Positions 1 through 64,000 of a stretch of DNA of 64,000 bases are shown one piece after another. This stretch comes from Flavobacteriales bacterium (GTDB taxonomy: Bacteria; Bacteroidota; Bacteroidia; Flavobacteriales_G; Salibacteraceae). The number at the start of each line of letters is the position of its first letter. Positions within the stretch are counted from its first letter, which is position 1. The stretch spans positions 1 through 64,000 of the forward strand of contig JAGQYO010000001.1 in the NCBI GenBank assembly GCA_020435995.1. The letters are read 5' to 3'. The notes beneath the pieces are model-generated. The model made no database searches, was not told the origin of the DNA, and saw only the letters and a list, made by a program, of their open reading frames with translations. The position numbers were made by a program, and so were the translations under genes.

Positions 1-2
1 CT

Positions 3-542
3 GATGAAATTACCAATAATGTTCCGTCTCTTATTGAGCTAGATAGCAACCACAACCCCGTGCGCGAAAACCGCTATATATATGGTAATCCTGATCATTA
101 CACCTACCACCCATGGTTTTTTGATAAAGGCTTAGATGGGGGTTATGTAATTGGGGGAGATATAGCCCCTGTAGCTGGCTCGCAAGATTTGTGGCTGCTC
201 AAGGTAGATTCGGCTCAGTGTAGCAATGCTGCTTGCCAGTCGCTTGTGTATGACAAACGTACCATTGGTGTTTCAGAGAAAATAACCAAACAAAGTATGT
301 TTAGTATCTACCCCAATCCCACCAATCATTTACTCACCGTTACTTGGAATATGAAAGAAGAGCAGGGTGCTTTTGAACTTAGAATTACAAACCTACAAGG
401 CAAAATGGTGTTAAACCAAGTAGTTTCTGGGGATGCAGGCAAACAATTAATAGCGGTAGATCATTTAGCTTCTGGTTTGTATTTGTTTCAAGCATTAAGA
501 GATGGAAGGGCGTTTCACGTCGAAAAATTGATGGTAGAATAA
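3..542 (+). CDS. C-terminal part of a T9SS-sorted secreted protein (5' end outside window)
   Basis: The reading frame is open to the left edge of the window, so the true start lies upstream; the GTG at 60 is internal. The visible 179 residues hold a segment ending WLLKVDSAQC, typical of the last blade or repeat of secreted Bacteroidota proteins. A type A T9SS sorting domain follows, with the YPNPT motif, a middle ITNLQGKMV strand and a closing GLYLFQAL...KLMVE. The family is exported by the Sec system, then carried over the outer membrane by the type IX machinery, which cleaves this domain. The stop is TAA at 540-542. What the missing N-terminal part does cannot be told. Confidence 0.85.
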   Translation, partial: DEITNNVPSLIELDSNHNPVRENRYIYGNPDHYTYHPWFFDKGLDGGYVIGGDIAPVAGSQDLWLLKVDSAQCSNAACQSLVYDKRTIGVSEKITKQSMFSIYPNPTNHLLTVTWNMKEEQGAFELRITNLQGKMVLNQVVSGDAGKQLIAVDHLASGLYLFQALRDGRAFHVEKLMVE

Positions 543-610
543 AGGAGAAATGTAAAATGTAAAACAGAAAAAGTTCAAATGAATATCGAACCACGCCTAA
601 ATTCGGGAAT

Positions 611-670
611 GCATCGAACACGCAACAGGGAAGTAAAAGAACATCGAACATGCAACAAGGAAGTAAAAGA
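611..670. repeat. Two tandem copies of a 30-bp spacer repeat
   Basis: Copy one (611-640) and copy two (641-670) both read roughly rCATCGAACAyGCAACArGG followed by AAGTAAAAGA, with three transitions between them. They are adjacent without spacer. The unit resembles AT-rich intergenic filler often seen in Bacteroidota genomes. There are no spacers of the CRISPR type and no coding frame is conserved. Confidence 0.8.
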
Positions 671-693
671 ATAATGAAGTACTGATTAACTAC

Positions 694-710
694 TCTGAAA
701 TCGTTTCAGA
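694..710. repeat. REP-like palindrome 1
   Basis: TCTGAAA-tcg-TTTCAGA is a perfect 7-bp inverted repeat with a 3-base loop. It lies 36 bases before a second, related CTGAA...TTCAG palindrome. A T tract does not follow, so a terminator role is doubtful. Confidence 0.6.
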
Positions 711-745
711 ATCTCCAAATAGTTAAAATCAGTTTTAAATAGACG

Positions 746-760
746 CTGAAACAAGTTCAG
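746..760. repeat. REP-like palindrome 2
   Basis: CTGAA-ACAAG-TTCAG is a 5-bp inverted repeat. The core CTGAAACAAGTTCAG looks like a widespread repetitive extragenic motif of Bacteroidota genomes (recollection, not searched). It is followed by the second copy of the AGTTAAAATCA direct repeat. Confidence 0.55.
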
Positions 761-816
761 AGTTAAAATCACAGGTTAGACGGGTATTTTTACTTGCTCA
801 TTGAAAATTGAACGCT

Positions 817-1116
817 ATGAAAGGCTCTTTTTACTCAAAATCAACCATAATAAGTTTAATCGTCTGTTTGTTTTTTGGACTTACGTCAAATGCCCAAAGC
901 TGGCAATGGGCTCGTTCAGCTGGAGGCCACGCACAAGACGACAAAAGTCCAGTGGACATTTGGGCGAGACTGTGCGGAAGCTCCTTGAAGTGGCCAATAA
1001 CATTAATTTTTTGCCTCATATTGAGTATTAGCACTTATTCCCAAAGCTGGCAATTAGATCTCCGCCTTCCTGGAGACTGGGAGTGTTTTTTCGGAACAGG
1101 GCCTAACTCCATTTGA
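817..1116 (+). pseudogene. Decayed 5' end(s) of T9SS secreted protein gene(s), two signal peptides in tandem
   Basis: From ATG 817 the frame gives a clear signal peptide (TIISLIVCLFFGLTSNA) followed by QSWQWARSAGG, the usual mature start of Bacteroidota secreted repeat proteins. After about 40 residues the similarity to that class stops. A second hydrophobic signal-like stretch (ITLIFCLILSISTYS) follows, with another QSWQ start, and the frame ends at TGA 1114-1116 after only 100 codons. No body and no sorting domain follow. The simplest reading is the fused remnants of two deleted paralogues. A short expressed secreted peptide is possible but less likely. Confidence 0.6.
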
Positions 1117-1331
1117 GTTATGAGCCAGAAAGAGCGCATGAATTGGTCGCGTCACCGAAGTGACATCCAAATCGGTACGGTGTTCCTAAGTTGCGCACCA
1201 CCCTACCGTCCGGCACTCCCTGCCCGAAGGTCCAAGTGGGCCTGCCCTAAAGTTCAGGCTGGAAAGTGACATAAAAAAACCCCCATGATTTCTCGCGAGG
1301 GTTCTTTTTAATCAAATAAAAAATTGAGCTT
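1117..1331. other. Non-coding stretch with a small hairpin
   Basis: No convincing frame. GTCAC-CGAA-GTGAC at 1151-1164 is a perfect 5-bp stem with a tetraloop. The segment 1180-1260 is visibly richer in G and C than its surroundings, which would fit remnant sequence. It ends in the terminator of the efflux operon. Confidence 0.5.
1273..1309 (-). terminator. Rho-independent terminator of the efflux operon
   Basis: Read on the minus strand, AAAAAGAACCC and GGGTTTTTTT pair around an internal CTCGCGAG, and the transcript ends in a U run. It lies just past the stop of the RND permease gene at 1332. Confidence 0.75.
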
Positions 1332-4300
1332 TTAAGCTCTCGCCTTCAATCCCAACTTATACTTAAACCTAATAAGCAAATAGTACATTACTGGAACGAT
1401 AACCAAGGTTAAGAAAGTAGCGAAAACCAATCCGAATATAATAGCCCAACTCATTGGACCCCAAAACATAACATTGTCTCCACCAAAATAAATATCTGGG
1501 TTCCAATCACTCATTAAGCCAAAAAAATCAATATTCATTCCTGTAGCCAGTGGAAGTAACCCAAGCACGGTTGTAATAGCGGTAAGTAACACTGGGCGCA
1601 ATCGCGTTTTTCCCCCTTCGGCAATTGCCGAAATTATTTCTTGTACTGAAAGGCGATCCCCTTTATCTGGATTCATCCCAAGTTCTTTAAATCTTCGAGC
1701 TATAACCAAGTTGGTGTAGTCTAGAAGTACAATGGCATTGTTTACCACAATTCCCGCAAGTGAAATTATACCGATCATTGTCATGATAACTACAAAATCC
1801 ATTCGGAAAATCACCAAGCCCAAAAACACCCCAATCAGCGAAAAAACCACCGACCCAACAATGATAACAGGGGTACTCAACGAATTAAACTGAGACACTA
1901 TAATTAAGAAAATAAGGAACACAGCAATAAATAGGGCATTCATCAAAAAGGCCTGTTCTTTGGCTTGGTCTTCTTGTTCCCCAGCGAATTTCAAAGTGTT
2001 CTCCTCAGGCAAGTCATATTCTTCTACAGCTTTTTTAATTTCGGCAACTACCTCATTCGCATTATAACCATCCAGTACGTTTGAAGTAACCGAAATCATT
2101 CGATTCATGTTTTTTCTCTTTACCGAAGAGTATGTTGATGTCTTGGTTGCTTTGGCAACCGAAGATATTGGCACTTGACTAATTTTTCCATTAGAAGGAT
2201 CTCTAAACGTGATTTTTTGGTTCATCAATAAATCCGTATTGTAACGGTAATCGTCATTTAAGCGAATAACGATATCGTAATCCTCTCCTTTGTTTTTATA
2301 GGTGGAAACTTCTTGGCCAAACAGAGCTGTTCGCAGTGTTGAACCAATTTGAGCGGTAGAGAGATTAAAGCGCCGCGCTTTTTTTCTATCAACTTCGATG
2401 AGGTATTCTGGCTTTCCAACTTCTACGTCCAATTTAAGTTCCTCAATTCCGCCGATGTTCCTTTCGCTAATGAAGTTCTTCACGTTTTCAGCCTGCGTGA
2501 TGAGCTCGTCATAGTCATCGCCAGTTATTTCTATGGTAATGGGTTTTCCAACGGGTGGGCCATCGTTGTTTTTATCAACCACAACCTGAATTCCGGGAAT
2601 TCCCCTCACAATTTTACGTATGTCTTCCATTACATCAGAAGTTTGAATTCCTCGTCGATCTTGAAATTCAACAAAACTTACTGTAATCCTAGATTTATTG
2701 GGAGTAACTCCCATGCTTGGGCCTTGCGAAGGGTCAGCTGCACCCTCTCCTACTTGGGCAATTACCGATTTTATAAGAAAATTTCTCCCTGTTCCCTCTA
2801 CCTCAGCTCCTGTGGTGTCTTCGTAAATTTTCAAATAATCTAAAATTCGAGCTTCGAGCGTTTTGGTCATTTCATTGGTTTCGTCTATGTCGGTTCCTAT
2901 GGGGGTTTCAATAAAAATATTCACGTATTTAGGCTGCCCTATTGGGAAGAAAATAATTTTAGGGGGAATAATTATAAGAAGGGCAATGGATAAAAATAGC
3001 AGCCCAAACGTTCCCGCAAAAAAGAACACAGGATTCCATTTTCTTAAGGCAAACGCCAAAAAGGTCTTGTATATTTTTTCCAAATAAGGTAAAAATTTGG
3101 TCTGAAACCACTTGGTAGCAGGTGTAAGGAGGTAGAAATTTGCAAAACCTAATAAACCTCCAACAATAGCCAAACTACCAAGGGTATTCACATCCAAAGC
3201 ACGCATAACACAGCCAAGTGTAATAAGGCTTATTCCCACAATAGCGAGCTTTTTAGGGTTGCTTCGTTTTTCTTCCACCTTCATAAATGCAGCTGTGAGC
3301 ACTGGGTTGATCACTAATGCAACAAACAACGACGAGCCTAATACCGTCATTAACGTAACAGGGAGCCAAAACATAAATTCGCCCATCATACCCGGCCAAA
3401 TAGCTAAAGGTAAAAATGCGGCTAGCGTTGTAGCAGTTGATGCGATAATGGGCATAGCAACTTCACCAACCCCGTATTTCGCGGCCTTGTGAGCAGACAT
3501 ACCTTCCTCATCCATCAAGCGATAAATGTTTTCTACCACCACAATTCCATTATCCACTAACATTCCCAATGCGAGAATTAATGAAAAAAGAACCATGGTA
3601 TTGAGCGTAACACCTACAGCTCCGAGTATAAACATGGAAAGCAGCATACTCAGCGGTATGGCAATTCCTACGAACAGGGCATTTCTTAAGCCCAGGAAGA
3701 AAAGTAAAACCAAAACAACCAATAGGATTCCGAAAATGATGCTGTTCTCTAATTCGCTAACCATTCTTTTGGTGCGGTCACTCTGATCGTTGGTTTTGGT
3801 AATCGTTACGTCACTAGGAATCACATTCTTTTTCGCCTCTTCGATAATTTTGTCGATTGATTCGGAAGCGTTGATCAAGTTGGCCCCACCGCGCTTTTTC
3901 ACGTCAACCATTACCACCGGCTTTTGGTATTCGCGAGCAAAACTGGTTACTTCAGCTTCTTCAAATACCACATCGGCTATATCTCTTAGATAAACTATAT
4001 CAAATTTTTCTTGCTTTACAGTTACATCTTCGATTTCTGCCGCGCTATTAAAGTCACCAACAACCCTAACTGTTCTTCTGGTATTTCCATTTAAAATATC
4101 ACCTCCAGAGATGGTAATGTTCTCATTTTTTATGGCCGCGGCTATGTCATTAAAGCTAATTTCCATGGCCTCCATTTTAGCGAGATCCACGTTTATTTTC
4201 ATTTCCTTTTCGGTAACGCCACGAATGTCCACTTCAGTTATTTCCGGAAGCCCTTCAATTTTATCTTCTAGGTATTCAGCATATTCATTTAATTGATCTA

Positions 4301-4793
4301 CAGAATAATCGCCTGATAAATTAATGTTGACGATGGGCATCATTTCCGAAAAATTCATTTCGAAAATATTTGGGTCCGCGGGTAAATCATTTGGAAAATC
4401 TGGATCGCCTTTGGCTAAATCAACTTTGTCTTTTACCTTCCTTAAAGCCTCTTCGGGAGAGATACTAAAATCGAATTCAATAAAAATTGTTGAATACCCT
4501 TGAACCGTGGTCGAGGTCATTTTATCAATTCCTGAAATAGATTTTATCTCCTTTTCTAAGGGTCGTGTAATCAGTTTTTCGATATCCGCTGCGGAGTTTC
4601 CAGGATAAGCAGTTCCCACATAAATCTGGGGAATTACAATTTCGGGAAATGACTCCCGTGGCATGGCCATATATGAAGCAAGGCCTGCCAGAAATATGAT
4701 GCCCGTTAAAACATAAACGGTCATTTTGTTTTTAAGGGAAATGCTTGAGAGTTTAAACTCCTTAAGCAATCCTTTTTTCTTATTGTCTTCCAT
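1332..4793 (-). CDS. RND-family efflux transporter permease (AcrB/HAE type)
   Basis: The product (1153 residues) is the inner-membrane proton-driven pump of a tripartite efflux system. It shows an N-terminal transmembrane helix ending near MAMPRESFPEI, two large periplasmic loops and two six-helix bundles. Helix 4 carries the family motif LVDNGIVVVEN: Asp414 is kept, but the usual second Asp is Asn415. The helix-10 equivalent reads GIVVNNAIVLL without the Lys of AcrB; these variants occur in other RND pumps. It is about 100 residues longer than AcrB, partly from an extra hydrophobic segment around residues 510-570. It is the last gene of a tetR-tolC-adaptor-pump operon, 28 bases after the adaptor. 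Substrate unknown. Confidence 0.95.
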   Translation of the reverse strand: MEDNKKKGLLKEFKLSSISLKNKMTVYVLTGIIFLAGLASYMAMPRESFPEIVIPQIYVGTAYPGNSAADIEKLITRPLEKEIKSISGIDKMTSTTVQGYSTIFIEFDFSISPEEALRKVKDKVDLAKGDPDFPNDLPADPNIFEMNFSEMMPIVNINLSGDYSVDQLNEYAEYLEDKIEGLPEITEVDIRGVTEKEMKINVDLAKMEAMEISFNDIAAAIKNENITISGGDILNGNTRRTVRVVGDFNSAAEIEDVTVKQEKFDIVYLRDIADVVFEEAEVTSFAREYQKPVVMVDVKKRGGANLINASESIDKIIEEAKKNVIPSDVTITKTNDQSDRTKRMVSELENSIIFGILLVVLVLLFFLGLRNALFVGIAIPLSMLLSMFILGAVGVTLNTMVLFSLILALGMLVDNGIVVVENIYRLMDEEGMSAHKAAKYGVGEVAMPIIASTATTLAAFLPLAIWPGMMGEFMFWLPVTLMTVLGSSLFVALVINPVLTAAFMKVEEKRSNPKKLAIVGISLITLGCVMRALDVNTLGSLAIVGGLLGFANFYLLTPATKWFQTKFLPYLEKIYKTFLAFALRKWNPVFFFAGTFGLLFLSIALLIIIPPKIIFFPIGQPKYVNIFIETPIGTDIDETNEMTKTLEARILDYLKIYEDTTGAEVEGTGRNFLIKSVIAQVGEGAADPSQGPSMGVTPNKSRITVSFVEFQDRRGIQTSDVMEDIRKIVRGIPGIQVVVDKNNDGPPVGKPITIEITGDDYDELITQAENVKNFISERNIGGIEELKLDVEVGKPEYLIEVDRKKARRFNLSTAQIGSTLRTALFGQEVSTYKNKGEDYDIVIRLNDDYRYNTDLLMNQKITFRDPSNGKISQVPISSVAKATKTSTYSSVKRKNMNRMISVTSNVLDGYNANEVVAEIKKAVEEYDLPEENTLKFAGEQEDQAKEQAFLMNALFIAVFLIFLIIVSQFNSLSTPVIIVGSVVFSLIGVFLGLVIFRMDFVVIMTMIGIISLAGIVVNNAIVLLDYTNLVIARRFKELGMNPDKGDRLSVQEIISAIAEGGKTRLRPVLLTAITTVLGLLPLATGMNIDFFGLMSDWNPDIYFGGDNVMFWGPMSWAIIFGLVFATFLTLVIVPVMYYLLIRFKYKLGLKARA

Positions 4794-4821
4794 CTTTTAG
4801 GTTTGAATAGCTTATGTGAGC

Positions 4822-5964
4822 CTAGTTTTCTTTTACGGTTACTTGTTGGCCATTTCGCACGCTTCGAGCGCCTTTATCTACCAGCAATTCACCTCCCAAC
4901 AAGCCTTTTTCTATCAGGGCCATTCCTTTGTAATTATTCGACACCGTTATTTCAGTTTTTCTAACCACGCTTATTCCCTCTTCCGAATCAATGGTGTACA
5001 CGTAATCTTGGCCGCCAGCACCTTGCAAAATCATGGCGCTAGGTACTACCACACCAGAATCTTTTGAATAATCTTGAATCTCAAGAAGTGCCACCATGTT
5101 GGGCATTAGCTTGCCGTCTTCGTTGTCCAAATAGGTTTTTATTTTAAAGGTTCTGTTGCCCGGATTAATGAATTGACCCGTTCTTTCAATTCTACTTTTC
5201 TTTTTAATTCCCATGGCTGGAAAGCTGACTTCAACGGCATCTCCCTGCTTCACTCTTCCTAAATAATTCTCTGAAATATCAGCCTTGATATACACGTTTT
5301 TCAAGTTTATCAATCGAACCAAGGGCAGCCCCGGCATTGCCATTTCGCCCTGTTTAGGGTAAACCTCATCAATAACCCCATCGAATGGTGCTTTAATATT
5401 GGCCATCGCGATTTGTGCTTGAATAGTTTCTAAACTATTTTTTAATGCATCGCGGTTGTTTTTGGATTGCAAATACTGCATTTCTGAACCTATTTGTTGG
5501 TCCCAGAGTTTCTTTTGCTTTTGGAAGGTGGTTTCGGCCAACTCCAATCGCGTTTTGATTTCTTGCTCTTGTTCGCGAAGTACACTTGCGTCAACGGTAA
5601 TTAATGACTGCCCTTTTGAAACCTTATCACCTTCCTTTACATTTATTGACGTGATTTTTCCACCCGTTTCAGAAAATAATTGAGCATTCTGATCGGTTTC
5701 AACTGTTCCATAAACCTCAAAATAGTGTTTGAAATCGGCCCTCTGGACCTGATAGCCCGTTACCAACGACAAAGATTTAGAAGTGTCGAGGGCTGCAATC
5801 TGTGATTCAATTGCTGCAATTTCAGCAGATAAATTATCCTTAGATAATTTAAGAGAATCTCGCCTGTTTTTCAAAGAATCGAGCTCAGTTAAATCTGATG
5901 TTGACGACCCTGAACAAGCAGCAAAAACTCCAGCTATGATTGTTATGATAATTCCGTTTTTCAT
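4822..5964 (-). CDS. Efflux RND transporter periplasmic adaptor subunit (HlyD/AcrA family)
   Basis: This 380-residue membrane fusion protein should bridge the RND pump and the TolC channel. A short signal peptide ends in VFAACS, a likely lipobox, so it is probably a lipoprotein. A coiled coil at residues 25-60 is rich in Leu, Lys and Glu. The lipoyl/barrel-sandwich halves follow, with GGKITSINVKEGDKVSKGQ and later IKAPFDGVIDEVYPKQGE flanking an alpha-hairpin of about 70 residues. Beta-barrel and membrane-proximal domains complete it. It sits 23 bases after the tolC-like gene and 28 bases before the pump, in one operon. Confidence 0.95.
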   Translation of the reverse strand: MKNGIIITIIAGVFAACSGSSTSDLTELDSLKNRRDSLKLSKDNLSAEIAAIESQIAALDTSKSLSLVTGYQVQRADFKHYFEVYGTVETDQNAQLFSETGGKITSINVKEGDKVSKGQSLITVDASVLREQEQEIKTRLELAETTFQKQKKLWDQQIGSEMQYLQSKNNRDALKNSLETIQAQIAMANIKAPFDGVIDEVYPKQGEMAMPGLPLVRLINLKNVYIKADISENYLGRVKQGDAVEVSFPAMGIKKKSRIERTGQFINPGNRTFKIKTYLDNEDGKLMPNMVALLEIQDYSKDSGVVVPSAMILQGAGGQDYVYTIDSEEGISVVRKTEITVSNNYKGMALIEKGLLGGELLVDKGARSVRNGQQVTVKEN

Positions 5965-5987
5965 TATTTCTATTTATTGCGTGTTAT

Positions 5988-7361
5988 TTAGTTTTCGTTG
6001 TATAATCCATTGGCATAGTCAAGCTCGGCTTTGGCATCAATCACCTTCATTATGGCTTGAATGTATTCCAGTTGGCCATTGAGGTATTGGGTTTGAGTTT
6101 GGGTAAGTTCAACGCTGCTCGAAACACCCTCGCTGTATTTTATTTGTGTTTGGGTTTTAATTCTGGTTGTTAATTCTAGGTTTTCAGAGGAGTTTTCAAG
6201 AGAAAACATTGCCGCTTCGTACGAATTTCTTTTGTTTGCCAAATCCAGATACAAACTCTGTTCGGTTTGTTCGAGCAAAAGCTCCGCCTGACTTACCCCA
6301 ACCTTTGCCTGTTGCACTTTGTAGTGACGCTGGCCCCCTTGAAAAATAGGCACATTTAGCTGCACACCAATAATGGCCGTTGGGTACCATTTTCCATTTA
6401 AGCCATCAGGATTAAAGTGGTTGAATTCGGTTCCATTCGAATTTCCCTCATAATTTAAAAAGCCATACAACTTTGGGGCGTATTGATAGTTCTCGTTGCT
6501 CAGCTGTAATTGATTGGATTGTAAATTGACACTTGCTCGTCTATAATCAACATGGCTTTGAATGTCTAACTGGCGAGTTAGGTTTTGCTCCTTGTCCAAA
6601 AATGGAGCTTTAATGGCATCCAAGTTTTCGGTTAATTCAATGTCTTCTTTAATCGGTTTTCCCATCGCAAATTTGAGCATGTCTTTCGATACACGTTTAA
6701 TATTCTCTGTTTGAATGAGAATATTTTGCGTATTCAACAAAAGCACTTTCACCTGATCCAGATCCTTTTCTTCCATAAATCCAGCCTCGTACATGGCTGT
6801 GTTCTGCTCCACAAGTTTTTTTAATTGTGCTTCATTTTCGACTAATAACCTATAATTCTCATCAGCTGAGAGAACCATTCCATAGGCCTTGGTTACATCT
6901 CTTTTTATCTCTGCTACCGTTTTTGCCTGATCGGCATAAGCCAATTCCCGATATACTTTAGAAGCCTTGAGTCCTACTAAATAAGATCCATCAAAAAGCA
7001 GTTGATTCACTGAAATTCCAGCTTTCATGTTGTTGGCAAGGCCAAACTGGAGCGGTATAAATTCATCTGGTGGAGCTGCTGGGTTAAAAGAATTAGCCGG
7101 TGCAATCTGTGTGGGAATCTCCAAAAAGTGATTATATGAAGCCGACCCACTAACCTGCGGTAGACCTATACCTGTAATCTCCTTAACCTTTTGCTCCGAC
7201 TTGGCAACATCCATCATCGCCCCTCGTGTAAAGTAGGAGTGCTCTACCGCATATTCTTGTGCTTCTTTGAGCGAAAACGCCACTTTGCTGCCGCCATCTG
7301 CTTGAGCAAATAGCCCAATAGTAGTAACAACAACTAACGTTGTTATTAAGGTGTTTTTCAT
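5988..7361 (-). CDS. TolC-family outer membrane efflux protein
   Basis: The product has 457 residues, the normal TolC/OEP length, and starts with a signal peptide cut near LFAQADGG. Two outer-membrane efflux repeats of long amphipathic helices are visible, the second including QQAKVGVSQAELLLEQTEQ. Between them is a strand region with GVQLNVPIFQGGQR, a hallmark of the family. It forms the outer-membrane channel for the adaptor and pump encoded downstream. It lies only 7 bases after the regulator gene, so the two are co-transcribed. Confidence 0.95.
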   Translation of the reverse strand: MKNTLITTLVVVTTIGLFAQADGGSKVAFSLKEAQEYAVEHSYFTRGAMMDVAKSEQKVKEITGIGLPQVSGSASYNHFLEIPTQIAPANSFNPAAPPDEFIPLQFGLANNMKAGISVNQLLFDGSYLVGLKASKVYRELAYADQAKTVAEIKRDVTKAYGMVLSADENYRLLVENEAQLKKLVEQNTAMYEAGFMEEKDLDQVKVLLLNTQNILIQTENIKRVSKDMLKFAMGKPIKEDIELTENLDAIKAPFLDKEQNLTRQLDIQSHVDYRRASVNLQSNQLQLSNENYQYAPKLYGFLNYEGNSNGTEFNHFNPDGLNGKWYPTAIIGVQLNVPIFQGGQRHYKVQQAKVGVSQAELLLEQTEQSLYLDLANKRNSYEAAMFSLENSSENLELTTRIKTQTQIKYSEGVSSSVELTQTQTQYLNGQLEYIQAIMKVIDAKAELDYANGLYNEN

Positions 7362-7368
7362 TGTTTAT

Positions 7369-8007
7369 TTAGTTTGATAGTTCTTTTTTCACTTTGTCTT
7401 GAAGGTACTTAACCCCTTTTTCGGATGCCAAACCCCTTATGTGGTACCTAAATATTTCCAAGTAGATATCTGAAAACGAAACCCCCTTGGGAAACAAGTC
7501 TGCATTAAAAAAATCATTTATTCTGGCTAGATACATGCCAGTTAGAACGGGAATATTCAGGTCTTTTCGGTACAAACCCTCTTCAATGCCCCTTCTCATA
7601 TTGTCTTCAACCCAATGTTTAACAACCGTTTTTTTGTATTGGTCGAAAGTCGCCATGGCCTCAGGGTAGTATTTTTCTAAATCGAACATCACCGAGGGAT
7701 GTATGTTTTGCAACTGATCTACAATAACCTTTGAAATCTCAAAATTTTCGTCAATTGCATTCAGGTTTTTTGAAACACAAGCCTCCAACGCACACATTTC
7801 CAGCTGCTGATGATACTCAATACCCTTAATGACAAGGTCATTCTTATCGGTAACATATCGATAAAGCGTTTTTTTAGAAATTCCCATGTGCTTGGCCAAG
7901 TCGTCCATCGTAACACTCCGGATGCCATAGGTCATAAACACCTTTAAGGCCCCCATCAGGATTGTTTCAAACTTCTCGTCCATTTTATTCATGGCGCGAA
8001 TGTACAT
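7369..8007 (-). CDS. TetR/AcrR-family transcriptional regulator
   Basis: The protein has 212 residues with an N-terminal helix-turn-helix: ALKVFMTYGIRSVTMDDLAKHMGISKKTLYRYVTDK carries the usual LYRYV recognition helix (residues 20-55). The C-terminal ligand-binding part is helical and specific to Bacteroidota. It is the first gene of the efflux operon rather than divergent from it, so repression would be autoregulatory. A palindrome at 8023-8050 just upstream is the likely operator. The start could be ATG 8007, 7992 or 7983; the third begins MDEKFETILMGAL as homologues usually do. Confidence 0.92.
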   Translation of the reverse strand: MYIRAMNKMDEKFETILMGALKVFMTYGIRSVTMDDLAKHMGISKKTLYRYVTDKNDLVIKGIEYHQQLEMCALEACVSKNLNAIDENFEISKVIVDQLQNIHPSVMFDLEKYYPEAMATFDQYKKTVVKHWVEDNMRRGIEEGLYRKDLNIPVLTGMYLARINDFFNADLFPKGVSFSDIYLEIFRYHIRGLASEKGVKYLQDKVKKELSN

Positions 8008-8022
8008 CCAGATTGCTACTTT

Positions 8023-8050
8023 GGAAACGTTTTGAGCGTTAAATGTTTCC
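8023..8050. promoter_or_regulatory. Candidate TetR operator (28-bp inverted repeat)
   Basis: GGAAACGTTT (8023-8032) and AAATGTTTCC (8041-8050) form 10-base arms with one mismatch around an 8-base spacer. The repeat sits 15 bases upstream of the first tetR start and about 56 bases before the asnS promoter. Size and place fit a TetR dimer or pair of dimers; binding is inferred. Confidence 0.6.
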
Positions 8051-8105
8051 TTAGTGTTGTATTGGTGACAATATTTATATCCAAATAATTGGCTGAAACA
8101 AAGAG

Positions 8106-8135
8106 TTGGCGGAGCATTTCAAAGAATTACCTTTG
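8106..8135 (+). promoter_or_regulatory. asnS promoter (Bacteroidota type)
   Basis: TTG at 8106-8108 and TACCTTTG at 8128-8135 are 19 bases apart, matching the primary sigma consensus TTG-N17-23-TAnnTTTG. The ATG of asnS is 30 bases downstream at 8166. This puts the apparent in-frame upstream TTG start inside the promoter. Confidence 0.75.
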
Positions 8136-8165
8136 CCGCTTCAAATTTTGAGCAGATTCGATAAA

Positions 8166-9599
8166 ATGAAAAATAAGACGATAAAAGACACGCTGTTAAA
8201 TCCCTCAATTGGATTTGACATCACCATAAAAGGATGGGTACGAACCTTTAGGAGCAACCGCTTTATTGCTCTCAATGATGGTTCAACCATTAAAAACATT
8301 CAGTGTGTTATTGATTTGAACCAATGGGACGAAAAATTACTGAAAAGAATTACCACTGGGGCTTGTATCTCAGTTTCTGGCAAACTAACTGAAAGCCTTG
8401 GTGCAGGTCAGTCAGTAGAGCTTATGGTGACTGAGCTAGAAATATTGGGAGATTCTAATCCCGAAGAATTCCCTATTCAGCCAAAAAAACACAGTTTAGA
8501 GTTCCTTCGAGAAAATGCTCACTTGAGATTCAGAACCAATACATTTAGTGCTGTGTTTAGGGTTCGCCATGCCGTTTCTTTCGCCATACACAAATACTTT
8601 AATGACCGCGGCTACTTTTATTTGCACGCCCCCATCATCACCGGCTCGGATGCCGAAGGTGCTGGAGAAATGTTTAGGGTAACTACCCTAAACGACATCA
8701 AACCACCCCTCAACGATCAGGGACATGTAAATTACAAAGAGGATTTTTTTGGAAAAGAAACGAACCTCACAGTTAGCGGTCAACTAGAAGCAGAATTGGC
8801 CGCCATGGCTCTTTCTAAGGTCTACACATTTGGCCCTACTTTTAGGGCAGAAAATTCCAATACATCTCGCCACCTTGCCGAGTTTTGGATGATTGAACCC
8901 GAGGTAGCCTTCAATGATTTGGTGGCCAACATGGATTTAGCAGAAGATTTTCTTAAATATGTGATAAAACACGTGATGGATAACTGTGCCGATGACCTCG
9001 AGTTTTTGGAAAACAGAATTATCGACGAAGAAAAAAATATAAAAGCTGAGCTCAAGCAGCCATTTCCACTGCGCGAAAAATTGAAACATGTATTGGACAA
9101 TAGCTTTGAACGCGTTTCATATACCGATGCTATTACCATCTTGCGCAATTCTAAACCCAATAAAAAGAAAAAGTTCGACTACCTGATCGATGAGTGGGGT
9201 GTTGACTTACAAAGCGAACACGAAAGATATTTGGTCGAGAAGCACTTTGGAAAACCTGTAATCCTCTATGATTATCCCGCGGATATTAAGGCTTTTTATA
9301 TGCGCCAAAATGATGATAACAAGACCGTGGCCGCTATGGACATTCTGTTTCCAGGGATTGGAGAGATTGTAGGTGGATCGCAAAGAGAAGAGCGCTACGA
9401 TGTTCTGGTTTCAAAAATGAAGGCATTTAATATCCCTGAAGATGAGATGTGGTGGTATTTAGATACCCGAAAATTTGGTACTTGTATTCACGCAGGTTTT
9501 GGTCTTGGCTTCGAACGATTGGTTCTTTTTATTACAGGTATGACCAATGTTCGCGATGTTATTCCATTTCCTAGAACCCCGAAAAATGCTGAGTTTTAA
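8166..9599 (+). CDS. asnS: Asparagine--tRNA ligase
   Basis: This cytoplasmic class IIb synthetase charges tRNA-Asn with asparagine. An N-terminal OB fold (residues 15-105: [19 protein letters not shown]) is followed by the class II core. Motif 2 is seen in [20 protein letters not shown] and motif 3 in [17 protein letters not shown] near the C-terminus. The length (478) is normal for the family. ATG 8166 is chosen over the in-frame TTG at 8106 because the promoter overlaps that TTG and residues before [10 protein letters not shown] are not family-like. The efflux regulator is divergent; rpoN follows after 176 bases. Confidence 0.97.
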
Positions 9600-9731
9600 T
9601 TGGAAGCACTTTTCAATTATGAGTGCTGAATGAGCTCGCTACCCTCGGTGCATGAGTATTCAAAAGCATAAAAAACATCAAACACGCTGCATCCCGCAAT
9701 TTTATGAGGTTTTATTCACTTGGCATGTAAG

Positions 9732-9758
9732 TTGACAACGAGAGTTTTTTTATATTGC
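9732..9758 (+). promoter_or_regulatory. Possible rpoN promoter
   Basis: TTGAC at 9732 and TATATTGC at 9751-9758 are 16 bases apart. The -7 box departs from TAnnTTTG and the spacing is slightly short. The start codon is 17 bases downstream. Confidence 0.35.
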
Positions 9759-9775
9759 TCACGTAATTCTATACA

Positions 9776-11233
9776 ATGGCCCTGAGACAACAATTATCAC
9801 AGAAACTACTTCAAAAGCTATCTCCTCAGCAAATACAGCTGATGAAATTACTTCAAATTCCTACCGTTGCCATTGAGCAACGTGTGAAAGAGGAATTAGA
9901 AAGTAACCCCGCGCTTGAAGAAGGAAGAGATTCCGAAGAAGAGGAGTTCAACAACGAAGAAGAATCGTTTTCTGATGTAGAGAGTGAAAAATCAGAAGCC
10001 GAAAAGGAGTTTGATTTTTCAGATTACATGGACGACGAACCTAGCTACAAATACAACGCAAAAAATTATAGCCCCGACGACGAAAAAAAAACCATGCCTT
10101 ATGCCTCTGGCACCAGTTTTATTCAACGTCTTGAAGAGCAACTCGATATGCAAGATTTGGAGGGAGATGATTACCTCATTGCCGACCATATCATTGGGTC
10201 ACTCGATGACTCAGGATATTTGAGTAGAGATATCGATTCCTTAGTTGACGATCTTGCCTTTACCCAAAACATCAATACCGACCCCCAAAAAATCAGATCA
10301 ATTCTTACCGTAATTCAATCATTTGATCCTCCTGGAATTGGTGCCCAAGATTTGCAAGAGTGCCTTTACCTTCAATTAGCTCGCAAAGAAGAAAAAACCG
10401 TAAGTATAGTTACCGCTTTGGCCATCATTCGAGACTATTTTGAAGCATACTCTAAAAAGCATTATCAAAAAATATTAGAAGGATTAGAAATAGATGAACT
10501 GGCCCTAAAAGAAGCAGATGCAGAAATTAAAAAGCTAAATCCAAAACCGGGAGGATCCTCTTCTGAAGGTAGTGCGAGCGAGATCGTTATCCCAGATTTT
10601 ATGCTGGAAATTGAAGATGGAGAGTTCAATATTACCCTGAATGGCCGAAATGCCCCTGACCTAAAAATAAGCAGACAATTTGCCGCACTTATCGAAGATT
10701 ATCAAAAGAGTAAGTCGAAACCTAGTAAACAACAGAGGGAGGCCCTTGCATTTGTAAAGCAAAAGCTGGATTCGGCTAAATGGTTTATTGATGCCATAGT
10801 ACAACGACAAAACACACTCTTGAATACTATGAACTCCATTGCTGACTACCAACGGGAATACTTTATGACTGGAGACGAAACTAAGCTGCGCCCCATGATT
10901 TTGAAAGATATTGCCGATATTATCCACATGGATATTTCTACGGTTTCGAGAGTAGCCAACAGTAAGTATATCCAAACACCTTATGGCACTTTTCTTTTAA
11001 AAACCTTCTTTTCAGAATCACTCACCAATACCGAAGGAGAGGAAGTGAGTACGAGGGAAGTGAAAAAAATATTAGAAACTGCAATAGGTGCAGAAAACAA
11101 AAAAAAGCCATTGACAGATCAACGGTTGATGGAATTGCTAAAGGAAAAGGGATATAACATAGCCCGAAGAACCGTGGCAAAATACCGCGAACAACTCAAT
11201 ATTCCCGTAGCTCGACTCCGTAAAGAGATTTAA
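9776..11233 (+). CDS. rpoN: RNA polymerase sigma-54 factor
   Basis: The 485-residue alternative sigma factor binds -24/-12 promoters and needs enhancer-binding ATPases. Region I is Gln/Leu-rich at the start (LRQQLSQKLLQKLSPQQ), followed by an acidic region II (residues 45-110). The core-binding domain starts near IQRLEEQLDMQ. The C-terminal DNA-binding domain contains the diagnostic RpoN box ARRTVAKYRE near residue 465. It follows asnS and precedes a membrane protein by 4 bases. I recall asnS-rpoN adjacency from other Bacteroidota. Confidence 0.97.
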   Translation: MALRQQLSQKLLQKLSPQQIQLMKLLQIPTVAIEQRVKEELESNPALEEGRDSEEEEFNNEEESFSDVESEKSEAEKEFDFSDYMDDEPSYKYNAKNYSPDDEKKTMPYASGTSFIQRLEEQLDMQDLEGDDYLIADHIIGSLDDSGYLSRDIDSLVDDLAFTQNINTDPQKIRSILTVIQSFDPPGIGAQDLQECLYLQLARKEEKTVSIVTALAIIRDYFEAYSKKHYQKILEGLEIDELALKEADAEIKKLNPKPGGSSSEGSASEIVIPDFMLEIEDGEFNITLNGRNAPDLKISRQFAALIEDYQKSKSKPSKQQREALAFVKQKLDSAKWFIDAIVQRQNTLLNTMNSIADYQREYFMTGDETKLRPMILKDIADIIHMDISTVSRVANSKYIQTPYGTFLLKTFFSESLTNTEGEEVSTREVKKILETAIGAENKKKPLTDQRLMELLKEKGYNIARRTVAKYREQLNIPVARLRKEI

Positions 11234-11237
11234 GCAA

Positions 11238-11852
11238 GTGATTCGAATAGCTCAAATTCTCTCCTACCTACTGCATCCATCTCTTATGCCTACCATGGCA
11301 TTGATGCTCGTACTTAGTATCGACTCATACCTTGCCTATTCAATTAACAAGCAGTATAAGTGGTTTTTATACACCTTGGTTTTTGTGAATACCTTTATTT
11401 TTCCGGTCATCATCACGCTAGTGATGTATCAACGAAAAATTATCTCATCATTACAATTAAAGAAACGAAGTGAGCGTATTTATCCGTTTGGCTTTGCAGT
11501 TGGGTTCTATTTTTTCACTTATTTTTTGCTTAAAAAAACAGCTATTCCACAAGTGCTTTTATCAATAATATTGGGATCAACACTTACGCTTTTGGCCGTC
11601 TTTTTAATTACGTTCAAATACAAAATATCAGCCCACATGGCAGCAATTACAGGATTGTTAGGTGCCTTATTGGCCATTTTTATCACCTTTCAGGCCAATT
11701 ACTCCAACGCGATTCTACTCATTGCTTTAATTTGGGGTTTTTTGGCCAGTGCCCGTCTAAAATTAAAAGCACATTCTCATTCAGAAATATATGGTGGATC
11801 GCTGGTTGGGGGAATATTGGTTTTTATGTCTGTCTTTTTTTCTTGGGGTTAA
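11238..11852 (+). CDS. PAP2-like multi-pass membrane protein
   Basis: A 204-residue protein with about six hydrophobic helices, starting at GTG 11238, 4 bases after rpoN. The segment KISAHMAAITG and the later ARLKLKAHSHSEIYGGSLVGG resemble the SGH and SRxxxxxHxxxD phosphatase motifs of PAP2 lipid phosphatases. The first lacks the Gly and the second has Ala for Ser. It may be a degenerate lipid phosphatase or a catalytically different relative. It lies in the inner membrane and is probably co-transcribed with rpoN. Its stop overlaps the convergent regulator by 4 bases. Confidence 0.75.
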   Translation: MIRIAQILSYLLHPSLMPTMALMLVLSIDSYLAYSINKQYKWFLYTLVFVNTFIFPVIITLVMYQRKIISSLQLKKRSERIYPFGFAVGFYFFTYFLLKKTAIPQVLLSIILGSTLTLLAVFLITFKYKISAHMAAITGLLGALLAIFITFQANYSNAILLIALIWGFLASARLKLKAHSHSEIYGGSLVGGILVFMSVFFSWG

Positions 11853-12340
11853 GAAATAAGTTGCTGCCGCAGCAAAAATTCTAATTGAGAATTTATTCTG
11901 GCCAATTTTTCAGTGAGCCTTTTGTTACTTTCTCTGAGCCTGAAAGTCTCAATAGCATTGTTCAGCGTAATTTTTAATTCCTCCTCATGCCAGGGTTTGT
12001 TCAAATAGCGATAAATTTCGCCTTTGTTCACGCCTTCTATTACTGCATTAATATCGGCATACCCAGTAAGTAGTATGCGAATTGCGGCTGGCTCTGCAGT
12101 TTTCACCTTCGAAAAAAACTCTATTCCTGTCATCACCGGCATTCTTTGATCGGAAACAATTACCTCAAATGGCTCTTTTAATTCTTCAAATAAATCAAAG
12201 GCAGCTTGAGCGCTGATGGCTGTGTACACCCTGTAATCTCGTCTAAAGGCAGCTTTAAATGCCGTTAGGTTATGTTCCTCATCATCTATATATAATATCA
12301 AGGCCTTTTCAGGAAATCCTTCTATGTTATTGGAGCTCAT
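11849..12340 (-). CDS. Single-domain response regulator (HupR/RpfG-type receiver)
   Basis: The 163 residues are almost only a receiver domain. The acidic pair Asp19/Asp20 sits in LYIDDEE, the phosphorylated Asp64 in IVSDQRMP, Thr in LLTGYAD and the conserved Lys in NKPW. A short helical tail with a coiled-coil look follows (RESNKRLTEKLARINSQLEFLL). There is no output domain, so it probably acts by protein contact. The receiver is clearly paralogous to the N-terminus of the protein at 16323-17453, which suggests that both take part in the signalling of the divergent operon starting at 12460. Confidence 0.92.
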   Translation of the reverse strand: MSSNNIEGFPEKALILYIDDEEHNLTAFKAAFRRDYRVYTAISAQAAFDLFEELKEPFEVIVSDQRMPVMTGIEFFSKVKTAEPAAIRILLTGYADINAVIEGVNKGEIYRYLNKPWHEEELKITLNNAIETFRLRESNKRLTEKLARINSQLEFLLRQQLIS

Positions 12341-12384
12341 AATTCATCGATTAGAAAGTTGAAATTTAAAAAGATTTCGTCAAA

Positions 12385-12417
12385 TTGTGCTACACTATGG
12401 TTCTTCAATTAAATTTG
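12385..12417 (+). promoter_or_regulatory. Candidate promoter of the signalling operon
   Basis: TTG at 12385-12387 and TAAATTTG at 12410-12417 are separated by 22 bases, within the Bacteroidota range. The GTG start of the E1-like gene is 42 bases downstream. Confidence 0.55.
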
Positions 12418-12459
12418 GAGTAATTTGAGGGCAAGTAGAATTCCATTTATTATACACAG

Positions 12460-13470
12460 GTGAGCAATAATTTTATTCCAGAATTAATTCGTGATTCGGA
12501 AGATGGCGCGGAGCGCTTGTCTGAATTAAAAGAATTAGGCGCTACTATCACTGATTTAACAGAAAGCCAAATTAACGAGTTGAAAAAAATTCGTCTAGGA
12601 GCTGAGGTAACAAATGAATTGCGAGTCTGTTACGTATTCTATCCTTGGCTCAATGCCGCTTACAAAATATTAGAGGAAAAGGGGTTTATTGAGGTTCGCA
12701 CGGGTCGCAACCGTTATAAAATCACCTTGGAAGAACAAGAATTACTTGCCACAAAAAAAATTGGCATTGTTGGCCTATCAGTGGGCCGAACTATTGCTAC
12801 TACTTTAGCCGCAGAAAGAAGCTGTGGAGAGCTGCGAGTTGCAGACTTCGATATTCTAGAATTGAGCAATTTAAATAGGATTAAAGCGCCACTTCACCAT
12901 ATCGGAATGCTTAAAGCGGTATCACTTGCTCGGGAAATTAAAGAGTTTGACCCTTATTTTAATATTCACTGTTTTGATGATGGCATCACACCCGACAACA
13001 TTGACTCATTCTTTTTGGACGGCGGAAAATTGGATATACTTGTAGATGAATGCGACAGTTTGGAAGTAAAAATTAAACTACGGAAAAAAGCTAGAGAACT
13101 CGGTATTCCAGTAATTATGGACACAAGTGACCGCGGCCTAGTTGACATAGAGAGATTTGATCTTGAACCCAACCGTCCGTTCTTCCACGGAAAAATCGGG
13201 GATTTTAATCCCCCCTCAGATTGGAAAATTACCGATCAAGAAAGACAAGAACTATTTTTAAAAATAATTGATTTAGAAAAGGTTTCTGAAAGAGGAAAGT
13301 ATTCACTTTTCGAAATAGGAAAAACCATATCGACGTGGCCCCAACTTTCAAGTGATGTAGTGACGGGTGGAGGTGTATCTGCACAAATATGTAGAAAAAT
13401 ACTTTTGGGAAATAATGCACCTTCGGGTCGCTATTATTTTGACGTGGATAGCTGGTTGAACGATGGATAG
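12460..13470 (+). CDS. E1/ThiF-like adenylyltransferase (Rv1355c-like family)
   Basis: A 336-residue protein with an N-terminal helical part (1-95) and an E1-like Rossmann domain. The nucleotide loop is IGIVGLSVGR (101-110), followed by VADFDILELSNLNR (127-140), Lys152 in the IGMLK helix, and VDECDS (195-200). These are the ATP-contacting positions of MoeB/ThiF/E1 enzymes, which adenylate a carboxyl end. No CxxC zinc pairs and no obvious thioester Cys are seen. It starts at GTG 12460; its 3' end overlaps the acyltransferase gene by 8 bases. No ubiquitin-like, E2 or CD-NTase partner is nearby. Substrate unknown; a small-molecule carboxylate is my inference. Confidence 0.8.
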   Translation: MSNNFIPELIRDSEDGAERLSELKELGATITDLTESQINELKKIRLGAEVTNELRVCYVFYPWLNAAYKILEEKGFIEVRTGRNRYKITLEEQELLATKKIGIVGLSVGRTIATTLAAERSCGELRVADFDILELSNLNRIKAPLHHIGMLKAVSLAREIKEFDPYFNIHCFDDGITPDNIDSFFLDGGKLDILVDECDSLEVKIKLRKKARELGIPVIMDTSDRGLVDIERFDLEPNRPFFHGKIGDFNPPSDWKITDQERQELFLKIIDLEKVSERGKYSLFEIGKTISTWPQLSSDVVTGGGVSAQICRKILLGNNAPSGRYYFDVDSWLNDG

Positions 13471-14200
13471 TAGCACAAAAAATTATGTTAGATTGAAGGC
13501 ATTTAGAGCTATAGATCGTCCCGATTTATGTGATAAATTTATTGAGGGTCACAGCAGGGTACTTTCTAGCGTGGGTGTCGAAAAAGTTACATCGAATACC
13601 AACGAATGGACTCAAAATCCTGCATCTTTTGTTGTGCTTTGTGAATCACAAGACGGCGAAAAAACTTATGGCGGAGCTCGAGTTCATGCCTACGGCGGCA
13701 GCCAAGTACTTCCCATAGAAGAAGCGACCTTGGAAATGGACCCAACCATAGTGGACCACGTCAAGCGCTTTGCACCCCAGGGCACGGGTGAGCTTTGTGG
13801 CCTATGGAATTCAATTGAAGTAGCTGGTATGGGAATTGGCGCAGTTTATCTGATTAGATGTGCTATAGCCATTCTCACTCAATTGGGATTGGGAACTTGT
13901 TGGGCCTTATGCTCGCCTTTTTCGGCCCGAATTGCAAAAAACTATGGGTTTCTTAAATATCCTGATGTTGGAAATGACGGTACGTTCTACTACCCTAAAA
14001 TTGATTTGCTCGCCACAGCATGTTTGGTTGAAGATTCATCCAAATTAGAGTTTGGGAACCCAGATGAAGTACAAAGAATTCAAGATCTTCGAAAAAACCC
14101 CATTCAAAAACTAGATGAAACCAACCGTGGCCGAACCATGAATGTGGAGTATAATTTACTCATTGAAAATGTTGACAAGTCTCTTTTTAAATGGTCATGA
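13463..14200 (+). CDS. GNAT-like acyltransferase
   Basis: The 245-residue protein has features of the GNAT / N-acyl amino acid synthase fold. A central strand GGARVHAYGG is followed by LPIEEA, then GELCGLWNSIEVAGMGIGAVYLI at the acyl-CoA loop position, and FSARIAKNYGFLKYP as the C-terminal GNAT helix-strand. Autoinducer and N-acyl amino acid synthases show a similar order; the precise family is uncertain. The ATG overlaps the end of the E1-like gene by 8 bases, and its TGA overlaps the sensor kinase start (ATGA), so translation of the three is coupled. It probably transfers an acyl group to an amine. Confidence 0.65.
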   Translation: MDSSTKNYVRLKAFRAIDRPDLCDKFIEGHSRVLSSVGVEKVTSNTNEWTQNPASFVVLCESQDGEKTYGGARVHAYGGSQVLPIEEATLEMDPTIVDHVKRFAPQGTGELCGLWNSIEVAGMGIGAVYLIRCAIAILTQLGLGTCWALCSPFSARIAKNYGFLKYPDVGNDGTFYYPKIDLLATACLVEDSSKLEFGNPDEVQRIQDLRKNPIQKLDETNRGRTMNVEYNLLIENVDKSLFKWS

Positions 14201-16323
14201 AATTATTTAAAATATGCACTGCATTTTTCTTAGTTGTACTATCAAGTGTTTGCTTCTCACAGCAAATTGACTTTACCGGAAAGAAAATTAACTACCCTGG
14301 TGAAAAAATGCTTTGGCTTAAGGACCCTTCATCCAGCCTTAATCCGGAACAAGCTCTAGCATCAACTAATTATGAATCAAATTACAGTAAGGTGCTAAAC
14401 CTCGGGGTATCTAAAAATACCAATTGGGTGAAATTTGAGCTTGCCAACCAAACAACAGAAGAACTCTTTATTCATGTTTCATATCCAGTTCTGGATCATA
14501 TTTGTATCTACTACTTTGAAAAAGGCCATTTAATCGACTCCAGTTTTTCTGGGTTTCAATATCCTTTTTCGCAAAGAGAAATAGATTACCAGGATTTTAT
14601 TTTTTCCGTTCCTCAGGCAAGTGGGCCAATTAGTGTTTTGGTTCAGCTCCAAAATCATAGCCAATCTATGCTTCCGCTTTCCATTGGCACCAAAGATCAG
14701 ATCAATTCAAGCCTTTATAAAAAGGATCTCTTTTTTGGGGTTTATGCTGGGTTTATTCTCGTTATGTTGTTATACAACTTGTTTATTTTCTTATCCACAA
14801 AAGATAAAAACTACGCGTGGTATCTCATATATATATTCTCAGTTGGGATTACACAATTTACTCTTTCAGGCTATAGCCTTAAATACCTGTGGCCCGACCT
14901 CCCTTGGCTTTCAAAAAACAGTGTCTATTTGTGTGGTATTGGCTCAGGGCTTGCCGTTGTGTTTTTCGTAAAAATGTTTCTTCAAGTAAAAGAGAACTTA
15001 CCGTGGTTCAACAGACTGCTTAATGGCTTTGTTGTTTCATACCTCGTTGCGCTGCTGCTAGTATTGATAGGGTTACCCACCCTCAGTTATAACCTCATCA
15101 ATCTAACTGCAGGTTTAGGAGTTATAGTTCTTTTGATAGCCGCATCTATCATAGCTAGGCAGGGGTTTCGCCCCGCCCAATACTTCGTGGTTGCATGGAC
15201 CATTTTTATTTTTTCCATCATTATTTTCGTGCTAAAAGACGCGGGTGTTTTACCCTACAATGATTTTACAATCTATGCCTTGCCCATTGGGTCTGCACTA
15301 GAAGTTGTGCTGCTTTCGCTAGCCCTAGCCGATAAAATAAATTCACTAATAATTGAAAAAGACCTTGCTCGAGCCAATGAGCTTGAAGCCGTAAAAGAAA
15401 ATGAAAAACTGGTGCTGGAGCAGAATATAATGCTCGAACGCAAAGTGACCGAGCGAACCGCTGCATTGGAAAATGCTAATAGCAACTTGGAGGTCGCTAT
15501 GGGTAACTTAAAAGATGCGCAAGCCCAATTAGTCAACCAAGAGAAAATGGCATCATTGGGTCAGTTAACAGCGGGCATTGCCCATGAAATTAATAATCCC
15601 ATCAATTTCGTTTCATCAAATGTAAATCCTCTTCGACGCGATATTGATGATTTAATTCAAATTATAGAAAAATATAAGGGTGTTGAGGAACTCGAGAATA
15701 TCGAAAAAACCATACAAGAAGTCAATGATTTTAAAAATGAAATTGGTTACGACTACGTACTTAAAGAAGTTGATGAATTATTAAAAGGAATAGGCGATGG
15801 CGCGTCCCGTACAGCAGAAATTGTTCAGAGCCTTAAAAACTTTAGTCGCTTAGATGAAGTAGATTCTAAGTTTGCAGATATACACGAAGGGATAGACTCC
15901 ACGCTTGTTATAATCATAAGCGGCACCAAATACAATGTGAACATTATAAAGAATTATGACACAACCATAACCCCGATTGAGTGCTACCCAGGCAAACTCA
16001 ACCAAGTGATTTCTAATATTGTAGTGAACGCAATTCAAGCGATGAATAGTACGACGGAAAACCCAACTTTAACATTGACTACCAAAAATTTAGACCAACA
16101 TATTTCCCTGAGCATTAAGGACAACGGATCGGGAATTCCAGAAGAAGTAAAGAATAAAATTTTCGAACCTTTTTTTACCACTAAAGAAGTGGGAGAGGGA
16201 ACAGGGCTTGGCCTTTCTATTGTATTTTCTATTATTGAGCTTCACAAAGGTCAAATAGAAGTAAATTCGGAGCCTGGGTTGGGAACGGAGTTTTTAATCA
16301 CTCTACCCAAAGCCTTGAATTAA
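14191..16323 (+). CDS. 7TMR-DISM sensor histidine kinase
   Basis: A 710-residue membrane sensor with a signal peptide (FFLVVLSSVCFSQQ) and a periplasmic 7TMR-DISM extracellular domain (about 30-170). Seven transmembrane helices (180-390) and a coiled coil (395-455) follow. The kinase core has the phosphorylated His465 in GIAHEINNP, the N box VVNAIQAMN, G1 DNGSGIPEE, F box FEPFFTTK and G2 GEGTGLGLSIV. Its DISM domain could bind a ligand such as a carbohydrate or small metabolite. A second ATG at 14197 forms an ATGA overlap with the preceding stop and may be the real start. The next gene begins in a TAATG overlap. Confidence 0.93.
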   Translation: MVMKLFKICTAFFLVVLSSVCFSQQIDFTGKKINYPGEKMLWLKDPSSSLNPEQALASTNYESNYSKVLNLGVSKNTNWVKFELANQTTEELFIHVSYPVLDHICIYYFEKGHLIDSSFSGFQYPFSQREIDYQDFIFSVPQASGPISVLVQLQNHSQSMLPLSIGTKDQINSSLYKKDLFFGVYAGFILVMLLYNLFIFLSTKDKNYAWYLIYIFSVGITQFTLSGYSLKYLWPDLPWLSKNSVYLCGIGSGLAVVFFVKMFLQVKENLPWFNRLLNGFVVSYLVALLLVLIGLPTLSYNLINLTAGLGVIVLLIAASIIARQGFRPAQYFVVAWTIFIFSIIIFVLKDAGVLPYNDFTIYALPIGSALEVVLLSLALADKINSLIIEKDLARANELEAVKENEKLVLEQNIMLERKVTERTAALENANSNLEVAMGNLKDAQAQLVNQEKMASLGQLTAGIAHEINNPINFVSSNVNPLRRDIDDLIQIIEKYKGVEELENIEKTIQEVNDFKNEIGYDYVLKEVDELLKGIGDGASRTAEIVQSLKNFSRLDEVDSKFADIHEGIDSTLVIIISGTKYNVNIIKNYDTTITPIECYPGKLNQVISNIVVNAIQAMNSTTENPTLTLTTKNLDQHISLSIKDNGSGIPEEVKNKIFEPFFTTKEVGEGTGLGLSIVFSIIELHKGQIEVNSEPGLGTEFLITLPKALN

Positions 16324-17453
16324 TGAAGTTGGACTCAAACAATAATGAAGGAAGGATTCTTTATCTAGATGATAAAGAAAACAACCTGCTTTCGTTTAAA
16401 GCCTCATTCAGAAGAGAGTATCGCATATTTATTTCTTCCAGCCCGCATGAAGCTTTTGACCTGATTGAAAAAAACCAAATTCAAATTGTTGTAGCGGATT
16501 TCAAAATGCCAGAAATATCGGGTGTTACTTTTTTAGAAGAAGTGAAAAAACGTTTTCCCGAAACCATCCGCATCATGCTTACCGGACACGCAGATTTACC
16601 TGCCGTTGTAGAATCTATAAATCGAAGCGAAATATTCAGGTTTTTGGCCAAACCTTGGAAGGAAGAAGAACTTCGAACCGCTTTCAACGCGGGGCTAAAC
16701 TTGTACCATACTCGAAAAGAACTACACTCAAAAAATGAGGAGCTTAAAAAAGCTTATGTAGAGTTGGACCGCTTGGTTTATAGTACAGCTCATGATATAA
16801 CCAGCCCGTTATCCAATATTCTTGGATTAGTTAGCTTGATTAGAATGGACGGACTGAAGGATGGCGAATACCTCGATTTGATTGAAACTACAACTAAAAA
16901 ATTACAGTTTCTAGCCCGCGACGTTCTCAATTTTCATAGGAACAAACGTACGGTGGTAGAACCTAAAAAATTGGACCTAAAACTGCTTGTAGAAAAAACA
17001 CTAAAGGACTTCGAACATTTTGAAAACGCCTCAAATGTTACTTTCAGCTTGAGCATCAATCAAAAGGGTGAGTTTTACTCCGATAAGATTCGATGGCGGA
17101 TCATTTTGAGCAACCTTATCTCTAATGCAATTAAATACCAAGACGAGACTAAAGCCAACAGAAATGTATCTATTCTCTTAAATTCTGATGACGAAAAAGC
17201 AGAACTTATCATACAAGACAATGGAGTAGGGATTCCGCAATCACTTCAACCCAGAATCTTTGATTTGTATTATCGGGCAAGTAAAATGAGTACAGGGTCG
17301 GGCATTGGTCTATACATTGTTTCGGAAGCGGTTTCATTATTGGGTGGCAACATAAGGGTAGAATCGGTTGAGAAAGAAGGAGCAAGTTTTTACCTTTCAA
17401 TTCCAAACAAACATCTGGGAAACGGGGATTCAGCAAAATTGCCAATAGACTAA
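16323..17453 (+). CDS. Response regulator-histidine kinase hybrid
   Basis: The 376-residue cytoplasmic protein begins with a receiver (Asp59 in VVADFKMP, Thr in MLTGHAD, Lys in AKPW). A helical linker leads to a HisKA box with His157 in TAHDITSPLSN and an ATPase domain (NLISNAIKYQ, DNGVGIP, GSGIGLYIV). The order receiver-then-kinase suggests that it accepts phosphate from the 7TM kinase and then passes it on, perhaps to the lone receiver at 11849-12340. The start codon overlaps the preceding stop by one base. Confidence 0.92.
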   Translation: MKLDSNNNEGRILYLDDKENNLLSFKASFRREYRIFISSSPHEAFDLIEKNQIQIVVADFKMPEISGVTFLEEVKKRFPETIRIMLTGHADLPAVVESINRSEIFRFLAKPWKEEELRTAFNAGLNLYHTRKELHSKNEELKKAYVELDRLVYSTAHDITSPLSNILGLVSLIRMDGLKDGEYLDLIETTTKKLQFLARDVLNFHRNKRTVVEPKKLDLKLLVEKTLKDFEHFENASNVTFSLSINQKGEFYSDKIRWRIILSNLISNAIKYQDETKANRNVSILLNSDDEKAELIIQDNGVGIPQSLQPRIFDLYYRASKMSTGSGIGLYIVSEAVSLLGGNIRVESVEKEGASFYLSIPNKHLGNGDSAKLPID

Positions 17454-17462
17454 TTTTGGAAT

Positions 17463-19262
17463 GTGAGTTCTAAAAAAGATGGTCTTAAAGAATTAATCCG
17501 TGGCCTCCCCCACAAACCTGGAGTGTATCAATACTTTGATTCAGGTGGAACGATCATATACGTTGGGAAAGCCAAAGACCTGAAAAACAGGGTTTCATCC
17601 TACTTCGTAAAAAACCATGATAGCCCCAAAACGAGAATCTTGGTTTCCAAAATTGTTACACTCAAAGTAATTATTACAGATTCGCAATACGACGCGCTGA
17701 TTCTCGAAAACACACTAATTAAAAAACACCAACCCCGCTACAATGTGTTGCTACGCGATGACAAAACGTATCCGTGGATATGCATAAAAAAAGAGCGATT
17801 CCCTCGTGTATTCTCCACTCGAAATGTAATTAAGGATGGCTCAGAGTATTACGGTCCTTACGCCTCTGTAAAAACCATGTACACCATACTCGACTTTATT
17901 CGAAAAGCCTACAAAATTCGGAATTGTAATTTCAATCTTTCAGAAGAAAACATCAAAGCCAATAAATTTAGGGTGTGCCTCGAATACCATATTAAAAATT
18001 GCAAGGGACCATGTGAAGGTCTACATGAAGAAACCTTATATAATAATCAGATTAGAGACATCCGGCAAATATTGCGTGGTCAAATTTCGGAAGTTGTTAA
18101 GGATTTATCGAAAAGAATGAGCGAAGAAGCCGGCCAGCTTCAATTTGAGGCCGCACAAGAAACCAAAGAGCAAATTGCGATACTTGAGAACTACCAAATG
18201 CGATCTACTGTAGTTAATCCCATGATCAACAATGTAGACGTTTTTTCTATACTAACCGACGACAAATACGGGTACATCAACTTTATGAAAGTGACCAATG
18301 GATCAGTGATTCAGGCACATACCATTGAATTGAAAAAGAAACTCGATGAAACTCCTTCTGAACTTTTAGAAACAGCCATCACCGAAATTCGAGAACGGTT
18401 CAATAGCCAATCGAAAGAAATATTTGTTTCAATACCGATTGATGTAGAGTTTCCTAACATACACGTTTCTGTGCCCCAACGAGGGGATAAAAAAAAGTTG
18501 ATTGATATGTCCATTAGAAATGTGATGTATTATAAAAAGAGCCGGCAAGAGCAACAAGAAAAAACGGACCCCGACAGGCGGAAAAACAGAATTTTGGGCC
18601 AACTTCAATCGGATCTCAATATGAAAGAAATGCCCGTGCATATCGAGTGCTTCGACAATTCAAACATTCAAGGTGCATTTCCAGTTGCTGCTTGCGTAGT
18701 TTTTAAAGATGCCAAACCGAGCAAAAAGGATTATCGCCATTTTAACATTAAAACTGTAGTTGGCCCTGACGATTTTGCATCGATGAAAGAAGTTGTTTAT
18801 CGGCGCTACAAACGCTTGTTAGAGGAAAACGAATCACTGCCCCAGCTTATAATCATAGACGGCGGAAAAGGGCAGTTAAGCTCTGCTGTGGAGAGTCTTC
18901 AAGAACTCAATCTTCTGGGCTCGATTACCGTTATTGGAATTGCAAAAAAATTGGAAGAAATCTACTTTCCAGGCGACAGCTATCCACTTTATATTGACAA
19001 AAGATCAGAAAGTTTGAAGTTAATTCAACAGCTCAGAAATGAAGCCCATCGGTTTGGAATTACACATCATAGAAACCGGCGCTCAAAAGGAAGTATTAAA
19101 AGCGGTTTGAGCGAAATCCCCGGTATTGGAGAAAAAACCGTAGAAAGTCTTTTGAAAAAATTCAAGAGTGTAAAACGAATTAAGGATGCTTCGGACGAAG
19201 AACTTGCAACAATTCTAAATAAAACGCAAATGACTGCTATGAAAGAATTTAGAGGTGATTGA
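17463..19262 (+). CDS. uvrC: UvrABC system protein C
   Basis: The endonuclease subunit of nucleotide excision repair, making both incisions around a UvrB-bound lesion. At 599 residues it has normal length. Seen in order are the GIY-YIG nuclease (GVYQYFDSGGTIIYVGKAKDLKNR, residues 17-95), a UVR motif near 205-240, the RNase H-like 5' nuclease (VHIECFDNSNIQG, then LIIIDGGKGQLSSA) and the C-terminal helix-hairpin-helix (SEIPGIGEKTVESLLKKF). It starts at GTG 17463, only 9 bases after the hybrid kinase, so it probably shares the signalling operon's transcript. Confidence 0.97.
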   Translation: MSSKKDGLKELIRGLPHKPGVYQYFDSGGTIIYVGKAKDLKNRVSSYFVKNHDSPKTRILVSKIVTLKVIITDSQYDALILENTLIKKHQPRYNVLLRDDKTYPWICIKKERFPRVFSTRNVIKDGSEYYGPYASVKTMYTILDFIRKAYKIRNCNFNLSEENIKANKFRVCLEYHIKNCKGPCEGLHEETLYNNQIRDIRQILRGQISEVVKDLSKRMSEEAGQLQFEAAQETKEQIAILENYQMRSTVVNPMINNVDVFSILTDDKYGYINFMKVTNGSVIQAHTIELKKKLDETPSELLETAITEIRERFNSQSKEIFVSIPIDVEFPNIHVSVPQRGDKKKLIDMSIRNVMYYKKSRQEQQEKTDPDRRKNRILGQLQSDLNMKEMPVHIECFDNSNIQGAFPVAACVVFKDAKPSKKDYRHFNIKTVVGPDDFASMKEVVYRRYKRLLEENESLPQLIIIDGGKGQLSSAVESLQELNLLGSITVIGIAKKLEEIYFPGDSYPLYIDKRSESLKLIQQLRNEAHRFGITHHRNRRSKGSIKSGLSEIPGIGEKTVESLLKKFKSVKRIKDASDEELATILNKTQMTAMKEFRGD

Positions 19263-19264
19263 GA

Positions 19265-20707
19265 TTATAATTCAATACAAACGTTTTTGGCTTCAGTAAA
19301 AAACTTAAACGCCTCAAATCCACCTTCTCTACCTACACCCGAGCTTTTTACACCCCCAAATGGCGTCCGTAAATCTCGAAGTAGCCAGCAGTTAATCCAC
19401 ACTATTCCCATTTGTATTTCATTAGCCATTCGATGAGCCCGCGTTAAATTCTCTGTCCAAATAGTGGCTGCCAAACCATAATCCGTAGAATTAGCCATCA
19501 ATAAAACCTCTTCCTCGGTGTCAAAAGGTGTAATAGTAACCACTGGGCCAAATATTTCTTCTTGATTAGTTCTGCAATCAAATGCCAAACCTTCGATAAT
19601 AGTAGGAGCTAAATAATACCCTTGGGCGTACTCCCCTTCCAAATGAACTTGATGTCCTCCAGTTAAAACAGTACCCCCCTCCTCTTTAGCTAGATCAATA
19701 TAAGAAAGGACTTTTTCCATGTGGGGTTTGGAAACTACTGCACCTAATTTCGCTTCTGGATCCGAAGGAAAACTCACTTTTCTCTTGGCTACTTTAGCCA
19801 CAAAATCTGCTTTAAATCTGTCGTAAATTCCTCGTTGAATAAAAATTCTTGAGCCACATAAACATATTTGTCCCTGGTTGGCAAATGAAGAAGCCAAAGT
19901 GGTAGCCAACATTTTATCATAATTGCAATCTTCAAATATTATGTTCGGATTTTTCCCACCTAGCTCAAGCGATAGTTTTTTAAACATGGGAGCCGCTGTT
20001 CGCGCAATTTGCGCACCTGTAGCTGTACCACCTGTAAACGAAATAGCTTTAATATCAGGGTGTTCTGTGATCGCCGCCCCTACTTTTGGGCCAAGACCGT
20101 GAACGAGGTTTAAAACCCCCTTGGGAAGGCCTGCTTCAACACACAATTCGCTAAGTAAATATGCCGTCATTGGTGTAATTTCAGACGGTTTGGCAACCAC
20201 ACAATTTCCTGTTGCTAAGGCGGGCGCAATTTTCCACGTAAATAAATAAAGTGGGAGATTCCAAGGTGAAATACAGCCAACCACTCCGATAGGGTCACGA
20301 CGGGTATAATTAATGGCTCTATTTTCCATCATGTGCGCCTCAGAAGCGAAATGCAAAATGCCCGTAGCAAAAAAATGAAGGTTAGATGCCGCCCGAGGTA
20401 TGTCTACTTTTTCGGCAAGCCAAATGGGTTTACCGTTATCCTTTGACTCCGCCGCAACCAGTTTATCAAAATCCCTGTTGATTAAATCAACAATTTTCAA
20501 AATAACCTCAGAACGCTTTTCTTTTGAAGTAGCAGACCAGCTGGGGAATGCGGCCTTGGCCGCATTGGTTGCATCAACTACATCTCTTTCGTCCGAATCA
20601 GGAATAAGCGAATAAACTTTTCCCGTTGAAGGGTCATAATTATCTAAATATTTATCCGAATGTGGCTTTACCAGCTCACCATTTATGTAATTCCGTAAGG
20701 TCATCAT
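19265..20707 (-). CDS. Aldehyde dehydrogenase (2-hydroxymuconic semialdehyde dehydrogenase-like)
   Basis: A 480-residue NAD(P)-dependent enzyme oxidising an aldehyde to the acid. Visible are the cofactor region (ISPWNLPLYLF, then VAKPSEITP), SFTGGTATG, the general base Glu in LELGGKNPN, the nucleophile in GQICLCGSRI and the C-terminal EIFGPVVTI. The GQICLCGSRIF context resembles the ALDH8 / XylG group rather than betaine aldehyde or phenylacetaldehyde enzymes; the substrate is not decided by this. It is convergent with uvrC across a 2-base gap and stands alone. Confidence 0.93.
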   Translation of the reverse strand: MMTLRNYINGELVKPHSDKYLDNYDPSTGKVYSLIPDSDERDVVDATNAAKAAFPSWSATSKEKRSEVILKIVDLINRDFDKLVAAESKDNGKPIWLAEKVDIPRAASNLHFFATGILHFASEAHMMENRAINYTRRDPIGVVGCISPWNLPLYLFTWKIAPALATGNCVVAKPSEITPMTAYLLSELCVEAGLPKGVLNLVHGLGPKVGAAITEHPDIKAISFTGGTATGAQIARTAAPMFKKLSLELGGKNPNIIFEDCNYDKMLATTLASSFANQGQICLCGSRIFIQRGIYDRFKADFVAKVAKRKVSFPSDPEAKLGAVVSKPHMEKVLSYIDLAKEEGGTVLTGGHQVHLEGEYAQGYYLAPTIIEGLAFDCRTNQEEIFGPVVTITPFDTEEEVLLMANSTDYGLAATIWTENLTRAHRMANEIQMGIVWINCWLLRDLRTPFGGVKSSGVGREGGFEAFKFFTEAKNVCIEL

Positions 20708-20726
20708 GCTATTTAAACTAAGGCGG

Positions 20727-20734
20727 CAAAGTTA
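20727..20734 (-). promoter_or_regulatory. -7 box of the aldehyde dehydrogenase promoter
   Basis: CAAAGTTA on the plus strand reads TAACTTTG on the minus strand, matching TAnnTTTG, 19 bases before the start codon. No good -33 TTG is visible. Confidence 0.5.
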
Positions 20735-20916
20735 AATGATTGGAAACACTCACCGTAAAGTAAACTCATTCTGCCAACAACCCACATTATACCAAACCTA
20801 ACCTCATAATCCGATAAAATACCTTGTTAGACAATCGAGTCGAAATTATAAACAGTCGAAAATTGCATTTAGATTTTTACCCATCATTCGTTTCAAAAGC
20901 CACACCTTTGCGCCCA

Positions 20917-22713
20917 ATGAAATCTAGGGTTATAGATAAATCAGGCGAATACCTAAAGTCTTTCCTGCTTTGGCGTTCACGACACATTAAAAACAAGCCG
21001 TTTGTTTTAATGCTCAGCGTAGCGATGGGGTTTTTATGTGCGGTTGCAGCCTATTGTTTAAAAACTGGTGTGCATTTAGTGGAGGCATTTTTTGTTGGTA
21101 ATCTCATCAAAACATCCAGCAAGGCCCTTTATTTCCTGTTACCAATTCTCGGAATCATTCTTACGCGATTAGTGGTTAAATACTTAATCAAAGAAGATGT
21201 AGGACACGGTGTACCACATACACTTTATGCCTTGTCCAAAGGCAATGGGATGATAAGCAAGAAAAGAACTTTTTCATCTGTGGTTACAGCCGCCCTAACG
21301 GTTGGATTTGGAGGTTCGTGCGGGCTAGAAGGGCCAGCAGTAAGTACCACTTCGGCTATTGGATCAAATTTGAGCCAGTTACTAAGGCTTAATACCAAAA
21401 CAAGGAAATTGCTTATTGGATGTGGGGCTGCAGCCGCACTTTCTGCAATTTTCAAGGCTCCCGTCGCGGCCATTGTATTTGCGATGGAGGTTATCCTCCT
21501 CGATATCACAACCTTTTCTCTTATTCCTATTTTGCTATCAAGTGTAACAGCAGCAATGTTTTCGAGACTTTTTTTTGGGGATCAACTTCTCTTCGAATTC
21601 GAAATACATGATAAAATTCAATTTGTTGAAATGCCCTATTATATCCTGTTGGGGTTACTTGGGGGTATGGTCGGCCTCTACTTTACAAAGGTCAACTTCC
21701 TTGTTGCCCGCATTTTTGGTAAAATAAACAATACAAGCTTAAAGATATTGATTGGGGGGTCATTGCTCGGTGCGTTGATTTTCGTTTTTCCACCGCTGTT
21801 TGGTGAAGGTTATTCAACTGTTTATCATTTAATAAATGGAACTCATTCTGGCGTGTTAGAAAACAGTCAATTCATTGCTTTTCAAGACAACATTTGGGTT
21901 ATTCTACTTTTCCTATCACTGGTAGTATTTTTCAAAGCATTTGCTACCTCAATTACATTTGGCGCTGGGGGTGTAGGGGGGATTTTTGCTCCAACTCTAT
22001 TTATGGGAAGTATAATGGGCTTCGTTTTTTCAAAGTTTATAAATGAATTAGGGTTAGGAAAACTATCTGTAAGTAATTTTTCTTTACTCGGAATGGCTGC
22101 CTTGATGGCTGCCATATTACAAGCCCCTTTGACGGCAATTTTTCTCATCGCGGAAATCACAGGAGGATACCAGCTCTTTATTCCTCTCATGCTTACCACA
22201 TCCATAGCCTTTATAACGGTTAAATATTTTACCAAACATTCTATTTACACCATGCAACTTGCTAAAAGAGGGCAACTACTTACTCATGACAAAGACCAAG
22301 CTGTGCTTACCTTAATGGATTTAAAAAACGAAATAGAAAAGAACTTCAAAACCATTGGCCCATACAATTCGCTCGGTGATTTAGTGAAACGAGTTACTGA
22401 ATCGAAAAGAAATATATATCCAGTTGTGGATGAAGAAAATCAATTTTTAGGCGTTGTAACGCTTGATGATATCAGACAAATTATGTTTGATAAATTTATG
22501 TACGACAGGACTTATGTTCATGAATTGATGAGCGTAGCACCTGAGCATATCGAGATTACGGATAGCATGGAAACGGTAATGGAAAAATTTGAATCAAGCG
22601 AAGCATGGAATCTTCCAGTTGTACAAAATGGAATCTATGTTGGCTTTGTTTCAAAGTCAAAATTATTCTCTGAATACAGGAAAAAATTAAAGGACTTTTA
22701 CGAGGATGATTAG
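20917..22713 (+). CDS. ClC-family chloride channel/transporter with CBS domains
   Basis: From ATG 20917 the product has 598 residues. The N-terminal two thirds are a ClC membrane domain with the selectivity and gating motif GSCGLEGPAV, where the gating Glu is kept. Also present are FAMEVILLDIT and the second-half motif GAGGVGGIFAPTLFMG. The C-terminal part holds two CBS domains (IYPVVDEENQFLGVVTLDDI, then WNLPVVQNGIYVGFVSKS), which in this family bind adenosine ligands and modulate gating. The upstream in-frame TTG at 20824 would add 31 residues unlike the family and is rejected. No operon partner is seen. Confidence 0.93.
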   Translation: MKSRVIDKSGEYLKSFLLWRSRHIKNKPFVLMLSVAMGFLCAVAAYCLKTGVHLVEAFFVGNLIKTSSKALYFLLPILGIILTRLVVKYLIKEDVGHGVPHTLYALSKGNGMISKKRTFSSVVTAALTVGFGGSCGLEGPAVSTTSAIGSNLSQLLRLNTKTRKLLIGCGAAAALSAIFKAPVAAIVFAMEVILLDITTFSLIPILLSSVTAAMFSRLFFGDQLLFEFEIHDKIQFVEMPYYILLGLLGGMVGLYFTKVNFLVARIFGKINNTSLKILIGGSLLGALIFVFPPLFGEGYSTVYHLINGTHSGVLENSQFIAFQDNIWVILLFLSLVVFFKAFATSITFGAGGVGGIFAPTLFMGSIMGFVFSKFINELGLGKLSVSNFSLLGMAALMAAILQAPLTAIFLIAEITGGYQLFIPLMLTTSIAFITVKYFTKHSIYTMQLAKRGQLLTHDKDQAVLTLMDLKNEIEKNFKTIGPYNSLGDLVKRVTESKRNIYPVVDEENQFLGVVTLDDIRQIMFDKFMYDRTYVHELMSVAPEHIEITDSMETVMEKFESSEAWNLPVVQNGIYVGFVSKSKLFSEYRKKLKDFYEDD

Positions 22714-22729
22714 TCTTTAATTGAATCAA

Positions 22730-24697
22730 CTAACTCAAAATAATTCGCCCGCTAGGCTTTGATAGACTGGCTTTTATTTTATCCAGCATTTGTTGGGTTC
22801 GCAATATTTCAAATACTTCTTCTTCCTTTTCCTCGGCATCAATCTCTTTTAATTTCTCTTGATTCTCGTGAATCATTTTAGAAATTCTTTTCGATTTATA
22901 AGAATACAAAGATCCTTCAACAGCTCTTTTTAGCTTTAGCTCCTCACCTTCAACCAATATCTTCCTTTCTCCCCACCACTCATGCAAATCATATTTTGAT
23001 GAGAGCAAATCCACAGCAAGTTTACTGATCTCGTTGTCCTCATTATTGATAAAATCACCCATTAAAATCGGGTTTTCACCATCAACATATTCTATGATGA
23101 GGTTCAGTACTTTTAGACAGGTTTCATCTTCAAATAACATTTCATCCCGAATCAATTCATGAACCATAAACGGTGCTACTTCCACTTCAAGTTCATTTCC
23201 ATCATCGGCTAGTATGCGAATAGTTTTATCGGCATAACTCAAAATAATCCGCAATATATCGCGCTCTTGAACGCTTACATCGTCATAAAGTTTTTCTGGA
23301 ATTTCTTTAAACTCAACCGCCGACTCTTCCCCTTCGTTTCGTTCTTCGTCAATCAGGCGTGACTTGTTTCGTTCTTGCTGATTGAGCCTGATACGGCGAA
23401 TTTTATTTAATTCATTTATAAGTACTTTTTCCTCAATATCAAGCAGTGAAGAACACTCCTTAATATAAACGGACCTCGAAATAGCCTCTGGAATGAGCGC
23501 AATACTTGATACAATTTCCTTTACCAAGGAAGCTTTTTTGATGGGGTCGTTTCCAGCTTCACCCAGAAGAATGCGCGCTTTGCTAACAATAAAATCAAAC
23601 GCATTTTTTGACAAATACGCTTCTAATTCTTCTAAATCATTTTTTCGCGAAAAGGAATCCGGGTCTTCTCCTTCTGGGAAGGAAACCATCTTCACATTCA
23701 TTCCCTCTTCGAGAATCATATCAATACCGCGAAAGGATGCTCTAATTCCAGCGGCATCGCCATCATACAGTACTGTGATGTTGGAAGTATATCTTTTAAT
23801 TAGCCGTATTTGAGCAACAGTGAGTGCAGTTCCAGAAGAGGCCACCACATTCTCAATTCCTTTTTGAGAAAAAGAAATAACGTCGGTATAACCTTCAACT
23901 AAATAACAAAAGTCTTTTTTGATAATCTCCCCTTTCGCGAAATAGAGGCCATACAAAACCGCACTTTTATCATATATAATAGACTGAGGGCTATTGAGAT
24001 ATTTTGGGGCCTTCTTATCCTCAACCAAGATTCGGCCTCCAAAACCAATTGGGCGTCCAGATAAATTGTGGATGGGAAAAATCACTCGCCCCTTATAGCC
24101 ATCATAATACTGGTCCTCAGCTTTTGAAGATTCTTTTATGAGTCCCGCCTTAATTAAAAACTCCTTTTTATAACCTTGTTTAATAGCCGTATCATAAAAC
24201 TCGTTCCAGCTATCAGGACTGTAGCCCACCCTGAATTTCTTGATGGTTTCCTGCGTAAATCCGCGCTCCTTGAAATAACTTAAGCCTATCGACTTTCCTT
24301 CATCGGTTTCGGTAAGTTGGTTCTGAAAAAATTCTTCTGCAAATCGGGTTACAATATAAAGGCTTTCTCGTTCGCTTTCGGCTTCTTTTTGTTCACTCGA
24401 AAGCTCTACTTCTTCAATTTCTACTTGGTATTTGTTGGCGAGCCACTTGAGCGCTTCAGGGTAACTAAAGTGCTCTAGTTCCATGATAAATGATACTACA
24501 TTTCCACCCTTTCCAGAACTAAAATCTTTGTAAATCTGCTTATCGGGAGACACCATAAAAGATGGTGTTCTTTCATTAGAAAACGGACTCAGCCCTTTGA
24601 ACGACCTACCTGATTTTTTAAGGGTAATAAACTCGCCAATTACCTCCTCGATACGGGCAGCTTCTAGTATTTCATCAATTTTTGACTTGGGAATCAT
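22730..24697 (-). CDS. dnaG: DNA primase lacking the zinc-binding residues
   Basis: The 655-residue primase makes RNA primers at the replication fork. The N-terminal CHC2-like domain keeps its framework (LKKSGRSFKGLSPFSNE, then KQIYKDFSSGKGGN). The four zinc ligands of E. coli DnaG (Cys40, His43, Cys61, Cys64) align with Ser37, Ser40, Asp58 and Ser61, so the site is lost. The TOPRIM catalytic core is intact (LVEGYTDV, LYDGDAAGIRAS, PEGEDPDSF). The C-terminal third would be the helicase-binding domain and is highly charged. I recall the same zinc-less N-terminus from Flavobacteriia. Confidence 0.96.
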   Translation of the reverse strand: MIPKSKIDEILEAARIEEVIGEFITLKKSGRSFKGLSPFSNERTPSFMVSPDKQIYKDFSSGKGGNVVSFIMELEHFSYPEALKWLANKYQVEIEEVELSSEQKEAESERESLYIVTRFAEEFFQNQLTETDEGKSIGLSYFKERGFTQETIKKFRVGYSPDSWNEFYDTAIKQGYKKEFLIKAGLIKESSKAEDQYYDGYKGRVIFPIHNLSGRPIGFGGRILVEDKKAPKYLNSPQSIIYDKSAVLYGLYFAKGEIIKKDFCYLVEGYTDVISFSQKGIENVVASSGTALTVAQIRLIKRYTSNITVLYDGDAAGIRASFRGIDMILEEGMNVKMVSFPEGEDPDSFSRKNDLEELEAYLSKNAFDFIVSKARILLGEAGNDPIKKASLVKEIVSSIALIPEAISRSVYIKECSSLLDIEEKVLINELNKIRRIRLNQQERNKSRLIDEERNEGEESAVEFKEIPEKLYDDVSVQERDILRIILSYADKTIRILADDGNELEVEVAPFMVHELIRDEMLFEDETCLKVLNLIIEYVDGENPILMGDFINNEDNEISKLAVDLLSSKYDLHEWWGERKILVEGEELKLKRAVEGSLYSYKSKRISKMIHENQEKLKEIDAEEKEEEVFEILRTQQMLDKIKASLSKPSGRIILS

Positions 24698-24703
24698 ACC
24701 TCA

Positions 24704-24711
24704 CAAAGCTA
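24704..24711 (-). promoter_or_regulatory. -7 box of the dnaG promoter
   Basis: CAAAGCTA reads TAGCTTTG on the minus strand. It ends only 6 bases before the ATG, so transcription would begin at or next to the start codon. No strong -33 box is visible. Confidence 0.45.
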
Positions 24712-24754
24712 CTGAATAGTGAAACATTGCGTCTTTATTTATTGATTTTTGAGC

Positions 24755-24783
24755 AAAAAAAAAGGCGCCCTTTAGGAGCGCCT
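24755..24783 (-). terminator. Rho-independent terminator after the Omp28-like gene
   Basis: On the minus strand AGGCGC-TCCTAAAGG-GCGCCT is followed by nine U residues. The stem lies about 23 bases past the stop of the 24806-26041 gene. Confidence 0.9.
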
Positions 24784-24805
24784 CTTAAATTTTAACTCAA
24801 CTCGT

Positions 24806-26041
24806 TTATTTCTTAAGTACTTGCTGACGGGTAATTACACCTGTTTCACCAGTTACTTCCACAAAATAGTATCCTGATTCAAATGAAGTCATGTCAACCT
24901 GGATAACATTGTCTCCTACATTAACGTCATTAGAAAAATTAACCATTTCTTGTCCTGTAACTGAAATCACTCTAACAACGGCATTGTCATTTACTTCGCT
25001 TGAGAAAGTCAAAGTAGATGATCCAGTTGTTGGGTTAGGATAAAGTTTAATTCCAGAAAAATTAGTTCTTTCTTCAACTGAAACTACTCTAAACGCACCA
25101 CCTTCTGTTTTTGGATCAAATGTAGCTAATTCTGAATTTGTTGGATCAGACTCAACCATGTTTGCCATCTTCTTTAAAGTAATAACATCTACAGCTCCCT
25201 TTGCCACTGTTACGTGCGCTTCTGCACCATTCATTATGTCTTCTTGACCTTCTGCCACGAAAGCATAAACAATCATGTCTTGAGGTACTGTATTCGCTTT
25301 ACCATCTCCACCTATATCTTCAATTACATCCCACTCGTAAACTCGTGCTACAACAGTTCCTGAAGAAGTAGTTGTAATATCTTCACCCCACTGACCAGTT
25401 AAGGAAGCTCGGTGCATTCTGTTGTGAGTGTACTCACTTCCCACAACCAATGCAGGGTATTTCGACATTCCAGATTGAGGACCCATAATTCCATCTTGCA
25501 ATAAACCAACACTTAGTTTATTAGTGGCAGTGTTAGAGTTTCCTGTATAGTAAGCCTCTACATAAACAATAATTTTGGCAGCAACAGGGTCAAATGTGGC
25601 AATAACTCCAATATTTACAGGAGACGCTTCTGATGTGATTTTGTCACTTTCAGAATCATAATTTCCATAGCTTTTTGCTGTCTTGGTTCCACCAAGCAAG
25701 CTTCTGTTCATTGTTCCTGATGGGAACCCAGTAAGTCCAACACGTGGCAATTGATACAATACCTTGCCATATTCAATAGTGCTTCCGTCTACATATACTC
25801 TATAGTTAGGTGTTCCTGTAGCGTAAGAGCCAGAATGTGTATTGATAATAATGATTTGCCCAGGTTTTTTTGCAGCTAATTCGTCAGCGGCTTTGTGACC
25901 AGCAGGGCACCATCCGCAGGTTTTTCCTGTAAATTCTTCTATAACAACCTTTTTATTTTCAGCGTTTTTAGAAGCTAGTTTTTGACCAAAAGAAATTCCC
26001 GCAATGGAAACACTCAGACCTAGTAATAAAATTTTTTTCAT
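24806..26041 (-). CDS. Omp28-related outer membrane/secreted protein with T9SS sorting domain
   Basis: A 411-residue secreted protein. A signal peptide is cut near SFGQKLAS. The Omp28 domain follows, in which VVIEEFTGKTCGWCPAGHKA (around residues 31-50) carries a thioredoxin-like CxxC. A type A T9SS sorting domain ends the protein (LYPNPTTGSSTL ... GYYFVEVTGE ... QQVLKK). Porphyromonas Omp28 is the name-giving relative. The CGWC pair may be redox active or may form a structural disulfide. Its own terminator lies downstream. Confidence 0.93.
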   Translation of the reverse strand: MKKILLLGLSVSIAGISFGQKLASKNAENKKVVIEEFTGKTCGWCPAGHKAADELAAKKPGQIIIINTHSGSYATGTPNYRVYVDGSTIEYGKVLYQLPRVGLTGFPSGTMNRSLLGGTKTAKSYGNYDSESDKITSEASPVNIGVIATFDPVAAKIIVYVEAYYTGNSNTATNKLSVGLLQDGIMGPQSGMSKYPALVVGSEYTHNRMHRASLTGQWGEDITTTSSGTVVARVYEWDVIEDIGGDGKANTVPQDMIVYAFVAEGQEDIMNGAEAHVTVAKGAVDVITLKKMANMVESDPTNSELATFDPKTEGGAFRVVSVEERTNFSGIKLYPNPTTGSSTLTFSSEVNDNAVVRVISVTGQEMVNFSNDVNVGDNVIQVDMTSFESGYYFVEVTGETGVITRQQVLKK

Positions 26042-26193
26042 GTGTTCGAGTTTAAATTTATTTATACCACAATTTTAAGCAATTTTTTGATTCAAATGAT
26101 AAAATAAAAAGATCGTATAAAAATTTGGTTGTCAGTTATATTACAAAACTTGCTATTATCTTTTATATCAAATCAAAGTCTGTTTTGTGTTAA

Positions 26194-26227
26194 TAAAAAA
26201 AGGGGCGATAATTCGCCCCTTTTTTTA
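26194..26227 (-). terminator. Strong bidirectional-looking terminator
   Basis: AAAAAAAGGGGCGA-TAAT-TCGCCCCTTTTTTT is a perfect stem with A and U runs on either side. It lies 18 bases past the stop of the TIG-domain T9SS gene on the minus strand. Confidence 0.93.
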
Positions 26228-26244
26228 TTTGATATTTAATCCTA

Positions 26245-27576
26245 TTACTTTATAATGGTAGTAGTATACCCCTCGATATCAACTACATAAACTCCATTTG
26301 GAGAGCTGCTCAAATCTATTTGCTCTACCTGAGTTCCACTTCCGTTTAGATCTATAGTCTTAGAAGCCACAGTTTGCCCAGAAACATTGATCACCTTCAC
26401 CAATTTACTTCCTAGGTCAGAGTTGTTGTTAAGTGAAATGTTAACCATTCCATTAGAATAATAAACTTTATCTACGTTTTCACTTATTTCTGAAACTCCA
26501 ACATTGCAACCATTGTAAGTAAAGTTTGTAGAACTTTCTCCTGTTTTATCAACGCCACTTACTTTTACAGTCACAGAAATTTTATTGGCTCCCAACGCAG
26601 TTTCAGGAACCTCGACAGTTAATGTGGTTGCTGTTGCCGTAAGCACAGTAGCTTCAACAAATCTGAACTTTACTTTGTTGTTTGCTGGCGTGGTGCTAAA
26701 GTTTGTACCTGTAATAGTTACCACATCTTTACACACACCGCTTGCAGGTGAAAAAGAGGCAACACTAGGTTTTGTACTAGCAACCATTTTATATGTTTTC
26801 TCAGTTAAGTTATTTCCAGAATTTACATCTCCAGGGAAATTAGCAGCAATTCTAATTTTAAAGTCACCTAAAGCAGTAGGGAAATTAGGAAGGGCCGCAT
26901 TGTTAGCTCGGGTAGAAGTCAAGTTCAGGCTATCACCTGCCTTCAATGGTGCAGTAAGGGTGTAAGACGTTGACTGTGTGCCTGTACCTACTTGAACTAC
27001 AAAAGGAATGTTAGTCCCTGTAGGTATTCCCACGGCACCAGCATTCTTTACAAAAAATGAAATAGTTTCTAGACTTTCACCCAACTCGAATTCATTTCCA
27101 TTTTGAGCAGCAGGTGAAGTAATAGCTGGAGTGCTCATTCCAACATCAAATGCTGCAGGAGTTGAAGAATAGTAGAAGTTTATACACGTCTCATCATTTG
27201 ATCTGTTGTTATCATTTGCTGTATAAGCTGAAACACAAAAAGTATGAACCCCCGTAGTCAGGTTATTGGCATTAAAGTTAATCGTTCTTCCTATTGTTCT
27301 AGTTTCAGCTGCTGTAAAATCACCAGCAGATGATGGTCTTGGAACAGAGTCGATCTGAACTCCATCAACCTTAAATCTCATCATAATAACCGTAGCAGCT
27401 GGAACCGTTGCTCCGTAATTAGTACGGGTGTATTGTGGGTCAATGTTAGCCGTATTTGAATAAATGGTATCGTTATTAGACGGTGAAAGCACCGCACTAC
27501 AGCCAACATCATATTGGCCACGAACATTCAAACCAATTAATGTGGTAAGAGAGAGAAGAGTAAAAAGTTTTTTCAT
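26245..27576 (-). CDS. Secreted T9SS protein with IPT/TIG domain
   Basis: The 443-residue protein starts with a signal peptide (FTLLSLTTLIGLNVRG). Two CARDB-like Ig-type segments are visible at about 25-145 and 150-270, the second with FELGESLETISFFVKNAG. An IPT/TIG domain follows (SFSPASGVCKDVVTITGTNFS ... FTYNGC). The end is a sorting-domain-like segment with INVSGQTVASKTIDL and NGVYVVDIEGYTTTIIK. The YPNP motif at its beginning is missing (VYYSNGMVNISL instead), so the domain is degenerate. Probably an adhesin-like surface protein; no enzymatic motif. Confidence 0.88.
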   Translation of the reverse strand: MKKLFTLLSLTTLIGLNVRGQYDVGCSAVLSPSNNDTIYSNTANIDPQYTRTNYGATVPAATVIMMRFKVDGVQIDSVPRPSSAGDFTAAETRTIGRTINFNANNLTTGVHTFCVSAYTANDNNRSNDETCINFYYSSTPAAFDVGMSTPAITSPAAQNGNEFELGESLETISFFVKNAGAVGIPTGTNIPFVVQVGTGTQSTSYTLTAPLKAGDSLNLTSTRANNAALPNFPTALGDFKIRIAANFPGDVNSGNNLTEKTYKMVASTKPSVASFSPASGVCKDVVTITGTNFSTTPANNKVKFRFVEATVLTATATTLTVEVPETALGANKISVTVKVSGVDKTGESSTNFTYNGCNVGVSEISENVDKVYYSNGMVNISLNNNSDLGSKLVKVINVSGQTVASKTIDLNGSGTQVEQIDLSSSPNGVYVVDIEGYTTTIIK

Positions 27577-27674
27577 GTTATAATTTTTTTAAAAGTTTTT
27601 AGAGCGCGTAAAATTAGCAATTAATCAATTTGAAGAACACTTTGTTATCAGGGTTGGTTGGGTATTGCAACATA

Positions 27675-28109
27675 TTATTTCTCTGGGAAGACTTTTGAGT
27701 CAAGCAAAGTTCCTGATTCATCGTATGTGTTCCAAGTTCCGACCTGCTCATCATTCTCCCAATGGCCTTCAAAGCGAAGCTTTCCATTTGGATAGTAAGC
27801 TCTATTTACCCCGTGTTTTTGGTCCTTCAAATATTCACATTCACTCCAAAGTGTTCCGTCATCAAAACAGGATATCCACATGTTGGTGCGCCTACCTTCT
27901 TTGTCATACTTGCCTTCTATTCGCAGCTGGCCATTGTCAAAAAACTGCTGTTCCTTCAGAGTTATTCCCGAAGCATTAATAAATAAAACCCGTTCTGGTT
28001 TTCCATTCGAATATTCAGTTTCAACCTTTTTCGTTAATTCTTCAGAACACGAGATTATTAAAAATCCTAAAAGAAAAAATGAAGTAGTGTATTGCACAAT
28101 TTTCATCAT
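27675..28109 (-). CDS. MORN-repeat (YwqK-like) lipoprotein
   Basis: A 144-residue lipoprotein with signal sequence and lipobox ending FLIISCSEE. Four to five MORN-variant repeats follow, built on the pattern YxNGxxxxxGxW/Y (EYSNGKPERV, FFDNGQLRIEGKYD, YYPNGKLRFEGHWEND). Proteins of this type are often labelled YwqK-family antitoxin, but there is no toxin partner here and the lipid anchor argues for an envelope role. Function unknown. Confidence 0.85.
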   Translation of the reverse strand: MMKIVQYTTSFFLLGFLIISCSEELTKKVETEYSNGKPERVLFINASGITLKEQQFFDNGQLRIEGKYDKEGRRTNMWISCFDDGTLWSECEYLKDQKHGVNRAYYPNGKLRFEGHWENDEQVGTWNTYDESGTLLDSKVFPEK

Positions 28110-28228
28110 AATATTTGCGTAATTAATAGTGCAATGATATTAACACATTGCCGTGTAGAATACATCCTAACGTCTACTTTTTAGCGTTTGGCATAGTGCA
28201 AATTTGTAAATGGAGAAAGTGTGACCTT

Positions 28229-29737
28229 ATGAAAAATCTATCTATATACTTAGTTTTCGGTTTATTCTGCAACATTTCGGTGTTTGGTAGTAATAATCCC
28301 ATTTCGAATCAAGACTCTATTCCTTTAATAGATTCAGTTGCTTTTGTCTTAGAGAAAGACGATCCTTTCTTAAGGCATTTAGATGAAGTTATGGTAGCTG
28401 AATTTTCGAAACCTTGGAGTTTTGAATACGACACCACAAGCGGTGATTCAGCCTCATGGGCTAATGAGGCTATTCCAAACCCATCTGATTCTACAATTAA
28501 AGCGAGGCTTCAACTCTTAAATGACGTCAGTCCTATTGAGTTAACTTACAATGATAAAACACTTGCATTTATCAATTTATACGCTGTGCGAAAACGCGAT
28601 TTAACCTCTAGGTTTATTGGGTTGAGCGAATTCTACTTTCCAATGATAGAAGCACACCTCGATAAATACCAAATGCCACAAGAATTGAAGCACCTAGCTA
28701 TTGTAGAAAGTGCTTTAAACAGTACAGCCAATTCTCGAGCTGGAGCCAAGGGGCTATGGCAGTTTATGTACACCACAGGAATTATTTATGGCCTGGAGGT
28801 CAATTCTTATATTGACGACCGGTTTGATCCCATTAAATCCACCGAGGCGGCTTGCCAGTATTTGAGCTTTTTGTACAAAATTTATTCAGATTGGAATTTG
28901 GCTTTAGCTGCCTATAATTGTGGTCCAGGAAACGTAAATAAGGCAATTCGTCGATCAGGAGGAAAAAGAGACTATTGGGAAATATATCCATATTTACCAA
29001 GAGAAACAAGGGGCTACGTACCTGCTTTTATAGCAGTCAACTACGTTATGAACTACCATGAAGAGCACGGTATAAAGCCCACGCCTTCGGGGTTTTCTCA
29101 TTATGATTGTGATACTGTACTGGTATCTCATCGCGTGTCCCTTCAACATTTAAGTAAAACGCTTCACTTGCCCTATGAAGACATTGAACACCTTAATCCA
29201 CAGTATAAGTTAAGCATCATTCCTAAAATGACCGAACCACAAGTTCTAAGGCTTCCTCGGGGTGAATTAGCTAATTTTATTATCAACGAACAGGCTGTAT
29301 ACGAGCTATATGCGAAAGCCATAAATAAACCTGAGGAAGAAGAGGCCCAAATAGAACAGATTAAAAAATATGATGTGTATAGGGTAAGTCATGGTGACTA
29401 TCTCGGAAAAATTGCCAGCCGCTACAATGTATCAGTTAGGGATATAAAAGACTGGAATAACTTAAGAAGTGACAACTTGAAAATAGGCCAGCGACTAACT
29501 ATTTATCACAGTTCATCTGCACCCTCAAATTTGGCCAATTCGAATAAGCCTGCGCCAACCATCAAAACCAAGTCGGAAGGAAAGTATGAGTATTATGAAA
29601 TACAAAGAGGAGATACACTTTGGGATATAGCAAAAGCGAAAGGAATAAGCACCACAGAACTAAAATCAATGAATAGAGATATCAACGAAAAAAACATGAA
29701 GCCAGGCGACAAAATCATCGTAGGGAAAAACGGCTAA
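28229..29737 (+). CDS. Lytic transglycosylase with two LysM domains (MltD-like)
   Basis: Starting at ATG 28229 (signal peptide LSIYLVFGLFCNISVFG), the product has 502 residues. The SLT/GH23 domain lies at about 130-285: the catalytic Glu is in LAIVESALNS, followed by GAKGLWQFM, the AAYNCGPGNV motif and GYVPAFIAVNYV. Two LysM peptidoglycan-binding modules close the protein (YRVSHGDYLGKIASRYNV; YEIQRGDTLWDIAKAKGI). It cleaves glycan strands to anhydro-muropeptides in the periplasm. The upstream TTG at 28148 is rejected because it precedes the signal peptide by 27 unrelated residues. The next gene starts in the TAATG overlap. Confidence 0.95.
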   Translation: MKNLSIYLVFGLFCNISVFGSNNPISNQDSIPLIDSVAFVLEKDDPFLRHLDEVMVAEFSKPWSFEYDTTSGDSASWANEAIPNPSDSTIKARLQLLNDVSPIELTYNDKTLAFINLYAVRKRDLTSRFIGLSEFYFPMIEAHLDKYQMPQELKHLAIVESALNSTANSRAGAKGLWQFMYTTGIIYGLEVNSYIDDRFDPIKSTEAACQYLSFLYKIYSDWNLALAAYNCGPGNVNKAIRRSGGKRDYWEIYPYLPRETRGYVPAFIAVNYVMNYHEEHGIKPTPSGFSHYDCDTVLVSHRVSLQHLSKTLHLPYEDIEHLNPQYKLSIIPKMTEPQVLRLPRGELANFIINEQAVYELYAKAINKPEEEEAQIEQIKKYDVYRVSHGDYLGKIASRYNVSVRDIKDWNNLRSDNLKIGQRLTIYHSSSAPSNLANSNKPAPTIKTKSEGKYEYYEIQRGDTLWDIAKAKGISTTELKSMNRDINEKNMKPGDKIIVGKNG

Positions 29738-30771
29738 TGAAACTCACTAACGTTGTTGGTATAGTTGGCATATTTACGCTACTTCTAAGCTGCTCCACTG
29801 AGGATTCGGGTTTCATACCTGGTTATTCTGGAAGTTTTGGAGAGGTTGTTATTGTTATTGAAAACAACACTTGGAAGGGAGACGTAGGAGACTCCGTAAT
29901 GAGCAAACTCAACCCTGAACTCTACGGTTTTCCTCAAGAAGAACATGCATTCACTATGATTCAAATCCCTCCCGATAGGTTTCAAAGCGTGCTCAAAACT
30001 CATAGATCCATCATTGTTATCGAAACCAACTCAACTAAAAACACCGATGGACATGGATTTAATGTGCTAAAAAACAAATGGGCCAAAGGACAAGTTTTGT
30101 TACAATTTAATGCTGAAAACCGAGAGGATTTATTCGACTTATTGAACAAGAACGGCGCCGACGCTGTAAGAATTTTGCAATCAGCCGAAACGAACCGATT
30201 GGTACTGAAAAACAAAAAGTTTGGAGACGATCAATTGAATAAATCCATTGAGTCGATTGCAGGCTTTGGAATTACTTGTCAAAAAGATTGGGAAATACAA
30301 AACACTGACTCCAACTCAATTTGGCTCAGACTAGAACGAGAAAGACCAAAGGGTGGCTATCAACATCAAATTAGCCAGGGTATACTTATTAGTTGGACAG
30401 CCTATACAGATAAGCTTCAGTTTTTGGATACCAATTTGTTTATGTCAATCAACCGCGAGCTTAAAAAAACGATTCCGGGGCCAGGGCTAGAACAGTTTAT
30501 GCAAATGGCCTCAGATTATATGCCCCCTCAGAGCAGAGAAATTAATTTTAAAAACTCATTTGGAAAAGAAATAAGGGGATTGTGGCGAATGGAAGGTAAT
30601 TTTATGGGTGGACCATTTATTTGCTATTCGTTTTTAGATGAAGAAAAGCAACGCATTGTTCAGGTGTATGGGTATGTTTATTCGCCTCAATTCAGTAAAC
30701 GAGAATACCTTAGGGAGGTTGAAGCCATTATTTTGAGCATTACTCCATCGGAGGTCAACAAAGGGATTTAG
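29737..30771 (+). CDS. DUF4837 family lipoprotein
   Basis: A 344-residue envelope protein with lipobox LLLSCSTE. The sequence GSFGEVVIVIENNTWKGDVGD after the anchor is the recognisable beginning of DUF4837, a Bacteroidota family of unknown function. The C-terminal half contains IRGLWRMEGNFMGGPF and RIVQVYGYVYSP, also typical. It overlaps the lytic transglycosylase stop by one base, so a role in cell-wall or envelope maintenance is plausible but only by context. It converges with recO, overlapping by 4 bases. Confidence 0.88.
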   Translation: MKLTNVVGIVGIFTLLLSCSTEDSGFIPGYSGSFGEVVIVIENNTWKGDVGDSVMSKLNPELYGFPQEEHAFTMIQIPPDRFQSVLKTHRSIIVIETNSTKNTDGHGFNVLKNKWAKGQVLLQFNAENREDLFDLLNKNGADAVRILQSAETNRLVLKNKKFGDDQLNKSIESIAGFGITCQKDWEIQNTDSNSIWLRLERERPKGGYQHQISQGILISWTAYTDKLQFLDTNLFMSINRELKKTIPGPGLEQFMQMASDYMPPQSREINFKNSFGKEIRGLWRMEGNFMGGPFICYSFLDEEKQRIVQVYGYVYSPQFSKREYLREVEAIILSITPSEVNKGI

Positions 30772-31478
30772 TCGAATACCTCGTGTAAAACCCTCAATGT
30801 TTTAAGCTGACCAAATTTCTCCAAATGAATGTGGTAATACTCAACCAACACTTCGAGCAACTCTCTGGATTCTTCGCGCCCTAATTTCAATGATTCATCA
30901 AAATGTGCATTTAATAGTCCCCAAATAAATTTAGCTTTGGGTGGTTCTAAATAATGTAGGTGACTGGGTCTTAAAGTGGTAAATTGCCCTTCTCGAAGAT
31001 CAAAAAACTCTCTACTCTTATATTCTCCGCTTGGGTAAAAGCCTAAAAACTTAGTAAATCTCATCATAAATATGAGGTGAAAGGATGGTGCCTTTTTGTG
31101 CCCATTCAAAAAATGTATACTCGCCTTGATATAGGCATATAAATGGGGATAGTTTTCATTTTCCGGAAGCGACTTCCATATTATTTCTGATAAAAAAAAT
31201 GACATGGCACTCTTAGTCATATCAGCCCTCATTAAGCTCACGTTGTCGAGGATGTTAGCTTCCAGCAACCGCGATATTGTACCACTTTTGGAAGGTAAGT
31301 ACTCGATATCTAAAATGGCTAAAGGATGCAAGGATGCAATCAGTGATTTTCTTTTGCCTTTGATGCCTTGCAATATAAAACTTTGAACACCAGAGTCTTT
31401 AGTCAACAAGGAAAGTACAAAACCAGTTTCCCCATATTTGGTCTTTCTCAAAAATATTGCTTCATCTTGCCTTACCAT
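30768..31478 (-). CDS. recO: DNA repair protein RecO
   Basis: The 236-residue protein mediates RecA loading on SSB-coated DNA with RecR. The N-terminal OB fold (EAIFLRKTKYGETGFVLSLLTKD ... QGIKGKRKSLIASLHPL) is followed by the helical C-terminal domain. No Cys is present, so the zinc finger found in some RecO proteins is absent. The start is ATG 31478; the gene is alone, convergent with the DUF4837 gene and divergent from a T9SS gene. Confidence 0.93.
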   Translation of the reverse strand: MVRQDEAIFLRKTKYGETGFVLSLLTKDSGVQSFILQGIKGKRKSLIASLHPLAILDIEYLPSKSGTISRLLEANILDNVSLMRADMTKSAMSFFLSEIIWKSLPENENYPHLYAYIKASIHFLNGHKKAPSFHLIFMMRFTKFLGFYPSGEYKSREFFDLREGQFTTLRPSHLHYLEPPKAKFIWGLLNAHFDESLKLGREESRELLEVLVEYYHIHLEKFGQLKTLRVLHEVFD

Positions 31479-31552
31479 TCTCTCACTATCAACTTCTCAG
31501 GCTTCGAAGTTCAATTTTTTTAAGTAAATATGCATTATTCAAATCCCTTTTA

Positions 31553-33139
31553 ATGAAGTCCATTTTAATAGTTGCCTTATTTACCCTAAGTATTGAATGC
31601 TTCGCCCAGCCTTACGGAGGTTTCCTTTCAATGGATGGAGTCAACGATTTTACACAGACTTCAGATACATTGTTAAAAGGGGCTTCGGACAAAACCATAG
31701 AAGCTTATGTCGCCTTTTGTCCGTCTACCTCAAGCGTTACTCATGCTGGTCTTATGCTTTTTACAAATCAGTCGGATTCATTGAAACTCAATATTAGTAT
31801 CAACGCATCTGGAACACTCGCAAGTCTATTTTTGACTGATGGCCACCAAAGCAACGCATTTAATATTCCCATTTTTTCATACTCTAATTGGAATCACCTA
31901 GCGATGACTATTCAATCAGCCGATTCACTCGTTCAACTTTATTTTAATGGGGATTCCTTGGGTGGATTGAAATCTACCGTTATAAACTCGGTTAATACTT
32001 TCATTGGCCATTCAATAAAGCCAGCAAAGTGCACCATTGATGAACTTCGCTTTTCAAGCATGATTCGCTACTCGACGAGTTTTATTCCGCCTGCCAACGC
32101 ATTTAATGTAGATACATCTACCATCGAATTATTCAAATTCGAAGAGGGTCAAGACTCCATGAGGTTTTATGGTGTAAATTCTTCCGAGTTGGTTGGAAGA
32201 TTCGGCGCACACTCGAATGGCATCATCACGGTTTCTAATGATAGCTCCATTTGCCTCGGAGATTCTATTCAACTTAAAGCTAGCGGAGGCACTCGGTACT
32301 CATGGAGTCCTAGCCTAGGTTTAAATAATAACTCTGCATACAACCCCACCTGTAATACTCTAATCGACCAAACTTATCATGTTGTTATAAGTGATTCAAA
32401 TGGTTGCGCGGCAAACAAATCAGTGACTATCAACATACTGTCGCTTCCCAAACCAACTTTGGGGGCCGACACAATAATTTGCGGTGGAGATTCAGTAAGT
32501 CTACATCCGGGTAACTTTAGCTCATACCTATGGTCGAATGGAGCAGTAAGCCAAAATCAGAATTTGGGCAAGGGAGATCATTGGGTTCGCGTAATGGATA
32601 CGGCAGGATGCAAGGGCTTTGACACCATTCAAATAACAGAACGGCCTCCAATTAAAATTAACCTAGGTAACGATACACTGGTGCGATATGGAACTACCTT
32701 TTACTTAGACCCAGGCCCAGGTTTTAAAACATATAAGTGGTCGACTTTAGAAACGAGCCAAAAAATATTGACCTCGCTGGCCATGGTTTATTCAGTTACT
32801 GTAACGGATACTTTTGGCTGTGCCGCCACCGATAAGATCCGTATTGCTTTTAATACTGTAGGGACGAAGGAATACCAATCAATGACAAGGTCTATAAGTG
32901 TATTTCCAAATCCAATTTCACCATCAGGAACACTGTACTTCGAAACGGGCCAGCTCGAACTAAACCCAACAGTTTCTGTTTTTAGTACAAATGGTGCGAG
33001 GGCTGACCACTTCATAACAGGATCTACACCTTCGATAAAACTAGATAACCTCACTCCTGGAATATATCTCGTCCAGATGAAATTAGCAGGCAGCGAAGCC
33101 TTGATTAATAAAAAACTAATTGTTACTGACTATCCCTGA
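31553..33139 (+). CDS. LamG-domain secreted protein with T9SS sorting domain
   Basis: From ATG 31553 the 528-residue product has a signal peptide (ILIVALFTLSIECFAQ). A concanavalin-like LamG domain (about 22-205) contains WNHLAMTIQSADSLVQLYFNG. Ig-like repeats follow, with the pattern ICLGDSIQLKASGG / SWSP / YHVVISDSNGC, and with LGADTIICGGDSVSL. The end is a type A sorting domain (VFPNPISPSG ... GIYLVQMKL). The in-frame start at 31457 would place 32 residues before the signal peptide and is rejected. The 3' end overlaps the convergent SDR gene by 17 bases. Probably a surface-attached glycan- or cell-binding protein. Confidence 0.9.
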   Translation: MKSILIVALFTLSIECFAQPYGGFLSMDGVNDFTQTSDTLLKGASDKTIEAYVAFCPSTSSVTHAGLMLFTNQSDSLKLNISINASGTLASLFLTDGHQSNAFNIPIFSYSNWNHLAMTIQSADSLVQLYFNGDSLGGLKSTVINSVNTFIGHSIKPAKCTIDELRFSSMIRYSTSFIPPANAFNVDTSTIELFKFEEGQDSMRFYGVNSSELVGRFGAHSNGIITVSNDSSICLGDSIQLKASGGTRYSWSPSLGLNNNSAYNPTCNTLIDQTYHVVISDSNGCAANKSVTINILSLPKPTLGADTIICGGDSVSLHPGNFSSYLWSNGAVSQNQNLGKGDHWVRVMDTAGCKGFDTIQITERPPIKINLGNDTLVRYGTTFYLDPGPGFKTYKWSTLETSQKILTSLAMVYSVTVTDTFGCAATDKIRIAFNTVGTKEYQSMTRSISVFPNPISPSGTLYFETGQLELNPTVSVFSTNGARADHFITGSTPSIKLDNLTPGIYLVQMKLAGSEALINKKLIVTDYP

Positions 33140-33845
33140 TGTCTACAAATGAAGCAGTCTCTGCATTAATCTCAGCAACAAATTTCAAAATATCGAGAGC
33201 AGAAACTTGTGCAGATTTTAACTGACCAGAATCTTTTATTTCTTGAAACTTATCTATCATAGAAAAGTCGTTTTTTGAAGCACTTCTAATTTGAGATTGC
33301 ATATCGGTTTCTATGATCCCCGGCGCCACTGCTACTATTTTCAAAAAAGGATCTTTCCTGATTTTCGCTTCGTTTTTAATCACATCCGTGTACATATTTA
33401 TACCAGCCTTACTCGTGCAATAAATACTCCAGCCATCATAGGCATTCACACTTGCCCCTGAACTTATATTTACAATCGTTTTTGGCTTATGAAGTGCTTT
33501 ATAATCTCTTATAAAATCGTTAGTTAACAGAGCTGGAGAAATCAAATTCACATTAAAGGCTTCAATAAGCTCTATAGAATTAATCTCTCCTGCGTACTTA
33601 ATGGGCCCCAAAGTACCTGCATTGTTGATTAAAGTAACCGTGTCTGCCTTTAAATGATCTCCAAAACGAAAACGACGCACCTGATCTAAATCTGCAAGGT
33701 CAACATATTTATGAATGTAATTTGAGTGTGAAATTTCACTTTTTCTTCCCAATCCAATAACAAAATTATTTGAATCCTTTAGAAGTTCTTCTGCAATAGC
33801 ACGTCCCAAGCCTCTGGAAGTGCCCGATATGTAATATATATTCAT
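33123..33845 (-). CDS. Short-chain dehydrogenase/reductase (sepiapterin/benzil reductase-like)
   Basis: A 240-residue Rossmann enzyme. The cofactor loop is SGTSRGLGRAIA (8-19), NNAG sits near residue 74, the catalytic Ser is in NISSGAS, and YCTSK is the YxxxK pair. AVAPGIIETDM follows, the usual PG motif. The overall order resembles sepiapterin reductase / YueD benzil reductase. The substrate is not known. It follows a cystathionine gamma-synthase-type gene after 2 bases and is co-transcribed with it. Confidence 0.9.
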   Translation of the reverse strand: MNIYYISGTSRGLGRAIAEELLKDSNNFVIGLGRKSEISHSNYIHKYVDLADLDQVRRFRFGDHLKADTVTLINNAGTLGPIKYAGEINSIELIEAFNVNLISPALLTNDFIRDYKALHKPKTIVNISSGASVNAYDGWSIYCTSKAGINMYTDVIKNEAKIRKDPFLKIVAVAPGIIETDMQSQIRSASKNDFSMIDKFQEIKDSGQLKSAQVSALDILKFVAEINAETASFVDIRDSQ

Positions 33846-33847
33846 TC

Positions 33848-34990
33848 TTATTTTTCTAAAGCTTGTTTCAAGTCTTCGATAAGGTCGTTTACATCTTCAA
33901 TTCCTACACTTAATCGAATTAAAGAATCAACGATCCCCGTTTTTTCTCTTTCCTCTTTGGGTATAGCAGCATGTGTCATGGATGCTGGGTGCCCACAAAG
34001 TGACTCCACACCCCCAAGAGATTCTGCAAGGGTAAACACTTTCACATTAGAAACAATGGCCTTCGCTTTTTCATAATTATTACCAACGGTAGTAAATGAT
34101 AGCATTCCTCCAAAGTCCCTCATCTGCCTCTTGGCTATGTGATGGTTGGGGTGGTCTTCAAACCCAGGCCAGTAAACATTTTCAACAACAGGATGCGATT
34201 TTAAAAACTCGGCAACAACTCTACCGTTCTCACAGTGTTGTTTCATTCTTACATGAAGCGTTTTAATACCCCTTAATGCCAAAAAAGAATCCATGGGTCC
34301 ACAAATGGCACCAGACGAATTCTGAATAAAATACAATCGCTCGGCAAGTGCATCATCATTAACTACGAGTGCTCCCATTATCAAATCTGAGTGACCACCC
34401 AAATATTTCGTCGCCGAGTGCATGACAATATCAGCTCCCATGTCGAGTGGGTTTTGAAGAAAAGGTGAGGCAAAAGTGTTATCCACTCCAAGTAGGCAGT
34501 TATTTTTTTTGGCAAAGCTCGATGCCGCTTCTATGTCAATGATGTTCAGCATTGGATTGGTAGGGGTTTCCACCCATATTAATTTTGTCTTTGGAGTAAC
34601 CAGGCTATCCAGTTTTGAAAAATCAGACATGTCGACAAAGTGGAAGCGCAGTCCAAAATCTTCAAATATCTTGGTGAAAATTCGATACGTTCCGCCATAT
34701 AAATCTCCAGTTGATATAACTTCATCGCCTGGTTTCAAAAGTTTCATCACTGCATCAATAGCCGCCAATCCACTTCCAAAGCACATCCCATACTTTCCGT
34801 TTTCGATAGAAGCTAAATTGCTTTCTAGCATACTCCTAGTAGGATTTCGACTTCGGCTGTATTCAAATCCCTTGTGGTCTCCAGGAGATTTTTGAACGTA
34901 AGTAGATGTTTGATAAATGGGAGTCATAATAGCCCCAGTTGCCGGGTCATGTGTTATCCCGCCATGTATCACCTTGGTACCGAATTTCAA
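33848..34990 (-). CDS. Cystathionine gamma-synthase/lyase-type PLP enzyme
   Basis: A 380-residue Cys/Met metabolism enzyme. The N-terminus GTKVIHGG...TGAIMTPIYQTSTY is the family signature; YSRSRNPTR contacts PLP phosphate, and the Schiff-base Lys is in MHSATKYLGGHSD near residue 196. Whether it acts as synthase, gamma-lyase or beta-lyase cannot be told. The start is an unusual TTG at 34990, since no ATG fits and the residues after it match the family start. An operon with the SDR gene follows. Confidence 0.92.
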   Translation of the reverse strand: MKFGTKVIHGGITHDPATGAIMTPIYQTSTYVQKSPGDHKGFEYSRSRNPTRSMLESNLASIENGKYGMCFGSGLAAIDAVMKLLKPGDEVISTGDLYGGTYRIFTKIFEDFGLRFHFVDMSDFSKLDSLVTPKTKLIWVETPTNPMLNIIDIEAASSFAKKNNCLLGVDNTFASPFLQNPLDMGADIVMHSATKYLGGHSDLIMGALVVNDDALAERLYFIQNSSGAICGPMDSFLALRGIKTLHVRMKQHCENGRVVAEFLKSHPVVENVYWPGFEDHPNHHIAKRQMRDFGGMLSFTTVGNNYEKAKAIVSNVKVFTLAESLGGVESLCGHPASMTHAAIPKEEREKTGIVDSLIRLSVGIEDVNDLIEDLKQALEK

Positions 34991-35018
34991 AGTTTTTGCT
35001 TTTTATTTTTAGGAATGC

Positions 35019-35026
35019 CAAAGGTA
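35019..35026 (-). promoter_or_regulatory. -7 box of the cystathionine gamma-synthase-type operon
   Basis: CAAAGGTA reads TACCTTTG on the minus strand, identical to the asnS -7 box, 28 bases before the TTG start. A plus-strand -7 box lies 15 bases away. Confidence 0.55.
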
Positions 35027-35040
35027 TATCTAGTCCTTCT

Positions 35041-35048
35041 TACTTTTG
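35041..35048 (+). promoter_or_regulatory. -7 box of the DUF3298 lipoprotein gene
   Basis: TACTTTTG matches TAnnTTTG and ends 5 bases before the GTG at 35054. If real, the transcript starts at the GTG. Confidence 0.4.
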
Positions 35049-35053
35049 GACCC

Positions 35054-35845
35054 GTGAAAATAATTTTAAAATACCGTCAACTCGCACTTATTCTAGGCTT
35101 CGGTTTATTCACACTCGCAGGCTGTGATTGGATGGGAAACAGTAAAGGTGAATCAGAAATTAAACCAGTTGAGTTCGAAACCAAAGAGGTTATTCATAAG
35201 ATTGGGCAAGACTGTATAGATGAGCTTTCCTGCTTTGATTTAAAACTGAGCTTTCCTGAGTTAAACAAAGTGGATACTCCAATCTCTAAGATTATTCAGG
35301 ACACCATAGACCATTTAATTTTAACTCCCATATTTGAGGATAAAGTATATCAAAACCAAGATGAACTCTACGCTGACATAGAACAAGCCTATAACGAGTT
35401 TAAATTGGATTTTCCGGAGGTAGAATCCAATTGGTTTTTAAATCGAGATATTAAAATAATTGCGCAACGTGATGGCATCATTACACTTTCATTTTATGAA
35501 TCTAGCTATCTCGGTGGCGCCCATGCTAACGAAATGACCTTTTATAAGCATTACAATGGCACTAATGGCAAGGTAGTATTGCTAGAGAATTTTTTTACAA
35601 CGAGCCAAAGAACACAATTGAATAAACTAGGAGAACAGGCCTTTCGGTCTAAAAGAGGAATTGAGCCAGGCACGAGTCTAGAAGAGTCTGGATTCTGGTT
35701 TAAAGAAGATCAATTTAAGCTTAATGATAATTTCTATTTCGACAACACTGGAATATACTTCTATTTTAACGCTTATGAAATCGCACCCTATTCTTATGGG
35801 AGCACCGAAATATTTATACCCAAAGAAGCTTATGAAAGTATTTAA
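35054..35845 (+). CDS. DUF3298 (RsiV C-terminal-like) lipoprotein
   Basis: From GTG 35054 the product has 263 residues: a signal peptide with lipobox LFTLAGCDW, a middle region resembling DUF4163, and the DUF3298 domain with YESSYLGGAHANEMTFYKHY and a C-terminal SYGSTEIFIPKEAY. In Bacillus RsiV this domain binds lysozyme, but many envelope proteins of unknown role carry it. ATG 35015 is an alternative start in frame, giving a longer, less typical leader. The gene overlaps the next by 14 bases. Confidence 0.8.
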   Translation: MKIILKYRQLALILGFGLFTLAGCDWMGNSKGESEIKPVEFETKEVIHKIGQDCIDELSCFDLKLSFPELNKVDTPISKIIQDTIDHLILTPIFEDKVYQNQDELYADIEQAYNEFKLDFPEVESNWFLNRDIKIIAQRDGIITLSFYESSYLGGAHANEMTFYKHYNGTNGKVVLLENFFTTSQRTQLNKLGEQAFRSKRGIEPGTSLEESGFWFKEDQFKLNDNFYFDNTGIYFYFNAYEIAPYSYGSTEIFIPKEAYESI

Positions 35846-36401
35846 TGCAATAGCCGTTTTCACCGCTGTAATTCTGTTTAGTTCTTGTAGTTCAATTACC
35901 GTAGTAACGGATTATGATAAGACCGTAGATTTTACAAAGTATAAAACCTACAACATCAAGAGCCCAAGAATGGCGGGTGACGGTACTATTGATCCAGAAA
36001 AACTGAGCAAGCGAAATATTGAAGCTATCCATTCAAATATTGAGCTTCAAATGAATCAAAAAGGGTATGTGAAATCGGCAAACCCTGATGTTTGGATTAT
36101 CTTCTATATAAAAATCGATACCAAACAAGAGTTGAGGACCACCTCAACTGGCTACTACGCAGGTAACCCATATTATTATGGAGGCTATTATGGATACAAC
36201 ACCGGGTTTTCAGATGTGAGTGTGGTAGAATATACCGAGGGAAGTATTATTATCGATTTGGTTGATTCAAAGGATGATGTATTGGTTTGGCAAGGCGTTG
36301 GTAAAAAAACTATCAACGAAAATAAGATTGACCATACAGATGAAATAAGAAAAACGATAGGCGAAATATTTTATCGCTACCGTTTTTCTCCTGCTAAATA
36401 A
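35832..36401 (+). CDS. DUF4136 domain lipoprotein
   Basis: Starting at ATG 35832 the 189-residue product has signal peptide and lipobox ILFSSCSSI. The DUF4136 pattern VVTDYDKTVDFTKYKTY follows at the mature start, with later SIIIDLVDSKDDVLVWQGVG and a C-terminal TIGEIFYRYRF. A Tyr/Gly-rich loop (NPYYYGGYYGYN) sits mid-protein. It is an outer-membrane-anchored periplasmic protein of unknown role. Its start lies inside the end of the preceding lipoprotein gene, so the two are translationally linked. Confidence 0.88.
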   Translation: MKVFNAIAVFTAVILFSSCSSITVVTDYDKTVDFTKYKTYNIKSPRMAGDGTIDPEKLSKRNIEAIHSNIELQMNQKGYVKSANPDVWIIFYIKIDTKQELRTTSTGYYAGNPYYYGGYYGYNTGFSDVSVVEYTEGSIIIDLVDSKDDVLVWQGVGKKTINENKIDHTDEIRKTIGEIFYRYRFSPAK

Positions 36402-36405
36402 CCAG

Positions 36406-36498
36406 TAAGGGTGGGTTTCTCAATCATCACAATTCTCATAAAAACTGCTCAACACCCAAAATCTGCATATGAAAATCACTTTCACCAACCCACCCTTA
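36406..36498. repeat. 93-bp element with perfect 12-bp inverted ends
   Basis: TAAGGGTGGGTT (36406-36417) and AACCCACCCTTA (36487-36498) are exact inverted copies around 69 AT-rich bases without a frame. The ends can also be read as 10-bp inverted repeats flanked by TA on each side, as in elements that target TA. It lies in the 163-base spacer between the DUF4136 and DUF2147 genes. No U run follows, so it is not a normal terminator. Confidence 0.6.
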
Positions 36499-36541
36499 TA
36501 GTATGCTCGCATAGTATTAACGGGCGACTATTGTAAAAAGT

Positions 36542-36549
36542 TATTTTTG
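36542..36549 (+). promoter_or_regulatory. Possible -7 box of the DUF2147 gene
   Basis: TATTTTTG matches TAnnTTTG, 15 bases before ATG 36565. It overlaps an in-frame TTG that would otherwise be taken as an upstream start. No -33 TTG at proper distance. Confidence 0.4.
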
Positions 36550-36564
36550 AAAAAACAATTAACA

Positions 36565-37011
36565 ATGATTAAGAATCTCTCTATCACAGGCCTTTTTATT
36601 ATTTCACTGATTCTCAGCGCTTCAGCACAAAAGCCTGACGATGTTTTAGGTAAATGGAAAACCATAGATGATGAAACTGGCAAGGCAAAATCAATTGTAG
36701 AAGTCTACAAAGAGAACGGTAAGGTTTACGGAAAAGTAATAACCATACTCAACCCCGATAAACAAAACGCCAAATGCGATAAGTGCGATGATGATGACCC
36801 AAGAAAAGGGCAAAAAGTTTTGGGGATGGTTATTCTTAAAGACTTAGAATGGGACGATGATGAGTGGGATGACGGAACTATTCTAGATCCTAATAATGGT
36901 TCGGTTTACGATTGTAAAATTTGGATTGATTCGAGCGAACCAGATAAATTGAATGTGAGAGGATATGTTGCTTTTATTTTTAGAACCCAAAATTGGTATC
37001 GAGAAAAATAA
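36565..37011 (+). CDS. DUF2147 family exported protein
   Basis: The 148-residue product starts with a signal peptide (SITGLFIISLILSASA). A DUF2147 domain follows, beginning DVLGKWKTIDDETGKAKSIVEV. The middle holds DPRKGQKVLGMVILKDLEW, and NVRGYVAFIFRTQNWYR ends the protein as in the family. Proteins of this family are small periplasmic beta-barrels of unknown ligand. Two Cys (KCDKCDDDD) could form a disulfide or bind metal. The stop directly abuts the ATG of the serine hydrolase gene, so both are one operon. Confidence 0.9.
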   Translation: MIKNLSITGLFIISLILSASAQKPDDVLGKWKTIDDETGKAKSIVEVYKENGKVYGKVITILNPDKQNAKCDKCDDDDPRKGQKVLGMVILKDLEWDDDEWDDGTILDPNNGSVYDCKIWIDSSEPDKLNVRGYVAFIFRTQNWYREK

Positions 37012-38190
37012 ATGACCTTATCTCTATTAAGATGGACAACGTTGATGAGCGTTGCTCTAGTTTCTTGTACCCTACCTGAAAAACCTGAAGGCTCACTTAG
37101 CACGCCAATTGAAATTCAGTATAAAATTCCACCCGAACTTGAGCCAAAAGTAAACCTGATAAATGAGCTCGTAGAGTCAAAAATCAAATCTGGAACGTTC
37201 AACGGTGTTGTTCTAGTAGCGGAATACGGAAACGTGCTTTATATAAAAGCCAATGGGTATGCCAACTTCAAAACAAAGGAAATACTCAATGAACACAGCG
37301 TGTTTCAGCTCGCATCGGTTTCTAAAATGTTTACGGCCGCAGCCGTTGTAATCCTAAAAGAAAAGGGACTGTTGAACTACGACGATCTAGTGATCAAATA
37401 CCTCCCACTTTTTCCCTATGAGGATATAACCATTCGCCAATTGTTACAACATCGGTCAGGGTTACCCAGGTACATGGTAACAAGCGATTTGTTTTGGCCC
37501 AGAGACACCCCAATGTCAAACGAAGATTTGTATTATCTCATGGCCGAACAATGCCCTCCTAGGTATTTTTCTGCTGACCGAAAGTTCAATTATCAAAACT
37601 CGAACTATGCGTACCTAGCCTACCTCGTTGAGGTAGTTTCAAAACAGCCCTTTGAGCGCTTTGTTAAGCAGAATATATTCGAGCCATTAGGTATGTGGAA
37701 CAGTTTTGTGTACTCAATTAATGGCGAAACAGATATTCCTGGAATGGTAGCTGGCCATATTTATCGACGTCCGCAACCACTAAATCCAGCCACCAATTAC
37801 ATTAATGGAGTTGTAGGCGACAAGGGGATTTATTCTAATGTCCACGATTTACTCAAGTTCGATCAAGCACTTTACACCGAAACATTAATCAGTCAAAATT
37901 CTATTGCAGAAGCTTTCACTCCTGGCAAACGAAATCCTTATACAAAACGCGATGATTACGGTTTTGGCTGGCGAATCAGCACTTTTAATAAGGACAGACT
38001 CGTTTATCATTATGGCTGGTGGAATGGGTTCAAAAGTGCATTCTTTAGGTTTTTGGATAAACGGCGCACCGTTATTGTCCTCACCAATAGAGACCGAACA
38101 TTATCGCTACCAAAAGAAATTCAAGAAATACTGTACAGTGACGCATCGGAAAATCAATCCGCCGTTGATTACTTTTCCACTAATCAATAA
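37012..38190 (+). CDS. Serine hydrolase, class C beta-lactamase/PBP-like
   Basis: The 392-residue lipoprotein (lipobox MSVALVSCT) belongs to the beta-lactamase/esterase B fold. The SxxK nucleophile is in LASVSKMF near residue 105, the YxN-type motif is YQNSNYAYL, and the third motif appears as HYGWWNG. Such proteins are carboxyl-esterases, peptidases or peptidoglycan hydrolases more often than true beta-lactamases. It follows the DUF2147 gene without any gap. Its end overlaps the convergent RidA gene by 11 bases. Confidence 0.9.
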   Translation: MTLSLLRWTTLMSVALVSCTLPEKPEGSLSTPIEIQYKIPPELEPKVNLINELVESKIKSGTFNGVVLVAEYGNVLYIKANGYANFKTKEILNEHSVFQLASVSKMFTAAAVVILKEKGLLNYDDLVIKYLPLFPYEDITIRQLLQHRSGLPRYMVTSDLFWPRDTPMSNEDLYYLMAEQCPPRYFSADRKFNYQNSNYAYLAYLVEVVSKQPFERFVKQNIFEPLGMWNSFVYSINGETDIPGMVAGHIYRRPQPLNPATNYINGVVGDKGIYSNVHDLLKFDQALYTETLISQNSIAEAFTPGKRNPYTKRDDYGFGWRISTFNKDRLVYHYGWWNGFKSAFFRFLDKRRTVIVLTNRDRTLSLPKEIQEILYSDASENQSAVDYFSTNQ

Positions 38191-38611
38191 CTGCGATACA
38201 CTTTAATTCGATGGCTATGGGTGTGGGTAAACTGTTAATGGCTACAGTCGTTCTACATGGTTGATTGGTGGTAAAATACTCCGCATAAATTCGGTTGAAT
38301 GATTTGAAATCTCTTTTCATGTCCACCAAGAAAACCGTTATGTCAATTAGCTTTTCCCAATCTGAACCTGAAGCCTCCAAAATAGATCTCACATTCTTAA
38401 AAACGCTATGAACCTGTGCCTCAAAATCAAATTGCTCGAAATTACCATTGTGATCCAATTTTAATCCGGGGACTCCACTATCAAACTCGCCTGTCCCCGC
38501 CACTCTAGGGCCTACACCACTTAAAAAAAGAAGGTTTCCCGCTCTTCGGGCATGAGGGTATGCACCAACAGCCTTGGGTGCTCCTTGGGCATTAATTCCT
38601 GAATTTGCCAT
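38180..38611 (-). CDS. RidA family protein (imine/enamine deaminase)
   Basis: From ATG 38611 the 143-residue protein belongs to the YjgF/RidA family: an N-terminal GAPKAVGAYPHARRAGNLLFLSG, FKNVRSILEASGSDWEKLIDITVFL in the middle, and the catalytic-site Arg in PCRTTVAI. The family trims reactive 2-aminoacrylate and related enamines or does ring-cleavage steps. The longer frame from 38641 adds ten residues and overlaps the promoter, so it is rejected. Confidence 0.9.
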   Translation of the reverse strand: MANSGINAQGAPKAVGAYPHARRAGNLLFLSGVGPRVAGTGEFDSGVPGLKLDHNGNFEQFDFEAQVHSVFKNVRSILEASGSDWEKLIDITVFLVDMKRDFKSFNRIYAEYFTTNQPCRTTVAINSLPTPIAIELKCIAVID

Positions 38612-38626
38612 TTTGTTTATTTTGGA

Positions 38627-38660
38627 CAAATATAACCTCACTCAATTGGATAGAATGCAA
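38627..38660 (-). promoter_or_regulatory. RidA gene promoter
   Basis: CAAATATA at 38627-38634 reads TATATTTG on the minus strand; CAA at 38658-38660 gives TTG 23 bases upstream. The start codon is 15 bases downstream. Confidence 0.55.
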
Positions 38661-38672
38661 GTACTATATTTA
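38646..38672 (+). promoter_or_regulatory. T9SS protease gene promoter
   Basis: TTG at 38646-38648 and TATATTTA at 38665-38672 (one mismatch to TAnnTTTG) are 16 bases apart. It interleaves with the minus-strand RidA promoter. The GTG start is 14 bases downstream. Confidence 0.45.
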
Positions 38673-38686
38673 CAAAAATTTAAAAA

Positions 38687-40381
38687 GTGAAACATATTCT
38701 ATTTCTTTTCTGGGTCTTGATAGTGGCTAATACTGGACGAGCCCAACTTTCTGAACCTCATCAACCACCAAGCTGGAACACAAGTATTTCATCTATTGAC
38801 AATTTATCAATTGTTGTTATTGACGCTCCTGATATGTCGGAAGTATACGCTATCCGAAACGCTCAAAAACACAAGAACACTGCCCTACTTGCTGGAAAAA
38901 AAATTCCAGTACAGGTCAATTTTTTAGAGAACGGTACATGGAACGTACTCCCTAATAACAGCCTTGTTTGTAGAACAAAAATAACAGCCAAAAATGCGGG
39001 ACACGTCGGGGTAAATTTCAGTGAACTCTATTTGCCGATTGGGGGTGAATTGTATTTCTATTCACCAGATTTCAAGAATAAAATTGGACCTTTCACCCAG
39101 CAAGATGTCGCACAAGACGGCAGCTTTTCTTCGGGCGTAATTGAGGGAAGTGAAATAATTATTGAACTTGTTCAACCGGCTCGAAACAACACAAGGCCCA
39201 TTGTAGATATTGAAAGCCTAATCTACTTGGTGAAGGAAAGGAAAAGTGCATCGCGTGATTTTGGTGATGCAGATGACTGTCATATTAATATAAATTGTAA
39301 GGAAGGTGATAATTGGCGGGATCAACAGAACGCGGTAGTCCGTATATTAATGTATATCAATGGAGAATACGGATGGTGTACTGGAACTATTATGAACAAC
39401 ACCTTTCAAGATTGTACCCCTTATATTCTTACTGCAGACCATTGTAGATCAGTTAAAGCAGGTTCGGTTGCAGCAGAAACTGATTATGATCAATGGCAAT
39501 TTTACTTTAATTACGAAGGCCCAAAATGTAAAAACCCAAAAGAATCTGAAGTGGCTATCGGGACATTAACAGGTTGCAAAAAAATGGCAAACTCTGGAAA
39601 AATGGCAGAGGGCGACCCCGACTTTTTGCTGGTGAAACTAAATTCAGCTATTCCTCAATTTTACAATCCTTTTTTTGCGGGATGGGACAATAGAAACCTC
39701 GCTTCATCTTCTGGAGTAATGATTCACCACCCCCAAGGCGATGTAAAAAAAATTAGCACTTATACATCTACCCTCGAATCGAGTCAATGGAACGAAAACA
39801 ATAAAAACACGCATTGGAAATTATATTGGGCCGAGACCAGCAACGGACGCGGAGTAAGCCAATCGGGATCATCGGGCTCAGCGCTGTGGAATTCAGATAA
39901 AAGGGTGCTTGGTCAGCTCACTGGCGGTTCTTCGGGATGTACCGACGATGGAACCACAAGCCCATACAATCCCGATTACTTTGGAAAAATGTCGGCTGGA
40001 TGGTTTATGAATGGAGAGGTGCCCTCATTACAATTAAAAGCTTGGCTCGACGAGGGAAATTCCCTAAGAAGCTTCATCGATGGAATTAAATGGCCTTGTG
40101 CCGAGGACCCATTAACGGCGATGAGTGTTATAGAAAAATCGGAGGAAATAAAGCTATATCCAAACCCCGCGAATAAAACGATTCGAGTTGATCTAAAGGG
40201 CTTGTTTCAAAATAAAATTGAATTTTCCATAATAAACAGCCTTGGAACCAAAATAGGTTCAACTGAAAGTACTAGCAGCCAAACCGCCGACCTTAATATA
40301 GATGACCTGCCAAAAGGGCTTTATATTCTAGAAATTAGCTCAGGTGGCGAGGTCATTAGAAAAACTTTTATAAAAGAATAA
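38687..40381 (+). CDS. Trypsin-like (lysyl endopeptidase-type) serine protease with T9SS sorting domain
   Basis: A 564-residue secreted protease starting at GTG 38687, with signal peptide FWVLIVANTGRA. The propeptide covers about 20-185. The catalytic triad is visible: His in ILTADHC, Asp in DPDFLLVKLN and Ser in SQSGSSGSALW. Several Cys pairs (CTGTIMNNTFQDC, CHININC) fit the disulfides of the lysyl-endopeptidase group. A type A sorting domain ends it (LYPNPANKTI ... GLYILEISSG). A small lipoprotein gene follows after one base. Confidence 0.93.
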   Translation: MKHILFLFWVLIVANTGRAQLSEPHQPPSWNTSISSIDNLSIVVIDAPDMSEVYAIRNAQKHKNTALLAGKKIPVQVNFLENGTWNVLPNNSLVCRTKITAKNAGHVGVNFSELYLPIGGELYFYSPDFKNKIGPFTQQDVAQDGSFSSGVIEGSEIIIELVQPARNNTRPIVDIESLIYLVKERKSASRDFGDADDCHININCKEGDNWRDQQNAVVRILMYINGEYGWCTGTIMNNTFQDCTPYILTADHCRSVKAGSVAAETDYDQWQFYFNYEGPKCKNPKESEVAIGTLTGCKKMANSGKMAEGDPDFLLVKLNSAIPQFYNPFFAGWDNRNLASSSGVMIHHPQGDVKKISTYTSTLESSQWNENNKNTHWKLYWAETSNGRGVSQSGSSGSALWNSDKRVLGQLTGGSSGCTDDGTTSPYNPDYFGKMSAGWFMNGEVPSLQLKAWLDEGNSLRSFIDGIKWPCAEDPLTAMSVIEKSEEIKLYPNPANKTIRVDLKGLFQNKIEFSIINSLGTKIGSTESTSSQTADLNIDDLPKGLYILEISSGGEVIRKTFIKE

Positions 40382-40382
40382 A

Positions 40383-40823
40383 ATGAATAAAATAATCATT
40401 GTATTACTCGCATTAACCATTTGCTCCTGCAAGGGAAACGAACCAACCGTAAAAGATCAAAAGGCGGCAACATCGACACCCAGCTGTTCTCCCATAAAGG
40501 TTATTGAAGGTGCCTACCCGTCGGTAAAAGGAAATGGGATGACAATCAACAGTCAAAAAATTGAAAACAATTGTTTGGTGCTCAATGTGTCATATCACGG
40601 ATGTAAGGACATTACTTTTAACCTGCTTTGGAATAAAATGGTTAAGAAAAGCATGCCGGCACAAACCAGTCTGTATTTGGAAAAGATAGAAACAACTGGG
40701 CATTGCCATGAAGATAATCAAACTGAATTGCGCTTCGACTTAAATGCGCTTAACTCCAAAACTTATGGCGGAAAAATTTCGCTTGATGTTAACGGTGGGG
40801 AAGGAATTCTCTTCGAGTTTTAA
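40383..40823 (+). CDS. Small Cys-rich lipoprotein downstream of the protease
   Basis: A 146-residue protein with signal sequence and lipobox ALTICSCKG. The mature part has four further Cys (in PSCSPI, ENNCLVL, HGCKDI, TGHCHED), which could form two disulfides, and alternating hydrophobic strands that suggest a beta-sandwich. I do not recognise the family. It begins one base after the protease stop, so it is co-expressed; a chaperone, inhibitor or anchor role for the protease is only a guess from context. It converges with queA, overlapping by 4 bases. Confidence 0.75.
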   Translation: MNKIIIVLLALTICSCKGNEPTVKDQKAATSTPSCSPIKVIEGAYPSVKGNGMTINSQKIENNCLVLNVSYHGCKDITFNLLWNKMVKKSMPAQTSLYLEKIETTGHCHEDNQTELRFDLNALNSKTYGGKISLDVNGGEGILFEF

Positions 40824-42022
40824 ATTTTCTGTTTCCAGAGGAGGGAGCTATCGCCATAGCTTAAAAAACGATAATCATTATTAAGTGCATGGCCGTAAAT
40901 ATTCTTCCAAACATCACCTACAAAAGCACTGACAAGCAACAAAAGTGTACTTTTCGGCTGATGAAAATTGGTAATTAAGCCTGAGCATATCCGAAACTTA
41001 TATCCTGGAGCTATCATAATTCCAGTGCGACCTACAAACTTCGATTCACCCTTTTCTCTAATGGAGTTGATAAGCTGGCTTAAACCCTGAATGGGATCTC
41101 CTAATTGGACTTCTGAATATACATCCCATTGACCGAGTTCAGCGGCCACTGGAGTTTTTATTCCCATCCAAATCAAGCTCTCTAAGGCCCGCATACTGGT
41201 TGTTCCTACACATACAACAGTCCTTCTATCCTCAATTCCCTGCCTAATTTTTAAAAGAGTTTCTAAAGCAACTTCAAAATATTCATAGTGCATACCATGC
41301 TGGCCAATCGTTTCGGATTTTACAGGTTTAAAAGTGCCTGCTCCCACATGTAGCGTTAGGTCAGCGAATTCACATCCCTTCGCTTTGAGACTGTTTTCCA
41401 CATCTTGGGTAAAGTGTAACCCAGCAGTAGGTGCAGCTACCGACCCTTCAATTTTTGAATACACGGTTTGATAAGTCAACTTATCTTTTTCTTCAGCTTT
41501 TCGGTTGAGATACGGTGGCAGTGGCGTTTTACCAGCAAGTTCCAGTACTTCTGCAAATGTTTTCTTACCCGACCAATTAAAACGAATTTCAAATTCGCCT
41601 TCTATCTGCTCAATGTTTAATGCTTGAAGTTGGGTATTGTTCCCTAAATCGATGGTTAAAGCTCCTGATTTCCATCGTTTAGCATTACCTACCATGCACA
41701 ACCACGAACAATTTTCGGTTTGTTGCATACTTCGCAAAGGATCGAGAACCAGCGGTTCAATTAAAAATATTTCAATTTGGGCGCCTGTATCTTTTAAAAA
41801 AATCAACCTTGCTTGAACTACCCTAGTGTTGTTGCGAACAATAAGTGAATTTTCGGGAAGGTTATCAGACAAGGAAGCAAAATTACTATCCGCTATTTGG
41901 CCATCATATATCAAAAGTTTGGACGAATCACGCTGCTCTAATGGGTATTTAGCGATTAACGAGTTCGGTAAGTCGTAATCGTAATCACTTATTGAAATAC
42001 TCCCGATTTGTGAATTAGGCAA
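40820..42022 (-). CDS. queA: S-adenosylmethionine:tRNA ribosyltransferase-isomerase
   Basis: This 400-residue enzyme transfers and isomerises the ribosyl part of SAM onto preQ1 in tRNA, giving epoxyqueuosine. Family motifs: YDLPNSLIAKYPLEQRDSSKLL at the start, NNTRVVQARL, SVAAPTAGLHFT, LHVGAGTFKPV and GLITNFHQPKSTLLLLVSAF near the end. A TTG start at 42022 is forced because no ATG precedes the conserved region. It overlaps the stop of the dihydrouridine synthase gene by 8 bases. Two tRNA-modification genes thus form one operon. Confidence 0.95.
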   Translation of the reverse strand: MPNSQIGSISISDYDYDLPNSLIAKYPLEQRDSSKLLIYDGQIADSNFASLSDNLPENSLIVRNNTRVVQARLIFLKDTGAQIEIFLIEPLVLDPLRSMQQTENCSWLCMVGNAKRWKSGALTIDLGNNTQLQALNIEQIEGEFEIRFNWSGKKTFAEVLELAGKTPLPPYLNRKAEEKDKLTYQTVYSKIEGSVAAPTAGLHFTQDVENSLKAKGCEFADLTLHVGAGTFKPVKSETIGQHGMHYEYFEVALETLLKIRQGIEDRRTVVCVGTTSMRALESLIWMGIKTPVAAELGQWDVYSEVQLGDPIQGLSQLINSIREKGESKFVGRTGIMIAPGYKFRICSGLITNFHQPKSTLLLLVSAFVGDVWKNIYGHALNNDYRFLSYGDSSLLWKQKI

Positions 42023-43010
42023 AGCTAGATGCGGTTGAAAAATGATTTTCTATTTCGGTAAAAGCATCGTTCAGCTCTTGTTGTGTATCCGAAGTAACCA
42101 ATTTGATTCGAAATTCTTTAAAGTTGGGAATTCCTTTGAAGTAATTGCCGTAATGCCTTCGTGTTTCAACTAGGCCCAAACGCTCCCCCTTCCATTTAAC
42201 CGCCAAATCAACATGTCGTTTGGCCATATTTAATCTCTCCATAAAGGTTGGTTCGGCAAGATGTTCTCCTGTTTTCATAAAGTGCTTAATCTCATTAAAA
42301 ACCCAAGGGTAACCTATACTAGCTCGGCCTATCATTACACCATCAACTCCGTACTTAGCTCTCATGTCCACAACCTTTTCTGGGCTATCAATATCTCCAT
42401 TTCCAAAAACAGGAATAAACATGCGGGCATTGTTTTTTACATCTCCAATAAGGCTCCAGTCTGCCTCCCCCTTGTACATCTGCTTTCGGGTGCGACCGTG
42501 TATCGAAATGGCTTTAATACCCACATCTTGAAGTCGTTCGGCGGTATCAACAATAAATTTTGTGCTATCATCCCAACCCAAACGGGTTTTTACAGTAACT
42601 GGGAGTTTGGTCTCCTTTACAATGGCCTCCGTGAGGCGCACCATTTTAGGAATGTCTTGCAATATGCCAGCGCCAGCTCCCTTACAGGTAACTTTTTTTA
42701 CTGGACAACCAAAATTAATATCCAAAATATCAGGGTTGGTGTTTTCAATAGTTCGTGTGGCCTCCAGCATACTCTCCATTTCGCTTCCGAATATTTGAAT
42801 ACCTACTGGGCGCTCGTATTCATAAATATCAAGCTTAAGAACGCTTTTGGCTGCATCCCGAATGAGTCCTTCGCTCGAAATAAACTCGGTATACATTACG
42901 TCAGCACCATTTTCTTTGCATAAAGCCCTGAATGGAGGGTCACTTACATCCTCCATTGGTGCGAGCAACAAAGGGAACTCCCCAACTTCTATTTCTCCAA
43001 TTTTTACCAC
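42015..43010 (-). CDS. dusB: tRNA-dihydrouridine synthase (DusB-type)
   Basis: A 331-residue FMN-dependent TIM-barrel enzyme reducing uridines in tRNA. It shows LLAPMEDVSDPPFR at the start, the catalytic Cys in NFGCPVKKV, the FMN-contacting VKTRLGWDD, SIHGRTRKQMYKG and GNGDIDSPE, and DGVMIGRASIGYPW. The GCPVKK context is the DusB type. The start is GTG 43010. It heads an operon with queA and has its own -7 box at 43036. Confidence 0.94.
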   Translation of the reverse strand: MVKIGEIEVGEFPLLLAPMEDVSDPPFRALCKENGADVMYTEFISSEGLIRDAAKSVLKLDIYEYERPVGIQIFGSEMESMLEATRTIENTNPDILDINFGCPVKKVTCKGAGAGILQDIPKMVRLTEAIVKETKLPVTVKTRLGWDDSTKFIVDTAERLQDVGIKAISIHGRTRKQMYKGEADWSLIGDVKNNARMFIPVFGNGDIDSPEKVVDMRAKYGVDGVMIGRASIGYPWVFNEIKHFMKTGEHLAEPTFMERLNMAKRHVDLAVKWKGERLGLVETRRHYGNYFKGIPNFKEFRIKLVTSDTQQELNDAFTEIENHFSTASSFA

Positions 43011-43035
43011 AGGTGCTGCCTTATATTTGGCGGCG

Positions 43036-43043
43036 CAAAGTTA
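43036..43043 (-). promoter_or_regulatory. -7 box of the dusB-queA operon
   Basis: CAAAGTTA reads TAACTTTG on the minus strand, the same octamer as at the aldehyde dehydrogenase gene, 25 bases before the GTG start. Confidence 0.5.
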
Positions 43044-43093
43044 GTGTCTTAGGCTCTTTATTGGCCGATATTTTCATTTTTGCTCGATCACTT

Positions 43094-43996
43094 ATGTCAG
43101 AATACAACACAGGTATTAAACTTCTGCTCTTGCTGGGTTTGGTTGTGGGAGCCTATTTGCTTTTCTCGCTCCTAGGCATGGCGGTAGGAATGGGTGCATT
43201 TGGTGTAGGACTAGATGAGATAATGAATTTAGAATCGTATCGGAGTATTCAAGCACTTAAAATTGTTCAAATCATTACCACTACTGGTGTTTTTATTGTC
43301 ACCCCATTTGTGTTTGTGCGTATCTTAAAAAAAGACTTTCACAGCTACTATAAATTAGACCAGCCTTTGAATGAACGAACCATTACCATCGTGCTCTTCA
43401 CGGTTCTGGGCGCATTACCTTTAATTGGGTTTATGGCTGGATTGAACAACGCAATAACTTTTCCCGAATCTTTAAGTTGGCTCGAAGAGTCACTCCGAAG
43501 TGCTGAAGACCAAGCCATGAAAGTTACCATGGCTTTTTTGCAAATGGAAACCATACCCGAATTAACCTACAATTTAGTTTTGGTGGCAGTGCTTCCAGCA
43601 TTTGGCGAAGAGCTGCTTTTTAGAGGGGCGTTGCAAAAACTACTTATCGATCGTTTTCGAAATGTGCACATTGGAATTTGGACAGCGGCTATTATTTTCA
43701 GTGCATTCCATAACCAATTTTATGGCTTCATTCCAAGGATGTTGCTGGGTGCGGCATTCGGCTATATTGTAGTTTGGGGAGGGTCGTTGTGGTATGCAAT
43801 TATCGCTCATTTTGTAAATAACAGCGTTGGTGTAGTTCTGCATTACTATGTTTTAAAAAACCAAATCAGTCCTACTTTCGAGGATTTTGGTTCCAGCCCA
43901 GACCACTTGCTTTTTGTAGTCATTAGCACATTCATAGCTTTGGGAGGTTTTTACCTTATCTGGTTTTTAAACACAAAGCGCCTGAAGGAGTCCTAG
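43094..43996 (+). CDS. CPBP family intramembrane glutamic/metalloprotease
   Basis: From ATG 43094 the product has 300 residues with about eight transmembrane helices. The three CPBP motifs are intact: EELLFRG, FSAFHNQFYGF and HFVNNSVG. This family (Rce1/Abi-type) cleaves peptide bonds in the membrane; in bacteria some members act in bacteriocin self-immunity or protein maturation. The long in-frame extension from 42932 runs through the dusB 5' region and is rejected. It stands alone. Confidence 0.92.
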   Translation: MSEYNTGIKLLLLLGLVVGAYLLFSLLGMAVGMGAFGVGLDEIMNLESYRSIQALKIVQIITTTGVFIVTPFVFVRILKKDFHSYYKLDQPLNERTITIVLFTVLGALPLIGFMAGLNNAITFPESLSWLEESLRSAEDQAMKVTMAFLQMETIPELTYNLVLVAVLPAFGEELLFRGALQKLLIDRFRNVHIGIWTAAIIFSAFHNQFYGFIPRMLLGAAFGYIVVWGGSLWYAIIAHFVNNSVGVVLHYYVLKNQISPTFEDFGSSPDHLLFVVISTFIALGGFYLIWFLNTKRLKES

Positions 43997-44069
43997 CCCC
44001 AAAAAATAATTTTCTTTTGATGTGTTAACCAATCAAAAGTCCGTTTAACTTTATCCAAATCATTTTAAT

Positions 44070-44936
44070 ATGTGCAGGCTTCTAGCTTATAAAGGAAAAG
44101 ACATTAGTATAAACAAATTGTTATACGAGCCAAAAAATTCATTGATAAAGCAATCGTTTGATGCGAGAGAATTAGAGGAGCCTTTAAACGGCGATGGATT
44201 TGGTGTAGGATGGTACGCCCATCAACTTTCATCCGAGCCTGTTGTGTTTGTTTCGGTATATCCCGCTTGGAACAACCGCAACCTAAGATCTTTAGCGCCA
44301 AAAGTAACCACAGGTAGTTTTATCGCTCATGTGCGAGCAGCAAGTGTTGGAAATGTGAGTGAATCAAATTGTCACCCATTTCAATACAAAAACCTCTTGA
44401 TGGCGCATAACGGAGGCGTAGAACAATTTTGGAAAATCAAAAGAAAACTTCGAGAAAGGCTAAGCGATGAATTTTATAACTGGATTCAAGGAGAAACCGA
44501 CTCAGAACACATTTTTGCACTTTTTCTGCATCATTTTATGCCTAAAGCACAGGGTGAATATACCGCCGATGACATAAAAGATGCGCTCAAACAAACCTTG
44601 AAAGATATAGAAGCATTAATGGAAGAATGCGGGATTGAAGAAGCTGCATATTTAAATCTTGCCGTGAGCGATGGAGTCAGAATAGTGGCTTTGCGATATG
44701 TTACCGACCCAAAAGTAAAACCACTAACATTATATTACTCTGAAGGGAGCAAATATGAATGCATTGAAGGGGCTTGTCACATGATTCCAGCCAAGCCCGG
44801 AGAGCACTCTGTGTTAATTGTCTCAGAAAAACTAACAGATTACGCTGAAGATTGGCGTATGGTACCCGACAACTATTTTATTTTGGTCTATAAAGATTTA
44901 CACGTCAAGCTGGTGGCAGCCAGAGATTTAGCCTAG
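44070..44936 (+). CDS. Class II glutamine amidotransferase (YafJ/EgtC-like)
   Basis: A 288-residue Ntn-hydrolase beginning MCRLLAYKG, where Cys2 becomes the N-terminal nucleophile after Met removal. Also seen are DGFGVGWYA, FIAHVRAASVG and the MAHNGGV loop, all conserved in type II amidotransferases. The acceptor domain is absent, so it may hydrolyse a small amide or serve a partner enzyme. The end overlaps the convergent small gene by 4 bases (CTAG shared stops). Confidence 0.93.
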   Translation: MCRLLAYKGKDISINKLLYEPKNSLIKQSFDARELEEPLNGDGFGVGWYAHQLSSEPVVFVSVYPAWNNRNLRSLAPKVTTGSFIAHVRAASVGNVSESNCHPFQYKNLLMAHNGGVEQFWKIKRKLRERLSDEFYNWIQGETDSEHIFALFLHHFMPKAQGEYTADDIKDALKQTLKDIEALMEECGIEEAAYLNLAVSDGVRIVALRYVTDPKVKPLTLYYSEGSKYECIEGACHMIPAKPGEHSVLIVSEKLTDYAEDWRMVPDNYFILVYKDLHVKLVAARDLA

Positions 44937-45331
44937 GGATGTAAGATGCCTTTTTGGCCTAATTGGGGAATGTGTGTAACATGGGCCACATCGATAGAGC
45001 CCGCAGTGAAAACATATTTTTTATCGTACACCTTTTTTCCAGCATAAAAACTTACCCAATACTGATTGGTTAGAACAAAAACTTCCTTTTGTATCGGTTC
45101 TATTTTGGTGACGCTATTGGGGCCAATATGTTCAAAAAAATGTTTGAGTGTACTCGTTTCCACCTTGTTGCCAACCTTATGGCCATAGCCTTTGCTGTTA
45201 ACCAGCACATTACTCAACTCAAAACCATTGTCGTTAATAAGATAAACCATCCATAAATCGGCATTCGGCTCTTCCTGTACAATGGCCACAAATACACCCT
45301 CAACTTCGGGAAAATCAATATTTCGAATCAT
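44933..45331 (-). CDS. Conserved hypothetical protein
   Basis: A 132-residue cytoplasmic protein without signal peptide or membrane segment. It looks like a small beta-rich fold (VFVAIVQEEPNADLWMVYLIN, QKEVFVLTNQYWVSFYAGKKVYDKKYVF) and keeps a charged mid-region. I have no confident family assignment. It lies 18 bases downstream of the S9 peptidase gene on the same strand in the opposite order of translation (peptidase at 45350-47386 is its upstream partner on the minus strand), and so it may be the last gene of that operon. Its stop overlaps the convergent amidotransferase by 4 bases. Confidence 0.75.
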   Translation of the reverse strand: MIRNIDFPEVEGVFVAIVQEEPNADLWMVYLINDNGFELSNVLVNSKGYGHKVGNKVETSTLKHFFEHIGPNSVTKIEPIQKEVFVLTNQYWVSFYAGKKVYDKKYVFTAGSIDVAHVTHIPQLGQKGILHP

Positions 45332-45349
45332 AATATCGGCCAGGTAATT

Positions 45350-47386
45350 CTAAAGGGTTTCGTTGAGCCATTTAAAAAACTCGTTGTGCCAAATCAGGCC
45401 ATTTTGGGGACTCAGCACCCAGTGTCCTTCGTTTGGAAAGTATAGAAATCTACTTTTAAGTCCTTTTAATTGAGCCACCGAAAACGCCTCCATTCCTTGG
45501 TTTTCTGGAACCCTAAAATCCTTCCCACCGTGTATAACTAAAATAGGTGTGTTCCACTTGTGTGCAAATTTGTGTGGTGAAAATTTCTCGTAACTGGCGG
45601 GAGCTGGTGTAAGCCAATATGGGCCCCCAATGTCGAAATTAGCAAAAAACAATTCTTCCGTAACCCCATACCAGCTTTCGAGATTGTACAAACCACAATG
45701 TGAAATCAAACTTTTAAATCGGTTTTCGTGAACACCTGCAAGCATGTAAACGGAGTAACCACCATAACTTGCTCCAATGGCCCCCAATCGGTTTTCATCG
45801 ACAAATGGCTCTTTGGCCAAAGCATCAATTGCACTTAAATAATCCTGAATGGCTTGCCCACCCCAATCTTGACTTATGGCCTCGTTCCACTCTGTTCCAA
45901 AACCAGGTAATCCTCTCCGATTTGGCGCTACTATAATGTATCCTTTGGCAGCCATAAGCTGAAAATTCCACCGAAAAGAATAAAACTGTGATACCGCACT
46001 TTGTGGCCCTCCTTGGCAGTATAACAAGGTCGGATACTTCTTAGTTTTATCAAAATTAGGTGGATAAATCACCCAAGTCAGCATGTCCTTGCCGTCAGAT
46101 GTTTTTACCATTCTCCTTTCAACCTGACTCATGTTAATGTTAGCGTAAACCGCATCATTCAAATGTGTCAGTTGAGTTGCTTTTCCTGTTTTAATATCTA
46201 CCTTGAATAACTCGGTAGCGTGATTCATGTCCTGCCTTCCAGCTATCAAAAATGCCCCAGCCTGTACCATCGAATTATAATTAAACTGCCCCGAAGTGAT
46301 CTTGCGAATTTCTGAAGCTTGAACTGGAGCTAACTTTTTGGGAAGCACAATTTCATAAATGTGCTGTGTCGCGTTCTGAACTGCTATAAAAAAGATCTTT
46401 TTGCCATCTTCACTCCAAATAAATGAAGAAACCGTTTCATCCCAATTTTGGGTAAGGTTTACCTGTAGATCGTTGGCTTTATCCATAAGTATAATATCGC
46501 TTTTATCGCTTTCATACCCATCTCGCTTCATAGCTTGCCACGCCAAAATGGTTCCCTGAGGATTGTATGCAGGGTGGTTATCATAGCCCTTGTTTGGCTC
46601 TGTAAGGTTCATGGTTTTCTTCGTTTCCAAATTGTATTCAAATAAGTCGGAGTTGGTAGACATCGCATACTCCTTCCCCACTTCCTTTTTGCATTGGAAA
46701 ATCACACTTTTACCTCCGGCACCCCAAATTAAATCTTCAGATCCACCAAAAGGTTTCATAGGTACATCGTAAGGGTCATTGCCCAGCAAGTCTGTAAATT
46801 CTTTGCCTGAATTAGCACCCGAAAAATCCGTAATCGCAGGATGAGAATAAGAACCATCTTTCCAGCTGTCCCAGTGTCGGTACATTAAGTCATCAATGAT
46901 TTTTACGTCAGCCTTTTCATATTCGGGATAAATGTCTTTTGTTGATTTATCAATCATTTTGGTATAGGAGAACAATAATTTTTTTCCGTCGGGACTGAAT
47001 TTCACATTTGACGGTGATTCACTAAAGTCCGATATTTTCGTTGCATTAGATCCATCAGGCTTCATTTGCCAAAGGTTTCCTTTGTGCATATAGCCAATCA
47101 TATCGCTGTTTGGAATCAACATAACGTTGCCAATCCCACCTTTTACATTGGTCAGTTTTTTGGCCTCTCCTCCGCTAAGCGACTGAATAAAAATCTGAGT
47201 TTGCCCATTGTTTGAGTCTATATCATAAGTTCTAACCGTATATATCACCGATTTTTTATCGGAAGAAATAACCGTTTCACCCACTCGTTTCAATTTCCAT
47301 AGGAGCTTTTCATCCATGTTTTGCTTTTGACCAAGAACAGAAAACATGAGTGAAAGGGCCAACAAACTAGAAACAATATTTTTCAT
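45350..47386 (-). CDS. S9 family (prolyl oligopeptidase-type) exported peptidase
   Basis: The 678-residue protein has a signal peptide cut near FSVLGQKQ. A seven-bladed beta-propeller with TolB-like repeats follows (FSPDGKKLLFSYT, YNPQGTILAWQAM, WSEDGKKIFFIA). The C-terminal alpha/beta hydrolase domain carries the triad: Ser in GASYGGYS, Asp in HGGKDFRVP, His in FPNEGHW. These enzymes degrade short peptides in the periplasm, often dipeptidyl or acylaminoacyl peptidases. It is divergent from an ABC-type permease and is followed by a small gene of unknown function. Confidence 0.94.
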   Translation of the reverse strand: MKNIVSSLLALSLMFSVLGQKQNMDEKLLWKLKRVGETVISSDKKSVIYTVRTYDIDSNNGQTQIFIQSLSGGEAKKLTNVKGGIGNVMLIPNSDMIGYMHKGNLWQMKPDGSNATKISDFSESPSNVKFSPDGKKLLFSYTKMIDKSTKDIYPEYEKADVKIIDDLMYRHWDSWKDGSYSHPAITDFSGANSGKEFTDLLGNDPYDVPMKPFGGSEDLIWGAGGKSVIFQCKKEVGKEYAMSTNSDLFEYNLETKKTMNLTEPNKGYDNHPAYNPQGTILAWQAMKRDGYESDKSDIILMDKANDLQVNLTQNWDETVSSFIWSEDGKKIFFIAVQNATQHIYEIVLPKKLAPVQASEIRKITSGQFNYNSMVQAGAFLIAGRQDMNHATELFKVDIKTGKATQLTHLNDAVYANINMSQVERRMVKTSDGKDMLTWVIYPPNFDKTKKYPTLLYCQGGPQSAVSQFYSFRWNFQLMAAKGYIIVAPNRRGLPGFGTEWNEAISQDWGGQAIQDYLSAIDALAKEPFVDENRLGAIGASYGGYSVYMLAGVHENRFKSLISHCGLYNLESWYGVTEELFFANFDIGGPYWLTPAPASYEKFSPHKFAHKWNTPILVIHGGKDFRVPENQGMEAFSVAQLKGLKSRFLYFPNEGHWVLSPQNGLIWHNEFFKWLNETL

Positions 47387-47542
47387 GATTTTATCTTTTT
47401 AGGAATCGAGCGCTAAAGTAAGGGTGAATTGTTAGATGTGGCCTCAACCAGCCAATTGTAAATTTTTTTCCATGAATATTCACCAATGAAAACACAAAAA
47501 TCACTTTAAAACACTCCTCGAACCACTTGTAAACTAATCGTT

Positions 47543-47569
47543 TTGGGTATTAAATCAACCCTATCTTTG
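47543..47569 (+). promoter_or_regulatory. Candidate promoter of the FtsX-like permease gene
   Basis: TTG at 47543-47545 and TATCTTTG at 47562-47569 are 16 bases apart, slightly short. The ATG follows after only 5 bases, so the transcript would be leaderless. Confidence 0.5.
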
Positions 47570-47574
47570 AACCC

Positions 47575-48837
47575 ATGAAAAAGGTTTCGGCTGGGCTATA
47601 TGTCAGTTTACTTAAAGAGAGTTTGGCATTTGCCATTCACGCTCTAAGAGTAAATAAGCTGCGCACTTTTCTTTCATTGCTAGGCGTTACTATCGGAATT
47701 TTTGCCATTATTTCGGTGTTCACCATGGTGGACAGCCTCGAAAAAAATGTGAGGGGAAGTATCGAGTCGTTGGGGGATAACGTGATTTTTGTTCAAAAAT
47801 GGCCTTGGACTTTTGGGTCGGAATACCCTTGGTGGAAGTACATGAATAGACCCGTACCCCAACTTGATGAGCTTGATTTCGTAACTCGAAAATCCAAATT
47901 AGCCGAAGCCGCCTGTTTTATGGTAGGTCGGATGGCTGATGCAGAATACAAAAGCAACGCATTTGAACGAATTGAGGTAGTGGCTATTTCGCACGACTAT
48001 TACAGAGTAAAGGAGTTACAGCTTCTGGCGGGAAGGTATTTTTCGATTCCCGAATCAAAGAGCGGAAAAGCTTATTGTATTATTGGGTATGACATTGCAG
48101 CCGTACTTTTTAGCGGAACCAATCCAATCGGTAAAAAAATAAAAGTGGCTAAAAGGAAAATGACGGTCATAGGGGTACTCGATCGTGAAGGAGAAAGTTT
48201 TCTTGGAAATACGGCAGATCAACAGGTGTTTGTGCCTGTAAATTATGCAAAAACATTTATGGATATTCGAAGTGAAAAACTCAATCCGTTTCTGATGGTA
48301 AAAGCCAAGCCCGAAGTGAGCAACTTCCAACTTATGGAAGAATTAACTGGTATCATGCGAGCAGTAAGGAGGTTAAAACCAAAAGCCGACGACAATTTTG
48401 CACTAAACCAAACGAGCATGCTCACCAACACATTTGGTCAACTATTTAATATCATGAACATGGCTGGAACCATAATCGGCATGTTTTCCATTTTGGTTGG
48501 GGGATTCGGTATCGCCAATATTATGTTCGTTTCGGTGAAAGAACGGATCAATATAATTGGAATTCAAAAGGCCCTTGGTGCCAAAAATTCATTTATCCTT
48601 TTTCAGTTTTTGTCCGAAGCCGTTATCCTTTGTGTGTTTGGTGGGCTTATCGGAATTGGGCTTATTTTCATCATTACTACCGTTGTTCAATATGCGTTCG
48701 ATTTTAATATATATCTGAGTTTAAATAATGTAGCTCTCGGAATTGGAATTTCTGTAGGAATTGGACTCATCAGCGGAATATGGCCAGCACAATCTGCGGC
48801 GAACCTCGATCCGGTGGACGCGATAAGGGCTAAATAA
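47575..48837 (+). CDS. ABC transporter permease (MacB/FtsX type)
   Basis: A 420-residue protein with one N-terminal helix after ALRVNKLRTFLSLLGVTIGIFAII, a periplasmic MacB-PCD domain (about 65-260), and three C-terminal helices in the FtsX domain. That domain starts near MNMAGTIIGMFSILVGGFGIANIMFVSVKER and includes GIQKALGAKNSFILFQFLSEA. This is the mechanotransmission class moving lipoproteins, peptides or antibiotics. No ATP-binding gene is next to it, so the ATPase must be encoded elsewhere. It is convergent with tilS. Confidence 0.93.
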   Translation: MKKVSAGLYVSLLKESLAFAIHALRVNKLRTFLSLLGVTIGIFAIISVFTMVDSLEKNVRGSIESLGDNVIFVQKWPWTFGSEYPWWKYMNRPVPQLDELDFVTRKSKLAEAACFMVGRMADAEYKSNAFERIEVVAISHDYYRVKELQLLAGRYFSIPESKSGKAYCIIGYDIAAVLFSGTNPIGKKIKVAKRKMTVIGVLDREGESFLGNTADQQVFVPVNYAKTFMDIRSEKLNPFLMVKAKPEVSNFQLMEELTGIMRAVRRLKPKADDNFALNQTSMLTNTFGQLFNIMNMAGTIIGMFSILVGGFGIANIMFVSVKERINIIGIQKALGAKNSFILFQFLSEAVILCVFGGLIGIGLIFIITTVVQYAFDFNIYLSLNNVALGIGISVGIGLISGIWPAQSAANLDPVDAIRAK

Positions 48838-48849
48838 GCCGAAGCCATC

Positions 48850-50220
48850 CTAGTTCTTTATCTCGACTTTGTAAATGGTTTTTGTTTCTGGAGTGATTTT
48901 GAACCTATCGTCAATTCGATGACCAATGAGCCACACAATTTTATGGTTAGATATCAAAACGAAGGTTTTTTCTTTTTCGTGAATCGGCAGCTTGATGTCA
49001 ATTAGAAAATCCGAGACTTTTTTGAAAGATTTCATTCCTAGCGGGATAAATTTATCTCCCAACATCCAAGGTCGAATTTGAAGCGGAAACTTAAGCTTTT
49101 CAAAGTCAAATAAAGCGATGTGACTGCCTTGATTGAGACCCTCAGAGTCCTTCGCTTTTTTCTGAAAACTTAGCCGAATTGGTCCGTTTATTTCTTGGTG
49201 ACCTTCCATCACATCCGCTTCGAGCCCCATCAACTCTTCGAGTTTAGAAATAAAAATTACCTCTCGGTCGACAATGGCGCGATGGGTACTTGATAAAAAC
49301 TGCTTCCCCGATATTCCATTAAGTCGTAGGGCTATTTCATTAGTAGTAATCTCCGAAAATCCATAGGGTTGAAGAAACTCAAAGAGATAGGTTTCGAGCG
49401 GATCTAGCTTTTTAAGCTGGTCAATTTTTAATCCCAAACTCCCATCAGCTTGAAAAGAGCACAAACCAAGCTGCCTTTTAATTTCCTTCTGGTAAATGAG
49501 TTCAGTATGGTGAAAGCGACTCGCGTTTTCCCTCATAGTTTCTGCAAATCGCGGATTAATTTCTTTTAGAACAGGGACCACATCCTTCCGTATTCTATTT
49601 CGGACGTACTTGGTGTTTTCATTGCTCGAATCTTCACGAAAAACTACACTTTTCTGGGTTGCATAATTCAAAATATCAGCACGTGAAAACGGCAACAGCG
49701 GTCGTAGTATTCCATTTCGCAGCGGAAGTATTCCATGCATTCCCTTTATTCCCGTTCCCCGAGTAAGGTTGATGAGCAAGGTTTCGGCGAGGTCATCACC
49801 GTGGCTTCCAACCACAACAAAATCATAAGTGTGTTCTCTTCTTAAATGCTCAAACCAATCATATCGGAGGTTTCTGGCAAGCATCTGAATTGACCCCCCT
49901 TCAGATGCTTTGGTAGCCGGTGTGTCAAAATGTTTGATGTAAAATTTTACTCGGATAGATTCAGCCATTTTTTTTACGAAGACCTCATCTTGGTCCGACT
50001 CAGCTCCGCGCAGGCCAAAATTGCAATGCGCAACTGCAAATGGTACTTTTATTTGCTTAAAAAGATGAACCAATACCGACGAGTCAACACCTCCACTTAC
50101 CCCAAGCAAATAGGATTTCTCCTTCCATTCAGGAAGGTTATCATCGAGCCAACATTGTAATTCTTTAAGCAAGCGACCAAGATAAAGTAATATCACTTTT
50201 TTAAATCTTATCATATTCAA
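48850..50220 (-). CDS. tilS: tRNA(Ile)-lysidine synthase
   Basis: This ATP-dependent enzyme makes lysidine at C34 of the AUA-reading tRNA-Ile, essential in bacteria. The PP-loop is SGGVDSSVLVHLF near residue 42. The N-terminal catalytic domain also has HCNFGLRGAESDQDE and GSHGDDLAETLLINLTRGTG. The C-terminal TilS domain includes KSFKKVSDFLIDIKLPI near residues 395-412. At 456 residues it has the normal two-domain length. The gene is alone between an ABC permease (convergent) and lysS (divergent). Confidence 0.95.
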   Translation of the reverse strand: MNMIRFKKVILLYLGRLLKELQCWLDDNLPEWKEKSYLLGVSGGVDSSVLVHLFKQIKVPFAVAHCNFGLRGAESDQDEVFVKKMAESIRVKFYIKHFDTPATKASEGGSIQMLARNLRYDWFEHLRREHTYDFVVVGSHGDDLAETLLINLTRGTGIKGMHGILPLRNGILRPLLPFSRADILNYATQKSVVFREDSSNENTKYVRNRIRKDVVPVLKEINPRFAETMRENASRFHHTELIYQKEIKRQLGLCSFQADGSLGLKIDQLKKLDPLETYLFEFLQPYGFSEITTNEIALRLNGISGKQFLSSTHRAIVDREVIFISKLEELMGLEADVMEGHQEINGPIRLSFQKKAKDSEGLNQGSHIALFDFEKLKFPLQIRPWMLGDKFIPLGMKSFKKVSDFLIDIKLPIHEKEKTFVLISNHKIVWLIGHRIDDRFKITPETKTIYKVEIKN

Positions 50221-50273
50221 TTAATTCCCCATTTTAAGCTTTGTTGGTTTATTACCCTTCTTTATATTCAATC

Positions 50274-50281
50274 TATCTTTG
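50274..50281 (+). promoter_or_regulatory. -7 box of lysS
   Basis: TATCTTTG matches TAnnTTTG and is 19 bases before ATG 50301. The -33 region lacks a clear TTG at the usual distance. Confidence 0.5.
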
Positions 50282-50300
50282 TCTTCTAAATTTTTCGGCT

Positions 50301-52025
50301 ATGAGTGTGCAACTTTCTGAACAAGAAATTATAAGGCGCGAAGCATTACAAAAGCTCCGCGATTTGGGAATTGACCCTTATCCTGCGGCTTTGTTTAATG
50401 TAAACGTTACATCCCAAGAAATTCTTAATAACTACGAAAAACGCAAACTCGATTATAAAAACATAAGCATTGCTGGCCGAGTGATGTCTAAACGTGTTAT
50501 GGGAAAAGCTTCATTTATGGAGCTGCAAGACTCACATGGTCGCATCCAGGTTTATATTGCCCGAGACGAAATATGCCAAGGTGAGGATAAAACGCTTTAC
50601 AACGAAGTTTTTAAAAAGCTTACCGACATCGGTGATTTTGTGGGGGTGAAAGGCTATGTGTTCACCACCCAAGTAGGCGAAATATCGATTCACGCTTCCG
50701 AATTTACGATACTCTCCAAATCACTTAAACCATTGCCGATAGTGAAGACCGATGCTGATGGCAAAATCCATGATGCATTTAAGGACCCAGAACTTAGATA
50801 TCGCCAGCGATACGTTGATTTGGTAGTAAATGAGGGGGTGAAAGAAACATTTGTAAAAAGGACAAAAATTATGTCCGCCATGAGAGATTTCTTCAACTCT
50901 TACGGTTATTTGGAAGTAGAAACACCGATACTTCAACCCATTCCAGGTGGAGCGGCAGCACGCCCTTTTTTAACCCATCACAATGCTTTGGATATCCCAC
51001 TCTATTTGAGAATCGCGAATGAGTTATATTTAAAAAGGCTTATTGTTGGTGGATTTGACGGGGTATATGAATTCGCCAAAGACTTCAGAAATGAAGGAAT
51101 GGACCGAACGCATAACCCAGAGTTTACGGTAATGGAAATCTATGTAGCCTACAAAGACTACAACTGGATGATGGACTTCACCGAAAAAATGTTAGAAAAG
51201 ATTTCTATTGACGTGAACGGAACCACAGAAGCGCAAATTGGAAACAACAAAGTAGACTTTGCAGCACCTTATGCGCGGGTTCCCATATTGAGCGCAATTG
51301 AAAAACATACGGGCCATAACTTGCATGGGAAATCAGAGAATGAAATCCGAGATATCGCGCAGAAATTAGGTATTGACGTTGATGACTCTATGGGAAAGGG
51401 AAAGTTGATTGATGAAATTTTCGGGGAAAAATGTGAACGCCACTACATCCAACCCACCTTCATTACAGACTATCCCATTGAAATGTCACCACTTTGCAAA
51501 AAACACAGGGAAGACGACAGCTTAACAGAACGATTCGAGTTGATGGTGAATGGGAAGGAATTGGCAAATGCTTATTCGGAACTCAACGACCCAATTGATC
51601 AGCGTGAGCGTTTTGAAGAGCAAATGAGGTTGTCTGAAAACGGCGATGATGAAGCAATGTTTATTGACCAAGATTTTCTCAGGGCTTTGGAATATGGCAT
51701 GCCCCCAACATCAGGAATGGGGATAGGTATCGACCGTTTGACCATGTTCCTGACCAATAGTTCAAGTATTCAAGATGTTTTGTTTTTTCCACAGATGAGA
51801 CCCGAGAAATTTGCTAGTCATCAGAAAAAACTTGAGCTCACCGAAAACGAAAAAGCGATTTTCGATATCCTAAAAGAGCGTGGACGAATGGAAATTGGCG
51901 AACTCAAAGAGCTTACTGGACTCAGCGGTAAAGCTTGGGATAAAGGCATGAAGGGTTTATCTGCCCATGGCTTGGCTAAGGTTGAGAAAACTGAAGAAGG
52001 CGTTTTCGTTGAGATAGTAAAGTAA
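50301..52025 (+). CDS. lysS: Lysine--tRNA ligase (class II)
   Basis: From ATG 50301 the 574-residue synthetase has the N-terminal OB fold ([21 protein letters not shown]), motif 1 near [21 protein letters not shown], motif 2 ([18 protein letters not shown]) and motif 3 ([15 protein letters not shown]). After motif 3 it carries about 65 extra residues ending in a predicted winged-helix-like segment ([22 protein letters not shown]). E. coli LysS, at about 505, lacks this. The TTG start at 50241 is rejected because the -7 box lies within it. Confidence 0.97.
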
Positions 52026-52064
52026 TTGTTATTGGTCCGAGAAGGTATTAATTGAAACTGTTGT

Positions 52065-52820
52065 TTAAACCAACAACGAAGAAACTATCGCTATTCCGCT
52101 CGAAATAACAACCACGCTTCCGAGAATCAGGGCGGCGGTACTAAGCGAGGATAACTTTTTCTGGTCATCTTCCTTTCCTTTTCTTCCACCTAGAATGAGA
52201 AAAGAAAGCATAGATCCCGTAAGTACCAACAAAGAAAATAGCGAAGTAGCACTAATTACAAAGCTCGTCCCGATAATACCCGTGCCAAGCATGCTCCTAT
52301 AGGTATAGGCATTCAGCGCATTTTTATCAATTTGAAGTCCTCTTTTTTCTAATGGTTCAGGGCGATCCATTCCATAATCCAAAGGAAATCTCGTTATAAA
52401 GTCTTCGAAAGAATGAGATCCTTCAGTCTTTGTTTCAATCACCTTAATTTTAGGTATCAAAACACGATCGGTACTTTGTGATTTGCTACTTGCAATAGAT
52501 TCAAAAGTTGTGTTGGCCTGTACGATTTCTCTTAAACTAACTCCGTGACTTCCGTTGCTAGGCGTTGTCTTAAATTCTGAAGAAGTATAAGAATAGTCGT
52601 TTTTGGACATTGGCGCCCTATTGAACTTCATAGGGTCTGGTGCTTGGGTACGAGCTTCTACGTCATTTGTCTTAGCATTTTTTCCTTTGAAACCCTGCCA
52701 ATAAAATCCTTTAGAATATTTTCTTTTGGACACAAAAGACCGCTCCACACCTTCTTTGGTTTTACACCCTGAAAGTATTACGCTCGTTACTAAAAACAGT
52801 ACAACCAATCTTTTAATCAT
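52065..52820 (-). CDS. Lipoprotein with two C-terminal membrane helices
   Basis: From ATG 52820 the product has 251 residues. A signal peptide with lipobox VILSGCKT is followed by about 150 polar residues without recognisable domain. Two hydrophobic segments follow (ISATSLFSLLVLTGSMLSFLIL and LSTAALILGSVVVISSGIAIV) separated by a charged GRKGKEDDQKK loop. A lipid anchor plus late transmembrane helices is unusual. The two-helix end resembles the DUF308/TM2-like tails of some Bacteroidota proteins only loosely. Unknown function; it is convergent with lysS. Confidence 0.72.
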   Translation of the reverse strand: MIKRLVVLFLVTSVILSGCKTKEGVERSFVSKRKYSKGFYWQGFKGKNAKTNDVEARTQAPDPMKFNRAPMSKNDYSYTSSEFKTTPSNGSHGVSLREIVQANTTFESIASSKSQSTDRVLIPKIKVIETKTEGSHSFEDFITRFPLDYGMDRPEPLEKRGLQIDKNALNAYTYRSMLGTGIIGTSFVISATSLFSLLVLTGSMLSFLILGGRKGKEDDQKKLSSLSTAALILGSVVVISSGIAIVSSLLV

Positions 52821-52871
52821 AATTCCCTGAAAGAGTGGCATAAAGGTAATGAATAATTGCTTCCGTTGTTA

Positions 52872-53903
52872 CTAGTCCTGCCCAACCCACACTTTTGTTC
52901 CCTCAGTGCAGTTTATGCATATATCAATCTCCTTTCTCGACTTAAGAACCGAGGCCCGAAACCCTTGATATTTCGGGGATTTCCAAACTTCTTCTACCCT
53001 ATTTTTCTTAAGGTCGCCTAATTGATGTGTGGCATCTTTATCAAAACAACATGGTACTATCAATCCATCCCAGGTCACCACAAATCCCTGCCACATCCTC
53101 CAACATTGGTTCAAAAGCTCATTTTTAATCACATATTTTCCATCTTTTCCTTTTCGATAGCGGCTATATTTTTCTTGTACGGGCATCAATGAATTTCCAT
53201 TTTCGAAGTCGTATAATTGGGCTGTTTTAAACCGCACTTCATCTACCCCCATGTCTTTTCCCATTTGAATTACCTCATCAACCTGATGCTCATTATGAGA
53301 AACTACCAAAAACTGAAAAATGAGCATTGGTGTATTTGATTTGAGTTCCTTTTTTGCCTCAACTATATTTCTTGTACCCTCAAGCACTTTACTTAGTTTA
53401 CCATTAATTCGGTATTTCTCATACGTTTCTTGTGTGGTGCCGTCGATAGAAATTATCATTCGATCAAGGCCACTTTTTACGGTTCCTGCCGCAACCTCAG
53501 GCCTCAAAAAATGCGCGTTGGTGGAAGTACTCGTATAAATGCCCTGTTTAGATGCGTATTCTACCATTTCCAAAAATTTAGGATTTATAAATGGTTCACC
53601 TTGAAAGTAGAAGGTACAGTAGGTCAGGTGTTTTTTCATTTGGCCCAGTATCTCAAAGAAAAAATCTGACGATAGATTACCCATATCTCTGCTGAATTTT
53701 TTTAAACCACTAGGGCATTCTGGGCAGCCTAAGTTACAAGTGGTGGTGGGTTCAATTGAAATAGATACTGGTTTGCCCCAAACCAAAGGTTTCTTAAACC
53801 ACCTAGAAACATGGTAGCTCGTATAAACTAAAAGGAAGTTAAGTATCCTAGAAAACGTGAGTTTTCTCAAATAATTTAATCCATCTCGGGTATTAGCGCT
53901 CAC
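52872..53903 (-). CDS. Radical SAM protein with SPASM domain
   Basis: A 343-residue iron-sulfur enzyme starting at GTG 53903. The radical SAM cluster motif CNLGCPEC is at about residues 56-63. GEPFINPKFLEMV and a TIM-barrel-like run follow, then a C-terminal SPASM region with Cys in NQCWRMWQG, VPCCFDKDATHQLGDL and DICINCTEG for auxiliary clusters. SPASM enzymes modify peptides, enzymes or small molecules. No precursor peptide gene is visible nearby. It lies 51 bases upstream of the lipoprotein gene on the same strand; co-transcription is possible. Confidence 0.93.
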   Translation of the reverse strand: MSANTRDGLNYLRKLTFSRILNFLLVYTSYHVSRWFKKPLVWGKPVSISIEPTTTCNLGCPECPSGLKKFSRDMGNLSSDFFFEILGQMKKHLTYCTFYFQGEPFINPKFLEMVEYASKQGIYTSTSTNAHFLRPEVAAGTVKSGLDRMIISIDGTTQETYEKYRINGKLSKVLEGTRNIVEAKKELKSNTPMLIFQFLVVSHNEHQVDEVIQMGKDMGVDEVRFKTAQLYDFENGNSLMPVQEKYSRYRKGKDGKYVIKNELLNQCWRMWQGFVVTWDGLIVPCCFDKDATHQLGDLKKNRVEEVWKSPKYQGFRASVLKSRKEIDICINCTEGTKVWVGQD

Positions 53904-53941
53904 AGGCCAAATATACCCGCTTAACGAAAACGAGGTATAAA

Positions 53942-54463
53942 TTACTTAGCTGCGTCAGGTGCCGCAGCACTTGTAGCATTTATGGATATAATGTCTCTAT
54001 CAAACAGATACATGCCGCTTTTATCGGTACCTATCAAGTTGAGTTTGTCTATAATGGTTCGAGCCAAGGCCTCTTCTTCAATCTGCTCAGAAACGTACCA
54101 CTGCACAAAGTTGTGAGTTGTATAATCACGTTCATCTAAGCAGATAAAAACCAAGTCATTAATTTTTTGTGTAACCATTTCTTCGTGGCTCAACAAGGTG
54201 TCAAAAACTTCGCGTAGTTCTTTAAAATCAGTTGCAGGTTTTGGTAATGCTGGTACAATAGCTTTTCCACCTCGCTCATTGATATACTTCATCAACTTCA
54301 ACATGTGGGTGCGCTCCTCATCGCTATGTCGATACATAAAATCCGCAGTACCGTTATATCCTTTGTTTTCGGCCCATCCGGCCATGGCTAAGTAAAATTG
54401 TGAGCTTTCCGCTTCAAGTTTCATTTGTTCGTTTAGTGCTCTTTCTATATTTGGAGATAACAT
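53942..54463 (-). CDS. ftnA: Bacterial non-heme ferritin
   Basis: A 173-residue four-helix iron-storage protein. The ferroxidase site is complete in appearance: Glu in KLEAESSQFYL, Glu and His in SDEERTHMLKLM, Glu in LLSHEEMV and Gln in VSEQIEEEAL. The C-terminal tail INATSAAAPDAAK is short and Ala-rich. It oxidises Fe(II) and stores it as a mineral core. A promoter at 54519-54550 precedes it. Confidence 0.95.
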   Translation of the reverse strand: MLSPNIERALNEQMKLEAESSQFYLAMAGWAENKGYNGTADFMYRHSDEERTHMLKLMKYINERGGKAIVPALPKPATDFKELREVFDTLLSHEEMVTQKINDLVFICLDERDYTTHNFVQWYVSEQIEEEALARTIIDKLNLIGTDKSGMYLFDRDIISINATSAAAPDAAK

Positions 54464-54518
54464 ATTATTTAAATTCTTTTTGTTGTTAATAAAGCAAATG
54501 GCGCTTATTTAGCTCCCT

Positions 54519-54550
54519 CAAAATTATGTCTACTTTTAGAAACACGACAA
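54519..54550 (-). promoter_or_regulatory. Ferritin gene promoter
   Basis: CAAAATTA at 54519-54526 reads TAATTTTG on the minus strand, and CAA at 54548-54550 gives a TTG 21 bases upstream. The leader before the start codon is 55 bases. Confidence 0.55.
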
Positions 54551-54605
54551 AGCAAAGCGGGAATCGTTGTTAAAAGGTCGAATTTAGAATAAATCTAAGC
54601 AATAA

Positions 54606-56756
54606 GTGGGAAAAAAGAAACGAAAGCCGCAAGGTGCAAAATCCATTAGTGTAACTAAATTACTCATGGGCGCATTCAATGACCATCCCAACAGGGTTTA
54701 CAACCCACGACAATTGTCTACTCGGGTAAGTTTAAACACCAAAAAAGGCAAGAGTTTAGTCGAAAAAGCGCTGAATACCCTTGTAAAAGAAGGGAAGATA
54801 AATGAAGTCGAATTCGGTAAGTACAAGCTCAACTACGTAGTTGAGTTAATGGAAGGTGTCATCGATTTTTCGCCAAAAGGGTCGGGTTATGTTACAATTG
54901 ATGGCATAGACAAGGACATTTTTATTCCAAGAAAGCTCACTGGAAAGGCTCTGCAAAATGATAAAGTAGCCATTCGCGCTTCGCCTGATGGTAAAAAAGG
55001 CTGGAAGGGAGAAGTGCTTAATGTGCTTGAAAGGGCTAAATCGGAATATGTTGGAATTGTACAACTAAGTAGCAAATTCGCCTTTTTTATTCCTTCAGAC
55101 CGAAAAATACATATTGATTTTTTTATTCCGCTTTCTAAAACTATGGGAGCTAAAAATGGGCAAAAGGTAGTGGTTCGATTAAACGATTGGCCAGATAAAG
55201 CAACAAGCCCTTTTGCTGAAGTTACCAAGGTACTTGGCGATATAGGCGATCAAGATGCCGAGGCATTTACCATACTTTCTGAAAAAGGATTTCCCTTAGA
55301 CTTTCCAGATGATGTTAAAAAAGAATCTGAAAAGCTTGATGTTACTATTTCTGATGAGGAAATAAAGGCAAGAAGGGATTTTAGAGATACGTTAACCTTG
55401 ACAATTGATCCAAAAGACGCTAAAGATTTTGACGACGCCTTGTCATTTAAAACACTAGAAAATGGCAATTACGAAATTGGGGTTCATATTGCAGACGTAA
55501 CCCATTATGTAAGGCCTGGAATGTCGATTGAGAGAGAAGCAAAAGAACGCGCAACATCGGTTTATTTAGTTGATCGTGTTATTCCAATGCTTCCCGAAAA
55601 ATTATCCAATATGGTTTGTTCCTTAAGACCCCATGAGGACAAGCTCACCTTTAGTTGTGTTTTTGAAATAAGCCCAAAAGGCGCCGTAATAACCCACTGG
55701 GTAGGCCGAACTATTATTCACTCCGATAGACGCTTTACTTATGAAGAGGTTCAAGAAATTCTAGAAGCAAAAAAAGGAGAGTTCTCTTCTGAATTGATTC
55801 AGATGAATGAGCTTGCCAAATTATTTAGAGCCAAAAGAATGGATTCAGGCTCCATTGCATTTGACAAAATTGAAGTGCGATTTGAATTGGACGAAACGAA
55901 AAAACCAGTAGGTGTATATTTTAAAGAACAAAAAGACGCCCATAAACTCATTGAAGAATTTATGCTTTTGGCCAATAAAACGGTAGCGGAAATTACGGGA
56001 GATCCTAAAAGAACAAACCTTAAACCGAAGCCTTTTGTGTATCGCGTACACGACACACCTGACCCACAAAAATTGGCCACATTTGGTGAGTTTATCAGAA
56101 AGTTCGGATACAACTACAAATTCTCGTCAGGAAACGTAGCCCAAAATTTAAATACCCTTTTATCCGAGGTTCAGGGAAAACGAGAAGAAAACACCATTGA
56201 AAACCTAGCCATTCGCACCATGGCGAAAGCAGAATATAGCCCCCAAAACATTGGTCATTACGGCCTTAATTTTAGGTATTATACACATTTCACTTCTCCC
56301 ATTAGGCGATATCCTGATATGATGGTTCATCGGCTGTTGCATGATTACGCAAATGGAAAACACGCTCCGAAAGAAGACGATTTGGATTTTTGGTGCAAGC
56401 ATTCGAGCGAACAAGAGCAAAAAGCTACAAGTGCCGAACGAGAATCGACCAAATATTTTCAAGCACTTTTTATGAAGGACCGCGAAGGTGAAGAGTTTGA
56501 TGGCTTTGTGAGTGGAATCAGCGAGTGGGGCATCTACGTTGAGTTAGAAGAAACCAAGGTGGAAGGTATGATACGATTAAAAGATTTATCGGGAGATTAT
56601 TATTACTTCGATGACAAAAATATTCGGGCAGTTGGGCACAATACTGGGGCTCAGGTAAACTTGGGCGATAAGCTAAAAATAAAAGTGCGAAATGTGGATA
56701 TGGAACGCCGCCGCCTCGATTTTGAACTCATGGAGATATTGGAAGCAGGTAATTAA
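54606..56756 (+). CDS. rnr: Ribonuclease R
   Basis: The 716-residue exonuclease degrades structured RNA 3' to 5'. It begins with a winged-helix domain (RQLSTRVSLNTKKG, about 20-75), then cold-shock domains (FSPKGSGYVTIDGIDKDIFIP). The RNB catalytic core contains the metal-binding TIDPKDAKDFDDALSF at about 260-275, and the C-terminal S1 domain has EFDGFVSGISEWGIYVELEE. The start is GTG 54606. Its stop overlaps polA by 4 bases. Confidence 0.96.
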   Translation: MGKKKRKPQGAKSISVTKLLMGAFNDHPNRVYNPRQLSTRVSLNTKKGKSLVEKALNTLVKEGKINEVEFGKYKLNYVVELMEGVIDFSPKGSGYVTIDGIDKDIFIPRKLTGKALQNDKVAIRASPDGKKGWKGEVLNVLERAKSEYVGIVQLSSKFAFFIPSDRKIHIDFFIPLSKTMGAKNGQKVVVRLNDWPDKATSPFAEVTKVLGDIGDQDAEAFTILSEKGFPLDFPDDVKKESEKLDVTISDEEIKARRDFRDTLTLTIDPKDAKDFDDALSFKTLENGNYEIGVHIADVTHYVRPGMSIEREAKERATSVYLVDRVIPMLPEKLSNMVCSLRPHEDKLTFSCVFEISPKGAVITHWVGRTIIHSDRRFTYEEVQEILEAKKGEFSSELIQMNELAKLFRAKRMDSGSIAFDKIEVRFELDETKKPVGVYFKEQKDAHKLIEEFMLLANKTVAEITGDPKRTNLKPKPFVYRVHDTPDPQKLATFGEFIRKFGYNYKFSSGNVAQNLNTLLSEVQGKREENTIENLAIRTMAKAEYSPQNIGHYGLNFRYYTHFTSPIRRYPDMMVHRLLHDYANGKHAPKEDDLDFWCKHSSEQEQKATSAERESTKYFQALFMKDREGEEFDGFVSGISEWGIYVELEETKVEGMIRLKDLSGDYYYFDDKNIRAVGHNTGAQVNLGDKLKIKVRNVDMERRRLDFELMEILEAGN

Positions 56757-59569
56757 TGAGCCTCTAACCAGTTTTGACCCACGCCCGAATCTACCACAAT
56801 TGGCACATCAAGTTGAACGGCATTCACCATCGCGCTTTCAATTTTGGGTTTAACCTCATCCAGTTCTTCCTTTGGCACATCAAACACCAATTCATCATGT
56901 ACCTGGAGCAACATTTTAGTGCCATACTTTCCATCTCGAAGCAACTGATCGACATTAATCATCGCTATTTTAATCATATCGGCTGCACTTCCCTGAATAG
57001 GGGCATTGATCGCAATTCGCTCGGCTTGGCTCCGCACTGTATTATTTGCCGAATTAATATCAGGTAATTTTAACTTTCTTCCCATGATGGTTTCGCAATA
57101 CCCATTTTCACGCGCTAGGGCAATGGAGCTGTCCATGTAGGATTTGATTCCCGGATACTTTTCGAAATATGAATCGATGATTTCTCTGGCCTCGGTGCGT
57201 GATATGTTAAGGTTTTGCGCCAAGCCAAAAGCACCCTGACCATAAGCAATTCCAAAATTAACTGCCTTGGCTTTCGAACGCATTTCACGAGTAACTTCAT
57301 CGATATTTATTCCAAAAACCTTTGCTGCTGTGGCGGCATGAATATCCTCGCCCTTTCTAAAAGCATTGATAAACCCTTCATCTTTACTCAAGGAAGACAT
57401 GATTCTCAATTCTATCTGGCTGTAATCCGATGCTAGAAGGACAAATCCGCTGTCTTTTGGAATAAAAGATTTTCTTATTTCACGACCACTTTCAGTACGG
57501 ATGGGAATGTTTTGCAGGTTGGGTGATTCTGAGCTTAACCGCCCTGTAGCTGCGATCACTTGGTTGTAGGTGGTATGAATTCTGCCATCGGCATGAACTT
57601 GATTTGGCAATGGATCAACATAGGTGTTTTTAAGTTTTACAAGTTCTCTAAAGTCCAATATTTTTCCAACGACATCGTGTTTTCCCACCAATTTGGCAAG
57701 GGTTTCTTCATTGGTTTGGTACTGTCCTGTTTTAGTCTTTTTGGGTTTGTCATCTATTTTAAGAAAATCGAATAGTACTTCTCCTACTTGCTTTGGAGAA
57801 GCTATGTTGAAATGAGTTCCTGCATCGGCATAAATTTCTTCTTCCTTTTTAAGAATATCTACCGTAAGAGATTTGGAAAGCTCCACTAAACTCTGGGTAT
57901 CCAACTTTATCCCTTCGGCCTCCATATCGGCGAGCACACCTACCAACGGACACTCAATTTCTCGAAAAAGTTTGTAATCGCCAGCAGCTTCTAAGAGCGG
58001 ATCGAAAAACCGTTTTAACCTCAAGGTAATATCTGCATCCTCGCAAGCATATTCACAAATATCTTCTTGCGGTATATCGCGCATGGTTTTTTGGTTTTTG
58101 CCCTTTGGCCCAATTAGCGTTTCAATCGATATCGGTTTGTAATTCAGAAACACTTCGGAAAGATAATTCATGCTGTGCTTACGCACATGTGGCTCCAATA
58201 TATAGTGCGCAATCATGGTATCGAAGAACGGCCCTTTTACGTTTATTCCATATTTCTTGAGCACCAAGATGTCGTATTTTAAATTTTGGCCAATTTTTTC
58301 TTTTGAAGAGTCTTCAAACAAAAACTGAAATTCTTCGACTATGGCCTTTGCCTCACCGAAATTATCGGGCACAGGGACGTAATACGCTTCGAATGCCGAA
58401 AACGAAAAAGACATCCCAACCAACTCAGCCTTCAATGGGTCAATGCCCGTGGTTTCGGTATCAAAGCAAAAACTTTTCTGGTATTTCAATACATGAATTA
58501 GCGATTTTCGCTTTTCTAACGTGTTGGTAAAATGATACTCATGTTCGCCTACTTCCGCATCCTGCACATCCGAAACCTCTGCTGGTACCGCGGTTTCTGA
58601 AGAAGTCACTGCACTAAATAAATCCATTTGCCCTCCCAAACTTGGTGGCACCGCAGCAGGTACCGTTTGACCCATAACAATGGTTTCACCAAGTACTTTT
58701 TGAGCTGTGGTGCGAAACTCCAATTCAGTGAATACCTCTCTCAGCAGGTCTTTGTCTGGTTCTTCCATCACCAGCTTATCGGGTTCAAATTCAACTGGGG
58801 CATCGAGAAGTATTGTCGCCAATTTTTTCGAAAGCAGGGCGAGTTCTTTGTTGGCTTCCACATTTTCTTTCATTTTTCCCTTCAACTCATGGGTGTGTTC
58901 GTACAAACCTTCCATAGAGCCATACGCTTGCACAAATTTTATAGCCGTTTTTTCTCCCACACCTTTAATGCCCGGAATGTTGTCCACTGCATCGCCCCAC
59001 ATGCCAAGCAAATCAATTACTTGCTCGGGTCTTTCAATTTCGAATCGTTCACAAACTTCTTTTACGCCCCAAATTTCAACTGCATTTCCAGACCTAGCCG
59101 GTTTGTACATAAAGATATTCTCCGATACCAATTGACCAAAATCTTTATCAGGCGTCATCATGTAAGTAATGTAACCTTCCTTTTCTGCTTTTTTGGCGAG
59201 GGTACCTATTACATCATCGGCCTCATAGCCCTCGGCCTCAAGTATTGGAATCCGAAAACCTTCGATAATTTTTCGAATGTAGGGCTCCGAAAGTTTAATG
59301 TCTTCAGGAGTGGCATCTCTATTGGCTTTGTATTCACTGTATTCTTGTTTCCTAACATTTGGGCTTTTGTGATCAAATACAACTGCTATGTGAGTCGGGT
59401 TTTCTTTTGATAACAGTTCGAGAAGAGTGTTGGTAAACCCAAATATGGCGGAAGTATTCATGCCTTTCGAGTTAATTCTCGGATTTTTAATAAATGCGTA
59501 ATAAGCCCTAAAAATGAGCGCATAAGCATCAAGAAGAAATAATTTTTTATCGTTTTTTGGATCCAACAT
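56753..59569 (-). CDS. polA: DNA polymerase I
   Basis: From ATG 59569 the product has 938 residues. The 5'-nuclease domain (KLFLLDAYALIFRAYYAF, YEADDVIGTLA, TPDKDFGQLV) is followed by an intact proofreading exonuclease (FCFDTETTG, NLKYDILVL, CEDADITLRL). The polymerase domain has motif A DYSQIELRIMSSLS, motif B RSKAKAVNFGIAYG and motif C QVHDELVFDVP. It fills gaps and removes primers. A low-complexity linker lies between the nuclease and proofreading parts. The extension from 59617 adds 16 unfamiliar residues and is rejected. Confidence 0.96.
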   Translation of the reverse strand: MLDPKNDKKLFLLDAYALIFRAYYAFIKNPRINSKGMNTSAIFGFTNTLLELLSKENPTHIAVVFDHKSPNVRKQEYSEYKANRDATPEDIKLSEPYIRKIIEGFRIPILEAEGYEADDVIGTLAKKAEKEGYITYMMTPDKDFGQLVSENIFMYKPARSGNAVEIWGVKEVCERFEIERPEQVIDLLGMWGDAVDNIPGIKGVGEKTAIKFVQAYGSMEGLYEHTHELKGKMKENVEANKELALLSKKLATILLDAPVEFEPDKLVMEEPDKDLLREVFTELEFRTTAQKVLGETIVMGQTVPAAVPPSLGGQMDLFSAVTSSETAVPAEVSDVQDAEVGEHEYHFTNTLEKRKSLIHVLKYQKSFCFDTETTGIDPLKAELVGMSFSFSAFEAYYVPVPDNFGEAKAIVEEFQFLFEDSSKEKIGQNLKYDILVLKKYGINVKGPFFDTMIAHYILEPHVRKHSMNYLSEVFLNYKPISIETLIGPKGKNQKTMRDIPQEDICEYACEDADITLRLKRFFDPLLEAAGDYKLFREIECPLVGVLADMEAEGIKLDTQSLVELSKSLTVDILKKEEEIYADAGTHFNIASPKQVGEVLFDFLKIDDKPKKTKTGQYQTNEETLAKLVGKHDVVGKILDFRELVKLKNTYVDPLPNQVHADGRIHTTYNQVIAATGRLSSESPNLQNIPIRTESGREIRKSFIPKDSGFVLLASDYSQIELRIMSSLSKDEGFINAFRKGEDIHAATAAKVFGINIDEVTREMRSKAKAVNFGIAYGQGAFGLAQNLNISRTEAREIIDSYFEKYPGIKSYMDSSIALARENGYCETIMGRKLKLPDINSANNTVRSQAERIAINAPIQGSAADMIKIAMINVDQLLRDGKYGTKMLLQVHDELVFDVPKEELDEVKPKIESAMVNAVQLDVPIVVDSGVGQNWLEAH

Positions 59570-59660
59570 TACAGAAAAATTAAGCTGGTCGAAAATAGGT
59601 AAAATCGAAAAGGGCATTAGATTTATTGCCTTGATAATATTCTACTTTCGTTTTTCGTTG

Positions 59661-61508
59661 ATGGGAGTGTTCAAACAAAACATAAAGTACTACTGGGTCA
59701 TCCTTTTTGCTCCCATTATTATTGTAGCAGCATCCTTCTTTTTCTCTGAAAGATACGGGAAATATGAAGGGCGATGGCTCAATACAATAAGTGGCGATGG
59801 TTTTGGTTACTACGCCTATCTCAATGCCGTTTTTCTTCCCTCTGGGTTTGACTTCGACATGGAAAAAGATGGGCTACACTATGGTAAATATCCGGTGCAT
59901 CCCTACGACTTGCTCGCTTTTGATGCCGACAGCAGCAGATATACCAAATACTTTCCTGGAACCGCCATTTTAATGTCCCCTTTTTATTTAACTGGAGCAA
60001 TGCTTGCCTATGTAAGCGGAGAAGATGTTGACGGATTTAGTCCTCCGTTTCAATACATGGTGCTTTTCTCGACGTTGTTTTATCTCTTGTTTTCGCTGGT
60101 GCTCTTAACAAAACTATTGCGGACATTCAATTTATCCGACACGGACATTCTTTTTATTCTCCTACCCATTGCCATTGGCACCAACGCTATAAACTATGTT
60201 TGGAATGAGGCGAGCTACAGTCACGTTTATGTATTCTTTTCTGTATCGGGGTTTTTGTATTGTATGAGGTTGTTTTTTATTCAACCTAGGTATTCCTCTT
60301 TCTTATGGGCCGCTGCTTTTTTGGGGTTGGGTATTATCATTAGGCCTACCTCCGTTTTAGCCGCTTTAGCTATTCCCCTACTTTCTGAAAACCTAGACAA
60401 CCTAAAACAACTTATAGAATTTAAACTCAAGCAATGGAAAACAACAGTACTTGCGGGTTTGTTGATATTCATGTTCATCGGGGTTTATCTCCTTACAAAT
60501 TATCTACAATTTGGCAAGTGGCAATTATGGACATATACAGGCGAGTATTTTGACTTTTTAAACCCAAACTTACAGGCCTTTCTTTTCAGTTATAAAAAAG
60601 GACTCTTTGTTTACACACCGCTTTTACTACTCATTGTTCCAGCTTCTTTGAGCCTTTGGAATAAGAATAAATTCTTTGTACTTTCTTTTGCTAGCTTCTT
60701 TCTAGTTACAACCTATATATTGTCGTCGTGGTGGGCTTGGTCGTACGGAGGCAGTTTTGGCTCGCGAGCCTTCATTGATTATCTGCCAGTAGTGAGTGTT
60801 TTTTTTGGGCGTTACTTGTCCTATGCTGAATTGAGTAGAGTTCGAATGACTGGTTTGGTGACATTCATTGTACTATGTATGGGGCTCAATCTAATCCAGA
60901 ACTTTCAATACACCCGACAAATTATTGACTATGACAACATGGACGATGAAAAATACTGGCAGGTGTTTCTAAAAACCGATGACCTCTATCGCTGGGTAAA
61001 TGTGCCTGAGGAAGACTTTTTGAAAAACCGGAAGATTCTACAAGTGATGAGCTGGCAAAACGATTTCGATGAAAAACAAGATTGGCCAACAAACAACACC
61101 TTGGTAAGTTGGCCTATTAATTCTCCCAACAAAGGATATGGCCATAGTGTAATGTTGAACAAGGAACAACAATATGGTGCTTTGTTTTCAATTCCTGCTG
61201 ATTCTATTCGAAACAACTCTTTAGACATCGTTGCGGAAATATCCATGAGCACCATACTTGGGTCGAGCTACTGTGATGCAAAAGCCGTGGTCAACGTCAA
61301 AAGTCAAAATAATGGTCGTTGGACGGGAAAAAAGATAATTTCACAGGCTCGAAGAAAGGGCGAATGGTTCTTTGTAAAATATCAATTTAACGTAGGAAAA
61401 TTGGAACTTGATGATACCGATTTGGAGTTCTACATTTTACACGACCATAAAAAACCTATTTGGATTGATAATATTAATTATCGCGTTTATTTTTTAGAAA
61501 AGAGATGA
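59661..61508 (+). CDS. GT-C-like multi-pass membrane protein
   Basis: A protein of about 615 residues (ATG 59661; an in-frame upstream ATG lies at 59631) with about 11 transmembrane helices over the first 430 residues, then a periplasmic C-terminal domain. After the first helix comes an acidic loop with NTISGDGFGYYAYLNAVFL, where GDG-xxYY is the pattern of GT-C lipid-linked sugar transferases (PMT/ArnT-like). The C-terminal 180 residues look like a beta-sandwich (ADSIRNNSLDIVAEISMST ... IWIDNINYRVYF). The stop overlaps the GT2 gene (ATGA), so the pair is coupled. Confidence 0.75.
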   Translation: MGVFKQNIKYYWVILFAPIIIVAASFFFSERYGKYEGRWLNTISGDGFGYYAYLNAVFLPSGFDFDMEKDGLHYGKYPVHPYDLLAFDADSSRYTKYFPGTAILMSPFYLTGAMLAYVSGEDVDGFSPPFQYMVLFSTLFYLLFSLVLLTKLLRTFNLSDTDILFILLPIAIGTNAINYVWNEASYSHVYVFFSVSGFLYCMRLFFIQPRYSSFLWAAAFLGLGIIIRPTSVLAALAIPLLSENLDNLKQLIEFKLKQWKTTVLAGLLIFMFIGVYLLTNYLQFGKWQLWTYTGEYFDFLNPNLQAFLFSYKKGLFVYTPLLLLIVPASLSLWNKNKFFVLSFASFFLVTTYILSSWWAWSYGGSFGSRAFIDYLPVVSVFFGRYLSYAELSRVRMTGLVTFIVLCMGLNLIQNFQYTRQIIDYDNMDDEKYWQVFLKTDDLYRWVNVPEEDFLKNRKILQVMSWQNDFDEKQDWPTNNTLVSWPINSPNKGYGHSVMLNKEQQYGALFSIPADSIRNNSLDIVAEISMSTILGSSYCDAKAVVNVKSQNNGRWTGKKIISQARRKGEWFFVKYQFNVGKLELDDTDLEFYILHDHKKPIWIDNINYRVYFLEKR

Positions 61509-62221
61509 CACCTATTAATAAGTTGAGTATAGTAATTCCGGCATTTAATGAAGCCAGAACGGTTGAACAAATTTTAGGTAAAGTAGCTAAGGTGCAGTTA
61601 CTTAACCAAATAAAAAAACAGTTGATCATAGTAGATGATTGCTCCACAGATAATACAGTTTCGGTGCTTGAAGCTTGGCGAAATCAGAACCCAGATTTGG
61701 AAGTGATGATTATCAAACAACCTAAAAATGAGGGAAAGGGTGCCGCACTTCATAGGGGAATTAAAGAGGCTACAGGTGATTACTTGATTATTCAAGATGC
61801 TGATTTAGAATATGATCCAGAAGAATACAACCTGCTTTTGAGACCGGTATTAGATGGATTCGCCGATGTGGTTTATGGTTCTCGCTTTATGGGAGGAAAA
61901 CCTCATCGCATTTTGTTTTTCTGGCACTCCATTGGGAACCAGTTTTTGACTTTCTTGTCTAATATGTTTACCAACCTAAACCTTACTGACATGGAAACCT
62001 GCTACAAACTCTTTAACACGAAAATGGTTCAATCTCTCAATTTGAAAGAAAAGCGATTTGGATTTGAACCAGAGGTAACGGCTAAAATCAGCCGAATTCC
62101 GCTTATAAGGATTTACGAGGTGGGTATAAGCTACTACGGTAGAACCTACGCTGAGGGAAAAAAAATAAACTGGCGAGATGGATTCGAAGCGCTCAAATGC
62201 ATTATTAAATACAATTTGTAA
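61505..62221 (+). CDS. Glycosyltransferase family 2 (dolichyl-phosphate mannose synthase-like)
   Basis: The 238-residue GT-A enzyme shows SIVIPAFNEARTVEQIL, IVDDCSTDNTV, GKGAALHRGI, and the metal-binding DAD in IIQDADLEYDPEEY. It then has a conserved ETCYKLF and FGFEPEVTAKI. This matches DPM1/polyprenyl-phosphate glycosyltransferases without membrane helices at the C-terminus, so it probably makes a lipid-phosphate sugar donor for the upstream GT-C-like enzyme. The start overlaps the preceding stop by 4 bases. Confidence 0.9.
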   Translation: MTPINKLSIVIPAFNEARTVEQILGKVAKVQLLNQIKKQLIIVDDCSTDNTVSVLEAWRNQNPDLEVMIIKQPKNEGKGAALHRGIKEATGDYLIIQDADLEYDPEEYNLLLRPVLDGFADVVYGSRFMGGKPHRILFFWHSIGNQFLTFLSNMFTNLNLTDMETCYKLFNTKMVQSLNLKEKRFGFEPEVTAKISRIPLIRIYEVGISYYGRTYAEGKKINWRDGFEALKCIIKYNL

Positions 62222-62229
62222 TTCTTCTT

Positions 62230-62249
62230 TCTAGGGTAAAACACCTAGA
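62230..62249 (+). terminator. Possible weak hairpin after the GT2 gene
   Basis: TCTAGG-gtaaaaca-CCTAGA is a perfect 6-bp stem 9 bases past the stop. No U run follows, so intrinsic termination is doubtful. Confidence 0.3.
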
Positions 62250-62305
62250 TTAAATTCATGCAAAATACTGATTAACACATATAGGCTTCGTATCAATTCT
62301 TAACA

Positions 62306-62313
62306 TATATTTG
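62306..62313 (+). promoter_or_regulatory. -7 box of the PKD lipoprotein gene
   Basis: TATATTTG matches TAnnTTTG, 45 bases before the ATG. No convincing TTG at -33. Confidence 0.45.
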
Positions 62314-62358
62314 CCCCGTCTAGTCAAATTAAATTTAGAACTTTAAATTTAGAAAATT

Positions 62359-63168
62359 ATGAAAAAAGTATTATTAATGGCAGCTGTAGGTGGGTTTATT
62401 CTTTCTAGCTGTAGTAAAGAACCAGAAGTAAGCTTCACAGCTGATAAGACTTCTGCAAAAATGAATGAGTCTGTAACCTTTACAAATGGTTCGGCTGAGA
62501 AAAAAGCGTATAACTTCGAGTGGAGTTTTGGTGATGGTGGATCTGCGGCGACTTTCAATGCGGCTCACGCCTATACTTCTCCTGGAGCATACACGGTAAC
62601 GCTTACAGCTTCAAACAAAAAAGGTAACAAATTTGGAACTGCAACTGCAGCTATTACAGTTAGTAAAGAAGATGCTAACTTGAGCACAGATCAAAACACG
62701 TACAACAACAATCAAATGGCTTACGATCAAAAGATGAAAGCTATTATGAATGCGATGGTTGGAACTTGGAAAGTATCTGCTGTTAGTGCTTCAGCTACTT
62801 ATTGTGCTACATCTAGTTCTACTACAGTTGTTGGTAATGCTGATGCCCTAAAGTCTACCATTACAATGAATGAAGGTGGTAAAATGACTTTTGCTGATTA
62901 CAACGGTAACTTAGATCAAGGAAATTGGGATTTAATTGATCCTACTCATGTTCACTTGTACAACAGCTTTGAATTTAGTTATACAAATACTTCTAACAGC
63001 AACCTAGAGGATCACTTTAACATTCCAAGCGGTGTGTATGTAATGACTCAAAGTGGTGCTACAGTAACTCTTTCTAGGTTAGAAACTACTACTACCACTA
63101 CTACTACTGGTACTACTACTACTAACTGTGATAACACAGCATCTTATTCTTTAACATTGTCTAAGTAA
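62359..63168 (+). CDS. PKD-domain lipoprotein
   Basis: A 269-residue surface lipoprotein (lipobox FILSSCSKE). A PKD domain lies at about 23-100, with the diagnostic FEWSFGDGGSA and YTSPGAYTVTLTASN. A second domain of about 110 residues follows, starting at MVGTWKVSAV, like a lipocalin-type or DUF5004-like barrel. Before the C-terminal strand is a Thr run encoded by ACT repeats (TTTTTTTTGTTTT). Codon use (GCT, ACT, GGT) looks like that of an abundant protein. It probably sits on the outer membrane; its ligand is unknown. Confidence 0.85.
   Translation: MKKVLLMAAVGGFILSSCSKEPEVSFTADKTSAKMNESVTFTNGSAEKKAYNFEWSFGDGGSAATFNAAHAYTSPGAYTVTLTASNKKGNKFGTATAAITVSKEDANLSTDQNTYNNNQMAYDQKMKAIMNAMVGTWKVSAVSASATYCATSSSTTVVGNADALKSTITMNEGGKMTFADYNGNLDQGNWDLIDPTHVHLYNSFEFSYTNTSNSNLEDHFNIPSGVYVMTQSGATVTLSRLETTTTTTTTGTTTTNCDNTASYSLTLSK
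63085..63124 (+). repeat. ACT trinucleotide tract
   Basis: About 13 tandem triplets, nearly all ACT, with single ACC and GGT interruptions, lie inside the PKD lipoprotein gene and encode a Thr run. Slippage by whole units would change length but not frame. Confidence 0.85.
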
Positions 63169-63188
63169 TCCTTAGGTAAATCATAATT

Positions 63189-63225
63189 AAAAAGCCCGCT
63201 CTCGAAAGAGAAGCGGGCTTTTTTT
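63189..63225. terminator. Bidirectional terminator between the PKD lipoprotein and scoB
   Basis: AAAAAGCCCGCT and AGCGGGCTTTTT pair around CTC-GAAA-GAG, a stem capped by a GAAA loop, with A and U runs at both sides. It can stop transcripts from the plus-strand lipoprotein gene and the minus-strand scoB gene, which converge here. Confidence 0.92.
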
Positions 63226-63244
63226 ATTCCATAAACTAAATTAA

Positions 63245-63904
63245 TCAGAATACCATTTCTGGAATATCACCTTCGATAGTTAACTTGCCTTGAGTGGCGT
63301 TTTTAATTTCTTCAACGCTAACTCCTGGAGCTCGCTCAATCAATTTGAATCCACCTTGTGGCAGTACATCCAAAACCGCCAAATCTGTTACAATCTTTTT
63401 AACACAATTCACACCCGTTAAAGGAAGAGTACACTCTTTTAAAATCTTCGATTCTCCTGCTTTATTGGCGTGCATCATAGCCACAATTATATTATCGGCT
63501 GAGGCTACCAAATCCATGGCACCACCCATGCCCTTCACCATACGACCAGGAATCTTCCAATTGGCGATATCTCCACGCTCCGAAACCTCCATAGCTCCCA
63601 AAATAGTAAGCTGCACATGTTGTCCCCGAATCATTGCAAAAGATGTTGCCGAATCGAAAAGTACGGCGCCTTTTTCAAGAGTTACCGTTTGCTTGCCAGC
63701 GTTAATCAAATCAGCATCTTCCTCTCCTTCGAAGGGAAATGGGCCCATGCCCAAAATGCCATTCTCTGATTGAAATTCTACATTAATGCCATCTGGAATG
63801 TAATTAGCTACCAATGTTGGAATCCCAATTCCTAAGTTAACGTATTGCCCATCCTTCACTTCTCTAGCTATGCGTTGGGCTATTTGAGTTTTATTCAATG
63901 CCAT
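63245..63904 (-). CDS. scoB: 3-oxoacid CoA-transferase subunit B
   Basis: The 219-residue beta subunit carries the catalytic Glu in FQSENGILGMGPFP (about residue 47). The GQYVNLGIGIPTLVANY beginning and GAMEVSERGDIANWKIPGRMVKGMGGAMDLV in the middle are typical. With ScoA it moves CoA from succinyl-CoA to acetoacetate or similar acids. It begins 2 bases after the scoA stop on the minus strand, a normal scoAB pair. A terminator follows. Confidence 0.95.
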   Translation of the reverse strand: MALNKTQIAQRIAREVKDGQYVNLGIGIPTLVANYIPDGINVEFQSENGILGMGPFPFEGEEDADLINAGKQTVTLEKGAVLFDSATSFAMIRGQHVQLTILGAMEVSERGDIANWKIPGRMVKGMGGAMDLVASADNIIVAMMHANKAGESKILKECTLPLTGVNCVKKIVTDLAVLDVLPQGGFKLIERAPGVSVEEIKNATQGKLTIEGDIPEMVF

Positions 63905-63906
63905 AA

Positions 63907-64000
63907 TTATCCCCTTTGTCTTACTGTACGTTGTTCAATCCTCTTTTCGTAGTTAACGCCCTTAAATATCCTCTGAACAAATATTCCAGGGGTGTGTATT
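63907..64000 (-). CDS. scoA: 3-oxoacid CoA-transferase subunit A, C-terminal fragment
   Basis: The last 30 codons of a frame running out of the right edge read IHTPGIFVQRIFKG followed by VNYEKRIEQRTVRQRG and TAA, the well-known C-terminus of ScoA/AtoD-type subunits. The gene is cut by the window end. It is directly upstream of scoB with a 2-base gap. Confidence 0.85.
   Translation of the reverse strand, partial: IHTPGIFVQRIFKGVNYEKRIEQRTVRQRG

Follow-up and report, generated by a model that had tools for sequence, protein, structure and literature searches.

The window, a 64,000-nucleotide stretch from a Flavobacteriales bacterium, carries a cassette of five genes. Four of these lie on the + strand and overlap by 8, 10 (4 if the third gene starts at its second ATG, at 14197) and 1 base, an arrangement described in the initial annotation and borne out by the ORF coordinates. 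The fifth, a divergent receiver gene absent from that annotation, is a regular cassette member, found in nearly all cassettes either divergent upstream or convergent downstream. The features are:

11849..12340, - strand: stand-alone response regulator, a receiver with a short C-terminal tail (Pfam Response_reg, 8.9e-17)
12341..12459, no strand: divergent intergenic region, presumed site of both promoters
12460..13470, + strand: ThiF/E1-like cyclase, GTG start, 336 aa
13463..14200, + strand: acyltransferase with an N-acyl-amino-acid-synthase / LuxI-like fold, 245 aa
14191..16323, + strand: 7TMR-DISM sensor histidine kinase, putative receptor, 710 aa
14260..15336, + strand: receptor input region (periplasmic DISMED2 and 7TM), the part exchanged among relatives
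15268..15360, + strand: counterpart of the downstream swap boundary of relatives, receptor residues about 360–390, at the 7TM end
16323..17453, + strand: receiver-histidine kinase, 376 aa, forming the cassette's conserved output half

Inspection of the intergenic sequence at 12341–12459 revealed no match to the Bacteroidota promoter consensus TTTG-N17-21-TAnnTTTG, and an Rfam search returned no match.

Predicted enzymes and sensors of the cassette

The E1-like protein matches Pfam ThiF (1.1e-19) and the NCBIfam Rv1355c family NF005901 (1.1e-125), the latter over model positions 19–340 of 722 only and with a score of 420.6 bits, below the cut-off of 476. It shares 44–47% identity over 275 columns with actinobacterial Rv1355c proteins. 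The glycine loop, the SNLNR motif (136–140) and K152 lie where they had first been read from the sequence, and the ATP-site residues are kept: G102, G105, D131, N139, R140, K152 and D199, the last being the conserved ThiF aspartate, which we took as the equivalent of TrzS Asp217. Across ten aligned cassette cyclases the ATP-motif residues are invariant or nearly invariant. Judged by sequence, the E1-like protein corresponds to the cyclase half of a TrzS/Rv1355c oxazolone synthase, and a putative enzyme for the ATP-dependent cyclisation of an N-acyl amino acid. A ubiquitin-like/Cap2 or CBASS-type E1 was rejected, as the Rv1355c match is far stronger and the partners are missing: the neighbouring genes include no ubiquitin-like protein (Ubl), E2 or protease, as the initial annotation had noted, and the PADLOC bacterial E1-E2 models gave weak scores only, over the shared ThiF core.

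The flavin-dependent oxidase (FDO) half is missing from the window, the protein terminating after the cyclase. We also sought an FDO-type protein in the organism's own genome (98.9% complete) and found none, three short nitroreductases only, so that an oxidase hidden elsewhere in this genome was rejected. FDO-less cyclases, including that of the window, form a supported clade of 23, with a few others (in this tree scoring two rows, L091 and L111, were counted as FDO-less though of fused length, whereas our survey of 154 loci classifies by length), which argues that the FDO-less form is an old and stable type.

The gene overlapping the cyclase encodes an acyltransferase (ACT) for which no sequence match was found in Pfam, NCBIfam or PDB. 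Its AF2 model (pLDDT 88.7, pTM 0.88) has as top Foldseek matches FeeM (2g0b, 1e-7), then the CoA-dependent acyl-homoserine-lactone (AHL) synthases MesI, RpaI and BjaI, with TM-scores on target of 0.67–0.76 at about 11–15% sequence identity to FeeM and the AHL synthases. The initial annotation had called this protein GNAT/N-acyl-synthase-like and had looked to a structure model for an acyl-CoA groove; the modelled fold is indeed that of FeeM and the AHL synthases, an acyl-CoA-using type, by which the protein is a putative amino-acid N-acyltransferase. hhalign gave no significant alignment of ACT with a TrzA-like protein or with the Streptomyces GNAT partner, and a direct sequence link to either was rejected. 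The further suggestion that the two enzymes adenylate a carboxyl group and acylate an amine agrees with the published TrzA/TrzS chemistry, in which Rv1356c (TrzA) produces an N-acyl amino acid from acyl-CoA (PMC12856293). The initial annotation did not mention this known role of the Rv1355c relatives.

Pfam domains uphold the identities first given to the remaining two proteins, a 7TMR-DISM sensor kinase (7TMR-DISM_7TM 8.4e-51, 7TMR-DISMED2 2.5e-24, HisKA, HATPase_c 1.4e-26) and a receiver-kinase (Response_reg 4.8e-17, HisKA 1e-7, HATPase_c 6.5e-23). The receptor input was modelled with a pLDDT of 93.4 (AF2) and its Foldseek match is the RetS periplasmic domain (3jyb/2xbz). The receptor model also weakly matches 7TM lipid-carrying proteins such as Wntless, to which we give little weight. 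Neither receiver has a DNA-binding domain by Pfam and the cassette lacks a DNA-binding response regulator; a LuxR-type receptor is likewise missing, the sensing genes being the 7TMR-DISM kinase and the receivers only.

Conservation of the cassette across Bacteroidota

Among 297 Bacteroidota genomes sampled evenly, 13 had an ACT match and 11 a cyclase, and all 11 cyclase genomes also carry the adjoining ACT, 7TM kinase and receiver-kinase. Nearly all of the best 80 named cyclase loci have the receiver, cyclase, ACT, 7TM kinase and receiver-kinase, some being cut by contig ends; the exceptions are Brevibacillus, Cohnella and one Blastocatellia MAG. In both sets the enzymes are thus found with the kinases and not apart from them, in keeping with the synthesis-and-sensing island first proposed. 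When the neighbouring genes of 92 loci were clustered, 90 loci contained the cyclase family, 85 contained ACT and 87 the kinase/receiver group, with any other neighbour family in at most 15, mostly within single genus groups. In the genome-contig scan a cyclase alignment worked as the query, whereas the single window cyclase sequence gave no match.

In many relatives the cassette contains a fusion of cyclase and FDO like that of TrzS, a link to the characterised oxazolone pathway. The 154 loci surveyed comprise 94 with cyclase-FDO, 48 with the cyclase only and 12 without a cyclase; in the five cyclase-less cassette genomes that were checked, no cyclase was found elsewhere, generic ThiF scores only.

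Exchange of synthesis genes and receptor input among relatives

The exchange is seen most closely in genus g16, which we call the Algoriphagus group (the genus name is inferred), with 54 species, 46 of them fused (cyclase-FDO) and 8 FDO-less. Exactly one cassette is present in 53 of the 54 good genomes, at a single locus with conserved flanks. Fused and FDO-less species diverge from the cyclase through ACT to about receptor residue 370, and this divergence is gone in the kinase part of the receptor, the receiver-kinase and the receiver. Among the 46 fused species, the ACT distance matrix correlates with those of the 7TM (r 0.90) and the sensor domain (0.91), whilst the 7TM and the kinase domain of the same receptor protein correlate at only 0.13. 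Followed stepwise along the operon, correlation with the 7TM is 0.23 at the FDO end, 0.87 at the ACT start and 0.98 in the 7TM, and drops to 0.12 in the kinase, placing the swap edge at receptor residues about 360–390. Five allele groups, defined from the same data, are clades on the ACT and receptor-input trees alike, with 4 changes each, the minimum; on the tree of kinase plus receiver-kinase the same groups take 20 changes, and 19 when flanks and receiver are included as well. The receiver-kinase tracks the species tree in relatives.

Sister species show the same edges at the DNA level. Between L192 and L205, identity is 95–99% in the receiver and cyclase-FDO, about 45–57% in ACT and the receptor input, then 89–99%, and two further sister pairs (L024/L210 and L199/L215) repeat this pattern; sister species of the same allele exhibit no drop across ACT and the receptor input. 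In round figures, one sister pair stands at 96–99% DNA identity upstream of the block, about 50% across it and about 97% immediately beyond it. A further 7TMR-DISM hybrid kinase, present in 11 of the Algoriphagus-group genomes, served as negative control and gave an input–output correlation of 0.75 and a correlation with ACT of -0.02, whereas the cassette receptor in those 11 genomes gave 0.19 and 0.90.

Other genera vary the theme. Dyadobacter (8 loci), with the gene order of Algoriphagus, gave 0.93 for the 7TM with ACT vs. 0.53 for the 7TM with the kinase. In genus g19 the order is ACT, cyclase-FDO, receptor, and the receptor input correlates with the FDO half (0.92–0.96), less with the C-part of the cyclase, and is uncoupled from ACT (0.2) and from its own kinase (0.31), with a swap edge again at the 7TM end (0.97 to 0.62 to 0.24). 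This co-travel of input and FDO agrees with what is reported for the tyz pathway, whose product seems to be determined by the preferences of its cyclase and oxidase (PMC10404671). In one genome of the window's own family (L234) a complete ACT, a cyclase remnant, a complete cyclase, a degenerate ACT and the receptor follow each other, which looks like the scar of an exchange of this kind. At the depth of the phylum the partial correlation of ACT with the 7TM is weak (r 0.08, p 0.09).

Such patterns might also arise if the receptor read an outside cue (host, competitor or nutrient) and turned on the synthesis of an acyl-oxazolone acting elsewhere; selection would then diversify the receptor alone and the adjoining synthesis gene would hitch-hike. 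The co-varying module does always adjoin the receptor (ACT in Algoriphagus and Dyadobacter, the oxidase in g19), recombination within the block is difficult between alleles of about 50% DNA identity, and in one pair (L037/L039) the receptor input has been swapped, yet ACT is 89% identical. Against this, no mismatch of ACT and receptor alleles occurs among the 54 Algoriphagus-group species despite 19–20 switches, and across families the receptor input follows the tailoring chemistry. When the 154 loci were scored for chemotype (no cyclase, cyclase or cyclase-FDO), 9–10 changes were needed on the receptor-input tree, whereas the kinase domains of these very receptors gave a tree needing 27, with 21 on the ACT tree and 26–27 on the receiver-kinase tree; bootstraps, small at 6 each, did not overlap. 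Cyclase-less cassettes of three families require 2 changes on the receptor-input tree vs. 7 on the kinase tree and 7 on the adjoining ACT, and a single receptor-input clade of cyclase-less cassettes was not rejected (AU p 0.74). For the order cyclase-ACT-receptor only, there is little to choose between the receptor and ACT trees in their fit to chemotype, and with Algoriphagus removed there was no difference in fit between any of the trees. In the window, the receptor input is nearest to cyclase-type receptors and its kinase nearest to cyclase-less cassettes of the same family. Taking both sides together, we regard diversifying selection on the receptor alone as unlikely to be the explanation.

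A putative signalling system and its known counterparts

Pherotypes are recognised by a receptor whose variable input sits on a conserved kinase and is inherited together with a synthesis gene; this pattern therefore suggests a small molecule that is made and sensed. The initial annotation had weighed such a signal against a modification reporting to the sensor, and the co-swapping of synthesis gene and receptor input favours the signal, which the sensor would bind. In the proposed scheme, ACT would take an acyl group from acyl-CoA (or acyl-ACP) and attach it to an amino acid at the amine. The carboxyl group would next be adenylated by the ThiF-like cyclase, which would close the N-acyl amino acid to an oxazolone, and the fused flavin oxidase of many relatives would desaturate it, some relatives being without either step. 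With no oxidase, the window's product would be either the N-acyl amino acid itself or the saturated oxazolone formed from it. The product would exit the cell, to be detected by the sensor kinase through its periplasmic/7TM half, and the kinase would signal through the receiver-kinase and stand-alone receiver to a downstream target. Relatives would trade a synthesis module and the receptor input that matches it as one, whilst kinase and receivers stay, giving rise to several communication groups, the way in which dialects of bacterial communication arise. No exporter was identified for the cassette.

On this evidence the cassette is probably a self-contained make-and-sense system with exchangeable communication groups. 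We also lean, if only somewhat, towards a broader reading, in which N-acyl amino acids or acyl-oxazolones are autoinducers with dedicated 7TMR-DISM receptor kinases and form an undescribed class of Bacteroidota communication, split into pherotypes by ACT/oxidase allele and by the whole tailoring step (none, cyclised, or cyclised and desaturated).

Instead, the product might be antagonistic, and the receptor might sense it as a cue or for self-protection, making the block a weapon with matched sensing and not a cooperative signal. Matched swapping is also displayed by toxin-immunity pairs. Stieleria N-acyl tyrosine derivatives, moreover, are reported to be antimicrobial (PMC12856293). We nevertheless consider a weapon improbable, as the partner of the synthesis genes is a conserved kinase pathway and not an immunity protein or exporter, and the Algoriphagus group keeps exactly one copy in nearly every genome. 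Less probable still is that the E1-like enzyme and ACT act on a protein or membrane component whose modification the sensor detects: E1-like enzymes do often target protein C-termini and the bacterial E1-E2 models match weakly, but the closest family by far is an oxazolone synthase, the Ubl, E2 and protease partners are missing, and cyclase-less cassettes exist with the same kinases.

A make-and-sense system of this kind would matter in several respects. The latest paper on bacterial oxazolones names their physiological role as a major open question (PMC12856293), and the cassette ties the oxazolone pathway to a dedicated receptor kinase. The natural allele swaps make that question directly testable, since near-identical sisters differ almost only in the synthesis gene and the receptor input. 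If the proposal is true, environmental Bacteroidota would possess a communication system with dialects, and 7TMR-DISM kinases would gain a ligand class. A search of the open-access literature turned up no account of the Bacteroidota cassette, a provisional result.

The nearest known pathways are TrzAS (Rv1356c-Rv1355c of Mycobacterium tuberculosis; PMC12856293) and the oxazolone pathways TyzACB and OxzAB (PMC10404671). As in these, ACT adjoins a ThiF cyclase of the same family, and the ThiF-flavin oxidase fusion occurs in many of the Bacteroidota relatives. The window differs in having no oxidase and in coupling the pathway to three signalling genes (7TMR-DISM kinase, receiver-kinase and receiver), and its ACT shows no recognisable sequence kinship with the TrzA-like protein tested. 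FeeM and the synthases BjaI, RpaI and MesI share the ACT fold, but at low sequence identity, and the cassette has no LuxR-type receptor. CqsA-CqsS and LqsA-LqsS likewise place a small-molecule synthase beside a membrane sensor kinase, but with alpha-hydroxyketone chemistry and a different receptor type.

The pherotype signature itself is that of agr in staphylococci. It is equally that of ComQXPA in Bacillus subtilis, in which variable receptor input and conserved kinase are co-inherited with the synthesis gene (PMC4008528). Both systems use peptide signals, unlike the putative acylated amino acid or oxazolone of the cassette, which also differs in its 7TMR-DISM receptor, its phylum (Bacteroidota) and its missing DNA-binding regulator. 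In common with both, the cassette keeps its receptor kinase and response regulator at a single locus with the synthesis gene(s), and its receptor joins a variable N-terminal membrane domain to a conserved kinase, the arrangement that in ComQXPA and agr goes with distinct communication groups.

Insertion site and a possible module exchange

The genes upstream of the cassette in the window and in L234, a locus in genome G391 with a cassette from the window's family, are listed here together with the L234 cassette itself:

window, 8106-11852: asparaginyl-tRNA-synthetase-like gene, then rpoN-like and small-membrane-protein-like genes
L234, 10802-12877: rpoN-like and small-membrane-protein-like genes
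L234, ~5442-10155: cassette

As genes resembling rpoN and a small membrane protein lie upstream in both, the cassette insertion site is common to the family. Within the L234 cassette, a complete acyltransferase is followed by a cyclase remnant (98 aa), a complete cyclase, a degenerate acyltransferase (145 aa) and then the receptor, an arrangement which looks like the scar left by a module exchange.

Receptor changes and cassettes without a cyclase

The near relatives L037 and L039 share 92% identity in the kinase and 89% in the acyltransferase, and only 23–38% between their receptor input domains; judged by these identities, the receptor is swapped and the acyltransferase is not. In Arachidicoccus (L104, 11203-13300), the receptor kinase gene is broken into two reading frames, of 551 and 162 aa, which may be a case of natural loss. 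The cyclase is missing from cassettes in three families (L023, L231, L232, L241, L247, L250, L270-L272, L274, L278 and L281), all of which keep the acyltransferase, 7TM kinase and receiver-kinase, and presumably yield only an N-acyl amino acid.

Rv1355c-type cyclases outside the cassette

On a Streptomyces plasmid (L125, 4830-6628), an Rv1355c-type cyclase without the flavin-dependent oxidase (FDO) overlaps a true GNAT gene (PF13302), with no kinases beside the pair. Three Brevibacillus loci (L046, L077 and L085) also encode a cyclase of this type without FDO, and lack the cassette kinases and an acyltransferase of the cassette family; their cyclase adjoins a 280–350 aa protein of unassigned kind, with topoisomerase-like genes downstream. 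On a Rhodococcus plasmid (L123, 2808-7010), an Rv1355c fusion adjoins a 252-aa hypothetical protein, TrzA-like by its position, and a GGDEF protein, so that a c-di-GMP link is found again, here on a plasmid.

Follow-up and report, generated by a model that had tools for sequence, protein, structure and literature searches.

Repeated loss of the zinc site, apparently with function preserved, from replicative DnaG primases in Bacteroidia and in some of their phages

The zinc motif of DnaG-type primases is treated as central to template recognition, and its four residues are called highly conserved in a review (PMC6163395). The systems closest to the locus described here are the CHC2 primases (TIGR01391), such as those of Bacillus stearothermophilus (1d0q) and Aquifex (2au3). 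Zinc ribbons without ligands are found in the zinc-free (C-) paralogues of ribosomal proteins, which are extra copies used under zinc shortage. Zinc ligands have also been lost from a domain related to that of DnaG, the N-terminal domain of the mitochondrial helicase TWINKLE, in which, according to PMC7231222, three of the four cysteines of the zinc-binding domain are missing, primase activity was lost and POLRMT took over. Searches of open-access PMC turned up no report of a zinc-less DnaG. Here we describe a large and widespread set of cellular and phage primases without the motif. The loss is real, has happened repeatedly in the replicative primases of Bacteroidia and in those of some of their phages, and appears to leave function intact.

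The window, that is, the whole stretch of 64,000 nucleotides that was analysed, carries on its minus strand a dnaG gene (open reading frame with ATG start, 22730-24697) encoding a DNA primase of 655 amino acids that scores 431.2 bits with NCBIfam TIGR01391 (cut-off 283.6). The parts of the gene, all on the minus strand, are the N-terminal template-recognition domain, formerly zinc-binding (residues 1-96, 24410-24697, supported by a predicted model and by a PF01807 match of 96.2 bits over residues 3-96), the N-terminal part of the primase catalytic core (DNAG_N, PF08275, 23933-24331), the TOPRIM domain (residues 265-349, 23651-23905, PF13155, Toprim_2) and a helicase-binding segment (DnaB_bind, residues 383-423, 23429-23551, PF10410, 28.3 bits, cut-off 20.6); the matches to DNAG_N and Toprim_2 likewise exceed their cut-offs. 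Domain order, catalytic core and predicted N-domain fold are the same as in CHC2 primases, with an N-domain identity of 38-47% to 1d0q and 2au3. The TOPRIM acidic residues E268, D312, D314, D345 and D347, which we take to be the counterparts of those of E. coli DnaG, are kept and are invariant in the alignment.

Unlike CHC2 primases, the window DnaG has none of the four zinc ligands and shows concerted changes around the pocket. In an alignment to intact relatives, the columns of the three cysteines and one histidine (Cys, His, Cys, Cys) are occupied by Ser37 (AGT, 24587-24589, minus strand), Ser40 (24578-24580), Asp58 (24524-24526) and Ser61 (24515-24517), the last being part of a Ser-Ser pair (codons 60-61, 24515-24520) whose first position is Gly in 97% (family-weighted) of the intact relatives. 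Despite the missing ligands, the domain passes PF01807 (Zn_ribbon_DnaG) with 96 bits against a cut-off of 24.9. Because the flanking motif G-L-S-P-F-x-x-E-x-T-P-S-F ... K-D-F-S-S-G-x-G-G is in register and free of gaps across ligands 1 to 4, the Ser and Asp residues do sit on the zinc positions. A preliminary description of this DNA had assigned these four residues to the zinc positions and called the surroundings and the TOPRIM core intact, and it was right on both counts, a shift of the residues off these positions having been looked for in the alignment and found absent. The span that it quoted (24580-24697) contains codon 37 but only the first base of codon 40, and codons 58 and 61 fall outside it.

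This gene is the only DnaG found in its genome (98.9% complete), being the sole match to both PF01807 and DNAG_N (PF08275). The profile search, which covers DnaG-type primases, revealed no second protein of either kind, and a DNA pattern search found no CHC2 motif in the genome; the second CHC2-finger primase that would have refuted the preliminary description thus appears in none of these searches. Unlike TWINKLE, the window enzyme is the only DnaG found and keeps its TOPRIM acidic residues, and unlike the C- ribosomal paralogues, in which an extra copy is provided, the single copy is itself altered. Our main reading, to which we give a probability of about 0.72, takes the window DnaG as the replicative primase of its genome, equipped with a template-recognition domain that works and is probably metal-free.

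The zinc-less state is frequent in the phylum (families and genera are referred to by codes such as f1, f4 and g23, genomes by G and loci by L numbers). Among 146 distinct DnaG sequences read, 83 are CHCC and 63 are zinc-less, in a sample that is not random, its first loci having been picked as the best PF01807 matches and those that followed as the best matches to the N-domain of the window DnaG; this frequency, together with the 96-bit PF01807 score, argues against chance. A less biased census was made with three DNA patterns over 295 genomes of the class, in which the CHC2 motif was matched in 212 genomes, Ser37 encoded by AGY in 38 and Ser37 encoded by TCN in 28, of which 24 were retained. 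The four dropped were G187, G231 and G408, where the matches are other proteins of about 300 amino acids, and G066, where the TCN match lies on a different contig from its AGY-type DnaG. Zinc-less DnaG with Ser at ligand 1 was therefore present in 62 of the 295 genomes (24 + 38) from 18 families, a lower bound given that the patterns miss variants, and none of these 62 genomes has a CHC2 motif match. In 21 of the 295 genomes no pattern was found in a DnaG, 10 of them being without any N-domain match. The CHC2 motif is kept in the DnaG N-domains of Bacteroides finegoldii, Prevotella and Parabacteroides.

A loss confined to a single genome or a sequencing error is ruled out, given that the zinc-less state is common to 27 of the 28 DnaG sequences read in family f1. 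It is also found in Flavobacterium, genus g23 of family f7 being taken as such because ribosomal protein S7 of one g23 genome is identical at 149 of 151 positions to that of PDB 7jil, the F. johnsoniae ribosome (PMC9976891); a second g23 genome is less close. The suggestion in the preliminary description of a lineage trait rather than a single-genome loss thus holds insofar as relatives share the state, but 18 families and phages amount neither to one loss nor to one lineage. Separate proteins of about 300 amino acids with a degenerate CHC2 motif (SRDS, SRDE, SKDT) were also encountered in f11 (L243), f13 (L244 and L245) and f70 (L261), and in f13 they coexist with a normal CHC2 DnaG (L271); possibly, at a guess, they are primases of mobile elements.

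The ligand states are abrupt, in that a DnaG has either all four ligands or none or one (Cys58, or His40 in f6). No sequence with two or three was read, which indicates, as far as these alignments go, that the zinc site is lost or kept as a unit. The zinc-less states are S-x-C-S/T, S-x-D-S/T, S-H-D-T (f6) and S-K/R-C/D-S/T (f79, f84, f96, f97, f100), position 58 being Asp or Cys in all zinc-less DnaG sequences read, position 61 Ser or Thr, and position 40 varying freely among T, S, A, V, G, K, R and H. All 63 zinc-less sequences have Ser at position 60 (family-weighted frequency 1.00); some f79 and f96 sequences read separately have Ala there. Concerted substitutions accompany zinc loss at positions 34, 48, 56, 60, 69 and 71, with changes from Thr/Asn/Ser to Tyr/Val/Met at 48, from Tyr to Phe/Trp at 56 and from Ile/Val to Leu at 71, except that f4 keeps Thr48 and that f43 keeps Tyr56 and has Ala48. 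Lys57, adjoining ligand 3, is conserved in both zinc-less and CHC2 types within the class. In the C. difficile primase a lysine adjoining the zinc motif influences start-site choice (PMC5204125), and from this analogy and the conservation of Lys57 we would guess that zinc-less DnaG primes on C-rich starts.

In the main reading of a working, probably metal-free domain, the two zinc knuckles would be held by packing and hydrogen bonds instead of zinc, the former pocket being filled by Ser37, Ser/Ala60, Ser/Thr61 and Asp58 (or a leftover Cys58), while the substitutions at 48, 56 and 71, a compensation that is missing in some lineages, would add bulk to the small core. The face that contacts DNA, Lys57 among its residues, would be kept, and the domain would still pick the start site and pass the template on to the TOPRIM core. 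All of the zinc site would have gone as a unit, with Cys58 surviving more often than any other ligand and then giving way to Asp.

The ratio of N-domain to core identity, calculated without columns 37, 40, 58, 60 and 61 from within-family pairs that are not mutually independent, was 1.01-1.33 for zinc-less pairs (12 families) and 0.99-1.23 for CHC2 pairs (19 families), a similarity indicating that constraint on the zinc-less N-domain is not relaxed. Mixed zinc-less/CHC2 pairs gave 0.83-1.17 in six families. At the bottom of this range lie f4 and f11, which is what one would expect had the domain undergone other changes along with the loss. Judging from its conservation, the zinc-less N-domain probably functions without metal, and the statement in the preliminary description that the domain must recognise template without zinc is sound as an inference. 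The metal-free modelling that it had proposed gave, for residues 1-105 and from an alignment of 44 sequences, a model with a pLDDT of 87.5 (91-95 per ten-residue block over residues 11-90) that matches 1d0q with a Z of 17.3 and an rmsd of 1.3 over 98 aligned residues at 45% identity (Foldseek TMq 0.83). The zinc-ribbon fold is seen in the predicted model only, and as structure prediction is blind to metal and draws the ribbon either way, the sequence suits the fold but absence of metal is not implied. A larger model (residues 1-440) was poor (pLDDT 58.7) and was left unused.

Loss of ligands can also mark loss of function, and the zinc-less domain might be decaying in a primase that primes without template selection, a TWINKLE-like loss of motif I function for which TWINKLE (PMC7231222) provides the precedent. 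In the fold comparison, human Twinkle ranks directly behind the DnaG domains (Z 7.5). However, the N-domain is conserved at least as well as the core in every zinc-less family measured and phages with their own primase keep it too, and we regard decay as very improbable. Binding of a metal through a different set of residues, such as Asp58, Ser/Thr61 and a side chain close by, would fit the constancy of Asp58 or Cys58, but it is unlikely, given that conservation does not extend to any three or four residues that would make good ligands, with position 40 varying freely and position 61 being Ser or Thr. It could also be supposed that zinc is scarce and that the lineage sheds zinc proteins in general, DnaG being one case, much as zinc-starved bacteria use zinc-free ribosomal paralogues. 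Such a general economy is hardly probable, since no zinc-site cysteine is missing from LigA, PriA and RecR, three zinc proteins that act in DNA metabolism: all 20 zinc-less genomes examined have intact LigA C4, PriA eight-cysteine and RecR C4 sites, as does every copy of these genes found in a panel of 10 CHC2 genomes (9, 9 and 8).

The preliminary description had proposed to place the loss on the tree by aligning DnaG N-termini. Every one-clade test made over the zinc-less groups fails. A core tree, from which the first 105 residues were removed, requires at least 12 state changes in 146 sequences and 15 in 177; such counts carry no direction, and loss is assumed because regain of four ligands is unlikely. 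One clade for all zinc-less sequences was rejected on the core (AU test, p 3.4e-6; 66 of the 146 sequences) and also, with p 4.3e-5, on a PriA+LigA tree of 29 genomes, which needs no fewer than 8 changes. Zinc-less genera stand beside or inside CHC2-bearing ones in f4, f11, f52 and f68, these mixed groups being supported on the PriA+LigA tree for f4 (100/100), f52 (100/100) and f68 (99/99) and on the 177-sequence core tree for f11 (SH-aLRT 96); in the latter tree f52 is mixed as well, and zinc-less g36 is nested inside CHC2-bearing f4. The grouping of f43, f79, f84, f96, f97 and f100 leans partly on long branches. The only CHC2 DnaG read in family f1 (L011 of G011) has a core that groups with f3 (SH-aLRT 98), whereas PriA+LigA put G011 with zinc-less f1 (94/99, in a tree without f3 genomes). 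G011 may have received its CHC2 dnaG by transfer, and the conflict weakens the f1 loss as a clean independent event.

Zinc-less primases are also encoded by phages. Among the best 80 of 132 IMG/VR loci found with the zinc-less alignment, 12 are zinc-less and 68 are CHCC; the 12 include both Ser37 codon classes, and DNAG_N and TOPRIM domains are present in all seven of them that were scanned. Locus L283 of this database is Flavobacterium phage laban6-1 (100% identity). Ten of the 155 phage records with a match were read: the five from Flavobacterium phages 1H, 23T, FPSV-D35 and laban6-1 and from Cellulophaga phage Ingeline_1 are all zinc-less, and the CHCC state is found in two Porphyromonas phages, two fecal contigs and a contig labelled Listeria. 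As the three F. psychrophilum phages are near copies, these records hold about three independent zinc-less cases. Ser37 is encoded by TCN in the Flavobacterium and Cellulophaga phages read, in contrast to AGY in eight f7 host sequences.

The codon class of Ser37 and the residues near it suggest that the zinc-less state arose several times. Ser37 is AGY in f6, f7, f10, f52, f56, f75, 25 of 27 f1 sequences, 6 of 7 f9 sequences and the f11 DnaG, and TCN in f4, f43, f65, f68, f79, f84, f96, f97 and f100. An N-domain tree calculated without the ligand windows nevertheless places most zinc-less sequences together, with 5 changes (5-7 in a second analysis) against 12 on the core, and most of the sequences so gathered have Lys or Arg at 34, an AGY serine and, at 48, a residue that is large or aliphatic, which reflects either exchange of N-domains or convergent changes and mutation bias pulling them together. 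It is possible, though we doubt it, that an AGY/Lys34-type zinc-less N-domain arose once and spread among Bacteroidia as a cassette by recombination, perhaps via phages. The N-domain grouping, the sharing of AGY by many families and of TCN by others, the rejection of the AGY/Lys34 group as one clade on both the core (p 0.0047) and PriA+LigA (p 0.00036), and the presence of zinc-less primases in phages would all fit this. Exchange is not needed, however, given that on the N-domain tree neither f52 (p 0.28) nor f4 (p 0.62) is rejected as a single clade, and convergent substitutions or biased mutation could yield the same grouping. It also leaves the TCN lineages unexplained: f4, f68, f65 and the f43-like group combine a TCN serine with other residues at 34, a combination that speaks for additional origins even should the AGY type be a single cassette. 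The difference in codon class between the phages and their f7 hosts likewise speaks against it, no recent host-phage copy being seen among the sequences read. A still more tentative idea is that zinc-site loss is favoured in certain Bacteroidia so strongly that hosts and phages reach it separately. In Flavobacteriaceae, host DnaG and phage primases would then have arrived at one zinc-free ribbon through different serine codons, with other DNA-metabolism zinc proteins of these hosts left untouched, and the pressure would act on the primase zinc site itself (for example attack, or a need for priming under zinc withdrawal or oxidation).

The recurrence of the loss in relatives and viruses, with the rest of the domain well conserved, suggests that an essential copying enzyme can read DNA without zinc. 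The mixed families offer natural zinc-plus/zinc-minus pairs in which the role of zinc in fold stability, start-site choice and redox sensing could be addressed, and the finding bears on DnaG inhibitors that target the zinc-binding domain.

The primase match comes in two parts in phages 23T (KU599888/NC_041859, 39306-40732) and 6H (KC959568/NC_021867, 43116-44544), where some 380 additional bases and two or three annotated ORFs are present, whereas their relatives 1H and 2A have it undivided; the gene may be interrupted by an insertion or intervening sequence. Around the window dnaG, TAGCTTTG at 24704-24711, just ahead of the ATG, resembles the consensus of the Bacteroidetes -7 promoter box, and the leader would be very short. 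By eye, a terminator-like GC hairpin followed by a T run (24757-24784) lies between dnaG and the upstream gene (24806-26041), and a probable chloride-channel gene (20824-22713) is convergent with dnaG, ending 16 bases from its stop codon.
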